From NCBI GenBank assembly GCA_030268105.1, contig BSDZ01000015.1:3251501-3315500 (forward strand): a stretch of DNA of 64,000 nucleotides, given 5' to 3'. Position numbers and translations under genes: made by a program. Below, piece after piece: positions 1 through 64,000 of the stretch (its first letter is position 1; every line of letters begins with the position of its first letter). The notes beneath the pieces were generated by a model that did no database searches, was not told the origin of the DNA, and worked only from the letters and a program-made list of their open reading frames with translations. This DNA is from Volvox africanus (lineage: Eukaryota > Chlorophyta > Chlorophyceae > Chlamydomonadales > Volvocaceae).

Positions 1-192
1 CTCTGGTTGTACACAAAGCGCGCAACATGTACAGGTCTGCATGATAACGACCGCCAGCGGAAACGGGCTTGTGTTTCCCAAGGTGAAGAGGCTTATGCGC
101 CCGGGTTTGCAATCTTTGACAAATGCTTGACATGTTTTACTTGAACATGTAACTTATCTTTTTGCATTGAGTTGTGATCGTTGCATCTTCAG

Positions 193-1086
193 GGCGGGTG
201 GGAAGACGACGAGAGCGTGGAGTCAGCGGCACAGAGGGAAACCGTTGAAGAGGCTGGCGTGCGCGGTATGCTTGAGGTACGAATTAAAGTGCCCTTGATC
301 GCTTTGAGTTCCATGAGTACTCTTTGCTTCTATACCCGTGCCAGTTAAGTCGACTTCTTCCTATTCAGGAGCCGCTGCTGGGAGTGTTCCCGTTCTCCGG
401 CGGGAAGCACGTGTATGATGCTCAGGGCCATCCCGTGGGCAAATGCAAGGCATTCATTTATGTGATGCATGTCGCTGAGGAGCTCTCGTCATGGCCGGAG
501 AGCAAAGACCGGCAGCGCATCTGGGTAAGCACCCTTGCAACTTGTGAAGAAGTGGTCCACGTGTGTCTGGTGTATGTGGGCAGTTATTTTCCCACCCGTG
601 TGCAGCAGGCAAGACCACCCATATATGTGCTGCCTGAGTGCCCATTTGAATGCCATAGCCAGTACTCTCATTAAGGACAGCCATTCTAGGCATCGTGCAA
701 ACACGCCTGCAGCGCCAGATTGTGCTGGTAACGTACACAGAGTTTCCTGCGCTCATGCGACCTACCCGCAGTGCTCGATAGCCGAGGCCACCCGGCAATG
801 TAAGCATCAGTGGATGCGGGAGGCCCTGCGGGCGTGGGTCCGCCGGAAGGGCTGGGATGAGGCGACACCGACAGAGAGTGAATGCGCCACACAACAGCAG
901 TTGCTGCAGCACAAGGTGCTGGAAACGAAGGACAGCGGCAGCAGTGCCCTGGATGAGCAGCGGCAGCAGGGCTCGCCTCTGGGCGATAGCTACAGCTGCG
1001 TCGGCAGTTCTTCAGCGCGCCTTGCTGAATCCGATGTGTGTAGCTTCCAGGCAGCGGAACCGTGCCTGTCTATGGGCTCCACCTAG
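193..1086 (+). CDS. Nudix hydrolase, 5'-partial (DIPP-like)
   Basis: Three exons are visible: 193-276, 369-524 and 772-1086. They join in phase 0 at GT-AG sites and end at TAG; earlier exons lie left of the window. Exon 1 carries the Nudix box: GGWEDDE, then RETVEEAGV seven residues on, matching GX5EX7REUXEEXGU with its metal-binding glutamates. Exon 2 (LLGVFPFSGG...CKAFIYVMHV...SWPE) and the start of exon 3 (SIAEATRQCKHQWMREAL) match the distal part of plant-type Nudix enzymes related to diphosphoinositol-polyphosphate phosphohydrolases, which hydrolyse nucleoside diphosphates linked to another moiety. Substrate cannot be told from sequence. The last ~80 residues are Ser/Gln-rich and low complexity. 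A TGTAA motif at 1676-1680 may be the poly(A) signal, implying a ~0.6 kb 3' UTR. Family certain, subfamily tentative. Confidence 0.85.
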
Positions 1087-4000
1087 CGTGGGGTGCAGGG
1101 TGCTGGAGTGTGCTGGGGCGACGAAGGGGGCTGAGGCAGCTGCAACTGCCCTGGGCGGTGTGAGGGTGAGGCCAGCTGGCCAGAGGGCTTGCGCATCGCA
1201 ACGCTATCGCGCGGTTCGCGGGCTACCGCCCCCGCCCTCTACGTCGTGGGTTTCAGATCTAGGTTGCCAGGCATAATTGAGAGTACCGTTTGTTGCTGCG
1301 GCACTGTGGAAACGCTGCGGTAGGTGTTTGGGATGCACCGACGGGCGTTGTGAACCCACCACCGTTTCCTACTTCTGCGCAATGGATCTGCGGGTATGTC
1401 TGGGCTGGGCTGGCGGACTTCTTCTGCATGTTTAAGGGATTCGGTTGGGCTTATGTTTGGTAAGGGGGACGCATAGGTGGGGTGGTTGGAGGCGATATTG
1501 CAGTATTCCCTCATCAAGGTTTCTCATAGACTTTAGGCGCGACCCCTCGCGCACCGTGATAAATGCTTCTGATGCTTCCTTGTGTCCTGGTAAAGCTCCT
1601 CAGCGTACGTCCATTTCCTCTGCAAGTATGGTATGTACCTCATTTCCAGCTTACGGGCGCTTTAGCAGCCTGCTGTGTAAGTGTCATTGCAGTGCGCATG
1701 TGTGTGAAGGTGTTGTAGTGAAGCTTTGGCGTTCTTTACAACGAGCTAGATGTGTACGCCCGGTGAAGATTAGGAGATCTTGTGCCGGATCTGACCTTGT
1801 GCCGGTACCCGGTACACAATAGCCTCATGTTGGGGCCCGGGAAGAGTAAGCACATAACTGTTTACGTAGCAAAGTGAGCAAAGCATATCACGACATTTCT
1901 GCAACAGGACATGAATTCTTGTCAATATGCATGAAGATGCTTTCTCTTAGACACGAGGCGGGTCTAGCGCTGGCGCTGCAGCCGGCTTATCAGCGCTGGT
2001 TATTCTAGGCGCTGTCAAGCGCCATGGCAATAGTAGAGGCTATAGATCTTTTGTACAACCGCTGCGGCTTCGTGGTGTTTGTACGTAATTTGCAGTGCCT
2101 TGCTCGACAAGGCGGGTGCTGTGGGCCCAATGTGTTCCGGGTCCCTTCGGACGGGGCCTTGATGTGTATCCGTCCGGTACTTGGTGACTCCGGCGTCATA
2201 TGTACAAGTCCCTGATGAGGCATGCGGTTATTTTGCCTCGCGCTTCACACCTCTTATGAACAATCCAGTCTGCATAGCCCAGACCCCAGGGCTACATGTG
2301 GGCGCTAGGACGGATACCGAAACAGCACGCAGGGATTGCACGTGGAGGTGTTGGCGGAAATCTAAGGGCTTCCAAAAGATTCCTGATCCCCGGTTTCTCA
2401 TCGACATACCTTCTCCTTGAATGCCGTGTGAGCACAGCGGCGCCAGATTAAAGGCGTCCATCATGCAAGCGTGGAGTCTAGCTGTGCGCCGCTGTGTCAT
2501 AGACCTATGTGCTGCTCATGGTTCTTCATATGTGCACGCCCTCCTAGTATTCCCCATGTTTTGGAATCTGGTCCTTACCAATAACTTTACATAGCTTTCC
2601 AAAGAAAAGAAAGTTAATCGTTCGAAATACGCTTAACCACGCATAAACCACGCATGAATACGCTTAACCACGCATGACCATTCATCGAGGTGGTCGGTTC
2701 GAGCATGCTCAACGGTCATGGGCTTCCGTCGATGGTTGTCGAAGACATCTTAGCTTGCATTTTTGTACGCGTATCAGACTCTTCACTATGGAAAACACGT
2801 GCCCGCGTTGCGTCGACGAACAGTAGAAGATTGCGAAGTCTAGAAATGCTGTCCAGGCGCGAGGGGTATGCAACTCCACCATAAAAACCGCTATCTTTGC
2901 AGTTCGGGGCAACGTCCACCTTACGATCCATGAAATTATCACACTTACAATTTCTACAAAGTTCACCAAACAAAACATTATATTTACTTGTTGAATGAAG
3001 TATGTATTAAGTTTCTAGATGCAAATCACCTGCATTGCCTCTTACTGAAGCACCAGATAACATAGGTTCACGTAACATACAATAAAGATTAAAGTGCGCT
3101 TGAAGTAAGATGAGTAGGCTACTTCTGGGTACTGGTCATATTGTGGGCTGGTCGACCTTCAACGTGACTGTGGCCCTGCTGAGCTGGATATTGCCAGGCT
3201 AGCCACCAAGGATCCTTCATTTGAATCCAAACTCCTCATGTAATTCAAGGTTAGTGCTATGTATTAGGATTTGGGACAGATCTCACGTGAGGCAGTATTT
3301 AACAAGCCCTATTACCGCCCTATTACCGCCCTGCTTGTCCATCGCAGCTGGACTTAATGGTACTTAATGGTGACTATAGAGTCCTACGGTAACACTTCTT
3401 ACCTTATCTCTGTGTGTGATGTTGAGTTCTGGGCCGAGGGGTCCCTTGGGTTCCACAGTGTGTGTGGGTTTGGCAAGAGCCAGTGTGAGCTGCCGTACAT
3501 CCTGAGTGGCCAAGACCTTTGTGTTACTCATGGCCTGTCCCAGAACGAGATTTCGTGTGGAGAGGCTCACTATCCCCAAGGAGACGTTTTGTTGCAGCAC
3601 TTGCAGTTGCCATATCGTTAGTGTTTTGCACCATGCCATGTGCAGATGATTTCCCCAAGGCAAAGCTCATGCCAACAGACCATACCTAACTGAATGGCAC
3701 GTGGATTGGTAACAATCGCATCATTAAATTGGCTAGGGCTGGTGCTTTCGTCGAATGTGATGCCTTTGACTCCAGTGGACAGGCTTGACTGGCCTATGAC
3801 TGAAACGACCTATCTCTGGTCGCCCTTGTGTCGTCCCCCCATTGCCTACACCTCACCGGCTGTTTTGGTGTATGACTTCTTATCAGTGCTGCAGCGCTCA
3901 GTCAGCTTGGATGGGCAAATGGAAATGCAGATTCTGCATCTTATGTGGCGATTTTACAAAGACAAATGCGTTCACATATGTTGTAGTAGTTGAGAGCTGC

Positions 4001-4720
4001 AAAGGCCTCTCGAGATGCTGACAGGGTGCTTCTGCACTTTGGTATTGTGATGGTGTGTGGACCGTACATGTACGACTACTACACACGTGGAATATGTACC
4101 TCAAGCTCAGAAGCCCAACTATTGCCAGGGGACTGGTGAGTGCTGCAAGTACGTGGTACGCAGCAGGAAACCATTGCCAATCCATTTGCACAGGCTCTCT
4201 GATGCACATCAGCCCATAACGTTGAAGATCAAGCTTCCTCCCAGTGGCTTGACATTGGGATGCAATTTATGTGAGAAATGCGCAGGGGAAAACCGCACTG
4301 TAAATGCCCTTCTTCAGGCAATGCATTTCCAGCAGGAAAGCTGACCCAATTCATATACGGAGACCATGTCCCCTGGCAGTGCCACAGCTCTCTGCCCTGT
4401 TGTGGCCACAGTTACACCAGCAGGTAGCCGGAAGCACACTGCCTTTGCCGATGTGTCACAGCAGATTATGAACCACCCAAGCAGCCAAGGAAGAAGCTGC
4501 AATACCAGGTCAGGCGCTGCAGTGACACAGTCAGGGAGGGTGCAATGTGGTGGGGGTAATGGGGCCTCCGACAAGAACATATCTTCCAGCCTAAACAACG
4601 GACATAATTCGTCCTACATCCTCCAGTTCCGTCAGTTATAAGTCACCAGATTTGGCACTTTGTGAGTCGCTGAGGTGCTCTGGTAAGGATCGGGGCCAAG
4701 GCAGCACGCAGCAGCTTGGG
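1087..4720. other. No supported gene; 3' UTR and degenerate sequence
   Basis: Beyond the Nudix 3' UTR I see no exon chain. Short open frames at about 3360-3660 and 3690-4640 occur on both strands, are broken by stops and match no family I recognise; they may be decayed transposon or gene remnants. A small tandem ACCACGCAT-type repeat lies at 2630-2685. Confidence 0.4.
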
Positions 4721-4724
4721 GTCG

Positions 4725-5110
4725 CAGGTGGGGACCCGGGGCAAGGTGACGCAAAACCCGGGTCCCCACCTGATGGGCGGGGTGTGATGGGCGGGGTGTG
4801 ATGGGTACAGCGGGGTATGGTGGGGTATGGCTGGAAGCTGTGGGGAATCGGGGGATACAGCGGGCTACGACAGATTACTGCGGGGTATGGCGGGGCACTG
4901 CGGGGTATATGACGGGGCACAGCAGGGCACGGCGGAGAACTGCGGGGGAATGGGGGGGAGACTCGGGGGTACGGCGGGGGACTGCGGGTACGGCGGAGTA
5001 ATGTGGGGTATGGCAGGCGACCGCGGGGCACGGCGGGGTATGGCAGTCCCCCGCCATACCCCGAGGTATTGCCGGGTACCGCGGGGTGCTGCCGTATACC
5101 GCACACATTG
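4725..5110. repeat. G-rich minisatellite
   Basis: Imperfect tandem copies of a 10-16 nt unit built on GCGGGGTATGGCGGGG with strong G bias on the + strand. The array turns over near 5040, where GGGGTATGGCAG is followed by its near complement CCGCCATACCCC, so the right end is an inverted continuation that could form a hairpin. Open frames through it, for example Pro/Tyr-rich on the minus strand, are by-products of the repeat. Confidence 0.8.
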
Positions 5111-5479
5111 TGCGATTGAGTCACAGAACGTTCTTTTTGTTTTCCCTAAACATATAGTTAGGAATTGCATATGCCTCTGTATGGCGGTCTGTATGAATGA
5201 CGGAATCTTTGTGTCAAGCTCCTACCTTATTCACGAACATGATGCGTTACAGTATTTTTATTATTTATTGCCAACGTGACGACGCTACGCGATTGTGAGG
5301 ATGTGATTTGCTAATTAATGAGAGAACGTAACAAGCAACACAACTTCATGTATTATTGCGTGCGTATGTAAAACCCTTGCTTGCATAACGGATTGTGAAT
5401 TATTCACGAGCAGAATCATTTAAAAAAGTTCGCAGTGCGAAAAGGTTTCAATGGAATGTGTGATCTAAAAAGTGCTAGC

Positions 5480-6103
5480 GTTGTGGCTCTCACACTTCCT
5501 TCGCAGTGCTAAATGATTACAACGCAATGCGTACTTCTGTGCGTGGATATGCGTACGTCAACCAACGTTGGTGTTGTGGCTCGCAAACTAAGCTAACAAA
5601 GTCCACGCAAGCAAAACCTGTGCTTCCCCGTGCGAGTTCATGCAATGTTATGTGCGAATCTCTAAAGCAATATTTGAGATGTTTCTCACAGCTATTCGCA
5701 GGTATTTACGCATGCAAAGTGGAGCGTGAAGCTACAAGCTTCAAGTGCTACTTAACATTCGCTTTGAGACAAACCTTGCGTTTCAATGCCATTCACATGT
5801 ACACGCAAAGTGTTTAATAATACGCAGTCGTTGGGAATGTCGTAACGCGCGCGTTAAGTGTTATCCGCACGCCTTACAAAGTGCGTGTTGGACGCGACTC
5901 GACGCGAATGCATTCGCACTGCCTGCCAAAATTTCGTGACGGGTTGGTTCAGGCAGCATTTGCGAACGGCATTCACACGGTGCCCTTGCGAACGAGGGTG
6001 CTAATACATGCGATCGTGAGCGTTAGGCCTTGCGTTAAATCGCGTTAGCCTCGCGTTAACTTTCTGTAACGCGAGGCTAACGCGAGTTTCTGTAGCCATA
6101 GTG
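5480..6103. mobile_element. Possible CACTA-like terminal fragment
   Basis: AT-rich sequence ending in alternating GCGTTA and TAACGC motifs at about 6015-6085 and then CCATAGTG. This resembles the subterminal motif arrays and CACTAT-type end of the element at 40763-45068, in the orientation expected for a right end. A perfect hairpin is visible: CGCGTTAGCCTCGCGTTA is followed closely by its complement (6039-6085). No matching left end or target duplication was found, so membership of the same family is inferred. Confidence 0.4.
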
Positions 6104-7077
6104 CCCCCTTCATTTCCAAGTGCCCGCTTAGGCTGAGATGATAACAGATGAGAACCAGACTGCCTGCAATAGCTCATATAAGAGATATGGTTAGCAAAAC
6201 GCGTCTCGGCTGCTGTCTTTGCGCATGCCGAAGGGCTTAAAAATGAGAGCTTCTGAGCCGGGTCCTAACTACTCGCCTTGGAGCTACGCATCAACCATCT
6301 GGAGCTACGCGTCAAGCTAGAAGTTGGAGAGCAAAGAGGTCGCATATTGGTGTCGTGCAAAGTCCACATCCTCGCAGTTCGATGAGACGAAAATAAAAGC
6401 TTTAATAATATATAATAGCCTTCATTCATTTTAACAGAATTAATAGGTCGTAAAACGAATTACTGACAGTTAGGCCCTATAACGGTAATTAATTGTGGAG
6501 TTGCGTACCCCTCAACCCTGATGCTGACTTGATGAGTCAAGTACAGAAGGACTAGGCATCACCGATTATATAATGACATGGAGATGGCAATCGACATATC
6601 GACACAGATGGAAAATCAAAAGTTCAAAACGATAAATTGTTGAAATGCTTGGAAATTTGCTTGATGGTAACCTAATATGGTAATATCCACCGTTGCGGAC
6701 GGCCATGGTTGACCGTTAGGGTGCAACGACCCTTGCCTAGCAACGGCACATGGACTACAAATGGTTGCTAAGTAAATAACCTCGTCAATGTGCACTTGAA
6801 ACGAATAACTTGTCAGAAGTGTAAGTTGTTCTTTGTTTCGCGATAAAGGATTCGGCTTGTACGTCGCTTTTCTCGAAAAGCATTCCAGCTCTGACCCAAT
6901 CCGACGATTTTGGTCAAGACATAACTCAGAATGATCTCCTCGGATTTCGGCAGCAAGCGAGCGCTCAGGTGTCGTGCAACAAAGCTCAGCCTATCGCGTG
7001 TCACCAAGCCTGTTGGTCACAGAGCACGGCCCATTGCGTGTGCGAGCTTGACTCAAGCTACCAGTGCACCAGTGACT
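6104..7077. other. No gene seen; upstream region of the ADP-ribosylglycohydrolase gene
   Basis: AT-rich in its left half. No exon chain, RNA gene or clear repeat could be supported. It should contain the promoter and 5' UTR of the gene beginning at 7078. Confidence 0.4.
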
Positions 7078-10000
7078 ATGGATAAATCTTTGGTTTTGGA
7101 CCGCATTCGCGGAGCATTGTGGGGTAGGTTTGGGACGGTGAACCAGTGATTTTGTAGAGTCCTACAGACCCTTTCGTTGAAATTTCAAAGTATCATCGAT
7201 CTGGTTGCCAGGACCAGATCTGTGATATGTATTCTCCCTCGCTCTTATGCCAGTCCTTCGTCATTCCCGGTCTCCGTGTCTTTTCCTAAAGGAATTTTCA
7301 TCGCGGATGCACTCAGTATGCCAGTCCATTGGTATTATAATCCTGGTGACATCCGGCGAGATTTTGGCATCATTGAGTCTTACCAAGCTCCAAAGGCCCG
7401 ACACCCCAGCTCTATTATGAGCGTCAGCAATACCGGAGGTCACGGCCGCGGGGGACAGTCCGGGAGAATCATTGGTAAGAGCGCTATACCAATCTCGTTC
7501 ACAGACGCGGGGTTACCTTTTCGGCTTTTCCTGCCTGTTCTCGATCGCGCATCAATCAGCGCGTCTTCTTCCCATGAGCACACGGATGCGTTGCTATCTC
7601 ATGCTCCCTAGCACCCAACAGCACTAACGTTTCTGTAAGCGCTGTGCGTTTCCTTGCTTGCACGGCCACAGGAGATATCATCAATCACGGCAAACACGCC
7701 TTCTGGGGCAAGTCCGGAGTGCACTACCACCAAGGGATGAAGGTAAGGGCGATCTGCAGGTTCATGAGGAGCTGCTGAACTCTGAATGGGGTGACATGGA
7801 CTGGGAGTTCTCCTTCCCGTCCCCTTCCCCCGTCCATTCTGTCTAGTTATATTTCCATGTTTCCACCTTTCGGGCGCCTTTTCCCCTTCTACTTCCTTCC
7901 TGTCAGGCGGGCGAAAACACACTAAATGCCATTTGCGCACGAGTCGTCTTGAGGAACCTGGCCAGGGAGAAGGGGTAGGTGGAATGGTGCGGGTTGTACC
8001 GGATGGTGGATGGTCTGAGTGTTTCAATGGCTGAGACGTGAGACTTGGTCGTAATAGCTGGCGGATAGGAAGGGCTCGCAATGCTGTTGCTGCAAGTTTA
8101 GTTATAACTAACTCCAGAATACGGATTACTGTACAGATACAACACGACCTCATGGTTACAGGACTACGTCACGTTCATGACGACGCCGGGTAAGGTAGCT
8201 AGCGCTTATTAATAGCTTCATGTCCTCAGCCCAGGTGGGTCAATCACCTGATGAGCAATAGGATGTAGGAATCCCCGTACCACCACGAAGGTAGTCGGAC
8301 GTACGACAACACGCCGCACAGTTCACCCGTCATCCACATCCATCGCCGCCGTCTCTCCCCTCTATATTCGCCTTCGCCCTTCTTCCCTCTCATCCCACGA
8401 CTAGGTAGCCACAACGACACGTACGCCGAATCCTTCCACCGGGACTTTTTCCGGAACTGGGCGGCAGGGGTTCCCGCGGAGCGGTGCAGTCAGGGTACTG
8501 AGGGACACAACACTGCTCAGATCGGCGGTTTCGTGGTGAGCAATGCAATGAGGGATGAATGCATGGGTAGCCGTGCTGACATCCAGGAATTGGCCTGCCC
8601 CGCACTGACCCCACTGTGCCCCGCTCCTGAACACTGACCCGCACTGACCCGTTCGCTGGCGATCTTGGTCAGATGCTTCCCCCGGTCATCCTGTCCCGAC
8701 TGGACGGTTCCGCGGCCGCCACCCAGCGCGCCCTGCAGCACCTCTCAACCACACATGAGAGCCGCAAGCTGGTGGCATATGCGCAGGTAAGTCCGCGATC
8801 GCGATTTTTGTGCATAGTGGTTATAAAAATGAAATTTGTAATGCGAAGTGGGCTGGACTCTTGGGTTTTGGGTTTTGGGGGCTCTAAAGTTGTTTTGAGT
8901 GGAAGGGGCGGGGAGGGGCGCGGAGGGGATGTCATAACCTCCATGACGATCATTCCATCTGGGTGCTTCCTCCTTTTCCCCAACCCCCCAAACCCCCAAC
9001 TCCACATCAAACACCCTGACACAAATTTACCATGGCGGCGCGGCTGGCCGTCAGAGCTACTCGGAGCTGGTGTACGGCCTGGCCACGGGGGGGGATCTCC
9101 GCCAGGCCACATCGGCACTGGCGAAGGGTATGGGCATCGACCTCGCACAGCTCGTGCCCTATGACGACATCCGTATCGTACATTCGACCTTCGGGTCCGC
9201 GTGCTACATCGAGGACTCCTTCCCTTCATTATTGTACTTGACGTACAAGTACGCAGGTGGGTTTCGGAGTGGAAGATCTCGTAAAGCATAAATAACCGAC
9301 ATGGGATACAGGAACGATGAACCCTCACAGACGCGCAATACGCGCATCGGAGTGGGGTAGAGGTGGGTAGCGAGCTGAGGGATGGAACATCTAAACACGT
9401 GTGAAGTTCGTGTTCATGGCGAGCGCGCGTAGCTCTGGGAATCTGTGACTGCTTTTTAGTCCTTTCTTATCCCTTTGCCCCCTCCACATCCACATGCCCC
9501 CTCCAAACCCACTCCCTAACCCACGTGACCCAGACATGCTCGTACTCCTACCAATACTCGTTAGTCATGACGGTCATTCCACGACGTTGAATTTCCTTGA
9601 GCCCCGTCCCTCCCATACTGGTTGTCTGTTACATAACCCCCCAACACACCCACACACATACACATAAACATACACACAAGCACATACCTTTTCCTGACAG
9701 TTGGTCCAGGTTGATTGTCAGTCGCACTCGTTTCATGACAAGAAGATTCATTTCTATGGTTGTCTGTTCACCTTCTCGGAAAGTTCGCTGCTCAGCAGAT
9801 ATGCATTTCTTAAATTTGTTGCTGCTTGTTCCGCTTTCCTGTGTGGCGTGTTCTTCCTGGCCGCCACTTCAAACAGACTCCTTCGAGAAGGCGGTCCTCG
9901 CCAACACCAATGTGGGCGGAGAGAACTGCCATCGCGGCGCCGCGCTAGGAGCGGTGATGGGCGCCGCACACGGGGAGAGCGGCATTCCCAAGCGGTTCAT

Positions 10001-10082
10001 CGAAGACCTGGCGGACAGCGGGGCCATTCGGGCGGAGATTGACGCCTACGTCAAGGCCCTGCATCCGGACCTGTTGCAGTAA
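7078..10082 (+). CDS. ADP-ribosylglycohydrolase-family protein, complete
   Basis: Nine exons with GT-AG introns and consistent phases: 7078-7123, 7292-7474, 7672-7742, 7907-7974, 8137-8189, 8405-8535, 8673-8786, 9055-9256, 9877-10082. They give 357 residues. The N-terminus (DRIRGALWGIFIADALSMPVHWYY) is the typical DraG/ARH opening. The middle has the conserved PGSHNDTYAE stretch. The C-terminus carries ANTNVGGENCHRGAALGA followed by GAAHG, the counterpart of the GGDxD metal-binding segment. Here Asn/Glu/Cys occupy places where classical ARH enzymes have Asp, a variant I recall from a widespread subfamily. These enzymes remove ADP-ribose from proteins or small molecules; the substrate here is unknown. 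It is a stand-alone gene. The start is the first ATG giving the conserved DRIRGALWG opening. Confidence 0.85.
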
Positions 10083-10085
10083 ACT

Positions 10086-10090
10086 TGTAA
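10086..10090 (+). promoter_or_regulatory. TGTAA poly(A) signal candidate
   Basis: TGTAA lies four bases after the ADP-ribosylglycohydrolase stop codon. UGUAA is the usual nuclear polyadenylation signal in volvocine green algae. If used, the 3' UTR would be unusually short, so a downstream signal may serve instead. Confidence 0.4.
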
Positions 10091-11690
10091 ATATTTTTGC
10101 GCGGGAAATTTGCACAAAGCTTTCAACAATTATAAGAAAATTACGTTCAAAAAGGTTCACAGATATTTACAAGTTTAAAAAATGAAGGTGGTTTGCGAAT
10201 TGAAGTTGGGGTTTGGATCTGGCGGCCGAGAAGTTACGGGAAAGCCCCGCGAAGGGGCGAGGGCGATATGATGTTTTTATTCTCCGTTTGGGAAGGGAGA
10301 ATGGGAAGATAGGAAGAGCCAGGGGGGAGGGCTCGGCAGCGGGGTCCTGGGCAGCAGGTTGATTGAGCGGACATTTCGGCCCTCGTAGTTTATATGGAAC
10401 CCAGCTCGTATATTGGACTCAGCTTGTCCAGCGGATCATCGGGACAGAAACGTGGATCTTCACCGCCGTTAATCCTCACCATTTCATTGCTGTTGTCCTT
10501 GCTGATTGCAGACAGCTGAGTTTGCCGCCGTGGTCGTATTCTTTCACGTTAGTTTCCTGACGGAAGCCAATGATAGGTATGCAATTATCATTTCGTGAGC
10601 TGGAATTATGACAATAATTTGGTTTGGGACTATAGCCAAGAGGCCTACGTACGCTTTGTTATTTGTGCTAGGCTTTGCCTACGCTTTGGACCCCGACGAC
10701 GATGGCAGCGCCTGGCGTCAGCGATGATAGGTTATCTAATCGAGATGCGCCCTATATAGCCGCATAGGTAGGAAGGCTTAACAAACATTCAACAACCTTC
10801 ACACGCACGGAGCTCACATGCATCTGACAGTTCTCACGAACAGAAATATACCAACCAGCCTTGAGTGAGACTGGGTGTCCAGCTATTAGTAGTTTTCCTT
10901 CTTGCGCCACGCGGCACGTAAGGTTTCCGGTCTCGTGTGTGATCGGGGCCTTCGGAAAATGTTTAACCTGAATCGATGATGGATGGACTGCTTTCAAACA
11001 GGAACACGAAATTCGACACAAGCATCAAAACTTCAAACCTAGGATGCATCTCCCAATCAAGGAAGATGTATCATAATTCCAGTCCCACAGAGGGGAGAGT
11101 CTTTCGTTGGCTCTGTGTACACCCGACAAGCATAAGATATACCATACTGAATGCCCAAGGAACAAATTCGCTGCTCGAAAGATTCCTGGAGCCATTAGCC
11201 TGCCAAGAGCAGCGAGCTTGGTGGCTCTGCAGCACGCGCGCGCACGTTAAATAATGGTTCATCCAAAATTACAACACCGACAACACCGCCACAGTATAAC
11301 GCCTCTCTGCAACCCGGCCCATCAACACGACGCTTACTGGCGCAAGGCTTCTTAATCCAACAATAGCGAGCTTCTTGAGCGCTTCAGCCACTGAGGACCA
11401 GCGTTTCCTCCGATACGACACGAGCACCCTGATCTGAGCCTTTTTATGCGGTCCTATCCACACGACTGGTTTTTCTTTTACCTCGGCCTCTTCACTTGTT
11501 CCATGTGCTCAACTGCTAGGGATACTCATATATTTATACCTTCTCTCTCTTCACATCAACATTAAGGCCCGGATCCGGAGGCTTGCGTGGCCGTCATCGG
11601 CAGCGAGCGCAACCCAAATCGGGGGAAACATACATTTAAAAAAATATTTTCCAAACCTCTGATATTTCAGGTCCATATTCCGTAAATCTA
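10091..11690. other. No supported gene
   Basis: Several short frames exist on both strands. The + frame around 10400-10520 reads ETWIFTAVNPHHFIAVV, faintly like the His region of Ulp1/C48 cysteine proteases that some DNA transposons carry. No other part of such a domain is visible, so I do not call it. Confidence 0.35.
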
Positions 11691-11696
11691 GATCTT

Positions 11697-14067
11697 TTGG
11701 ATATAACCTATTTTTTGTCCAAGGCAGCCATGCGACCCAGATCGCGGGGCGCCGCGCCCCGCGGTTGCCGGAAGGCCGGATGTTGTCGTTACTGCCGCTC
11801 CGCTACACAGGCGCCCGTCGAGGCCCTTTTCATCGCCAGCCTGCTCGTCCTTTTTCAGGCGGTTCAGCCGAGCAGGACGCTGCCGCCACCCGGAAAACCT
11901 GCAGTCGCGGTGGTGGCGGCGACAACATTGACGGCGGCGGCGGCGGCGACGTCTGGTGGTGACGGTGTCAAAAACCGCAGCGGAGAACAACACCCCGAAC
12001 CTGTATTACCCGACACGGCAGCGGCGTTGTCGTACAATACAGCGGCGACAGAGTCGGCAGCCCGAATGATATCACCGCCGATAACATTCGATGACCTCAC
12101 CACAAGAACTAGTGACATAGCCTCCCACCGTACGGCAGTGGCTTCAGAGCTGGCCACGGCAGACCTACCTAAATTGTCCGTACAATCAGCCCGGGCCGCG
12201 TCCTTGGTGTCTGTTTGGACTATACCAGTACCCGCAGTAGGAACCGCAGCAGTGACATTACCGAGAGAGCCTATCGCCGCTACAGCCATAATGGCCGTAG
12301 CTGCCAAAGGGACACCGGCAGTAGCAGAAACAATGGCGAAGGTTGTAGCAGCGAGTATTCCTGGCGTTGTGGCACCAGCGGTGGCGGCAGCGGGACATTC
12401 TCAGGGCATGACCTCGCCTGGAGGACGGACGGCAGTAGCAGTGGGTGAAAGCCGCGGCGGCGCGGTAGTGGCGGTGACGGCGGCGGCGGCGCCCATGGTC
12501 TCGTCGTCAGCTGGGATGATGACGTCAGATTGTGAGACCGAATTGTCGAGACCGGAACTTCGGCAGCGGCGGCGGCGCCGACGGCGGCAGCGGCGGCAGC
12601 TTCACCAAGGCAAGGGCCGATTCCCTGGCGCGTCTTTGCCGATCCAATGAGACGGTTTATGATCCCTAAACGAACGCACGTTTTTGATCTTTGTTTTGGC
12701 ATTGCTTGCTTGTTTAAATGGTTGGTCCTGAAAATGTTGTATGCGTGTATGTTTGTGTATGCGCATGCGTATTTGTATGTGTATGTGTATGTGCCGCGCC
12801 GCCAATGTCTCGACACTGTAACCGCGAAGCTCCCTCTCTCGCCATCTCGGTATGCGATCCGCTGATCCCGTCCTCATCAGGCTACACCACAGGCCCCGCT
12901 GGCGGCCCCTTGGGTGCATACGCGGCGTCGACGGGCGCTCCACCGCTGAGACTTTCGGATATTGGTTCTGACGGCGGCCGACGGCGGAGGGCGCTGGCGG
13001 AGGCGACGGCGGGGACGCTGACGGAGGCGACGGCGGGGGCGATGGCGGTGGTGGTGCGTGGAAGTGCGATTAGCAGCTGCAGCGGTGCCGAACCCATTCA
13101 TGATCCGGATCGCGACCATGCTGTTTCGTTCGCGACCTTTAGTACGGAACTGGCAGGTCGTACAATACCGGATCACAGAGAAGCGCAGCCTGGTGGCAAG
13201 CATCTGAAAGCCGTAGTGAAATCCCCGTCAACTGCTACGGATCGCGAACGCAACTGCGGCGGATGTAGCGCCGCCACCGTGGCAGTAAGCTCCGTTGGCG
13301 GCGACGTCCGCGGCGGTTGCCGTCGCGGCGGCGACCTGCGAGGGTTGCTTTCGAACTGGCGATGCTTGGAGCATGGAGCTCAACGGCGGCGGCGCCGCCG
13401 CCGGCTACGCGGGACGCCGCCGCCACACCTGCCGCTGCCGCATCAGCCAGCAACCCAGGCACGCTCGCAGCGACCGCTGCCGCTGCCGCTGCCGCCGCAG
13501 CTGCCCTCCGCCACAAATGCCAGCACTCTGATAAATCCCTCGTCAATGGTGCCGTCCGGAATTACGTTGGCAGATATTACAGCGCCATTGGGGCTTGATT
13601 TGGGGACGTTGGGCGCCATTCCGATTCCGACACTTCCTGTGCCGCCTGGCGGCGGAACTTCAGGCGGCGGGGGGAAACACATGTCAAAAGCCGTCACACC
13701 GAGCGGCAGCGGCAGCGGCAGCAGATTTGCCGTGCCTGGCAAGACGGGGCCCCTTCCCCTTCCGCTGCCGCTGCCGATGCAGCCGCCTGCAACACCGGCA
13801 GCAACCGCTAGCGGCGGCGGCGGAGGCGGCGGCACGCCGGCTGTTGGTGTGGCGGTTTCGGCGCCAATTCTGAAGCTAGATATCATAATACCGACAGATA
13901 TTGGCAGTGTCGGCAGTAGCAGCGGCAGGGGTGGTGGCGGCGGCAGCGAGGCCGGTAACCCCAATGACCGGGGTCGGAATGTGCCTGGGTCAATCCCCCG
14001 GTCATTGAGTACCCCAACCGATTTGAAACTGGAGGATCTCCTTGAGCCTTCGTCTGGCCTCGGCTGA
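11697..14067 (+). CDS. Hypothetical Ala/Gly/Pro-rich protein, exon structure unresolved
   Basis: Two long open stretches, 11697-12650 and 12718-14067, lie in different frames, so an intron or several would be needed; the junction is not resolved. An internal ATG at 11727 is an alternative start. The first stretch has Arg/Cys-rich residues and then a hydrophobic run (VEALFIASLLVLFQAV) near residues 42-57, which could be a signal anchor, followed by Ala/Thr/Val-rich low-complexity sequence. The second ends with Gly/Ser and Pro-Leu repeats and a less biased tail (TDLKLEDLLEPSSGLG). GGC/GCC trinucleotide runs also keep the minus strand open, so coding status and even strand are uncertain. A cell-wall or matrix glycoprotein is possible. 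A TGTAA lies at about 14390. Confidence 0.3.
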
Positions 14068-16478
14068 AGACTGCGGTGTATGTACCTTTCATTACGCCAA
14101 AATGCTTGCACGAAAATGTACGATGTTGTACGACACGGCCCAGCAGGGCATGACACAGCAAGATACGGCTCACTTAACAACCAAAACGACGCGACAGAAA
14201 CGGGCCTCATGATAGGACAAACGGATGTCATAATACGGCAAATGTTGTTAAGACTGGTTGGTCGTTACACACTCAGGAACATATTTGTTGAACATATTTT
14301 GTGAAAGAACGGACGCCGATATGGAATTGGATTTGCGGTTGCGGGAAGTTGGTGAGCAATCAGTTGGTCTAACGATTTACTTCAGAAATTGTAACGGATA
14401 GGGGTTAAGCCAATTAGCCAGGATCCGGGGGCGGCCAGGTGCATCCATTGACATGAGGCACTGAGGTCGGCTGTTACCTCACAATCTAACCAACCACATA
14501 TATAAAAAAATCATTTGTGTATGGAAGAAGAATGGACATGATGATTAGATATTAGGATGAAGGAATAATTCTTTCTTGGAAAAGTAAACAGAAATGTCAA
14601 AAAAGGCAATATCGTACCAGTGATTGGGTTCAAGATTGTACTGTGTACTGCAGATGTACGATGTTGCTCTGTCAACTGTGCTTTTGCCCCATGGCCATAG
14701 CAATAATCAAACCTTCCATTTTTTACCGAACTGTGTTTAAATCTGCGATACTGATCCGATCTGACCCGATCTGATCTGATCTGCGGTTAATCGCTGCTTT
14801 ATTTGGGCTGTCGTTGATGGACAAGTAGAATTTCGGTTACCATGGAAACGACGATACCCCTAGCATCGGCTTGCCGTACGCAGAAACGGACATATGTTGT
14901 GGGTCACGGAGACCAGGGCATCAAAATGCAGGGTTTGCGAAGCTAGCAAGCTACACACGTGAAAGCGGGAATCGGAAGCTCCGAACCGAGTCCAGGTCGA
15001 AACTCAAAACGAAACACACCGTGTGGAGTCACCTTTCACATCCTGGGTGGTGACGCCAGCGGTGAACCTTAGGTGACGCCACTTGGAAGCACAGGGAAAG
15101 ATCCATTCCGACAAAGTGAGTGACCCAGGGGTCAGTGACGAATAAGGATTGACATCCCATCCACCGAATAGTTGTGTCCGCCTAACCTGCCTAATTCATC
15201 TGAATAACCCTAAACCCGTCACACACATATCTGCAACTCTCCACGCTGTGAACATCTCGGGTTCTGATTCAACCTCATAATGTACACCGTACGGCGTATG
15301 GCAGGAAGATTGACGGCCGCTGCCGCCTAAATCGCGTGTGTGGCCAGTCCTGCACTAAATCGAAATTGCTCACACACTCGTACGGGCAAAGAAAGTGCCT
15401 AGAGCCGAAGGATGAACGCTGCTTCGTCGTACATCAATCCCTCAGCACCTACGCTGGACGCCCCACAGGCGTCGAAATATTAGTGTACGGTATGTACGGA
15501 TTTGTACCAATAAATAATATATGTCCTCATTAACACTCTAAGATTCGCATCGCACCGAAACCTACCAACTCAATTTGAACCGCCAAGCTGGTGCTTATCA
15601 TGGAAAACAAGTAACGAAAAGGCAACGGTCAACCGACTCCCGGGAGGTTGCATGTTACTGCATCGCAAAAGCAGTTTAACGGAGAAACGAACATTCCCAC
15701 GAAGCCAGTGGATATAACCGTGCAAGCGCAGTACATTGGAGCGTTGGTTTGGTGCTCCATAACTGATATCGTATGATCTTGTCGCTACGGCAACGGTAAC
15801 GGCGGCATGCCGTACATGGACGCATTATCCGTACGTACACTGCCACACTGCTCTGGTTTGCTCGCTATGCATACGGCTCGGTTCGCGGCGCGATCTCCCC
15901 GACTGCACCCCAGGATTGCCGATATGACTCAATCGTAATGGGGCCCAACATCATTTTACGATGACTGTACGACCCGTACTTCCTTGGTGACGTATAAATG
16001 TACGGAAATACATATACTTCACAGGGAGATAACGGAAAAGGAAAAACCGAAAATTGCCGGATGGATTGACGAACGGCTTGATTATAGAAAACCGAACATG
16101 TAACAGACTAACCAACCCGCCACCACACATGCCCGCACCACACACGCACCTCGGCGCATCTTGACGAGTATATCATAAGACGTACGGCACCCCGCCTCGC
16201 CGTTAGTAGAGCAAAGACCCCCGCTTCTACGTATATGCAATTGTCTGGGGCCATAGATGCCCGTACATGTCCGTACATAAACGAACGCACAGCAATTTAT
16301 CGCGTACTCCACGGAGCACCTATTCTGGAGATGCGCAATCTTTCAAGTCATAACATTGAATCCAATTTAGATCCTGTTTTGGAACCGTTACGAATCCACA
16401 GCGTGCATCCGTCGTACAGGATCCGTTCAGGATGTTCTGCACAGGAACGGATTGAAATTGTACTTATATAATATTTAC
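14068..16478. other. No resolved gene; probable 3' part of the minus-strand gene
   Basis: The protease-like gene at right reads leftward and its last recognised exon ends at 16479 with a donor (GTAAAT), so at least one more exon should lie here. A minus-strand frame at about 16140-16310 is a candidate but its phase did not fit. A + strand Cys-rich frame at about 15310-15530 (for example CGQSCTKSKLL and KCLEPKDERC) looks exon-like but is isolated. Confidence 0.35.
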
Positions 16479-19400
16479 TAGCTTCCAAGTGCAAGCGGCT
16501 TGGCCGTAGCAGTCGTACGTACTGCGGACCAACAGCGGTTGGTTCTCGCCGCCACATGATAAGTAGCCAGCGTTGTCCGTACGTGCAGCAGAAATGTAGT
16601 TTACAGCGGCAGTTATGTCCACATTCCAAAGTTGGTTGGACGGGAACGTAAAACGGCCATCGGTATTGCAGGGAGACCTGCAGGTTTAGTTTAGGCGGTT
16701 TAGGCGGTTGAGGCGGTTAAGATGGTTACGATGGGAGGATCCGCAAGTAAAAATACCAAAACGGTTGAACGAGCTTGTATCCAATATTCAGCATACCGTG
16801 TAAGACGTAAAATGCATTATTTTGTAACATGATGTTTAAACTCACAAATAGGCGGAGACCGTGGAATTGGTGGCGGTGATGTTGGCTGTGCTGTTGGCGG
16901 TTAGGCACAACGACATGTACGGCATCCGCAGCGCGTATTTGGTCCCGACATGAACGGGATGGAAATGGAAAGCTGTTGCATTTGCTTTCCGTGCCCCGAC
17001 ACAGGCCTTCGTGACGGGGTCGCATTTAAAGAACAGCGGTGAGGTGGGAGGTCCGCCTTGCAGTTGTTGAGTCACGATGTTACTTGGGAATGGAAATGCA
17101 CCGGACAGGATTCCCCGAGCGAGGGGAGGGAGGCATAGGGGGAGGGAGGGGTATTGCAATATTTACATGTAAATATTTACATGTTTGATGTCCGCAAAGG
17201 GATGAGTAGTATGCGGGGACCGATTAAGCGGAAGGGAGCCAGGGCGGACGCAGCAGGCAAGAAACACAGACACGTTCAGATATAAGTATGGGATGACACG
17301 GAGTGGTTGGTTGCAAGTCCATAGACACAGACACTCTGCATGGTTGCCTCCGTTGATAGCCGTACATACGTAAATACGTACACACGTACATACGGACGTG
17401 CCATATGCGTACGTATTACAGGTAACACACGGTGTGTTGTACGACTTTGCGGTTACTCAATGCCGTATAATGCTGTACAACTTACATGATTGTACGATTT
17501 GTGAAATCCAAGATCCAGGAGTAGTATGTTGGTGTGATGGGTACTGCCGTACCCGCCTTCGACATCACGTAACGGATGATGTTATCCCCGGAGGTCCACA
17601 AGGGCGATCCGTCCTGCCCAGCCGCAAACGCAAAATCGATCTTTTGCGCGATGCTGCCGGAGCACATGGCGGCGTTGGTCGTAAGGCTTTGACGCCAAAG
17701 GGAGCCCGTAAATCCCTTGTCGGCTGCGGAGCGACCCGTGGGTCAGTGGGAGGGTTACCCGTGGGTCAGTGAGAATGTGGCGGCGCATTGCTTGCAGATA
17801 GTTAAGCCGCTGCGGTGTCCAGCAGGAAAGGATGGGATATTGTAATTATAGTTTCGATCATTATGATGTTGATGGTGATGTTGGTATTGATGGATGTGTT
17901 GGTCATGCTGGTGACGACATTTATGTGGGATAAGGGGGTTTGGCTTCACCCGTGGCCACGACCTTTCCCCCTGTCCTCGGGGCACCCACATCCGTTCAAA
18001 CCTAGGGATATTGACTGCGCCGAACTCAGTGACTTAACGAAGGTGGTTCCGCACCCATCACCGCCAGTGGAATCCAGTGGAATCTGCCGCATCAATGACG
18101 ACCTCAACTCCACTCCTGGTCGGCTCGCAAGTCACTATAACCGGGATCCCACCGTCCATAATCATCGGGGGCACATCCACCATCAACCAAAGGAGAAATA
18201 AATATTCCGCTCTCAGTCAGGATCAACGCTGAATCTTCCGAAGACACAGCGTCGTGTCATTACGATTGTTGCGGACACTTCTTTGTAAATATGACATGCA
18301 CGAGATTTTATCTGACCAGGTGATGTTAAAAAGGGAAAGTTCTTAAGCAGGGTCCTTACGGGTATGGGGGTGAAGAGGTCCGGTTTGTTGGAAAGAAAGA
18401 AAGAGGGCCCCCCTTCGCCGTCGCGGTATTTCGTCTTTCATCTTTGTCATCCTCTTATGCGAATGATGTATCGAGCGATCATTTTGAACAAGGCTTAGGG
18501 TTAAGGATTTGCCCCCTTCTCTCCCCCCCCTTCTCCACAGATGAGAGACATCCACTCACCCGGATATCCCGCACTTTCCAAACTGAATGATTTCTGAGTG
18601 CAGCTGTAGTTGAAGCCCATTGATCCGGGGGCCTTGGTGGCCAGAGTGACGTGTACACCGAGACGGAGGAGGCCAATGTCGAAGTCGAAATTGCCCTGTT
18701 TTGGATTGGATTTAAAAGGATTCGTGTTGGATTTTGTGTCGTAAACCGAGCGTACTTATTGCCGTAAGGAAGAAGTCAACGCCTTCACGCAATAGACCTG
18801 AAACTCACCCTAAGCATCCATTGCGCCATTACTTCCGCCATGGCCCCCGGAAACCGACCGTACGGCATTGCAACCGTATTAGTAACGGCGTTACGAGTTT
18901 GTCCAGGAGTGATCATAAAGGCCTGATGGTACCCCTTGCCGGTACCGGTGACGGCGTCAAAGTCGTACAAGCACCGTGCAGCCGTCAAGATCAGGCGGGA
19001 GGTAGGGCCCGCCATGACGCCCGTACACCACGCCGTGGGCGCATTGTACCGGGTAATGTTAATGTACGACACCGCGGAGTACGGACCCGACAGCATAGCA
19101 GCAGTAATCTCCGTACGATTGGGCGCGGCAGTGCTGGGGAGTAATCGCCGCGCCGCCGTCGCCGTACGGCGATGATGGTTGGCAGTTTCTTGTTGTGATA
19201 GTTGGTCAATGTCGGCGGCGGCGTCGGTTTCGTCATTGGGAATGTTGGGCTGCGCCAGGTAGGCGGCGGTGAGATCTGACCCATGGGTCGTTTGAAGGTT
19301 CTGCAGTTCAGACGCATTCCAAATCTTCATGTACATATCTCCCTCCGGGTACAAGATGCGGAGGGAAACCCTCGCGCCGTGCATTGACAAAGGTGCGGCT

Positions 19401-22066
19401 TCCGCCGCCGACCTGCAACAGCGTCAGCGTCAACGGCAGCGTCAGCGTCAGCGTCAACGGCAGCGTCAGCGTCAGCGTCAACGGCAGCAGTAATGGGGAC
19501 AATGATGAAGGTGACAGCGACGGCAATGCCGCCTACAGAGGCAGCGTATTCAGCTCTTGCAGTGATTACATGTCGTACAACTCCGTTGTGATGTGGGGAG
19601 AAGAGCTCCGTGTTTGTGTTTGTCTACATGTATATTGTATACGGCAGGTTTTGAGCACTGAACCTAATTCCGGAGCCTAACACCAGATAGTATTGCACCC
19701 GAACACATAAGACCAGTATCCGTATATCCGCACCCTCACCAGCAAGGCATCAACAAAAGTAACAATAAGATGTTGCACCATTTGCCGCCTTCTTTGTCTT
19801 AACATTTACCAACCTGTCCTTCTCGGCCATATTCGAATTGTAAACGGCGGAATCTTCGGAGGACAGGAAGCCAGGGCGACCCACATAAAGGAAGCCTTCC
19901 TCAGCGTATTTCCGAATTACGTCCATTCCAACAACCACGTCTGCCGTACAAGGGTACGATGGGGAAGGTAAGCAACAGGACAAGAGGTGACCGCACGGTA
20001 CGATATAAGGTACGGAGAGTTGGGGCCGTAAAACGGCGATATGGGAACCAACGTATTTGATGAACCCGAAAGGGCAACGAAGGAATGGAAATATCGGTAT
20101 GGCCGTTTGGATAGGGGAAACAGAATTGGTACGACGTGTATACGACATGCGACATACGACATACGACATACGACGACGTATATACGACATGCTCTCAAAC
20201 GTTCGTAAAACACATGATGTAAAAAACAAAAAAGATGACCATATTATATAAAATAATGTAATCAACAGTAAAATAATTACGAATGTTAAACATGTAAAAT
20301 CTATGTAAATGAATATAAATATATATGAACTGTACGTTTTATACATATGGTGATTGATTTTAAAGCTTAGCCACCTTCCGTACTGCCTGCGGCTGGTTTC
20401 GGAGCCAGCTTCATGTAATGTTGGGCAGTGGGGCCGGAGGCGGCTGTAGTCGTGCCGGCAGCGCGCAGCCGGCGGGCGCTGCCACCAGCAGTAGCGACAG
20501 CAGCTTGCTCCAATGCGTCGCGCCGTACGATTTTGGTTTGGGTGCCCAGTTGCAACTTGGCCAGACACTCGTTGTAGAAGAGTACGTTGGTTTCAAGATC
20601 CACAACGGGATCGTACAACAGTGGGCATGTGGATGTGGGCTGCTGCTGGGGGGCGCCATCTGAGGGGGGGATTCGGAGATTGGTATGGGGAAATCGGTGG
20701 GGACGAGGTGGAGGTGGAGGTGGAGGCGGAGGTGGGGGTGGAGGTAGGGGTGGAGGTGGAGTTAAGGGTTTTGGGAAAGGGGACGAGACGGAGCCATTAG
20801 ATGAGCTACCGATTGGGAAGAGGCGGGGCAACAAAGGGGTGGAGGGTGGAGGGTGGAGGGTGGAGGGTGGAGGGAATCCGGTGAGGCATCACAACAACTA
20901 ACCTTGCATATAATATTTACTTCTTTCCTTGTCCTTGGGTAGTACGGAAATTGTTTAAATGTTTTTTAACCAACCGGAATCGTACATTTGCATTTTCTAA
21001 TGGAGCAAGTACGGACGCAGGGGACTTGGCCCATCCAGTGCATACGCCCGGCCCCCCTCCCGACCCGGGCTAGCTCTCCTCAGCACTTCCCCCTCGCTGT
21101 GTCTGTGTCTGTGTCTGTGTCTGTGTCTGTGTCTATGTCTGTGTCTGTGTCTGTGTCTGTGTCTGTGTCTGTGTCTGTGTCTGTGTCTGTGTCTGTGTCT
21201 GTGTCTGTGTCTGTGTCTGTGTCTGTGTCTGTGTCTGTGTCTGTGTCTGTGTCTGTGTCTGTGTCTGTGTCTGTGTCTGTGTCTGTGTCTGTGTCTGTGT
21301 CTGTGTCTGTGTCTGTGTCTGTGTCTGTGTCTGTGTCTGTGTCTGTGTCTGTGTCTGTGTCTGTGTCTGTGTCTGTGTCTGTGTCTGTGTCTGTGTCTGT
21401 GTCTGTGTCTGTGTCTGTGTCTGTGTCTGTGTCTGTGTCTGTGTCTGTGTCTGTGTCTGTGTCTGTGTCTGTGTCTGTGTCTGTGTCTGTGTCTGTGTCT
21501 GTGTCTGTGTCTGTGTCTGTGTCTGTGTCTGTGTCTGTGTCTGTGTCTGTGTCTGTGTCTGTGTCTGTGTCTGTGTCTGTGTCTGTGTCTGTGTCTGTGT
21601 CTGTGTCTGTGTCTGTGTCTGTGTCTGTGTCTGTGTCTGTGTCTGTGTCTGTGTCTGTGTCTGTGTCTGTGTCTGTGTCTGTGTCTGTGTCTGTGTCTGT
21701 GAGTGAGATGCACTTTTATATACCTGCACTGTTCAGCAACATTGCACTACTGGTACCTCGGCGCCTGCCGTTGGAATAAATAAACCCGCTATCTCAAGGT
21801 TCAGTCATCTACTCGAAATATCCTGCTAATCGTTCGACAGGATACAATGCAAATACCCTGTCTCACTCTTGGCAGTATTTTTCTCATATAAAGTCTGACC
21901 CCTGCGTGAGATAACTACTCCATACCCGCCCCCGATATCCGCCCCCGATTGGAGTGCTTAAAACTGTGGTAACAAGGTATTCTGCACTGACGGCACAGTG
22001 CCGGTGCTCACCAGCGACAGCCAGCAGGAGAAGCCATCCAAGTAGGAATTGGCCCCTGGAATGCAT
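16479..22066 (-). CDS. Secreted Kazal-like/trypsin-like pseudoprotease, 3' end unresolved
   Basis: Eight exons chain in phase: 22066-22012, 20659-20375, 19940-19814, 19412-18809, 18695-18560, 17723-17553, 17056-16846, 16677-16479 (596 codons so far). The acceptor at 17056 is the least sure. Residues 1-18 are a signal peptide (hydrophobic LLGWLLLLAVA). Residues 30-51 (CPLLYDPVV...FYNECL) resemble a Kazal module that has lost a cysteine. Residues ~280-450 have the V8/trypsin-like layout: WCTGVM...LILTAARC, then PYGRF, FDFDIGLL, ESAGYPG, AGQDGSPLW. The His position is Arg (about residue 302, codon 18974-18976) and the Ser position is Asp (residue 440, codon 17611-17613); the Asp in FDFDIG is kept. 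It is therefore probably inactive as a protease. The C-terminal exons have N-glycosylation sequons (NAT, NST, NIT) and paired cysteines. It likely acts outside the cell; function unknown. Confidence 0.72.
17931..18245. repeat. Dispersed intronic repeat, copy 1
   Basis: Shares blocks in the same order with 49537-49782: GGCTTCACCCGTGGCCAC, then CGGGGCACC, ATCCGTT, CCTAGGGATA/T, CTCAGTGA and, at the right, CTCTC..AGGATC..CCG..GACA. Divergence between the blocks is high. It lies in intron 5 of the pseudoprotease gene, antisense to it. It is probably an old non-autonomous element. Confidence 0.6.
21098..21702. repeat. (TGTGTC)n hexanucleotide satellite, about 100 units
   Basis: About 600 bp of almost uninterrupted TGTGTC, with one early variant (TCTATG near 21135). 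It keeps all frames open (Ser-Val, Thr-Gln and Arg-His repeats), but these are artefacts: the tract lies in the first intron of the minus-strand pseudoprotease gene, between its signal-peptide exon and the Kazal-like exon. Confidence 0.95.
21716..21830. repeat. Dispersed repeat copy adjoining the hexamer satellite
   Basis: Matches 31628-31730 with shared blocks CTGGTAC(C/T)TCGGC, CCCGCTATCTCA, GTTCAGTCATCTA/GTGCAGTCATCTA and AAATATCCT. Both copies sit beside a simple repeat (TGTGTC here, CA repeat there) and inside introns of unrelated genes, which suggests a small mobile element. Confidence 0.6.
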
Positions 22067-24086
22067 CGCACGTTCGCAGGTGCGCACTCCGATGAAGTCT
22101 TGGTGAACTTCTAAAAGTTGGATCACAGATGGTGGTGAGGAAGAGGTCGTTCGGGTTTCTCCGTAGAAGTATGAAAGGGGACTATCGATCCCTAAATTGC
22201 CTCCTGTATTAAGGGAAATGTACGGATAACATTTATTTGTATACGAAAGTATATAATGTATATACAATGTAAATTCACAATAAGTGAATGAAATCTTGTT
22301 TTTATGAAGTATAATATGTATTCGATGTTTAATTGAATTGATCGTCTGATGCATGGAGACCAGGTCGTGCGAACCTCAACAATAGACGCGAGCGAATTAC
22401 GTCAATCAAAACCTCAACGACGTGATCGAGAACGTTCTTGATAAAAAAACATCGTAAATCTTATCGCGATTGGGTCGCAGGCAGGCTGGGTTTAAGTACG
22501 TCGCAGAAGGGGCGGCATGAGTGAGGCATCCCAACGGATCAGCGGAAAACGTACCTTCCAGGAATACTAAAAGAAGACCAGCAGGATTCGATCAAGTTTC
22601 GCTAAGCGATAATTGAATCCTACAAGCAATGTAAATCGAACGTTGGAAGAGCAGATGCGTTACTTCCGGCTCTCACCCGCGAACATCGCTGACGGCAGGT
22701 ATTTCGCGGGCGGTTATTCAGGCACCTTACGAACTTACAAGTTGGGCTCAAAAAACATCATAATTTGCACTATTATATGGTTTAGTTATGAAAACCCGCA
22801 TCAGATTTTATTGCAGCTAAGTGCTGTCATCACAGGTTGGTAATGCTCACCTGCCTAAAGGCCATTGAGCTCGCTCAAGGCGGATAGATCTCAGGTAAGC
22901 GTTGGAGGTGAGATTTAAATTCTATAGCTTATGGAGTTCTGAGGAGGAAAATGAAGATGTTTCGTGAAGTTATATATTTCTTCTGTATGGAGTGGATCCA
23001 GGATACACAAGGATGTATATATATAAGTATCACTATACAATTATATACGTATATGATACACAAGGATGCGAGTCGCACCCCGGCGGAAGGCCGTCGGCAG
23101 CGCATCGTCATCTTAATCGACACGACCGACGCGACCGACGCAACCGCAAGTTTATTATTCTTAAATCTCATGGAAAGGTAACCAAATCTGCAAAATCAAA
23201 CACACTATCTTACCAGCAGCTCTAATCAAGCCTTGAGGAGAATATTGCTTTTCGAGCTTGCGCGTCAGAGGGTTGCCGAAAAATGTCACGTGCGCCACGA
23301 GAGCATCCGTCATGCATGAGTACATCCGGCTCTCAGAGACCATATGCCACTCTTTCTTGCTGGTCTATTACCGTAAATCTTGCCTAAAACTTTTCTGTTG
23401 TCCTTTTTCCTCCAGTAAGCCACAAGAAACGCGACAGATACTGTACTTTTCTTATGTAGAGTTGGGTAAGACTCGTGGTCCGACACAGAGAGGCACTGTC
23501 TGACTGAGCATGTAAGATGATGACCGGCCCCCTTAGTCGAGCTCAATGCGCGAATAGCTGTGGGACCGCGCAAGATGTTTCATTCAATATTTCCCTCCTC
23601 TTCCTCTTCGCTCTCCTCGCAGGAATAATGGAAACCTGTAAAGCCGACACAAAGTTAGTTTTCATATGGTTTTGGAGGAGCAAAAAACAATTTTTTTCGT
23701 CCGCCTCTTAAGTCCCCAACACATTGGCTTTTCATCTCATCACGTGGTCTTTGTAAATGCGATTTGTGAGTCCCGAAAACGTACATCGCACCGCCGCTCA
23801 ACGTGGTGGCCTTGAGTGCGGCCAGCAGCAATCAGGGGCCGAAATGGAACATAACGTGCGCCATACTTCGACTCCGAAACCAATTGTACCGCAACCCTCT
23901 TGACAAAGAGCGAAAACGTGGCATCCTCCTGCTCCACCTCTTCCTTCCCACCTTTCCACCAAGAACACCACCACATGACAATTCGCGCGCGTGTGTGTGT
24001 ATGGAGGGGGAAGTCCTGTGTGTGTGTGTATATTTGTATATGTTTGAACACAATAAAACGCAACCTCGCATATTTCTAAAAACCCT
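22067..24086. other. No supported gene between two minus-strand genes
   Basis: Should contain the pseudoprotease promoter and the TFIIF beta 3' UTR. Open frames near 22930-23250 and 23740-24060 are short and match nothing I know. I found no TGTAA on the minus strand close below the TFIIF beta stop. Confidence 0.4.
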
Positions 24087-27000
24087 TCAAGACCCAGGCG
24101 GCGCTTTGGTCTTGGAGCGATATTCCGCCTTCAGCTCGTACTTGTCCTTGTTGGGGCCCCTCTTCTGTTGAGTAGCGATGCCCTCAAGTACCGCCTTCAG
24201 GTGCATGTGAGGTTGCCGGGTCTCGGATATCAGCGCCTGGGCGGATTGGGAGGGGATGCTTGGATGTGTGTGCGTGCGTGTGCGTGTGTGTGTGTGTGTG
24301 TTCGCGGACGAATCCCAGACAAGCTGGGTGGGTGGTGATGGTCGTGGCACTTGGGCGGGTTTGGAAGGAGGACTTGCAGATGGGGCCTAGGCGGGGCTTC
24401 TGGCGAACAAACACGAATGTACGGCAATGCGATCCGTACTTATATTTATATCTATTTAGAGAAATGTGTAACCAGATGAGACTCGACAATCGAAATATAG
24501 TAATCCTAATTTCAAGGCGAGAAGGCGGACAGGGGTAGGACGAATGTATGATTATGTACGATACGACATCTAACAACTCGACTTAACGACAACAAGTCGG
24601 AGAAAACGGGAGGAGGGAAGGGGGACGCAGGACGGTGGGAAGGGGAGGGGGAAGGGAAGGCGGATATTCGTAGAAGGAAGACCTTTGTACGGCTGCTGCT
24701 GCTGCTGTTGTTGTTGTTGTTGAACCGTACTTATATTTATATCTATTTAGAGAAATGTGTAACCAGATGAGACTCGACAATCGAAATATAGTAATCCTAA
24801 TTTCAAGGCGAGAAGGCGGACAGGGGTAGGACGAATGTATGATTATGTACGATACGACATCTAACAACTCGACTTAACGACAACAAGTCGGAGAAAACGG
24901 GAGGAGGGAAGGGGGACGCAGGACGGTGGGAAGGGGAGGGGGAAGGGAAGGCGGATATTCGTAGAAGGAAGACCTTTGTACGGCTGCTGCTGCTGCTGTT
25001 GTTGTTGTTGTTGAAAAGCACACCACACCACACCACAATACCAAGCTCGCGGAGCAGGGGCAGGTTGCAGGGGCAATGATGCTACGGCTCGTATTATAAA
25101 CCCTAAGTCGTGAACTGAGGTAGCTGAGGTAACAACCTTGAAAGCCCAGGCGGTGTTGCGCTCGAAGAGGCGGAAGAGCAGATCCTCGAGCTCGTCCCTC
25201 TCCAGGCGGGGGCGCTTCATGTTGTCGGCCTTAGCAGCAGCCACCGTCGCCTGCGGAAGGGAGGGCGGGGAGACGAACATCGAAACGCTGGTAATGATGG
25301 AGGGCGGGGAAGAGGAATACACGAGACATGGTACCGCTGTAGACGCTGCTGTTAAGTATGACAAACCGCGAGGGGCGAAAGCAGGAGGCGGCCGGGCTAG
25401 GAGTAGGAGGGAGGAAAAGGCAAACGGTTTGGGGAAGCAGGGGCCGAAGTTTTTGTGTTGTCGCGGCGGGGAGGATCGCACCAGCGACATGGCGTTTCTG
25501 TGGCGGCAAAAGGTGGCTGGAGGAAGATTTTGTAATCAATTTTGAACATCCGCGTCCAGCTGTGCACCGGAACATACTTCTACACGAACACATAGCGACG
25601 AGATCTGTGTTACGGATATCGGTAACTCCCTCCCCTCCCCTCCCCTCCCCTCCCCTCCGCTCTCCTGTTATGCAGCCATCGCTGTTTCCCCCTCAGCCCA
25701 TTTACATCACAAAGACAACCATCCACAATACAGAAGTACACATGTGTGTCTGCATTCCCTGCCCTGCCCTTTCCCCCCTTCCCCTCCCCCATGCTTTGCG
25801 ACTGGTTCTCCCCCGACGTCACGTCACGCCGCGAGCCTCCCACCTTCCGGCGCGCCGAGATCTCACGTCGTCTCCCTCCCCTTCCCTTCCCTCGGTTTCG
25901 ATAGAGTTTTCTCTGCTTTTATTCGCGGCCTTGGCGGCTACCTAGTTTTCTTGGGTCTACGCTTCGGCAGCAGCCTTGGACGCGGACGACAGTCAGTCAT
26001 ACTTCACGGTTAGTCCTGGCTTCGGCAGCGATTATTACCAGCGTTTCGATGTTCGTCTCTCTCCCCTCCCCTCCCACCTTCCGTCGCGCCGAGATGTCCC
26101 GCTCCACCCGTTTCTGCTGAGCGAGGTTCGCCAGGTCGTTGTCGACCGAGTCCTCGTAGTAGCCCACGATCCGCACCTGACGCGGGTGACGGAGACGGCA
26201 ACAAGCGGTTGGGATTGTCAAAGGAGGGTGGGGCCCATTCATGGTCCCCGCTTTGGGTCTGGCTGCTTTGGTTCAGTGTCATCGGTTTCAGGCAAAAACG
26301 GGGTGAGTTAGACTATAAGGTTCGGTATTTTGGGGTTTTAAGGGTTTTAGCCGATCCATATCTTACCTTCTCAGCTGCCTGCTCGGTCCGGGATCGTACG
26401 AGCTTGAGGTACTCCGAGTCCAGCGTCCACTCTCCCTGAAACAACAGTACAATACGGCATACGTCCAAAAAAAACAGAAACGGCAACAATGAAGTGTCAT
26501 CGTACAAGTCCGTAAGGAGACCCCACCGGTGAAGTTGTCGAAAGGTACGACCGTCGTACAGCCCCTCCAGTAGCCTCTGTCGCCCGCTTTCTAATTTACC
26601 TCCAACTCAGCCACCTCCAAACCCCAGCTCCCCAAACCCCACACAATGTGAGTGCTTTGGTGACAATATCACTCAAGGTCAAGCTGCACAATTGTCGTAC
26701 CTTTTCGTCCTTGACCATGGGCACCATGTCCATACGTTGTTCAATGGTGCCGTCTACCCCTGCGCGCACGAGTGCGTGTATGTGCAGCTTTTAAGTGTAC
26801 GGCAAATCGTGCGAGAAAGCTGAGCATATGAACAACAGTAAATTACCTCCACGTTCCTTTTCTTGTTTCCCCAGTTTTGCCGCCGTCGTACAAACGTACA
26901 TTATTCTGTTCTCTCTGCTTCACAAGTCCTTTGTTGTTTACTTCTTCTTGCACCTTGTGGCATCCCACCCCCCACATCAGCGCGATGCCCATTAACGTTC

Positions 27001-28784
27001 GGACCGACTGACTGACCCAGAAAAATTTGCACAGCGCTGCTTTTTCATTTAAGTTCTATCTACCACTGTCAGTTTTCGTTTCAGTTATGGTCGTTAGTAA
27101 TGTCGGCGCGACAGCCTTTAGTTTAGGGTCAGTCGTGCCAATTGCGAACCGGTGCTGCGGCCGTTGCTTGGTTAATTAAACCTGCAACCGCGGTTATAAT
27201 TCAGTTATCAGTTTCAACTAAAAGAGACACCTTTCAGCTTTCGGTACTAAGGGGAAGGTGGTAAGCCCCACCGGTGAAGAGAGGGGCATTGTGACCCGTG
27301 GGTCTCTACCCCACCTTCGTCAAAGTCCAAGTTCCAACCTTTGAATTTTTACCATGTTACCTTCAGGAAGCTCCCAAACCAACTCCTAACTTCATAAACT
27401 CACGCGGCCTGCTCAGCTCCAGGGGAGCCGCCCTGCGTCCGCTGGCCCCGCCGTCCGACCCTGGAGCAGTCGACGGAGGCACTTCGTACGACATCACATG
27501 CATCTTGTTGGTAGCGTCACCGGGCGGCAGCGGCATCTGCTGCAGCTTGAAGCGCCGCGGGATGCCCTCCGCCCACATTGTTTCTGTTGTCGTTGTATCG
27601 TAAGGGTGCAAGCGTATTTGGCCGTACATGGAGCAATTCGAGTACGAAAGTCTTGCCGTACATTGCGTCAAACCTTAAGATAAGCCGGACGTATTAAGTA
27701 CGGCACGCTGGATGGGTCTCACATGCAATACACAAGCAGGCAAAGCGTGCCAAATTGTTTTGGAAAGGAGCAAGAAAGTGCAGAATGTTTTAAGGCTGAG
27801 AGTTTACCTCAACGACATCTTTTCCCTTCATGCATTATGCCGTACATGGTTGGAGAGCTTAAAAATCTTCAACAACTTCACAACAGCCCACGTTAAACAG
27901 TACGGAAAATCTCTTCACAGCTTGTAAAAACCCGCACACCTGGCAGCTCCAGGAAGGACACGTTGCCGTCCTGATGAACCGACCATAACGCGACCGTCCG
28001 CCATGACGTCACCGCATTCGCAATCAGAGGCAGTTAGAAGCGGGTCCAAAACACGGGGAGTTTCCATCCACGAGTGTGGAGCCAGTTCGCAGCCGTACCG
28101 CAAAAGTACCGTACATGGGCGCCGTACATTGACATTTTCATGATGCAGCATCGTGTGATACCGTTCCCATGAGGCCCGGAGTGGGGTGGGGGGGAAGGTA
28201 TGGCGGTAGGCAAGGCAAAATGGATGGCGAGCGCACGGTGTCATACTTGTAAAGAATCTGACAAATTCGAGTCGGTATTGGGTTCTAATCCAATTCGTTT
28301 TACATATGGCGGGGGGATTGGGACCATGAATACGTCATCCGTCGTATAACTAGGGAAAACACCTACTGCTGCAGAAACCCGACCCACATAACGGACACGA
28401 AGAGCACTTTGGCGAAACCTAGCTTAATACTACGATAACCGGAGTTAAATTGAATGAGGGATCCCTCCCCGGGACGTCCGCTTTACCTCCACTGTTGGCT
28501 CGGTGACCATGCGGCCAAGGAAGGAGGGCCCCTCTGATGAGTCATCAACTTGACCAGCCATGGACTGCTCGCATGCCGCTTTCCACACACTGGCAAGCGC
28601 GTATGGGACCTGCCGTGATTTCAAGGGAGAGAGCCATCACGGTCTAGAATTTGGTGCAAGCGGACGAAGGTAGGCTTGCATGGAAGGCTGACGCAAAAGG
28701 CCCGTCCGGGGACACTTAAGCACGATTGCCGCGCACCTTTATTAGCCATGCTGCGCAATCAGCATTCCGTGTATCAAGCGCCAT
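24087..28784 (-). CDS. Transcription initiation factor IIF, beta subunit (RAP30)
   Basis: Nine exons: 28784-28737, 28609-28487, 27970-27940, 27583-27404, 26759-26701, 26435-26367, 26176-26078, 25250-25137, 24236-24087. All phases agree and give 290 residues, the normal size for the family. The N-terminus AAWLIKVPYALASVW is the conserved WLvKvP opening. Residues ~60-150 (NVSFLELPE...RRFKLQQMPL...EQRMDMVPMVKDEK) form the dimerisation barrel that pairs with TFIIF alpha. Residues ~215-285 (KRPRLERDELEDLLFRLFE, WAFK, LISETRQP, LKAVLEGIATQ, YELKAEYR) form the C-terminal winged helix. TFIIF binds RNA polymerase II and stabilises the preinitiation complex. The gene is divergent from CDC73 on its right. 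The last intron carries a 291-bp tandem duplication. The start is supported by the exon-1 ATG directly before the conserved opening. Confidence 0.92.
24434..25015. repeat. Tandem duplication, 2 x 291 bp
   Basis: 24434-24724 and 24725-25015 read as identical by eye, each ending in a (GCT)n(GTT)n run on the + strand. Both lie in the last intron of the TFIIF beta gene, so coding is unaffected. The lack of divergence points to a very recent duplication or an assembly join across the repeat. Confidence 0.9.
25893..26066. repeat. Shared intronic repeat, copy in TFIIF beta intron
   Basis: About 172 bp matching 34896-35070 with only a few substitutions seen (GGCCTTGGCGGCTACC against GGTCTTGGCGGCAACC). 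Its right end is about 11 bases from the donor of exon 26176-26078. It lies antisense to this gene, while the other copy is sense to CDC73. Confidence 0.85.
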
Positions 28785-29812
28785 AGTTGTTCCGGCCGGC
28801 TGGTGGAATGACTCGTCACGGAATTTCGTGACTAGAAATCACTTTAAATCCCTAGAAGATGATCATAATAATTGTGCCTTATTTGAATACATGCTCTTAA
28901 ATTGAATTTGTCTAGAAGCCGCTAGGAGGTGTGCATCTAGGAGGGCGCAGCTCAGCAGCTGCGATAAACGAAACTGTCTGTTGAAAAAGAAAAATTACGC
29001 TAGTGATTACTTGATAATTTACAGTGATGACAGAAAAGTGCGCCCGAGGTGTAAATGCATTTCCCACTTCTTTGCGCATAAGAAGGACTTTCCATCAGCC
29101 GGAGTGTTGTTAAGGACAGAAGTCGCGACCTAACACACTTGAACATTCGGTTCCTAACCTCAGTAATGGATGCACGAATACTGGACCCTCACCCCTCGTG
29201 ACAGCCCGTAAGGCCCGTAAGGCGAGCCATGGCAAGGACATAGGCACATTGCATTCAAGCCGTGGACCGTACAGCGTATCAACGTATAAATGTCCAGCAG
29301 CAGGGGATGCTACAAAAGCAACCAAACATACGACCTGATGTAAATTGATAACCCGCAGGTTTCTGTTCCGGAACACGGGCATGAAGTGGCCCCATGCAGG
29401 CCCACGGGTCAGTGACCCCTGTGCAGACCTATACACGACAAAGCGGTGTGAGCTTGACTGCGTGTTATTAATGAACATTAGGTTGTGTGTGTGATTGCTG
29501 TTGGAGCATTGACATTTATATGTTGGTTCGCTGTACGGTCTATGGCTTAGCTTGTATAGCGATGTGGATATGTCCTCGCCATTGCTCGCCTTCTGGGCCT
29601 AACGGGCTGTCACGAGGGGCGAGGGTCCAGTATTGGGCCTGCCACCCCATATTGGATACTAAATAATAAGGCCCCAGTCTTGTTTGTAGTCGCACTAGTA
29701 ATGATCGTTCTTTGTCATTCTAGACGAGATTGCCCTCTATATATTATAAAAGACAAGTTTCTTTATCTTGACATAAGCTGCTGATTCAAAGGACAAGTAT
29801 TGGCATGCAAAG
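28785..29812. promoter_or_regulatory. Divergent intergenic region between TFIIF beta and CDC73
   Basis: Only about 1.03 kb separates the two start codons, so both promoters and 5' UTRs must lie here. Nearly half of it is the inverted-repeat element at 29177-29634. No TATA box or other motif could be assigned with confidence. Confidence 0.6.
29177..29634. mobile_element. MITE-like element with long inverted repeats
   Basis: The left arm begins AATACTGGACCCTC and the right arm ends with its complement GAGGGTCCAGTATT. The arms match imperfectly for over 100 bases (CCTCGTGACAGCCCGT, AAGGCGAGC, GGACATA, ACCGTACAGCG, TATAAATGTC) and enclose about 200 bp of unique sequence. There is no coding capacity. 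No convincing target duplication was found beside the arms, so the superfamily is unknown. The whole could fold into a long hairpin. Confidence 0.8.
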
Positions 29813-31844
29813 ATGGACCCTCTTAGTGTACTCCGTGACTTTAACACATCAAACAAGTTACACTTAGTACAACAAATCGATGGAAATGTGCAATTCGGTG
29901 ATCGATACAGCTTTCCTGCGGCGACGCCAGTCTACAAAGCAGCTTTTGCCCAGGCAGCGTCCGCTTACTACAGCATGCAAGATGTCCTGTTCTATCTTAA
30001 GAACAGAAACCTCAAGCCACAGGAGTATGTTATGGCTGCGAATCAATCGGGCGTGGCGAACATCAACATCGTCGATCGAAAAGTGAGCCATGTGGTACCT
30101 GCACCAGTGCATTTAGTATTATTAGGTGGAATTATTTAAATGGAATAATAAGTTCCGAGGGCACACACGTCGATTCCCTGACACGACAATTACCTCCAGA
30201 AAATACTCGATGTGCTGGACGGTGTCAACGCGCTGGACCCGTCCCTAGTGCCGTCTTCTGCGGCGGCAGCGGCCGTAGCGGTGGCACCCCGGGAGATGAC
30301 TGCGGGGGCGGAGCCACAGGCGAAGCGGCAGCGACTTGCAGAGGGTAAGTAGCGAGTATCCGGGCGTCCTCTCTGGCCTTACTGGTGTCGCGGCTTAGCG
30401 GAGAGGCGGAAGAGACGGACATCCAATATGGGGACTGAGATAGGGACTTCCAGAGAGCTTTGAGCCGTGGGCATTAGTGTAATTGTAGTGTGTATGGGCC
30501 TGGAAGGGGCCGTGAAGGGGGTAGGCAATGGGGTAGGCAGCAGGGATCAGGATGATATCTGCCTGTGGAGGAAACGGCGGTACGAAGCAAAACGCTCCAC
30601 GTCCCGACCAGAGCCTCCCAAGTACTTCATGGGCAGGTGGGAGAATCATTTTTGCTCTTGACTGTAAGCGACCTGTCCTCTGCTGGTTTCGTGGTTTTGT
30701 ATCGTATCGTGGGTCGTTCGTTCCATCGCCATCCCAAGAAGGTGTCCTCCGAAGGCGATAACTCATTCGTCACTGATGCCGCTACCGCTTTTCCTTTTCT
30801 TCTCTCTCTCTCTCACACACTCTCTCTCTCTCTCACACACACACACCATCTAACAATGCCGCTACTGCCACCATTACCGCCACCACTACTGCCACCATTA
30901 CCGCCACCATTACCGCCACCATTACCGCCTCCACTAGTACCACCAGTTCTGTTTTGGAAGCTCAAGGGGTCATGAGCGCCTTGTCCACGTCCCCTGTCCT
31001 CATCCGCACCCTCTCCCCCCTCGCCGCAGTGGATGAGGCCTCCGCCATGAAGGGGCTAGTGGAGCAGGAGCGGCAGCTCCGCAGCAGAAACACCATGTTG
31101 GTGAGGAGCTGCATCGGGCGGATGGATGGCTGGTTGGGCAGAGGAGTGGGTGGATGGGTTAGTGATTGAAACTGGGAACTGAGATGGCTGGTTGGGCGGA
31201 GGAGTGGGTGGATGCGCCATCTGTTAGGTCTCATAGAAGTCTGGTGGGTTTGTAAATCAAACCAAACACGTAAGGTTTGTGACAAGATGGGTGGGGAGCA
31301 GGTGAGGGAGAGGGATGCATTGAGATAGCATGAGTTTGTATCTAGATGCGGCTGAGGGGGGTGCTCTGGATATCCAGGTGCCATTTTGACAGTATCTAGA
31401 TGCAGCTGCAAGCCAGATGCCAGCCAGGTCCCCCCCCCCGCAATGCAGTGAGTTCATGATATCCTCCATGCGGATAGGAAAGTTCCTACGCTAGGAATGG
31501 CTATACTGGACGATTTTGAGACAAGCTACGCCATAGGATTGCCCTAGATTTGGCTTCAAGCTTGCAGAAACAGGCCTTTTCGATGCATGTATATCGCATG
31601 GTGTGAGACGTGTCATGATTTAATACATCTGCGCTGTGCAGTAATACTGCACTGGTACTTCGGCACCTGCCCTATTCGAATAACCCCGCTATCTCACTGT
31701 GCAGTCATCTATTCAAAATATCCTCAAAGACACACACACACACACACTCGCTACATACATGCAGCTGGCGCCCAACAAGGATTTTCGAAGAGTGCTGGAG
31801 GTCCTCTTGGACGTGAGGAAGATGGCGGCAGCCAGAAAGCAAGA

Positions 31845-31880
<36 letters not shown>

Positions 31881-34800
31881 ACCTGGGGGAGGAGGCAAGG
31901 CCGGTGCGGCACCCCCGTCGTCAGCTGCTTCCGGTCGGCCGCAGGTGGGTCCAGGAAGGCATAGATCCAGGGGAAGGGGTAAATGCGAAACAACGGACCC
32001 ACGGGTCACAATGGAACACACGGAGAGCTAAGTCTTACACCCTCCGGGGGGACATCTGACACTCCTCAGGACGCTCGTGGTGGCTCGGGACGCTTCGGCA
32101 GAGACGACCCGCACAAGGCTCCTGCAGGGGGTGAGGTTTTAAAGAGGCGTGGGTTTGAGGGGTCTGTCGAAATTGGTGGTTTGGTGATGTTGGGGAGTTC
32201 GGGAAGAGGAGGTCAATGAAGGGAAGGAGGGGGGAGGGAGGAAAAGGTGTGTGGGGGGGAGAGGCCCGTTGGAAGGATCGAGGGAGGGCATAGTAACGGG
32301 GTGTCAAGGGCAATGGAGAGCAGGAAATGAGGGGTGCTTTTCAGGAACGGAATTACTAATCCCAAACACCTCCGCTATAAAGTCAGGACTGAAACATTAC
32401 ATCCGTAGTTTAACCTCTTTGATTTTACGTAATTGGTGCCCAATATAACAAAAACCTTCTGACCTTCCTTGCCGGTACCATGCCACATAACCGAAAGCAG
32501 GCTCTGGCGGCAGCGCGCACGGAAAGCCGGCGGCGGCGGCGCCGCTACCAACTACCGCTGGCTATGTCCCCGTACGTAAAGCCGGTCCTTCAACGGCAGC
32601 GGGAGCGCCGCCGCCGCCGCCGCCGCCGCCCCCGCCGCCGGCATCATCTTCAGGCGCAAAGGGTGCCGCTGCCGCCGGCGTCAAATCCCACGCTAGCGGC
32701 GGAAGTGGCGGCGGCGGATCGTCCAAAGCTGCGGCGGCGGCGGGATCGGGGCATGGTTCCGGAGCCGGCGGCGGAGTCGCTGGCAAGAGCAATGACGGAG
32801 CGAAGAGGGGAGGTATCCCGATTATTATCGTACCTTCTGGTGGGTTTTTGGTTGGATCTCGTTGTACAGGGTTTCGGAGGGATCGTAAAACAGTCAGGTG
32901 TGGGGTGAAACATGTCTCGAAATCGAAAATGGAAACGAAGAGCTCAAGGGCATTGGCTTGGGGCAGGTACCTCCATGATGGCAACTGGCAAGCGAAGGAG
33001 CGGCCAGTTAGTTGGAGTTGACAGTTGGGATACCTGCTTCGCATAATCTGCAATGTTGGGGGTGGTTGTGACGAGAATGCTAGGGATGGGAGGGATGGAA
33101 ATTATGGGGGTTATTTGTGATGGTTGGCGCCTGAGTCGTTGGGTCGGATGGCACAGGCTACAGCGCTCTCTCCCGGTTCACGCGCTCCTGTACCACCGCG
33201 CTTCAAAACCACAAGACCACACCACAAGACCACACCTGCACACACGCCAACTTCCTCCCCCCCCAGGCCTTACCTCCATGATCAACATGTACAACGCCAA
33301 GGTGTTTCTGGAAGAGGGTCGGTTCGTGCCAGCAGCCAAGGTGAATGCTGTTTCGTTATCACTTATTCAACAATATCAGTAATAATCCACTAACAATAGG
33401 AACACGATTACCACTAATAATAAATAATATAAGTCAGGAAAGTAGAAGTGTTAATATTTGATATGGGTTATGGGTTATGGGTTATGGAAAGGCTTGTGGT
33501 AGGACGAATAAACGAGACATGATACCCCTTGGGGGGGGTGTTCGCCTCCCCTCCCCGCCGCCCAAAACACACAGCCATACACACACGCATGCACGCACGC
33601 ACAACCCCCCCCCCGTTTTCCTTGGTGCGTACATATCATACCACATCATATAATATACTATGTGATGTCATATGACATCGTTCCACATCTCTGTCCTTCA
33701 GCTGCAGCTTTCCACCCCCCCCCCCGTCCTTCCCCCCTGCCAGGCCCAGGCTGCGAGTGGTGGAGCCCCCAAGCCCACCTCCCTCACCTTCCGCCGTACA
33801 GCTAGCCGCGGCTCCCCTGGTGTGGAATACACCCTGACCGACCGGCCCCCGGCCCCGGGCAGCCCGGACTGGGACCGAGTGGTGGCGGTGGTGGTGCAGG
33901 GGGCGAAATGGCAGTTCAAGGAGTGGCCGCATAAGGTATCCTCCTCCTGGAAGTAGGATAGGACAATACGGACGTAAGGTCCAGGAAGGGGAGAGGAGGG
34001 GGGGCGGAGGAAGGAATAAAAGGAATGGAACACGAATCGAATGCCGTCGAGGAAGGGAGAAAAGATTACGTTATAAATAATACGTCATAAATGATAAAAC
34101 TGCATTGCTGAAGAAACCGGAACCCTAAGACCCCGGAACAGCTTCTAATCGAAGAATAGCACATCTCTTCCTCCGTACGGTGTATCCTCTAAAGGCGCCA
34201 CTAAAACCCTTCAACCGAACAAACTGAAAGGAAACTGTACCTTGCCTTAAACGTTCAATCAACACGAGACTTACACCCACCCCTGCCAGCTACTGGCTGG
34301 GCTACTTTTAGGCCTGACAGGCTAGCCAGTCAGACCTAACAAGGCTTTATTAACTAATTACCCCTTAATCAGCCCAGTCAATGGTTTGCAGGGCACCCAA
34401 CAACTTAACTTTCGAAAACATCGTGTGGACTCGGAAGTGGACCCAGTTGCTGCTGGTGACCGACCAGGCGCTGCAACGAACAGCATCACCTGAAATTCCA
34501 ATTCCCCATACCCCTCTCTCCCCCTTTCCTCCCTCTGTCCTCTACTTGAGTTGCGCGGTTCCCATGGAAACACTGCTGCCCCACCCCTTGCTCGTACTTC
34601 TGTGCCGTACTTTTCTTCCCTTTTACAAATCCTTCCTTTTTTCCCAATTTGTGTTTCGCATCCTTCTTTTTTACTTTCCTCTTAATTTCAGCTGCACAGT
34701 TTCGTGGGGTGCAACATTTCTTCCTGCCACGACCTCGTGTAGCTTTGCGCAACCTTGCATTTCTGCTACTAACGCGCGTTCTTGGGGGGTTGGGAGAAGC

Positions 34801-35664
34801 ACGTGCATGACAGCGACCAGCTGTCACCTCAGTTTTTCTTTTTCGCCGCGGTTTTCTTTCTCCGCCAGCAGCAAGGCCGATAGTATTCTTTATCACGGTT
34901 TCGATAGAGTTTTCTCTGCTTTTATTCGCGGTCTTGGCGGCAACCTAGTTTTCTTGGGCCTCCGCTTCGGCAGCAGCCTTGGACGCGGACGACAGTCAGT
35001 CATACTTCACGGTTAGTCCTGGCTTCGGCAGCGATTATTACCAGCGTTTCGATGTTCGTCTCTCTCCCCCTTTCCGTCCTCCTGTCCTTGCCAGGGCGCG
35101 AAGGACGGAGACCTCATGGAGGCGTTTGCCAAGGTGTGCGGATTCTATTTCCACTTCGCGGATGAGAAGGCGCGTATGTGTGAGGGGAAGGTGGTGGGAG
35201 GGGGAGGGGGAGGGGGCGGGAGGAGGTGCATTTACCGCCCAGTGGGTTCGTGGGCCGCTGGTGAGGTAGGCCGCCAACACCACCAACACCAGCACCAAGA
35301 CCACCAACAACAAGACCAAGACCAACACGCTGTTATAATCAAATACGTAGAGGGGTTGGTTGTCAGAGCCGCCTGATGACGGGTGTCAGCTGCCCACAGC
35401 CTCTGCCTGGCTTTTGCTGCTACCCATGTTCCTTCGGTTGAGCTGGTTTATGTTAAGGATTATTTACTCGAAAATAGAAAACCTTATTACTAATGATACG
35501 TATGATGATAATGATACCTCTCTCCTCCAATGCACACACACATGCAGGTTGGGCCCCCCGTGTCCGAATGGAATGTACGGGCCGTACCTCTCCACCGAGA
35601 AAACCGGCACAAGGACATGACGGCCATGCTGGAGCTGTACCGCCATTTAGACATCTTCCTGCAG
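29813..35664 (+). CDS. CDC73: CDC73/parafibromin, Paf1 complex subunit (C-terminal end unresolved)
   Basis: Ten exons chain in phase: 29813-30082, 30200-30344, 30961-31100, 31765-31944, 32070-32130, 32501-32839, 33267-33340, 33744-33935, 35095-35190, 35548-35664 (538 codons). The N-terminus (MDPLSVLRDF, FGDRYSFP, VLFYLKNRNLKPQEY) is the conserved Cdc73 N-domain. Residues ~155-190 hold DEASAMKGLVEQERQLRSRN. The central linker has long Ala, Pro and Gly-Ser runs. The Ras-like C-domain starts at GIPIIIVPS (about residue 370) and continues with LTSMINMYNAKVFLEEGRFV, KWQFKEWP, GFYFHF and EWNVRAVPL...HKDMTAMLELYRHLD. CDC73 couples elongating RNA polymerase II to chromatin modification and 3' processing. 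The protein either ends shortly after the last exon by read-through to the TAA near 35690, or has one more short exon not resolved. Confidence 0.92.
31628..31730. repeat. Dispersed repeat copy beside a CA microsatellite
   Basis: Second copy of the repeat at 21716-21830, here in CDC73 intron 3 just before a (CA)n run and the acceptor of exon 4. Confidence 0.6.
34896..35070. repeat. Shared intronic repeat, copy in CDC73 intron
   Basis: Near-identical to 25893-26066. It lies in CDC73 intron 8, ending about 25 bases before the acceptor of exon 35095-35190, so it supplies much of the sequence upstream of that splice site. Confidence 0.85.
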
Positions 35665-35861
35665 GTACCGTATGCCGTACATATTCCGTAAGACAGACTC
35701 CATAAGAACGCAAACAAAACACGCATGCATACTTTCTGCCTAACATGCCTACTCATATGGCATGTTACCTCTTTCTCGTTCGTTGGTGTAACACTGCACT
35801 GCCTCCGCCTCCCTGATCATGATCTCCATGTTCACCTCTTTCAGTCGTACAAACCCCCTCC

Positions 35862-35945
35862 GACTTTCACGGCTAGTTCTCGTTCCTTGTTCAGTTCCAG
35901 CTCCAGCCGGTTCTTTTCATTCGCCCTCCCCCACTCCCACCCCAC
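35862..35945. repeat. Short dispersed repeat, copy 1
   Basis: Shares ACGGCTAGTTCTCGTTC, CAGCCGGTTC and TTTCATTCG with 47797-47890 in Ku70 intron 4, in the same orientation and followed by a C-rich tract in both. The block TTCACGG(C/T)TAGT also occurs in the 172-bp repeats at 25893 and 34896, so the families may be related. Confidence 0.55.
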
Positions 35946-37274
35946 CCCCGCGTCTTAATCGGTTCCCGCCTTTTCCTTGGGAGTATGGTTGTGGACCTAA
36001 CTAACATCACATCCCCACTACTCCTCGTCCCTTACGCCAGCTCATCCTACATGGTTTCAGTTTGCGTGTGCACATTGCAGCTCCTCATTGCAGCTCACGG
36101 GGCGCTTCAGCTGCTTTCTTTTTTGTCTTTTCACGATGACGCTGCCTACCCGTACTCAATCATACTATGTATTCCTAGTTGTGCTCCTCCCACCTGCTCC
36201 GGCCTGCACGGTGCTCATCCGATGCGGGTCCTCAGTCCTCCTTTCCACCCCTCGCCCTTTCCAATGTGCCCGTGCAGGCGAAACGCAGCACTCTTGCATT
36301 TTGAAATTGCAAAAAAGGCAGCGGATGCTCATTTCACATAATTTCCAGGATATGGGTCAGCAGATCCCAGTAAATACTCGGCTCTTCCCGCGCTTTGTCA
36401 AGTCTTATTTGGATAAAGGGAATGTACGAAAGGGGTTGTGGGGTTAGGAAGAAGGGGTTGCAGTACACCAGCGGTGGCAGTAGCAGCAGCACCACCGGCA
36501 GCCAATCCATCAGCTGCTATGACAGCGAGAAGGCCCTGTGTTCGGAAGGAGTCAATCCGCGGGTTGAATCGGTTATATGAATTTGGTTTTGATTAACTTG
36601 GCCGCAGCACTTGACACGTAGCCATAAGGTTGCTAATGACAGCGCTTAGGATCGCAATGACCTAACAATAGTTGATCGATTGTGTCCGTCGCCCTTCAGC
36701 CACTGTTGGTAACTACCTCGATACTCCCATCACACAGCCGTACAGTCGTACCCAAAAGCGACTAAAGTAAAAGTTTTGCAGAATTGATGGAGCGTCAGGC
36801 ACCAGGCGTGTGAATATGTATGTATCATCCCGCAACGGTGATTTCCCCAAATGACGCGAGATGGAATGGCATCGCCTGACACCATGAACCGATCATACCC
36901 ACTGCCAGTCGATATGCTGTACAGCTACTGCGATGTGTATGAAATCCAGGCCTAGCGTCAATTTTATTAGAGGCTAATATTAAAATAAAGAGCGAAGGAG
37001 AAAAATCGATGGTCTAACTTGATAAAAAAACCTTCTAGAATAATGATGATATAAACATTATATTTTAGGATTACACGGTTTCGTTGATTCGATATTTTTG
37101 CCTTAGCTCGTTTTGGTAGTGGTACGTACTGGGATTCCTAAGGATGATAATGACGGTTCGGATAATAATGTAGTCAATCTAAGTAATGCGGTGATTGATC
37201 TGTCAATAAGCAGATCAGGAGAAGGAATTTCCGTCTATTTAGAGTCGAATATAGTGTATATGGCCTAATTGGGG

Positions 37275-37555
37275 CCACATGATTGCCTCAAATATTCGGG
37301 CGCATTAAAAAGCGCTGCCGGGCTCGTAAGGGGCCTTACGTCTATTCAAAACTGGCGCACACTCTACAACCGAAAACGTTGTAGGAGCGCTCGCATGCAA
37401 GTAGTTCCGTGCGACTTGTTCAAGTTCTATGCACTTGATCTATTGTAATCAATCTATTATTATGTAATTATGTTATTTATCACAATTTGCCAAAGTCCGG
37501 CAACTCAGTTTCGCTCTTTCTGGCGCTTCTGCGCCATTCACGCTGTTACAATAAC
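37275..37555. repeat. Dispersed repeat, inverted relative to 55013-55290
   Basis: The reverse complement of this stretch matches 55013-55290: GTAACAGCGTGAATGGCGCA, AGAAGCGCCAGAA, GCACTTGAACAAGTT, GGTTGTAGAGTGCGC and GTAAGGCCCC all recur in order. No terminal repeats were identified, so the element type is unknown. Confidence 0.75.
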
Positions 37556-38089
37556 CCTGCAGGATGACCCTGCAGGACTGTCTGCTTGACGATCCCCCAG
37601 GCTACATTCCGGTGATGAAGATAATTTTGATAATGTGTTTGTAATAAGGTATCACATAGGGCACGAGGTAGATAAAATTGTGAGGATATGGGAGCACCAC
37701 TACGCCAAGGAGGCCTCACAGTATTGTTGCATACTCCTTGCTGGCCTCTTTTACAGTCCTGTTTTTTCTGATTTTTATCCTGATGTGTTCGATGTCGTCA
37801 CCTTGGCCCTAAAGCCAACGTGCGTAAACCGTGAGATGGTTACATCTGTGAACAAGTTTATGCTGCCTCGCCTCGGCCACGAAGCGTGCGCATTATAGCT
37901 GCTCGCGCCTGTGGAGTATTTGAAACTTTCGGTGATAATGTAATTTGTTACCAAGTATGTTCGTGCCCCTGGCTGTGACATGTAAACTCCCTAGGGACGA
38001 ATCAGTCAAGTACTTACGTTTCAGCGTCGCCCGCAGGAAGATAGTCTTGTACCATCCCTGAATGCCTAATCCGTATCGGAGTGGTTTAG

Positions 38090-40726
38090 TACTCGTGTCC
38101 AGAACCGCTCTGACATAGACGCGGAGCGAATCCAGCAGCGAAGCACCTGGTTCTTCCAGCAGTTTATGAAGCTTGCGGCAGCAACCCACATCCCTGGACT
38201 CTCCGAATACTTTCTGATCTTTGATAGTAAGTACCTAATCTCAGATGTAATGCAATTAAACCCTATCTCAGCGAAAGCCACCGCCGCCCATTGACAGTTT
38301 GATCAACTGTTTGACTGCCCGCGCGGATGCATTGTCTGCATGTTTGCATTTCCACGCTCGCCATTTCCTCTTCGCCATACAATCACATGCATACTAATAA
38401 TTCCGCACGCTCTTCGCAGGTGATATGATTGCCCTCCAAACCTTGACTTGGTTCCTTCCCTTGGATGCCACATCTTCTCATGTCGACGAAAATCCGGGAT
38501 CGCTGGCAAAAACACAGCCCTACTCAGCCGTCCGGCCCATACCAGGCAAAAGCGAGGACGGCTGCGTCAACCCGCACCCCTTCCGAATGCTGATTAACGT
38601 CGGGGGCTGGCATCCAAAATATGGCTACATGCGCACATATGAGCTCCTGACAGGCAGGCCAATCATTTATGGGCACGACAACACCAGTCTCGTGTCTCAC
38701 AGCATTGTAGTCTAAAAGCCGTATATGGCGGAATTTCTGAAGAACATCTCAACACACAAGTACATGGATATACCTCATGGATGGGCCCTATCCATTGTGT
38801 ATGCAGTATTGAGTACTCAGGTGAACCCGGCCTTGCAAAACAATCGGTGGCATAACACTCTTCTGGTGAGTGCGTATACTGCATATGTTGTGTATGTGTG
38901 TATATGATTTTGTTTACGATCGGCAAAGGGCTGCGCGTAAATGTAAATACTTATCAGTGCAAGCTGCAGGCTGGGCAAACAAGTCTGCTGCTGTGTGCTG
39001 GACGTATGCATACACGCCACACGCACAGTAAATCATGAATATATACATATACCACCCCCATGAGCCATGGACTCACGAACCCCCCTTCTCCGTCTCCTAT
39101 GGACATACATGCGCTTGAGTGTGCACATGCGACCCAGATGCCCTTCACGTCCCACCTTCTGGTCTCTGCCCGTTTTACATACACACAGGATTCCAACGAG
39201 GTGGTCGTGGGCTTCTCGGAGTTTTGGTCTTACTTGTCATGGGTGCAGGTATGTACGGCACGTCAGAAGGGGACGGGGATATGCCTACCCTATTTGTTAG
39301 CAGTCGTAGTAGCAGCAGTGCGAGGTGAGGTCAATTTGTGTAGTATCCTGGGGTATCTAAGGCTAATATCCAGGATGGTCAGGAAAATGGACATCTTCCG
39401 ATCGGGCCTAAACAGTTTGCGGATATAATCACAGAGATACGACAATTTGCACCGTAGTATTCTGTATTAGTTAGGGACCGCACGTCCATACGGACTGTCA
39501 CGACACAACATGTTCGCTTCATAGCACGTGACAGCCGAATTGACAGCCATGCGACAGGACCGTAAAATGATTACTCATCCACTCGTTCCTTGCTTGTATG
39601 ATGGAGAGATATGGGGAACGAATGAAGCGAGGAAAGAGCTATACTTAATAAGGCAGCATCTTGATTGCCCTCTAGCTACGTAGACAGCTATCTATGTATG
39701 CATTCCCGATAGTACTGTAATACTACCTATAAGAGTGCTTTTCGTTGCAACGTCTTACCCTATTACATAAGTCCATGTGGCCTTCACCAAGCCACCAGGC
39801 CGCTGTTGCTGAGGCTTCTAGCTCCTGTTTTTGGTGTTCGTTCTTGGTCGTTTTTATTGTCCGTTACCCCGCACGTACATACACATGACACATATCAACA
39901 TCGGCACCTTCACGCAGGACCACTATCCGTGCGCATTCCGTCAAGCGGCGCACCGGACCTGGACGCGGACCCCGCCCAATTCCCGCGAACCCTGGGCATC
40001 GCTGTCAAGGTTGACTCAAAGATGTACATCAATATTTGCTGCCCAACGTACGTCCATGGCATCCTGCTGGAGTCAACACTGGATTCTCCTGGTACATAGA
40101 CATAAATACAGATCCCATATATATGTGTATATATGCCCCTTCCTTTTGAGCAGCTAGTCGTCCTCCGTTTTTCCATTGGGTCCTTCTGTGGTTTCTTGGT
40201 GACCCTGAGTGCTCTGTTAGTGGCCAGGCGAGCCTCTGAGGTTTCACTGGCCCGAGTGAGAGGGGGAGCACGTGGCAGGACAGACAGACAAAGCCACGTG
40301 CTCCTCCTCTGCGCTGTGGCTCGGTCCGGTCAGGACCCCCGGTGCTCGTCTTTGGAGGGCGAGTCGCCCACAGTGTAAAACCCATACATATAGGTAGATG
40401 AAGATGTATGCAAGGGTCCCTTCTTCCGTAAGCTCCGTGCTCCCACTTTTGATGGTTTAAATTGATGACTGGGTTCACGGCATTCATGCATTCAAGTAAT
40501 CCAACCCTACGCCTCCAAACCGACGTCTTCACACCATACCTGCCGCGTTGTCGTAAAAAATGGTCAAATCCAACACAAGTTTACTTGACGTAGGGCCGAT
40601 AACATTCGGGCAACACGGGATCACGGGTTCTACTTCGTCGGCTACGAGTTGGGCCACCTGCGCTTCTGCAACTACCACCATGAAGCATTTTATGAAGGAT
40701 ATGCGGAGTGGTACCAGGCCACTTGA
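38090..40726 (+). pseudogene. Glycosyltransferase-like gene with in-frame stop
   Basis: Five exons chain in phase: about 38090-38226, 38420-38865, 39189-39248, 39918-40009, 40594-40726; 5' exons are not identified. The text reads STWFFQQFMKLAAATHIPG, then EYFLIFDSDMIAL with a DxD-type motif, then RMLINVGGWHPKYGY, YELLTGRPIIYGHDNTSLVS and GFSEFWSYLSW, and ends GFYFVGYELGHLRFCNYH...EWYQAT. The order of WFFQQ-KLAAA, DxD and FSEF recalls bacterial and algal glycosyltransferase-like proteins of the DUF6492 type; that assignment is tentative. A TAA at 38713-38715 interrupts exon 2 between HSIVV and KPYMAEFL, where the frame clearly continues. That makes it a pseudogene, or else a base error or strain polymorphism. 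Intron 4 contains a LINE 3' fragment and a CACTA-like element starts 36 bases after the stop. Confidence 0.6.
40141..40378 (+). mobile_element. 5'-truncated LINE, 3' end only
   Basis: Reverse complement of 56616-56860, the 3' end of the full LINE: GAGCAGCTAG, TTTCTTGGT, GAGTGCTCTG, GCACGTGGCAGGACAGACAG, GGTCCGGTCAGGACCCCCG, GGCGAGTCGCCCACAGTGTAA. Extreme 5' truncation is what incomplete target-primed reverse transcription leaves. It lies in the last intron of the glycosyltransferase-like gene, in sense. Confidence 0.88.
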
Positions 40727-40762
40727 CGAGGATACGTGGTCCAGTCGTACCGCCGTGGTGTA

Positions 40763-43700
40763 CACTATAACAAGGAATTCGTGCGTTAGCTCGCGTTAGG
40801 CTCGCGTTAGGGACCCCTAACGCAAGCCTAACGCAAGCTTAACGCGAACTAACGCGAGCTAACGCAAAGCCTAACGCAAATCAAACGCATTGCGTTATTG
40901 CTTGCGTATCGCTAACGCAATCCTAACGCACCTAACGCAATCGCAAATAAACGTTTTTGGGAGGGAACGAAAATGTTTGCGTTTACTTTGCGTTAGCTAA
41001 CGCAACCTAACGCGAACTTACGCAATGTCAAACGCACCCACATAGATTCTAAGGTGTGCGTTAGGCCTAACGCAACGCAAGCGTTAGAGACCCATACGCA
41101 AGCACAAATACATAGCGTGCATGGAAGTTAAAGTTCTCTAACGCACAATATACGCACGCCTAACGCGCATTAACGCGCATTAACGCATGCTTGCGTATGC
41201 TGCGAATAATGCGTACACAGGTAGCAGTTGTGGGTTGCGTAAAAGTTTTAAACGCATGTAACTAACATATTCGCACGCTTTCGCAAGGTCTTACGCGTGC
41301 GATAGCAACATTCGCGCCACTTTCGCTTTGCATACGAGGCAGCCTCGCATTCTTGCTCACTGCAACTACTTTTGGTCGTTCTGGTTATTTCTTTACTGTT
41401 TCAGTTCTCGTTCCTGTTATTGTTTGCTGTTTTGCCCACCCGCTGCAGAATTATTTTTGTGTGTACGGAAACTATCCTGTCATAATGTACGTAGCTGTTA
41501 TGAAGAATATCAATAGGATTTCAGTTTTGATAGATGAAAATATTCCAGGCAATAATTTACAGTTCAATATTCGGATAGCATCCAGGTAAGCAGCCATTGG
41601 TGAGTACGCATTAATTCAACGAAACAATCAAATTTCTACACATCCAATCCTGCCAATCAAATTTGTTTATGAGTTCAATAATCATTTGTACCATGCACCA
41701 ATCATTTCAATCATCATTAGGTACATACATCCTAACTTCATCTGCCACCGCACATTTAGCAGCCCGCTCTAATATAAGCTTAGAAACAAACATGTTAGAT
41801 GTTAGTTCTATCTAATAGTATTCTATTTCACTCTCTCTGTTGTCGTCCTCCTCTGGTGCAGTGGTGGCGTCATCCTGCTCGTCCTCAATCTTCTGGTCCT
41901 CGCTCACCTCCTCCTCAAGCAACTCCTGAAAAGTTTAGAAAAGGAAAATTATACTTATTTACATACATATGTATAAATGTAAATTAAGCTGTCACCACTC
42001 AGCAATTATCACTTCCGGTTACAATAATCTTAATCATGTCTAGGGTGGGCAGTGCTTTTAAGTACCACTAATCATTCTAAAAGCATAGTCTTTCATTTGC
42101 TGTACTATGTACTTGGACACTTTGTTACCTGTTTCTGCTAACTCCCTGAGCTCCTACGTTGACGTAGTGCCCGTGTACATCGCACACCTTCCGAAACACT
42201 CTTGACCTTTATCAGTCAAAACAACACATATTATAATTATACATTCAAACATGAAGGAAGTTTAGATAATAAGCTGAACTAAGGAAATTACCTTCTGTCC
42301 CTGGTGGTCGTAACTGTCATCGTCATCCGTAGACTTGTCTTCCAACGGCACCTGCTGGTCCAAAATACGTGAAGGGACTTGGTAGTAATAAAAAGGTTAT
42401 ATTAAAAAGTAAGTAATGTCTGACCTCAATATTTCGTACCTTTCTTTTGGTGCCCGTGCTTGGTCGCCTCACTTTCGTGGATGGCCGCACATCGTCATCG
42501 TTCGTTACCTTCAAGGGCCGACGTTAGCATACATATATGATTTGAGAAATTACAAGCTTACAATTTCTATCAAAAAAGAGAAAAATAAATCGACATATGG
42601 CACATCAAACGACAAAGCACACAGCAAATGAAAAGAATATAACGAAACATAAAATTACAGCTCAATAAAACAGGAAGACAGGATGAATGGGCTGTACCTT
42701 TTTTGCTGCCGCCTTGCTTGAGTTCCTAGCTTTCCTGCTGGAGTTCCTTGTCGTAGAGGGCTGTGAACTCTTTGCCTACATAAAAAGGAAGTACGTTTGG
42801 GGAGAATAGAAACAATTACATAAAAGACAGAAAGGAGAAAACAGGTTAAAGGACATTAATGATCTGTACATCCCTGTATATGAGATCCGTAATGTACATC
42901 ACCCATCCAGCAATAATTTTGCTAAGCGCGCCTGGTAATTTGCACACCCCATCATCCACTCTCCGTACTACTAGTATTTGCACTAACCTGTCAGTGTCTA
43001 GCGGCCTTGACCTCCTTCTCCTTCTGATGTATGCTAGCTGCGTTGGCAGCCAGCACCATCATCGATGCATCTTCACCATGCGCGGGCTGCTTTTGGCCTT
43101 TGCTAGGGCGCCCATTATGAGTTCCTAATGGCACGTCATTTCGGCCGTTTTTCTGCGGGTTGGTGGCAATAAAGTATTTCGTACACGACAAAAATAAACG
43201 CAGGAAAAAAACTTATTCTTTTACTAGTTAAAGTAAAATACAAATCTTATGCATACTTACTACTTAAAAGCGAAGAGTAGTGCTTCCGTACTCCGTCCAG
43301 GGTTGTGCGGCTGCCAATCAATCCCATGTAAGCAACAATGTTTTGAAACCCTGCTTTACAACATCCTTTATATGTACATTTAATGCCACCCATTGTACAC
43401 AGTCGTCAGGTCGTCCATGTCATACAGTAGCAGTTCTATTGGACAACCTTGCTTGCGCAGGCAGCATACGTATAATTTCTGCAGCATCAACAGCTAATCA
43501 TATATTTGTAAAGAAATAATAATTGCTTCAGTAACGAATGGAGCCGCCTTCTGCTTATGATGGAAAGTCCCGTATGAAACTCTTTACATCCCGAAAACAC
43601 TTTTCCCCTGAAAGTCAGGAACATTTTCAGTGTGTCATGCCTGGAAGGGAACCACTAGAAGGCAACATTGCATCGGATCTGCTAGATGGCATCGACCAAG

Positions 43701-45068
43701 GCAGCAGCCGCTTGGCTCAAAGCTTGGCTCTTCCTGGTTTTAGTAGCAATGAGAAGTGACTTCATTGTGACGAGGATGTTTAGAATCACCATTGCAACGT
43801 TTGTACTAGAGATGCCCCGTCTATGTGCCCCGTCTTGGGAGCCAGGGCCAGCGGGATGGGATGGAAGGCAAGGGTTCTGGGCAGCCCTCAGTACAGCGCC
43901 GTCATCGGCTTAGGCACGTGCTTGGAGTTTCTGGAGCCATGAAACAATTCTGGTTAGGAATGTGCATGACGTTTTTGATGCAATAACAAAATAATGACCG
44001 TGCTGAAAATTGTAGCGTGAATCCGTTGAACTATTCATTCCCGTGCAGCGATTGAACTATTCTGCATTGCAATATGTCTGTATTGGGGAAGCCTTGGGGT
44101 CATAGAGTACCTCTCACACATGCTCGTTTTCATGGTCAATTTTCACACATACGCCAAGCTGCTATGATGCTTACCAGACAAGGCTATCTAATTTTTGGGG
44201 CCTGCTCGATGTGTAACTGTGGCTCTTGGTGACTTTGTTTGGGTCTCCATCTGGAAAGATTGTTGCCTGGCTACTGTGTAAGGTTTGCTGTTGCCAAATT
44301 TCCTCGGTCCTTACCCACACTTGCTAACTCCGGCAGCTTGCTGCTCAATAATTAGAAAGCCTTCCATAATTAGAAAGGTAGCCCTGAACAGCCATGTGTG
44401 GCACTTCAGAGTTCTATGTTATAAAGTAAGCCACATGTACAGATTCTAAATTCGTATAATGGTAGCGATTTAGCGATGTTAACAAGCGTTCACCAGAGCA
44501 ATCTCTTGTACAACGACTAGTATTCATAGCGCTATCCTAAATTGAAATTAACTTTGAAGATATTTTATGCACAAAGTCTCGAGACTACTGCACAATAAGA
44601 GCAAGTAAGCAAACTAAATAAATCCGGCAAACCCGTGCTCCGAACATTATTATGCGCTATCTACATAAACTTTGAGTAAACTGCGTTACAGTGCGTTACG
44701 TGCGTATCGTAACGCACTGTACGCAAGATATACGCAAGCTGTTTGCGTAAAGTTAACGCGTGCGTTAGGTTTGCGATCGCGTGCGTTAGGTTTGCGTTAG
44801 GCTCGCGTTAGAACATACGCAAGCCCCCGATTTTCGAGCACCACGAAACGTAATAAAAATTACAGGGAACTTTTATAATCATTATAAATATTGTTTTCAT
44901 TTAAACGAACTTGAAAACGACGCACTATAACAGACGTTCTGTCCAGTTTTCTATTTCTTTGCGTTAGGCTCGCGTTAGGCTAACGCAACCGCTAACGCAC
45001 AAAACGCACACATACGCGCCCTAACGCAGCCTAACGCGAGCCTAACGCACGAATCTGTTGTTATAGTG
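40763..45068. mobile_element. CACTA-like DNA transposon with TAACGC subterminal arrays
   Basis: The two ends are inverted repeats: CACTATAACAA, three variable bases, then ATTCGTGCGTTAG, matching 24 of 27 positions. The 3-bp sequence GTA flanks both ends (40760-40762 and 45069-45071), as expected for CACTA (EnSpm/CMC) insertion. The first ~540 bp and last ~380 bp are crowded with GCGTTA and TAACGC in both orientations (more than 20 in the left block by eye), like the subterminal transposase-binding repeats of En/Spm. The interior is AT-rich. No transposase domain was recognised, so it is probably non-autonomous or decayed. It sits in the 3' UTR region of the glycosyltransferase-like gene. Confidence 0.78.
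41843..43190 (-). CDS. Possible spliced low-complexity gene inside the CACTA-like element
   Basis: Minus-strand segments bounded by plausible splice sites encode charged, unstructured sequence: QPSTTRNSSRKARNSSKAA (about 42780-42697), VTNDDDVRPSTKVRRPST (about 42509-42441), VPLEDKSTDDDDSYDHQGQK (about 42353-42291) and ELLEEEVSEDQKIEDEQDD (about 41921-41843 and beyond). A more upstream segment at about 43160-42995 (HNGRPSKGQKQPAHGEDASM) ends in a stop unless spliced differently. No domain is visible. It could be an element-encoded DNA-binding or accessory protein. Exon limits are approximate. Confidence 0.3.
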
Positions 45069-45071
45069 GTA

Positions 45072-46545
45072 TCATGTCAGCATGCATGGGGTGTACGTAC
45101 AGGAGTGCGTGTGTGGTGCGTGAATGTGATGTCACGAGCGGCATAGTACTGTCCCTCAGGCAGGTGGCCCCCGGCCCTTGCGTGTGGGTTGGTACGTCCG
45201 TAGCTCGGAGTGCAAGCGCAGAAGAGCGGTTATTATTAGCTGGTAATCAGCAGGTATTAAGTACTAAATTGTAGTTAAAACCCTACCCGGCCCTAGACAT
45301 TTATACCAAACAAAATTTTTTAAAGATTTAATTTCGATGGTAGCTAGCAAGGACCATTTTTGTGTTTTCTGTATTCGGGCCAAACACACGCCTGCTGCAA
45401 GCATGCTGGCTGGTGTCGGTATGGCACATACTAAGTACGAGTTTCATTACTGTGTCGTGACACTGAGTTATTGCCATTAGCGAGCTAGTATGTGTGTGTG
45501 CGCAGGAGTATATATGTATGTGTGTGGGGCGAGGACCTGCTACTGCTGCCGATGTTTGTTTAGAAAGCATGTGTACATGATGCGTGAACGTTATCGCATG
45601 CATGTGCACATACGAAGCTGGGGAGGGGGTTCAAGTTCTGCAAGAGCATATCTACGTAATTATCTGGTGGAATACGAACCCTCCATGCTCGGTAAGGACA
45701 TACATGGGCAGCAAGTCTGGTATCCAGCTACAGGCTGGATGTACCTCTATATGCTGTACGTACGTAAAGGTGCTGCATATACCCCCACGTCGAAGCCCTG
45801 GTGCCCCAGGTGGGTGGCTGGCAGTGCGTGGCCCTAGCAGGGGCTGCTGTGGACCAGCCTTTGGGCGCGGTGACAGATGATTACACCCCATATAAGATAT
45901 AAGGAATGATACACAAGAAACGATAACTTACAATGCCCATGACGAAAGGCTTACGTATTATCGGAGCTAGTTGTTTCAGGCATGCGGGCAAGACACCCTC
46001 GTCATTGATAGCCATCTCAGGTAATATCCATCGTCCAATCCGCGGTCTGCTTACAGCTGAATCCTGAACATCTGGGTAGCTAGTGACACGGTGCCGATAA
46101 TAACCACATACATTGACCTAAGTCCGTTGGTTGTGCAACGGAAGCAAATACATAGTTCTTTCCTGATAATATCGCATATGATTTTACCTGGTTGTCTCTG
46201 ATACCGTAACTTTGCCGGCCATGAAACGCCGCTGCTAACAGCCTCTAAGGGAATAACTACATCATTTCCTGTAACTGACGCATTCTATCCTAAAAGATTG
46301 GAGCGAAAGGGCCGCTGCGCGATTAAAAGTTTTTATAATGTGCCGTATGATGCCATCCAGGCACAGCACAGTCCGCAGGCATCGCACTCGTCAATTACTA
46401 TGACAACTGCTCATAAGGTGTTTCTCGCTTTAGATTCAAACACATCATCCTTGACTATCATACTGGACAAAGGCGTAAATATTGCAACATTCTTTGACTC
46501 TAGGCATACGGGATACGTACCCGTAGCACCGAACAAGGAATCATA
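45072..46545. other. No supported gene; Ku70 upstream region
   Basis: Between the CACTA-like element and the Ku70 start codon. A + frame at 46298-46546 (82 residues) ends with a stop whose last base is the A of the Ku70 ATG (TAATG). It resembles nothing known and may be a chance upstream ORF or UTR sequence. Confidence 0.4.
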
Positions 46546-49500
46546 ATGACTGAACATTACAATGATAACATTTGGATTGAAGAAAATGAAGACGAAGAAG
46601 AGGACGCCCAGAAAGAGGTATAGAACACACACATTTGCCGTTGTCCGTATAACGGATGCGAGGAGACATACCAGCCCCGCTTTGGCTGCACAGTATCGCG
46701 ATTACTACAAGGAGAAGATGATCTTCATGATGGACGCACAGGAGAGTATGTTTGACGAAATCGAGGTACGACATCCTTTGCATTCCCGCGCACAAAGCCA
46801 CGTCTCCTTCACCACACATGCACGAGTCAAGTCAGCAAACCTTAAGTTGGTTTGACAAGGTGCCCCATATGGTTAAAAGACTAATGCAAATGCAACGCAC
46901 ACATGCAACGACTGCTTAGAAGTATTTCTCAACATCAAATGCAAACTGCATACCCAACCGTACACCAGCTATGCGGGGAGACCACCACCTCCTTCGAAGC
47001 GGCGCACCGAACCGTCGTAGAGCTACTGAAGCTTAAAGCGATACAACATCCAGACGATCAAGTGGCTGTCGTACTGTACAACACGGTATGAACAGCGCAC
47101 TAAATGTGGATTTGGGAGATGTCGTTTTTTGTTTGTGTGTGTGGGGGGGGGGGCCCGGCCAGCCTCGTGCTGGTCGAGGCTGCGAGATGCGATAGGGATG
47201 TTGCAATGAACCTGGATGCCTCTCAGTGATTGCGGAAGGGCTTATGGAGGAGGGAGCCGTCGAAGGTGGCCTAAAAGGTGCATGTGTGCTCTTCTTGTTT
47301 CCCCAAACTCCTGAAACCCCAAGTGCCTCTTGTTCCTCGTCCTGCTTTTTGTCACTCCCCTCTCTCTCCCCACCTCCGAAACACACACAAACATACACAA
47401 GTACCTTCCCAACCCCTCCCCCCTTCACACACACACAAATTCAGCGGGAGAGAGACAAACCCGGGGGCGGTGCCGGTGCCGGTGGTGGTGGCGATGATGG
47501 TTTTACGACACCATTTACGGCAGCCTTTGAGGGGGTGCGCACACTTTTGGAGCTGCAACAACCTTCCGCAGAGGCCGTACGTGCTGTACGAGATCTCACG
47601 GGTGGGTCTGTGGGAAGGAGTGAAACCCAACTTCTGTCTTCATCGTCATTCCCTTCCCTGCCCCTTCTCACATCGGCTCTGTGTCGTGACACGTACTGTG
47701 CCACGACCCCCATCCGCGGTGAACTCATCCTCTTAGCCCCCCTCCCCCCTTTCCACTCCCTCCAACCCCCTCACTCCCCTCACGCCCATCCGACCTTTAC
47801 GGCTAGTCCTCGTTCATTCAGTACCAGCAGCAGCCGGTTCGTTTCATTCGGCTTCCCCAACTCCCCCTCCCTGCCTCCCGTCCCCCTCGCTCCCCTCCAC
47901 TCCTCCTCCCTGCCCTCCACTTCCCCGGGTACGTAGCTGACACCTTTCGTAGGACGATTGGCAGCCGGCCACAACGTCGCGACTCCGCGTTAGCGGATGC
48001 GCTCTTTCGTATCCAAAACTGTTTGGCGGCAAGCCGTAGCGCCGAAACGTGAGTTTAGTAATACAGGAGGGGCCGGAGGGGGGGAGGAGGGTGTAGAGGT
48101 TTGGGATTTCGTGTCAGGATTCGCTCACCTCCTGCATCATGACGCCAGAACTTCTGGGGTTGCGGCATTACCTCTGAATAAGTGCCTGCTAAGATTCCTT
48201 CGTGCAAAACACATTCCATCTCTTCCCCCCCCCCGCCCGCTCTCCCCCTCCCCTCCCCTCCCCGCCGCAGATCAATTAACACGCTGGTGGTGTTTACTAA
48301 TGACCCCGAGCCCTGCGGTCCAAGTACGGCACCCGGGTATAAGGCAGCACTGTAAGCGGGGAGAAACGAGGCCCGGCATTGGGTGTGCCGTATGGATCGG
48401 GTTGTCGACAAAATGGCGAGCCGCCGCTGCCTTTTTAAGCTTCCCCCGCTTTGTGAAACTTAAAATTACTAATAACTTTTACATGTGTGAAAACCCTTCA
48501 CGGTATATAGGGCCCAGCTGAACAGCCGCGTGGAGGCGCTCCAGGGATACCGGGTGTGTCTGCGTCTCTTTCCGCTGGCGGCTGCCGTACGGCCCTTTAA
48601 CTCGGGTCGTTTGTGGCGCAGCGTCTTGCGGGCGCTGTCCGGGCCAGCGGAGGAGCTCGACGGCGGGGCAGGAGGCGGCAGCGGCGGCGGCGGCGGCGGT
48701 AACGCTGTTAGTGGCGTCAGCGGCGCCGGTGCCGGAGGGGAGTGGGTGGGGTACGACGAGGCGTTGCTGCAAGAACTGGTGGGTACGGGGAAGTCGAGGT
48801 GGAGGTTGAGGGCGGGAAATGAGAGGGCGAGATGACTGTGTGAAGCAGTGGTGTGGCAAGTGCGCGTCGGCGGTTAGGGTGATTAAAAGTGGTTTGTACT
48901 TAAGAAATATTTCTTTGTTTCCGAAACCTTTATTTCACTCTCCTTGCTTGCCGTCCGTCGTGGTCTGGACTACCTATCCTGCAATCTGGCTTCCTGTCTG
49001 GTTGCCTAATCAGGCCATTGACCCGGGACAGCGGCGGGATCCCGTAACGGTGATCACTGCGCTGTTCGAATCCTTCAAAAGACGGCTTTCACGAAAGCGG
49101 ACGCTCATGAAACTGAACTGGGTCCTCAGCGAACGCCTCAAAGTGGCGGTCAAGGTGGGCGTCGCTGTCCATGACTCCATGTCCACTCCATGCTATTTTC
49201 TGTTATTGGTTTTTTTTCGGTTGTCTGTTGTCTTTTAGTTTTTTCGGTTTGCTTCCTGATTCCCTTACATTCCATCTCTGAACGAAGTGGACACATGCAG
49301 GCCCCCGTACTCTCGCCTTTCCCTCCCGTCTCCTCCTTGGGCATGCGTATACATTGTCATATGATTTCATGCGCTTCCCCATATTCCCAGGGTTATTTGC
49401 TTGTGTACGATGCGGCCAAGAACGCAAAAAGGACCGTGTACGTAAATCCCGTAACAAACCAGCCACTTAAGGTAGGGCAGGGATAGGGTGCAGGAGGGAG

Positions 49501-52500
49501 ATTGCATTTATGTGTGTGTGGTGGTGGTGGGGGGGGATAAGGGGGGCTTTGCTTCACCCGTGGCCACTACTATCTGGCAGTAATCCCTACCTTCCCCTGC
49601 CTGTGTTTCGGGGCACCCTCATCCGTTACCCCCTAGGGATTAGTTGACTGCTCCAAAATACTCAGTGATTTTCCCGATATAGTACATTATCAACATCGGG
49701 GGAGTATATGTGCCCTTAGCCAGTAAAGGGATTTTTCTCCCACTCTCATTTAGGATCGATCTCAGGGCCTCCGGGGACATAATGTCTAAATTCTTCTTTA
49801 GGGACATCTTTTGAACCATGTTTTATGCTTCCAAATTTGTTGGGACCAATCTCTGGATCAGGTCATCAGCTTGGTTTCGACGTACGACGGTCGTTTGTTG
49901 GAGAATGAAGAGGTCGGCAAGATGAAAATGTTCAACCTGAAGACGGGAGACACGTCCCGGCTCCCGGAGGTGGGCGCGAAGGGGGGAGTGGCGGGGAGGG
50001 GGAGAGCAGGGGTGGAAAGCAGTGTGGGTATGAAGGGAGGAGGAGGTGTGGTCAGGAGTATGTGTGTTTGTGTGTGTTATATTGATAAAGCTACAATTGT
50101 GTATGTCACATGCATAAAGGCATCGGCCCTTAAGCTTAAAGGCACTTTTCTAAACTAATTAAAAAGTTTTAGCTCATTAGCAATCAATTGTAATACGCTT
50201 TCATGCCAGCAGGCTTGACTCCACCAAAAATGGTGTCTCCCTTAAAAAGTATGCTAAAATTACATACAACATAAGAAGATAAGAAATATGAAAGAAAACA
50301 CAAAAGAGAAAAAAATCGACAACAACAAGAAAGAAACACTTTCATGCGAAAATATATTACTTGATTGTAAAATCCTAACGCACATTTTATTTCCGCTGTA
50401 TTGTGCCGTACTGGCACGGTGGCATGCAGGTCATGGTGCCTGCTTCCGAAGTCTCCGCGAGTGGCGGCGCTGGTCTGGTCCCCCCGGGCCTTATGCTGCT
50501 GGGCTTCAAACCGCTCTCCTGCCTTCTGCCGTACCACCAAATGCAACCCTCCATCTTCCTGCGCCCGGACGAGCGGTCGGCCCCGGGGTCCACCATCGCC
50601 TTCATCTCCCTTTGGAGAGCGATGCTGGCGGAGGGGCGATTTGCACTGTGCCGGTGCGTGCGTGCGTGTGTGTGTGTGTTTATATGTCAGTGTGTATGCG
50701 TATCTGTGTATGCTTTCCCAGGGTTTGAGAGGGGAAAGGCACCAAACGTACGACAGGACCACTGAGGAGTCACTCAACACCTTGCGGTCCTGAAACCCAG
50801 TACTCAAAGAGCCTTATGCATATCCGCCTACAAATACACACACGCGCGCCTCCCTATCCACCCACACGCCCCTGAACACGCACACCCCTACATTCCTGTA
50901 CAGCCGTGTCCGGTGGATGGTGTGGGTTTCGGAGCGCAGTCGTCATGAGTGTTTCAATCCCCCCAAAGCACGCGGACGCTCTTTGTTTGCAGATATCGAA
51001 AAGCCGCCAACACCAGCCCCCGTCTCGTGGCGCTGATTCCGCAAGATGAGGGCATCGACCCCTACGGCATCCAGACTGATCCACCTGGCATTCACATGAT
51101 CATCATGCCGTACATGGATGACATACGGCATCCGGAGACGGGTGCGTGCGTGTTTAAATCACAAGCAACTTGAATAAATAGTATATTAGATACATACCAT
51201 ATGTCATTGTGCATATATCGTGTAACATCATGTATAATAAATATTTTGTCTATTGTTAATTGTATATGTCTATGGTATACAAAGATCAGTAAGCCCGTGG
51301 TAGGGAAAATCGACGCATAACCCTTAATATATTTTGTATGAAATTTTATTGCAGTATAATCATATAAATGCATATATATAATGCATACGGTTTAATACAT
51401 ATGTACGACATACGTTTTTACCGTCAATGATATGACATAATTTACGGTAACTTTATCCTTACTTGCAAGGCCCTTTTTGCTTCCGTGTTGGGTATTTGCA
51501 CACTCAAGTCTACCCTCGCTTTACCCTTCTCTTCCCCTTCCCCCTCCAACACACCCCTCCTACATCACTTGATGTGATGCGCCTCCCCGCAGCCACCGGC
51601 GTCGCACCGCAACAACCATCGGACGGGCAGATGGCCGCCAGTAAGGCGCTCATAGCCGCCCTGGACCTCGAAAAGGTGGAGGCCTTCGACCTGACGCAGG
51701 TTTGCAACCCTTGGCTCGAACGGCACTACGCAGTGGTGGAGGTGAGGCGCTGGGATGGGGGGAGGGAGAGCGGATGATTAGGGGGGAGAGAGAGGGGAGG
51801 ATGGGGAGAGGGAGGGGGGGATGGGGGGAGGGAGAGGGGAGGATGGGGGGAGGGAGAGCGGAGGATGGGGGGAGGGAGAGGGGAGGATGGGGGGAGGGAG
51901 CGGGGAGGATGGGGGAGGTAGAGGGCAGGATGGGGGGAGGGAGCGGGGAGGATGGGGGAGGGAGAGGGGAAGGTTAAGGGGGGGAAGAGAGGGGAGGTTG
52001 GGGGGAGGGAGCAGGGAGGATGGGGGAGGGAGCGGGGACTGGGATGGGATTACTAACACACCAACACCAACACCGCAACACAACTGGATTTGGGTCTGGT
52101 ATTGGATGTCTGTGGCTGCCGAGGGAGGGTTGCATCACACATCCAGAAGACCAAAATGATCAAGAGCAGTGCAAAATTAGGCTTCAGGTTGAAGCGCCGA
52201 GGTTTTGCCGTCCTCGTTTTCCGGAACCCTTTCGTCCTGGCCACCCTCCCCACTTCCCACCCAGCCATGGAAGGAATACAACTTATGGCTCCATGGTTCT
52301 GTCCTTGTACGGCACGTCGAAAAGGCGCCTGCCTGCTGTGTCACCGGCTGTGATATATACTTTGGCTTCGTTGTTTATGTGGAGGTTACAAGCCCTCTGA
52401 TTTTACCATTGGTTCTGTCACCGATAACGCCTATATTGAAGCTGAAATCTCGGGTGTTAGCTCGGAAGTATGCGGTGTAATTAGCGAAATATTAGTAGAG

Positions 52501-52992
52501 GAAAATAATAAACTTAAATGCGGTCAAATTATAGCTAAAATTAAGGATGATGATTATCGCGCTAATTACGAAAAAACATTAGCAACTCTGGAAGGAGCAA
52601 AAAGAGACATAGAACTAATAGATCAAAACATAAAACTTGCCCAAATTGATCAAACTAAGGCAAAAGAATCTCTGGAATTTGCTGAAACTAATCTTCGCGA
52701 GCTCTGTACATATAATCTTGCAACACCATCCTCACCCAATCCCGATCCCAATCCTAATCCCAATCCCGCATCGACCAACCCGGCAAACCCCGCAAAAGGC
52801 TCTCGCGCTGTCAGAGCCCATACCCCCCTGGTCAGCGATTGCGGACGACGGCACTCGACCCCGAAGGGAGCTGTTCGAGTCGCGTGAAGCAATCGAGGCC
52901 ATTGAGGTGATGCCGCGGAGCCCGATCGTGGGGATGGGGATGGGGATGGGGGGAGGGAACGGAGCTGTGTATGTCTTAAATGTAAAAGTGTA

Positions 52993-53045
<53 letters not shown>

Positions 53046-53993
53046 GTTACTGCACATGAAGGAGTATGTAAAACTTGATTGTGTCTGTCGCGTTATCTGT
53101 CAATGTCTTGCACCTGGTGGCGCGTCGGCGCAGACCTTTCGACTGGCGTTTCCCCAGGAGGGGTCGGGGAAGGGCACCAAGCGCAAGGCCGTGGGGGAGC
53201 CGGGAGGAGGACCCGCGGCGGTCAAGGTGCAGAAGGCAGAGGCGGTGGCGGACGCGTATTCAGGTAAGGAGGAGAAAGCAAGGGAAGGGAAGAAGAAAGC
53301 AAATAAACAACGAAGAAGCGGCGCTGTTCTTTGGCGGAGGGGAGGAGAAGGAAGAGGGTGTGTCCAACATGGTGAGGTAGTCTGCAAAACTAGTTGGGAG
53401 GACATATCAATTGGTCGATCTATCTATCTATCTGTCAGTTTACATGTGACACAAACAGCCATAAAATAACACAAACAAATACCATTCACATCTCCACTCT
53501 CCCCACTCACCTTCCGCACTGCCAACTTTATAAATCGCTCACCCGTTAAGAGAGTCAATGTCCACTCTGTCCACTCTGTCTCCTCCACAGCCATTGATTG
53601 GGAGGGGTTGTACCGATCTAACGGTTTCACCAAGCTCAACAAAGACGACCTCACCTTGTACTTGCGGTAAGTACGGCGTGAATGATGTGATGATAATGAA
53701 TGATCCATGTCATTTGTCGATCCTTACCATCTATCTCCTGACTAATCTATATCCTAATTAGGTCTGACTGGCTGGCTTGTCAGACCTAACTGGCCCAGCC
53801 AGCAGGTGGCGAATTCATTGAGTCGGTATCCCTTAGTCGATCCTTCAAATACGTTGCCATTCCCTCCCCTCGCGCTTTGCGTGTGGTTTGCTGCAGGCGG
53901 CACCTGCTGAAAGTTACGGGCAAGAAGGACGAGCTCATACAGCGAATCCGAGAACACATGGAACAGATCGGGAAGGGTCCGGGGTCAAGGTAG
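46546..53993 (+). CDS. Ku70, DNA double-strand-break repair protein, complete
   Basis: Seventeen exons fit in phase: 46546-46617, 46694-46765, 46969-47085, 47445-47605, 47953-48048, 48271-48351, 48511-48778, 49014-49154, 49391-49471, 49862-49969, 50430-50653, 50993-51141, 51593-51741, 52799-52906, 53134-53263, 53591-53666, 53897-53993, giving 709 residues. The N-terminus is acidic, then a vWA domain (DYYKEKMIFMMDAQESMF, DQVAVVLYNT, INTLVVFTNDP). The beta-barrel core includes PPGLMLLGFKPLSCLLPYHQ, QPSIFLRPDE, RLVALIPQDEG and GIHMIIMPYMDDIR. The C-terminal arm has NPWLERHYAVVEALAL. A SAP domain closes the protein (residues ~655-700, FTKLNKDDLTLYLRRHLLKV, GKKDELIQRI). Ku70 with Ku80 rings DNA ends and starts non-homologous end joining. 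Exon 7 has a Gly-rich loop that makes the protein longer than most. The donor at 47605 (GTCTGT) is weak but needed for phase. A TGTAA lies near 54552. Confidence 0.93.
47797..47890. repeat. Short dispersed repeat, copy 2
   Basis: Counterpart of 35862-35945, in Ku70 intron 4, sense orientation. Confidence 0.55.
49537..49782. repeat. Dispersed intronic repeat, copy 2
   Basis: Counterpart of 17931-18245, located in Ku70 intron 9 in sense orientation. Confidence 0.6.
51775..52032. repeat. G-rich minisatellite in Ku70 intron 13
   Basis: Tandem imperfect copies of a unit like GGGGGGAGGGAGAGGGGAGG ending in AT, on the coding strand. It has many closely spaced runs of three or more G, so G-quadruplex formation in DNA or pre-mRNA is plausible. 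Confidence 0.88.
52376..52702 (+). pseudogene. Bacterial HlyD/EmrA-type membrane-fusion protein fragment
   Basis: An AT-rich stretch within Ku70 intron 13, without an ATG, reads openly as GGYKPSDFTIGSVTDNAYIE, AEISGVSSEVCGVISEILVE, ENNKLKCGQIIAKIKDDDYR, ANYEKTLATLEGAKRDIELI, DQNIKLAQIDQTKAKESLEF and AETNLREL. The TDNAYIEAEIS start, the VsGvIseIlVeeNnkLKcGQiiakI biotinyl-lipoyl half-motif, the DDDYRANYEK continuation and the following alpha-helical coiled coil are the hallmark order of bacterial periplasmic adaptor proteins of tripartite efflux or type I secretion systems. It corresponds to the region just after the N-terminal membrane helix up to the first arm of the hairpin. Codons end mostly in A or T, unlike the neighbouring exons. 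The frame differs from that of exon 14, and Ku70 reads smoothly across (AVVE-ALAL), so this is intronic. It is an inferred horizontally acquired fragment. Confidence 0.78.
52979..53047. repeat. (GTGTAT)n-type microsatellite
   Basis: A run of GTATGTGTATGTGT in Ku70 intron 14. Confidence 0.9.
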
Positions 53994-55012
53994 TGTCGGC
54001 GGAGCGTGAGGGGGTAAGAGATATATGTTTTTGTGTATGCGTGCATGTGCTTATGTGTGTGTACGTGTATATGTGCGTATGTTTGTATGTGTGTATGTGT
54101 GGAGTGAACAGCTGTGTAGCGTGGCAATGAGGCGGTGGATGAAAGGGCGGGAAAGCCTCATCCAGGCCCGGTGTCGATCGACGACCAAGTGGACGCAAGG
54201 CAGCAAGCAGGTAGTGCGAAGTGAATGCGAAGGGATGCGAAAGGGAGTAAAGCCGTAAAGTCGTCTCCCGTGATGGAAGGAAGACTAGGTAGGTGGGTAG
54301 GCAGGTAGGTGGGTAGCGCAGGCGCAAAAAATCTTGATTTGTGCGCCGTATGGAGAAAGCTTTAAATTCATTCGGCATTTTTGAGTGGTTGGGTAGGTAG
54401 CTAGGTAAGTAGGTAGCTAGGTAGGTAGGTAGGTAGGTAGGAAGAGGGAGGGAGGAGCGGTTAAACGGGTACACAGACATTGGACACATTCGTAGAGGTG
54501 ACATAAACATGGTCGTTGCAAGTCAACTGCTTGTTGTACATGATAAGCTTCTGTAATAATTACGCAGGGATTTCAACATAAGCCTCGTACATATGATGTT
54601 ATATCATCAATTTGCCCAAGTCACAGCACAGCTCAAGACAGCATATTTCAATACAGCACAGTAAAGTACAGCACAGCAGGTAACTTCACTATCAAGACAT
54701 CAACCATGCCCTACATATACAATTATACGTCAAGCGATCATTCCTAAAGGATTTTAACCCTTCAGACCCTCAGGAAGTAAAACATGCTCCACAGTGTGCT
54801 CCACAAATCGCACAAGGACTCACCATGTCCTGATCCATCCATGCCCTGATCTGTTGTTTAGGCAGTGGGAATGTTCCGCGTTGATTTATGCACCCGACCT
54901 CTAACCGTGCCGTGCCCAGGCCTTGATACCATACCCCCACAAAACGCGTACCAGGATAAGTCCGAAACGGACTTAGTCTGAGCCTGTCTAACCCTGACTT
55001 ACTGTCTATGTA
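53994..55012. other. Ku70 3' region; GGTA microsatellite, no gene
   Basis: Contains (GTGTAT)-like repeats near 54030-54100 and a (GGTA)n tract at about 54285-54442, also a cluster of CAGCACAG motifs near 54625-54680. Nothing coding is supported. Confidence 0.5.
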
Positions 55013-55290
55013 ACAGCGTGAATGGCGCAGAAGCGCCAGAACGAGCGAAACTGAGTCGTCGGACTATGGCAATTTGTCACAAATAATATAATTTCATAAT
55101 AATAGATCAATTACAATAGACCAAATGCATAGCACTTGAACAAGTTGCACGGAACTACTTGTATGCGAGCGCTCGTTCAACGTTGTCGGTTGTAGAGTGC
55201 GCGCCATTTTGAATAAACGTAAGGCCCCATACGAGCCCGGTAGCACTATTTATGCTGCCCGAATAGCTGAGACAGTGACTTCCTCTTCGA
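55013..55290. repeat. Dispersed repeat, inverted relative to 37275-37555
   Basis: Partner of the repeat at 37275-37555, here in the opposite orientation and about 120 bases left of a partial CACTA-like copy. Confidence 0.75.
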
Positions 55291-55413
55291 TTGTAAGTAA
55301 CCTACTGTAATGTAAATTAACGAGGAGTCACCCTAGAACCACGTGCCGTACAGTTACTCGGAGCTCGCCCATGTAGCTCCGCCAACCAGCGAGGCGAAGC
55401 CCTCTGTCACACA

Positions 55414-56356
55414 TAGAGTACGTCTCACACATGGTCGTTTTCATGGGTCAATCTTCACACCTACGCCAAGCTGCTATGATGCTTGCCGGACAAGGCTATA
55501 TAATTTTTGGGGCCTGCTTGATGTGTAACTGTGGCTCTTGGTGACTTTCTTTGGGTCTCCTCTGGCAACATTGTTGCCTGGCTACTGTGCAACGTTTGCT
55601 GTTGCCAAATTTCCGCGATCCTTACCCAGACTTGCTAACTCCGGCAGCTTGCTGCTCAATAATTAGAAAGCCTTCCATGATTAGAAAGGTAGCCATGGAC
55701 AGCCACTGTGGCACTTCAGAGTTCTATGTTATAAAGTTAGCCACATGAACAGGTTATACATCCATATAATGGTAGCGATTTAGCGATGTTAACAAGCGTT
55801 CACCAGAGCAATCTCTTGTACTAGGACTAATATTTATGGCGTCCTAAATTGATGATATTTTATGCACAAAGTCTCCATGCATCTGCACAAGAAGAGCAAG
55901 GAAGCAAACTAAATGCATCCGGCCAACCCGTGCTCCGAACATTATATTATGCACTATCTACATGAACTTTGCGTAAAGTGCGTTACAGTGCGTATGGTAA
56001 CGCACTGTACGCAAGATATACGCAAGCTGTTTGCGTTAAGTTAACGCGTGCGTTAGGTTTGCGATCGGAGTGCGTACAGCACGCGTTAGCACATACGCAA
56101 GCCCACGATTTTCGAGCACCACAAAATGTAATAAAATTTTCAGGGAACTTTTATATTCATCATAAATATTGTTCTCATTTAAACAAACTTGAAAACGACG
56201 CATTATAACAGACGTTTTGTCAAGTTTTGTATCTGTTTGCGTTAGGCTCACTTTAGGCCAACGCAAACTCGAACGCACAAAACGCAGCCTTACGCACACA
56301 TACGCGCCCTAACGCAGCCTAACGCGAGCCTATCGCACGAATCTGTTGTTATAGTG
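55414..56356. mobile_element. CACTA-like element, right-end copy
   Basis: Closely matches 44101-45068 along its length with scattered substitutions and small indels, including the TAACGC array and the terminal ACGAATCTGTTGTTATAGTG. Sequence left of 55414 does not match, and no CACTATAAC left end was found, so this copy is truncated or its left part was replaced. Confidence 0.85.
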
Positions 56357-57270
56357 GCGCATCCACAATGACCTCGCTCCAATTTCAGCAGATCATTAAA
56401 ACAAGAAAGCCGATTGCCCAAACAAAGTAGTGGCATAAGCAAACACCCTGCGCTGTGCGTGATTCGGCCCAGCCAGGGCCGCCACAGTGCCCCAATATGT
56501 ATGTCCTTCCAGGGCAATATATCAAGTCGCCCACATACAGTGTAGCTCCCTTACATAATCCTAGATAAATGGGAGAACGATTGTATTTAATTTTAAACAG
56601 ATTATATATTGGGTGTTACACTGTGGGCGACTCGCCCTTCAAAGACGAGCACCGGGGGTCCTGACCGGACCGAGCCACAGCGCAGGGGAGGAACACGTGG
56701 CTTTGTCTGTCTGTCCTGCCACGTGCTCCCCCTCTCACTAGGGCCAGCGAGCCCTCATAGGCTCTCGCCTGGCCACTCACAGAGCACTCAGGGCTACCAA
56801 GAAACCACAGGAAGGCCCAACAGAAAACGGGGGACACCTAGCTGCTCAAAGGACGGGGAAACCTCTCCTCTAACCCGACACTGACTAGACAGGAGCCTGG
56901 CAGACACACACAGTTCCCCTCAGAGGAGAAGCACCAGCAGGAAAGCACACCCTTCCACAGCCAAGCCAGAAGAACCCAACAAGAGGTGGAGGGGGGGATG
57001 ACAAGCCGAACTGGCGCCCCCCTAGAAAGCCTTCCGGCCCCACCCAAAGCTGGCCCCGCAGACACCTGAACTGCACAACAAGGAAAGACCTCTCTCGCTG
57101 AACCCCCCTAAAACCCTAAGGCCCCGAAGCCTGGACACAGGAACCTCTAGCCACGAAACCCTCCACCCTCTCCCTTCCCCTCCTCAAGATCTAGACCGTC
57201 CTCTCCTTGTCTCTACCTCCCTCACTCTCCCCCTTTCCTCCCACAGAACCTCCTCCTCAAAACTCCTGCC

Positions 57271-60200
57271 CTAAAGCCCCTGCTCTGTTCTTGCTGCTCC
57301 ATGGTTGGTGATGTCAACCGGATCTGCACACCGCATTTGCGTGCCAACTATGGCTAGGATGGGATGTTGTGGTCCCACTTGATCCCAGCCATAGTGAGGT
57401 ATTCCCAACGCTGCAAAAGAATGCAAGCGTGCCCAAAAGTCGGCAACTGTACGGGCCTGTGCACGGTCCAGGGGTGAGGTTGCTGTTTGTGTTGGAGTGT
57501 CCATTGCTGGCTGTGTCGTAGAGATGATTGGATGGGTGTTGGCATCTTCCTCTTCCTCTTGAGGGAACCCCCCTGAACGGTTGAAGAAGTCAGTAATAGC
57601 CCGTTGACGGGGTCCCTGCTCTGCTGTGTGGGTCTGTTGTTGCTGCCGCCGTCTGTGGGTAGAAGGCCACTGTGGCCTGTGTTCTCTTGTTGCCGCCCGG
57701 AGACAGTGCCTGCCATATTCCATAGAAGATAAGGCTGCCAAAGCTATCACGTCCCATGGGGCCTGCTCGCAACCGGGAGGTGCTTGGACAAGCCATAGCT
57801 GTTGCCTGGTCAAGCCCCCTTCAATGGTGGCTGATGTCGGCAATGGCAGATGTCTGTCAATCTGTTCTCGCACCGCCTTGGCTATAGGGCACTCCCAGAA
57901 GTGGTGCAGGCGTGGGGAGCAAGGTTGATCAGTATCAGCTCCATAGCTGCCACACCCACATGGTTTGATGGGCACCCTGGAAAGATGTGTGTTGCCAGGT
58001 ATGGGTATCCCATCGACCACCAAACGCCACAGCGTCTCTTTGTTTTTATTTTCCCACCGAACTGCTGTCCACAGCCTGCCTAGGGTTGCCTGAAAGCGCT
58101 GGAGGTTAGTGACAGGACAGGGAGGAGCTGGACCGTCTGTTGGCATCCCTTGCGCCTCCTGCACAAAAGCTGACAAGAGCTCCAATCGCTCCTCCGCTGT
58201 TGAAACCCCTTGCAGCTGAGTAGCTTGGCTTACCGTGAGGTTGTAGAGAGGCACTATACCCGAGTCCCCTGGCAATCTCCAGCCCAAACGCCTGACGATC
58301 ATGGCCATGACTGTGGTGCGGTCTGGTGGTGCTGGCATCTGCTGCTGCATTCTGTCCTCCACCCTGTCCGGCTGTTGGGGTTGTAAGCGGTTGACTACCT
58401 TCCGTGCTGCTGCTATCCATGCCGGGCTGATATCGTTGCATAGAGCCGAGAGAGCCATACGGGTAGACTCCTTGTCTCGCAGTTGGGTGGGGCTAGCTGA
58501 GGGGTCTAGAAACTGTTGGGTCCAGTCTAGCCAGGTCATGTACTGAGGGAGGGGTATTTGGTCATGCTCCAGCATGTCGTACACCCTTACCAGGTCCCCA
58601 ACTGTGAGCAGTTTTCTGCATGAAGCCATCAGTGGGTGACGGGTTTCCAGGCCTGGGCGGTGGTTGTTACCATTGATGCTTCCCCCATTGTCCGAATTGT
58701 TGGGCAGCAAAGGATTTCCCCAGAGAGCAGCCGCCCAGCACCAGTCTCCAGGGGCTAAAGGTGGGTTGCTGACATCTTCTAGTGGTGGGAGGTGCCCTAA
58801 AGCCCCTACAATTCGGCTGATCTCCTCAGGCAAGGTCTCTCCACCCAGCCAGGGCCCAGTTGCCTGGGCAGTGGTAAGGGCCCAAGGTTTAAAGGCCGGA
58901 TGGGTGATCTCCAGGTAGGTGGCCAGGGTCCGGATCCAGGGGTGGAGGCTTCGAACATTACCACTAGTAACTGGCTCTTCCTCTTCTTCAGCAACCGTAT
59001 TCATCGCCGTGTCCAGAAGCATTACCCTCTCTCTCTCTCTCCTGGCCATCAGGGCCCCTCGGATGAATCGCACTGCCCACATGGCTTGTCTTGCCCGAAT
59101 GTGTTGCCTGAGGGGCAGTAGGCCAAAACCACCAGTTGATGGGTGTCCCACCAAGAGTCTGCTAGGTACTCCAGTGAAGCGCTGGCCCTGGTCTTCTGGG
59201 CCCTGTTTCCGATCTACAAGGCGAGCAGCTAAGCGTTCAATGTAGGTCAGAGTGGTATCTGGAGGTGGTCCACCATGCTCCATATGCCAAGTGACTGTTT
59301 GCAGGCAATAGTTGGAGACTGCTGCAGCCCGACCAAAGGCAGAGAGCGGATAATGGGCTAGGCGTTGCATCCTCGTGTAGGCCAGGGCTAGCATCTCCGG
59401 CCAGTCTGGTTGGGGCGGCTGCAGTTGGTTGTCCATTGGCAAGTTAAGGGCTGTCGCAGTGGTGACCACCTTCAGGCCATTTATTGTGCTTCCCTGATGG
59501 TGGTCGTCCACAGCCCCTATGGGTAGGATTTCCATCTTATCCAGGTTCAGGTGTTGACCTGATGCCCGGGCAAAAGTGTCCATGGCTTCAAGGAAGGCTG
59601 GCACGGATTCCTCTCCTTCAAGGGCCACTTCTGCATCATCAGCAAACTGACAGGCTGTGACCCTGTCTTCATCTGAAGGCAATAGGCGGAGGCCTATCTC
59701 TTGGCTCTTTAGCCAGCTGAACAAGGCCTGGGCAACAAAGAGATACAGCAGGGGTGCTAGAGGGCAACCCTGTCTTACCCCTGCTTCCATTTTAACAAGC
59801 CTGGATTTGAAACCGTTCACCATGGCTCTTGCCCGCGTGTTGCTAAGCAATATCCGGGTCCAACTGCAAAGCTGTGGGCCTGCTCCCATCGCCTCCATCG
59901 CCCCCATCAGGAAGTTGCGGTCCACTGTGTCATAAGCTTTTGCGAAGTCCAGGAAGGCCAGCAGACCTTGGCGGTTCAATTTCCGTAAGAGATGAGGCAG
60001 ATGGCGTAGAAAGAGAACACTGGCCCCGATGAGCCTCTTGGGCAGAAAAGCTGACTGCTCAGGGCTAATGATTCGTCCCAGGGCTGGCCCTAGGCGATTT
60101 GCCAGCACCTTGGCCAGCAAGCGGTAGTCCGAGCAAAGCAGTGTGATAGGGCGGTAGTTACCAGGCTGTTTGGGGTCTCCCTTCTTGTAAAGCACCTTAA

Positions 60201-61920
60201 TGATACCATCCAGAAAGCCTGTTGGCACCTGTCCTGTTTTGCCGATAGCCGTGAAGAGGGCTGCCATGGTATGGCCAATCTCTGGCCAGAACTTGCGGTA
60301 CAGATCCGTTGGGATGCCATCCCATCCGGGTGCTTTGCCTGGCTGGCTCTTCTTCAGTGCGAAACCCAGCTCAGTCACAGCAATGGTCGGGGACCCAGCC
60401 ACTTCGTCAGCTTCCTCAGGGAGTCGGATGTTGGCTGCTGCTAACTGGGTTAGCACTGACTGGCGATCTTCAGGAGTGGTGAAGTCTGGGGCTCTGCATA
60501 CCCCTGCCCAAAAGTCCGCTACGACCTGTGGTAGCTGTGCTGGATTAGTGACCAGTCGGCCTGAGTGTGCCTGGAGTGCCACTGGGGCTGTTTGCTGGTC
60601 CTGGATTTGGGTTTGCAGGAAGGTTGTCAGAGCTGGGCCAGGACGCTCTCCTGCGTGTAACCAGTGGACCCGGGTCTTTTTTGCCACCCTGGCGTTGTCC
60701 TCAATATGCACCCTAGCCAGTCTTGCTTGGGCATCTATGAGCTGCTGTAGTAGGTGTGGTGAGTGCGGCATAGTATCGAGGGCTTGTTGGGCCTGTTGGA
60801 CCCCAAGGTAGGCCTCCTGGGTATGAGCACCTGGCTGCTGTCTGCGCTGTTGCGCTACCTTGTTGAGTTGGTGTGCTAGGAAGGTTAGTCGGCGTTTAAA
60901 ACCAGGCCACCAAGCAATAAGGTTGCCCGGATTCTCTTCGACTGAGGGTGCCTCTTGGCATTGGTTCCGGATCCACTCCGCCATGCTTGTAGCCAAATCC
61001 TCATGGTCAGTGAAGGCCATGCGTATACGCTTGATGCCTGGGCCCTTGACCTCATTTTTGCAAGGTAGGAGATGAAGTGTGGCAAGACGGTGGTCTGAGG
61101 CTGTGTGGAAGGAGATGGCTGTATGGCATAGGTACGGCAGCTTGGCTTCATTGATGTAGATGCGATCTAGGCGTGAACCGCCTGGGGTGGGTGCATGGTA
61201 CAGGTGAGTGAAGTCACGGCGCCTTGGGTGGAGGTATCGGTGGGTATCTACCATCTGTGGGCCTGCCCGCTGCCGCATCTCAGTGATAGGCCTATCTGCT
61301 TGACGCCCATCTCTTCCTGCGGACGAGTCCCACTCTGGGTTTTCCACAAAGTTGAAGTCTCCTGCCCAGATAAGGGTGGTGTCCCTATTGTCCTCCATGG
61401 CTTGCGTTGTGGTGGCAGCCAGGGCGTTCTCGAAGAGTTGTCGCCGGGTTTCCGCAGCCATCGAGGTAGTGCCAGGTGGGAGGTAGATATTGCAGATGTG
61501 CAGGCGGTGTCCCCCCCAGTGGAGGATACAGTCGGTGAAACGGCCTCTCGTACATGTATGCTGGGGTGTTGCCAGTTTAGGTGCCAGAGCTGAAGCTAGC
61601 CCCTGTCTGATGAGGATGAGCACTCCTGCTGTGTGCGTCGAGTTAGACCAAGAGTAGGCTGCTATCTTCCAGTTTTGTGTGTGGATCTGTTTGGTGGCAT
61701 AACGAAGATCCCGTTCAAACAGGCATTGGTGCTGGAGGGTAGTGTGGTGGGTTTCCTGCAGACATACAACATCCAGCCGCTGCTCAGCCCATTGACGTAC
61801 CGCTGCCTGAAGTCGACTGCCATGAGAGGCCAGAAGCCCTCGCATATTGTGCGTGGCTATGCGCAGTGGATGCCCTGAGATAGCTCCCTGCCGCTGACTT
61901 CTCTTGTTGCCTCTGGACAT
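57271..61920 (-). CDS. LINE ORF2: endonuclease and reverse transcriptase, intact
   Basis: 1549 residues. An APE-type endonuclease fills residues ~18-285 (IATHNMRG, CLQETHH, WAGDFNFVENP, RLDRIYI, SDHRLATL), with the catalytic Asn, Glu, Asp and His in place. Reverse transcriptase spans ~520-800 (GKAPGWDGIPTDLY, VLYKKGDP, NYRPITLL, AFLDFAKAYDTVD, GVRQGCPLAPLLY, FADDAEVAL with the FADD catalytic pair). Residues ~1320-1345 hold a CGCGSY...C...HHFWEC zinc-binding motif typical of LINE C-termini. At residues 1439-1446 is QRAITDFF, a perfect PIP-box consensus. The ATG overlaps the ORF1 stop as TAATG. The protein nicks target DNA and primes reverse transcription of its own RNA. Confidence 0.95.
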   Translation of the reverse strand: MSRGNKRSQRQGAISGHPLRIATHNMRGLLASHGSRLQAAVRQWAEQRLDVVCLQETHHTTLQHQCLFERDLRYATKQIHTQNWKIAAYSWSNSTHTAGVLILIRQGLASALAPKLATPQHTCTRGRFTDCILHWGGHRLHICNIYLPPGTTSMAAETRRQLFENALAATTTQAMEDNRDTTLIWAGDFNFVENPEWDSSAGRDGRQADRPITEMRQRAGPQMVDTHRYLHPRRRDFTHLYHAPTPGGSRLDRIYINEAKLPYLCHTAISFHTASDHRLATLHLLPCKNEVKGPGIKRIRMAFTDHEDLATSMAEWIRNQCQEAPSVEENPGNLIAWWPGFKRRLTFLAHQLNKVAQQRRQQPGAHTQEAYLGVQQAQQALDTMPHSPHLLQQLIDAQARLARVHIEDNARVAKKTRVHWLHAGERPGPALTTFLQTQIQDQQTAPVALQAHSGRLVTNPAQLPQVVADFWAGVCRAPDFTTPEDRQSVLTQLAAANIRLPEEADEVAGSPTIAVTELGFALKKSQPGKAPGWDGIPTDLYRKFWPEIGHTMAALFTAIGKTGQVPTGFLDGIIKVLYKKGDPKQPGNYRPITLLCSDYRLLAKVLANRLGPALGRIISPEQSAFLPKRLIGASVLFLRHLPHLLRKLNRQGLLAFLDFAKAYDTVDRNFLMGAMEAMGAGPQLCSWTRILLSNTRARAMVNGFKSRLVKMEAGVRQGCPLAPLLYLFVAQALFSWLKSQEIGLRLLPSDEDRVTACQFADDAEVALEGEESVPAFLEAMDTFARASGQHLNLDKMEILPIGAVDDHHQGSTINGLKVVTTATALNLPMDNQLQPPQPDWPEMLALAYTRMQRLAHYPLSAFGRAAAVSNYCLQTVTWHMEHGGPPPDTTLTYIERLAARLVDRKQGPEDQGQRFTGVPSRLLVGHPSTGGFGLLPLRQHIRARQAMWAVRFIRGALMARRERERVMLLDTAMNTVAEEEEEPVTSGNVRSLHPWIRTLATYLEITHPAFKPWALTTAQATGPWLGGETLPEEISRIVGALGHLPPLEDVSNPPLAPGDWCWAAALWGNPLLPNNSDNGGSINGNNHRPGLETRHPLMASCRKLLTVGDLVRVYDMLEHDQIPLPQYMTWLDWTQQFLDPSASPTQLRDKESTRMALSALCNDISPAWIAAARKVVNRLQPQQPDRVEDRMQQQMPAPPDRTTVMAMIVRRLGWRLPGDSGIVPLYNLTVSQATQLQGVSTAEERLELLSAFVQEAQGMPTDGPAPPCPVTNLQRFQATLGRLWTAVRWENKNKETLWRLVVDGIPIPGNTHLSRVPIKPCGCGSYGADTDQPCSPRLHHFWECPIAKAVREQIDRHLPLPTSATIEGGLTRQQLWLVQAPPGCEQAPWDVIALAALSSMEYGRHCLRAATREHRPQWPSTHRRRQQQQTHTAEQGPRQRAITDFFNRSGGFPQEEEEDANTHPIISTTQPAMDTPTQTATSPLDRAQARTVADFWARLHSFAALGIPHYGWDQVGPQHPILAIVGTQMRCADPVDITNHGAARTEQGL

Positions 61921-62444
61921 TATTCGGCTTGGGTTTCCCGGTTGGGGGGGTCATACTCCTTCCCATCGCAGTCCATGTCCTGGGATGGGTTGGGGTTGTT
62001 TTTGGTTTGCCGGGGACGCCGAGTGGGTGTCCGCCGTGGTCGGAGTGCCTCCTTGGTTATACCACCTGATACCGTTGACTCCCTCTCCTTCCGTTGCAAG
62101 GCTAGTTTGGCCTTCCGGGCTTGCCTTGCCCTCTCTGTTTGGGCCATGTGCCGCTGGGCTCGTACCTCCTCTGGCAGGTGGGTCAGTCGCTGCTTGCGAA
62201 TTTTGTTTTGTTGGGTTCTGGTGAGGGCGTGGCTGTTTGAGGTATGCTCTTGTGCCCTGGCCCTGGAGAGTGAGCGTCCAGCTGGTGCGTTGACCTCGTT
62301 CACCACCCCCTGGTTGTCTGGCTTTGATGCTGGTTGGGGAGGTGGTGGTTGGGCTGCACATTCTGTGACTACATCAGTGGTATTAGTCGGGGTTCTGGGT
62401 TTGCATGCTGCTGTAGCGGCTTTGGCTGCTGCTTCCCTGGCCAT
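61920..62444 (-). CDS. LINE ORF1, short basic protein, possibly 5'-truncated
   Basis: 174 residues, Ala-rich at the start (MAREAAAKAATAACK), then rich in Arg, Gln and Lys (TRTQQNKIRKQRLTHL, ERARQARKAKLALQRKE). It ends acidic (DMDCDGKEYDPP). No RRM or CCHC motif is seen, unlike full-length ORF1 proteins of many LINEs, consistent with loss of the 5' part or a simple nucleic-acid-binding basic protein. Its TAA overlaps the ORF2 ATG by one base, an arrangement used for termination-reinitiation in some LINEs. Confidence 0.6.
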   Translation of the reverse strand: MAREAAAKAATAACKPRTPTNTTDVVTECAAQPPPPQPASKPDNQGVVNEVNAPAGRSLSRARAQEHTSNSHALTRTQQNKIRKQRLTHLPEEVRAQRHMAQTERARQARKAKLALQRKERESTVSGGITKEALRPRRTPTRRPRQTKNNPNPSQDMDCDGKEYDPPNRETQAE

Positions 62445-62470
62445 TGCTGCTGTTGCGGCTGCTTCGATGA

Positions 62471-64000
62471 TAGCTTATATGTATGTGTACTGTATAAATG
62501 ATCGACAACCTCGTCAATTGAGCAAACGAACGAACGAGGCAGGTCCAGCAGCAGTTCCACCATCCTTCATTTCCAGGCAGGAAGGGTGAACCTCGCTGTC
62601 TGCTGCATTCATCTTTCAAAATCACGCAAACCTGAGCTCATCAGCAGCCGCCACTTATTAGCAGCCGCATACAGATAGGCACGCTTACATACAACGTCAA
62701 AACAGATTCACAATTCGAACATAAGAAGCAATTGATTGCATGGCAGCAATCCAACATGTAGATATAGGTAATCTTCGTACCAGCAGTGGCCAGCGCAGCA
62801 GAGGTCAGCAGGCAGCAGTAAAATCAGTGGGAGAGCACTCAGTAAAGTCATGGATAGATTACGTGCGGGATGCGGTGTCGTCAATCGATTTCAAATTTCA
62901 ATAAACCATTTCACCCCCAAACACGCTCGTTGCTTGTGGATGCGCTATGCGGATGTTGCTTGGTGCTGAAACATCCATCATGAGGGATGTATCTGATACT
63001 TGCTTGCAAAGTTGGCTGCTACACGACGTAACGGGTAACCCCGCGGCTATAGGAAGCTATCTAATAAGCAAGTTAGCTGCTAGCCGCTAACTAGCGGCTG
63101 GCTATTCATCACTCCTATGCCTAGGTAGTCGCAACTGGCGGCAGTTGACATACAGCGAGCGTCTATCTTGAGACCAAGCAACTCCCTGCACCTATACATG
63201 CATGTTTGTATTGCATGGTAACATACGTAGATCTTGTGTGTACGTGCATTTTAAGCAAGCAAGCAAGTAGGTGACCGATAGATACAAATTGATGACACAT
63301 ACAGCATGGATGCAGCAGATGAGCAGAGCGAGCCACAGCAGGCGTAATAAGCAAGAAGCGAGCCGACAACGCGCGTGCGTGCGTGTTATTAGTTCGCAAT
63401 TCATGTCTAGCCAGCATGTATGTCTATGCCTCTTTATATATGCCAAAATCTCAATGTATGTCCTCCCCGTGAATCGCGGCCAAGCAAGCCCGCTCATTAT
63501 GCGCCCAATAGATAACGTGCATGGTTGCTTGCTTGCGCCGCGGCCGTATCTTGGCAATCCAGATGCAGTAACATTCAGTATCATATATCTACCTAGGTAG
63601 GTCGATAGGTAGGTTTGGACAGCGGCGGGTGCCTTCAGCACTTAGCTAGGCCGTCTCACCCAACCTGTTGTACCTCTCCTTCGTGTTTGCTCATAAGTAT
63701 CTGCACGTCTGAAGGCTTTCGACACCGATGCGCGAGCACTTGCAAGTACAACAAGGCAAGCGCGAGCAAACAGAGACAGCGGAAGACTTCAAGACAAGAA
63801 GAGATATAACTTACAGTCTTACAGATCGAAGTGGTGCAATGGACGAAATCGCCGTCAGCACCGGAAGCAAGCAATCATCATGCGGCGGTGATAGCGAAGT
63901 TTAGGCTTAGCTCGGGCTAAGTAGAGTAGCGTATAGCAATGATAATGTAGAACACACGAGTGTTCTCCGGTATCGAATGTCTTGTCTTGCTTAGCCGTCC
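62471..64000. other. No supported gene
   Basis: Short frames on both strands only. Small inverted repeats are present, for example AGCCGCTA next to TAGCGGCT at about 63090-63110, and a (GGTA)-like patch at 63590-63615. Nothing else was recognised. Confidence 0.4.

Follow-up and report, generated by a model that had tools for sequence, protein, structure and literature searches.

Intron 13 of the Ku70 gene of Volvox africanus contains a piece of a bacterial gene. We consider it very probable that it is a non-functional shred from a Candidatus Megaira-type (Rickettsiaceae) chromosome, captured in the algal nucleus by end joining. The piece is rickettsial in origin and intronic in position, many pieces of similar size lie elsewhere in the genome, and at least one locus is a mosaic in which unrelated pieces abut. 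The host is strain 1101-NZ-11 (= NIES-4468), which agrees with the volvocalean host named in an earlier reading made from the sequence alone. Its assembly is described as 129 contigs totalling 141.0 Mb, from PacBio at ~197x and Illumina at 166x (PMC10291315). The copy analyzed here has 126 contigs and 141 Mb. The window is the whole 64,000-nucleotide stretch that was analyzed, and its features are collected in Table 1.

Table 1. Features in the window (positions count from its first nucleotide)
Feature	Position	Strand	Remarks
Possible Megaira piece	37061..37113		83% at E 1.2e-6 in one genome; no match in the second genome compared
Ku70 (XRCC6 homologue) gene	46546..53993	+	17 exons; stop codon 53991-53993
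Intron 13 of Ku70	51742..52798	+	Contains the emrA piece and the probable obgE piece; exact mapping of P0034
Probable rickettsial piece, start of obgE GTPase gene	52340..52371	-	29/32 to Megaira 1001987-1002018, E 6e-4
Spacer between obgE and emrA pieces	52372..52419		48 bp
Ca. Megaira emrA/HlyD-family adaptor gene piece	52420..52692	+	273 bp, 91 codons; blastn and tree
Megaira piece ~320 bp downstream of Ku70 stop	54314..54390		86% to Megaira 787566-787642, E 1.6e-17

The host gene is well defined. Spliced mapping places the 713-residue protein VaNZ11_006414 (P0034) exactly on the 17 exons, 46546-53990, with all 16 introns of the GT...AG type, and the translation has both Ku and SAP domains and matches Ku70 in the PDB. 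Intron 13 lies between exon 13 (51593-51741) and exon 14 (52799-52906), so the intron had been numbered correctly from the sequence alone. As assembled, host exons stand on both sides of the emrA piece within a 3.98-Mb contig. The insert is absent from the annotated protein; that is, splicing passes over it. PDB searches for Ku70 exons in the other two frames gave nothing useful, and a plasmid collection compared with 3 kb of the locus gave no match.

The bacterial piece matches the Ca. Megaira symbiont of Mesostigma viride (CP084576.1, L004) at 342117-342389 on the minus strand, with 245 of 273 bases identical and no gap. The ErkenSummer Rickettsiales MAG (L002) matches equally well (245/273, also without a gap), both of these Megaira-type loci at a blastn E of ~1e-103, and a MAG labelled Rickettsia sp. 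(L003) matches at 216/272. The HlyD/EmrA fragment claimed earlier for 52376..52702 is therefore real, and the span needs trimming: 52420-52692 holds the 91 codons, while the ~44 bp to the left and ~10 bp to the right have no emrA match, identity falling to background on both sides. The start given at 52376 is out of frame and leads into stops; the open frame runs from stop to stop at 52354-52887. It was right that there is no start codon, for the piece is truncated at both ends. It also has no stop and no indel relative to its donor relatives. With 91 of 349 codons, an intronic position and no start, it is not a full-length functional adaptor frame. The homology presumably reaches from ahead of the lipoyl half-motif through that motif and the first coiled-coil helix. 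NCBIfam models agree on the family (MdtN, 4.2e-12; EmrA/EmrK, 9.1e-11), and the best score, 45.6 bits, falls far below the curated full-length cut-off of 376, as a fragment should.

The sequence-only reading had suggested homology searches with a phylogeny as the check on its rickettsial donor, and both bear it out: the matches are significant and belong to Rickettsiaceae and Megaira, not to green algae, with 90% DNA identity to Ca. Megaira. Among 33 proteins found for the donor emrA gene, the minority of rows that name an organism are all Rickettsiaceae or Megaira/Megaera. In a tree of 37 rows, 34 of them different, the piece falls in a set of seven that also includes the Mesostigma symbiont and Ca. 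Megaera polyxenophila (support 98/89). The closest rows by path, P0003-P0005 (93% identical), lie just outside that set and within a set of ten (95/85). By sequence, then, the nearest relatives are Megaira/Rickettsiaceae and neither host nor organelle. The protein stretch has a single match across the 141-Mb assembly, and contig C76 (L023) carries an overlapping 53-bp piece from the same emrA gene region.

Several other matches to Megaira occur in the window, from a comparison with whole Megaira genomes that covered everything downstream of positions 1-24000. Intron 13 probably holds a second rickettsial piece, 48 bp from the first and only at E 6e-4. The same place is matched in a second Megaira-type genome (E 0.016), and the name obgE comes from a reading of the translation rather than from a family search. 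The spacer between the two pieces has no match in ~207 kb of Megaira-type sequence. The piece downstream of the Ku70 stop recurs in the second genome at E 6.5e-14. Two further candidates were not counted: 45302-45335, found in the second genome only at E 0.0013, and 31845-31882 (E 3.2e-4), which faces a repetitive Megaira stretch. The window also has a 1559-codon open frame (57271-61950, minus strand) that looks like a LINE-type endonuclease/reverse transcriptase, and a stretch at 63666-64000, probably part of a retrotransposon, that is 92-93% identical to repeats on contigs C47 and C36.

The Ku70 piece is one of many, a fact out of reach of the sequence-only reading. The alga was compared with 69,798 bp (4.8%) of the genome of the Mesostigma symbiont, in four stretches: one of 9.8 kb that includes emrA, and three of 20 kb, at 352-372, 700-720 and 1100-1120 kb, picked by position (the first for its emrA) and not at random. 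They gave at least 148 matches at E <= 0.001 on 37 algal contigs, 21 from the emrA stretch and at least 41, 42 and 44 from the others; these counts are lower bounds, because only the best 40 of 48, 52 and 53 candidates were scored for the three 20-kb queries. The matches total 21,998 bp, with a median length of 90 bp, a mean of 149 bp and a median identity of 87%, and individual matches at 73-80% may include conserved genes that came from elsewhere. The sole control, 20 kb of an AT-rich Lactobacillus plasmid, gave one match (E 1.7e-5). Scaled linearly to 1,448,425 bp, the lower-bound count corresponds roughly to 3,070 pieces and 0.46 Mb. These scraps are probably the leftovers of past infections by a Rickettsia-like bacterium.

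Not every insert is a shred. The longest sampled is 2.4 kb at 89% (C4:2535210-2537642), and its donor stretch is represented by another two pieces ~5 kb away; C77 has ~1 kb of Megaira DNA. An insert on C10 (L006, C10:4996434-4997670) begins in emrA ~8 bp from the donor end of the Ku70 piece, and the two could be neighbors from one break or a coincidence. With some 3,000 pieces expected in 141 Mb by the scaled count, a 7.4-kb gene would hold one in ~15% of cases, so the location in Ku70, earlier thought a notable coincidence for a gene whose product handles DNA ends, calls for no special explanation. Random integration in Chlamydomonas is moreover reported to go mostly through POLQ rather than Ku (PMC8495919). 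The insert probably drifts neutrally in the intron.

The joining of pieces is best seen on contig C25, at a 6-kb locus (L036, C25:1244301-1250300) compared with two Megaira-type genomes at E <= 0.01. It gave at least 64 rows (the best 40 of 108 and 40 of 95 candidates), from which pieces were picked by hand, one row per place, with two more known from other contigs. The resulting 30 pieces, 37-213 bp each, cover 3,284 of 4,287 bp and come from scattered donor places in both orientations. Among these hand-picked pieces, unrelated donor segments abut directly, their junctions blunt or with short microhomology. Of the 29 neighboring pairs, 18 range from a gap of 5 bp to an overlap of 9 bp, with a median overlap of 2 bp and 13 of the 18 overlapping by 0-4 bp; these are raw overlaps of blastn ends, which overstate microhomology. 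The other 11 pairs have 21-182 bp between them to which no donor is assigned. Abutting unrelated pieces recur at C8:798364-798656, C17:2674825-2675004 and C25:1242575-1242867. Pieces of ~100 bp, scattered, in both orientations and mostly with little or no overlap in the close cases, are what would be expected from ligation at double-strand breaks. Together with the probable obgE piece in intron 13, such loci lend indirect support to the earlier suggestion that the Ku70 insert is a scar of end joining.

The steps we propose are as follows. A Megaira endosymbiont would once have lived in the alga's lineage, and the DNA of dying symbionts may have been broken into pieces of ~100 bp. End joining that tolerates short microhomology would then have linked these pieces together and inserted them at double-strand breaks in the nucleus. 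The joining may have been theta-mediated or Ku-dependent; this choice is conjectural, as is whatever cut the symbiont DNA so small. Capture would have been repeated over a long time, perhaps from more than one Megaira strain. There are precedents for such repair in related settings. Comparable junctions are described for plant numts and nupts (PMC6215612), Cas9 breaks in Chlamydomonas are reported to have taken up 132-500 bp of DNA that was either nuclear or joined from chloroplast pieces (PMC8495919), and plastid-to-nucleus transfer in tobacco is reported to rise when break repair is impaired (PMC12181080).

A different history is that one or a few large Megaira insertions came first and that nuclear break repair later copied or moved small pieces of them. 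We hold this to be unlikely. It draws on contig C36, a 694,844-bp contig reached through two mosaic pieces and read in 23 stretches, which does contain large duplicated Megaira segments. Partial alignments to Megaira at 83-87% occur at 64-68, 200-206 and 280 kb, and stretches at 100 and 130 kb match the Megaira-aligned stretches of the contig at 99-99.7%. The contig has IS701-type transposases, one of them at 392-396 kb, low GC at 45 and 240 kb, and a der gene shortened to 356 codons from ~450 at a 1-base gap near its end. The ends are tandem repeats of host-like composition that partly match other algal contigs, and 550-556 kb reads, from its frame, as a gypsy-type retrotransposon whose neighborhood is 93% identical to window 63693-64000. 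A chloroplast assignment for C36 was dropped on finding its bacterial genes; the live symbiont contig that those genes suggested was dropped in turn on the host-like tandem-repeat ends and the retrotransposon in the middle. We take C36 for nuclear DNA rich in repeats, with Megaira segments present in duplicate, and it could conceivably be a misassembly. Mosaic pieces elsewhere match it at 96%, 99% and 100% over 107, 84 and 127 bp, as secondary dispersal would have it. However, none of the at least 148 sampled matches lies on C36, which therefore was not the supplier of those stretches. In addition, pairs of algal loci with the same donor stretch agree at only 45/56, 57/69 and 55/65 (three pairs tested, in short alignments), a difference of 15-20%, so these copies do not stem from a single recent source. 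The L036 block as a whole occurs once in the alga among the best 40 of 50 candidates scored, so nothing indicates copying of the whole block.

A second repeat-rich contig, C47 (L041), has a 2.4-kb repeat unit that matches a group II intron (RF02005, two matches over 3 kb) and carries an apparent part of the intron's reverse transcriptase. One 70-bp mosaic piece is matched at 27 or more places on C47 and at two or more on C114. Taken broadly, repeated Megaira infections would have left a fossil record across the whole V. africanus genome, with thousands of ~100-bp pieces, many in mosaics produced by a host process that fragments and rejoins symbiont DNA, and with the bacterial DNA on C36 and perhaps C47 since amplified along with retrotransposons into nuclear repeats. 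The case for this wider picture is, in our judgment, evenly balanced.

Capture of symbiont DNA in the nucleus also has to be set against joining during assembly, in which a live Megaira in the culture would have supplied reads that were built into algal contigs. The culture may have held bacteria, since the assembly authors excluded contigs matching bacterial or organelle DNA (PMC10291315); the main text of that paper does not contain the word "rickettsia". On the other hand, the pieces are hundreds of bases long inside multi-megabase contigs of a 197x PacBio assembly (PMC10291315), and the annotated Ku70 gene is continuous across its insert. The reads of one live symbiont should also agree with each other, whereas copies of one stretch agree at 80-85% and the median identity to the reference is 87%. 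We find an artefact very improbable.

No more credit goes to domestication, by which the emrA piece would be under selection or expressed, whether as an exon or as a regulatory element. Its 91 codons without a stop or indel might suggest so, but an open frame is expected anyway because only 16 changes are unique to the piece relative to either Megaira sequence (9 synonymous, 7 nonsynonymous), and the annotated Ku70 protein leaves the piece out. The two Megaira lines have 10 changes of their own each in this stretch (7 synonymous, 3 nonsynonymous); 7 of 16 against 3 of 10 is too few for selection either way, and the pattern is compatible with relaxed constraint in numbers too small to show it. 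Finally, chance resemblance or an algal or organellar origin, for which one might cite weak Pfam matches (HlyD_2 E 0.0078 and Biotin_lipoyl E 0.0019, both under cut-off) and a marginal PDB sequence search (best E 0.032), is refuted by the blastn match together with the tree and the Rickettsiaceae or Megaira/Megaera names of the donor gene's relatives, and we leave it essentially no room.

If capture by end joining is correct, the alga offers a countable and datable record of the entry of endosymbiont DNA into the nucleus of a multicellular alga, in a lineage near Chlamydomonas and V. carteri, both laboratory models. How cytoplasmic DNA breaks and is captured, whether by POLQ or Ku, could be asked directly of the junctions and fragment sizes, and comparisons of strains could date gains and losses of Megaira. 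There is also a caution: a short bacterial match in a volvocine assembly is not necessarily contamination, and filters that work contig by contig leave such pieces in place.

The relationships to known systems are partial. To the EmrA, MdtN and HlyD adaptor proteins the piece is related by sequence homology; unlike them it is a 91-codon intronic remnant and not a gene. Numts, nupts and numins likewise join several short pieces from different places, with blunt or short-microhomology joins ascribed to non-homologous end joining, but their source is plastid or mitochondrial and not a bacterial endosymbiont (PMC6215612). The Wolbachia fossils of Dictyocaulus viviparus are also short, mostly disabled fragments, nearly 1 Mb of them, read as a past infection; there the host is an animal and the symbiont Wolbachia, and the abstract describes no end-to-end mosaics (PMC4046930). 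The nearest case is V. carteri, in whose nuclear genomes rickettsial gene-like sequences have been published (Kawafune et al. 2015, PMC4324946). Among the matches listed in the open-licence literature, this is the only paper clearly concerned with rickettsial DNA in the nuclei of Volvox, and none of those matches reports a mosaic, genome-wide Megaira record in V. africanus. As here, the DNA is of the Megaira group (the "hydra group"), lies in a Volvox nucleus, and consists of truncated genes interrupted by host repeats, and the symbiont was reported as undetected in those strains (PMC4324946). Strain EVE has a ~9-kb region with 16S, murB, ddlB and ftsQ, with related pieces found by PCR in other strains (PMC4324946); the murB stretch published for V. 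carteri has no match in the V. africanus assembly. Rickettsial inserts were thus already known from V. carteri, and what appears to be new, as far as reports were found, is the scale in V. africanus. Unlike V. carteri, it has mosaics in which unrelated pieces are combined, and 4.8% of the donor genome alone accounts for at least 148 short pieces.
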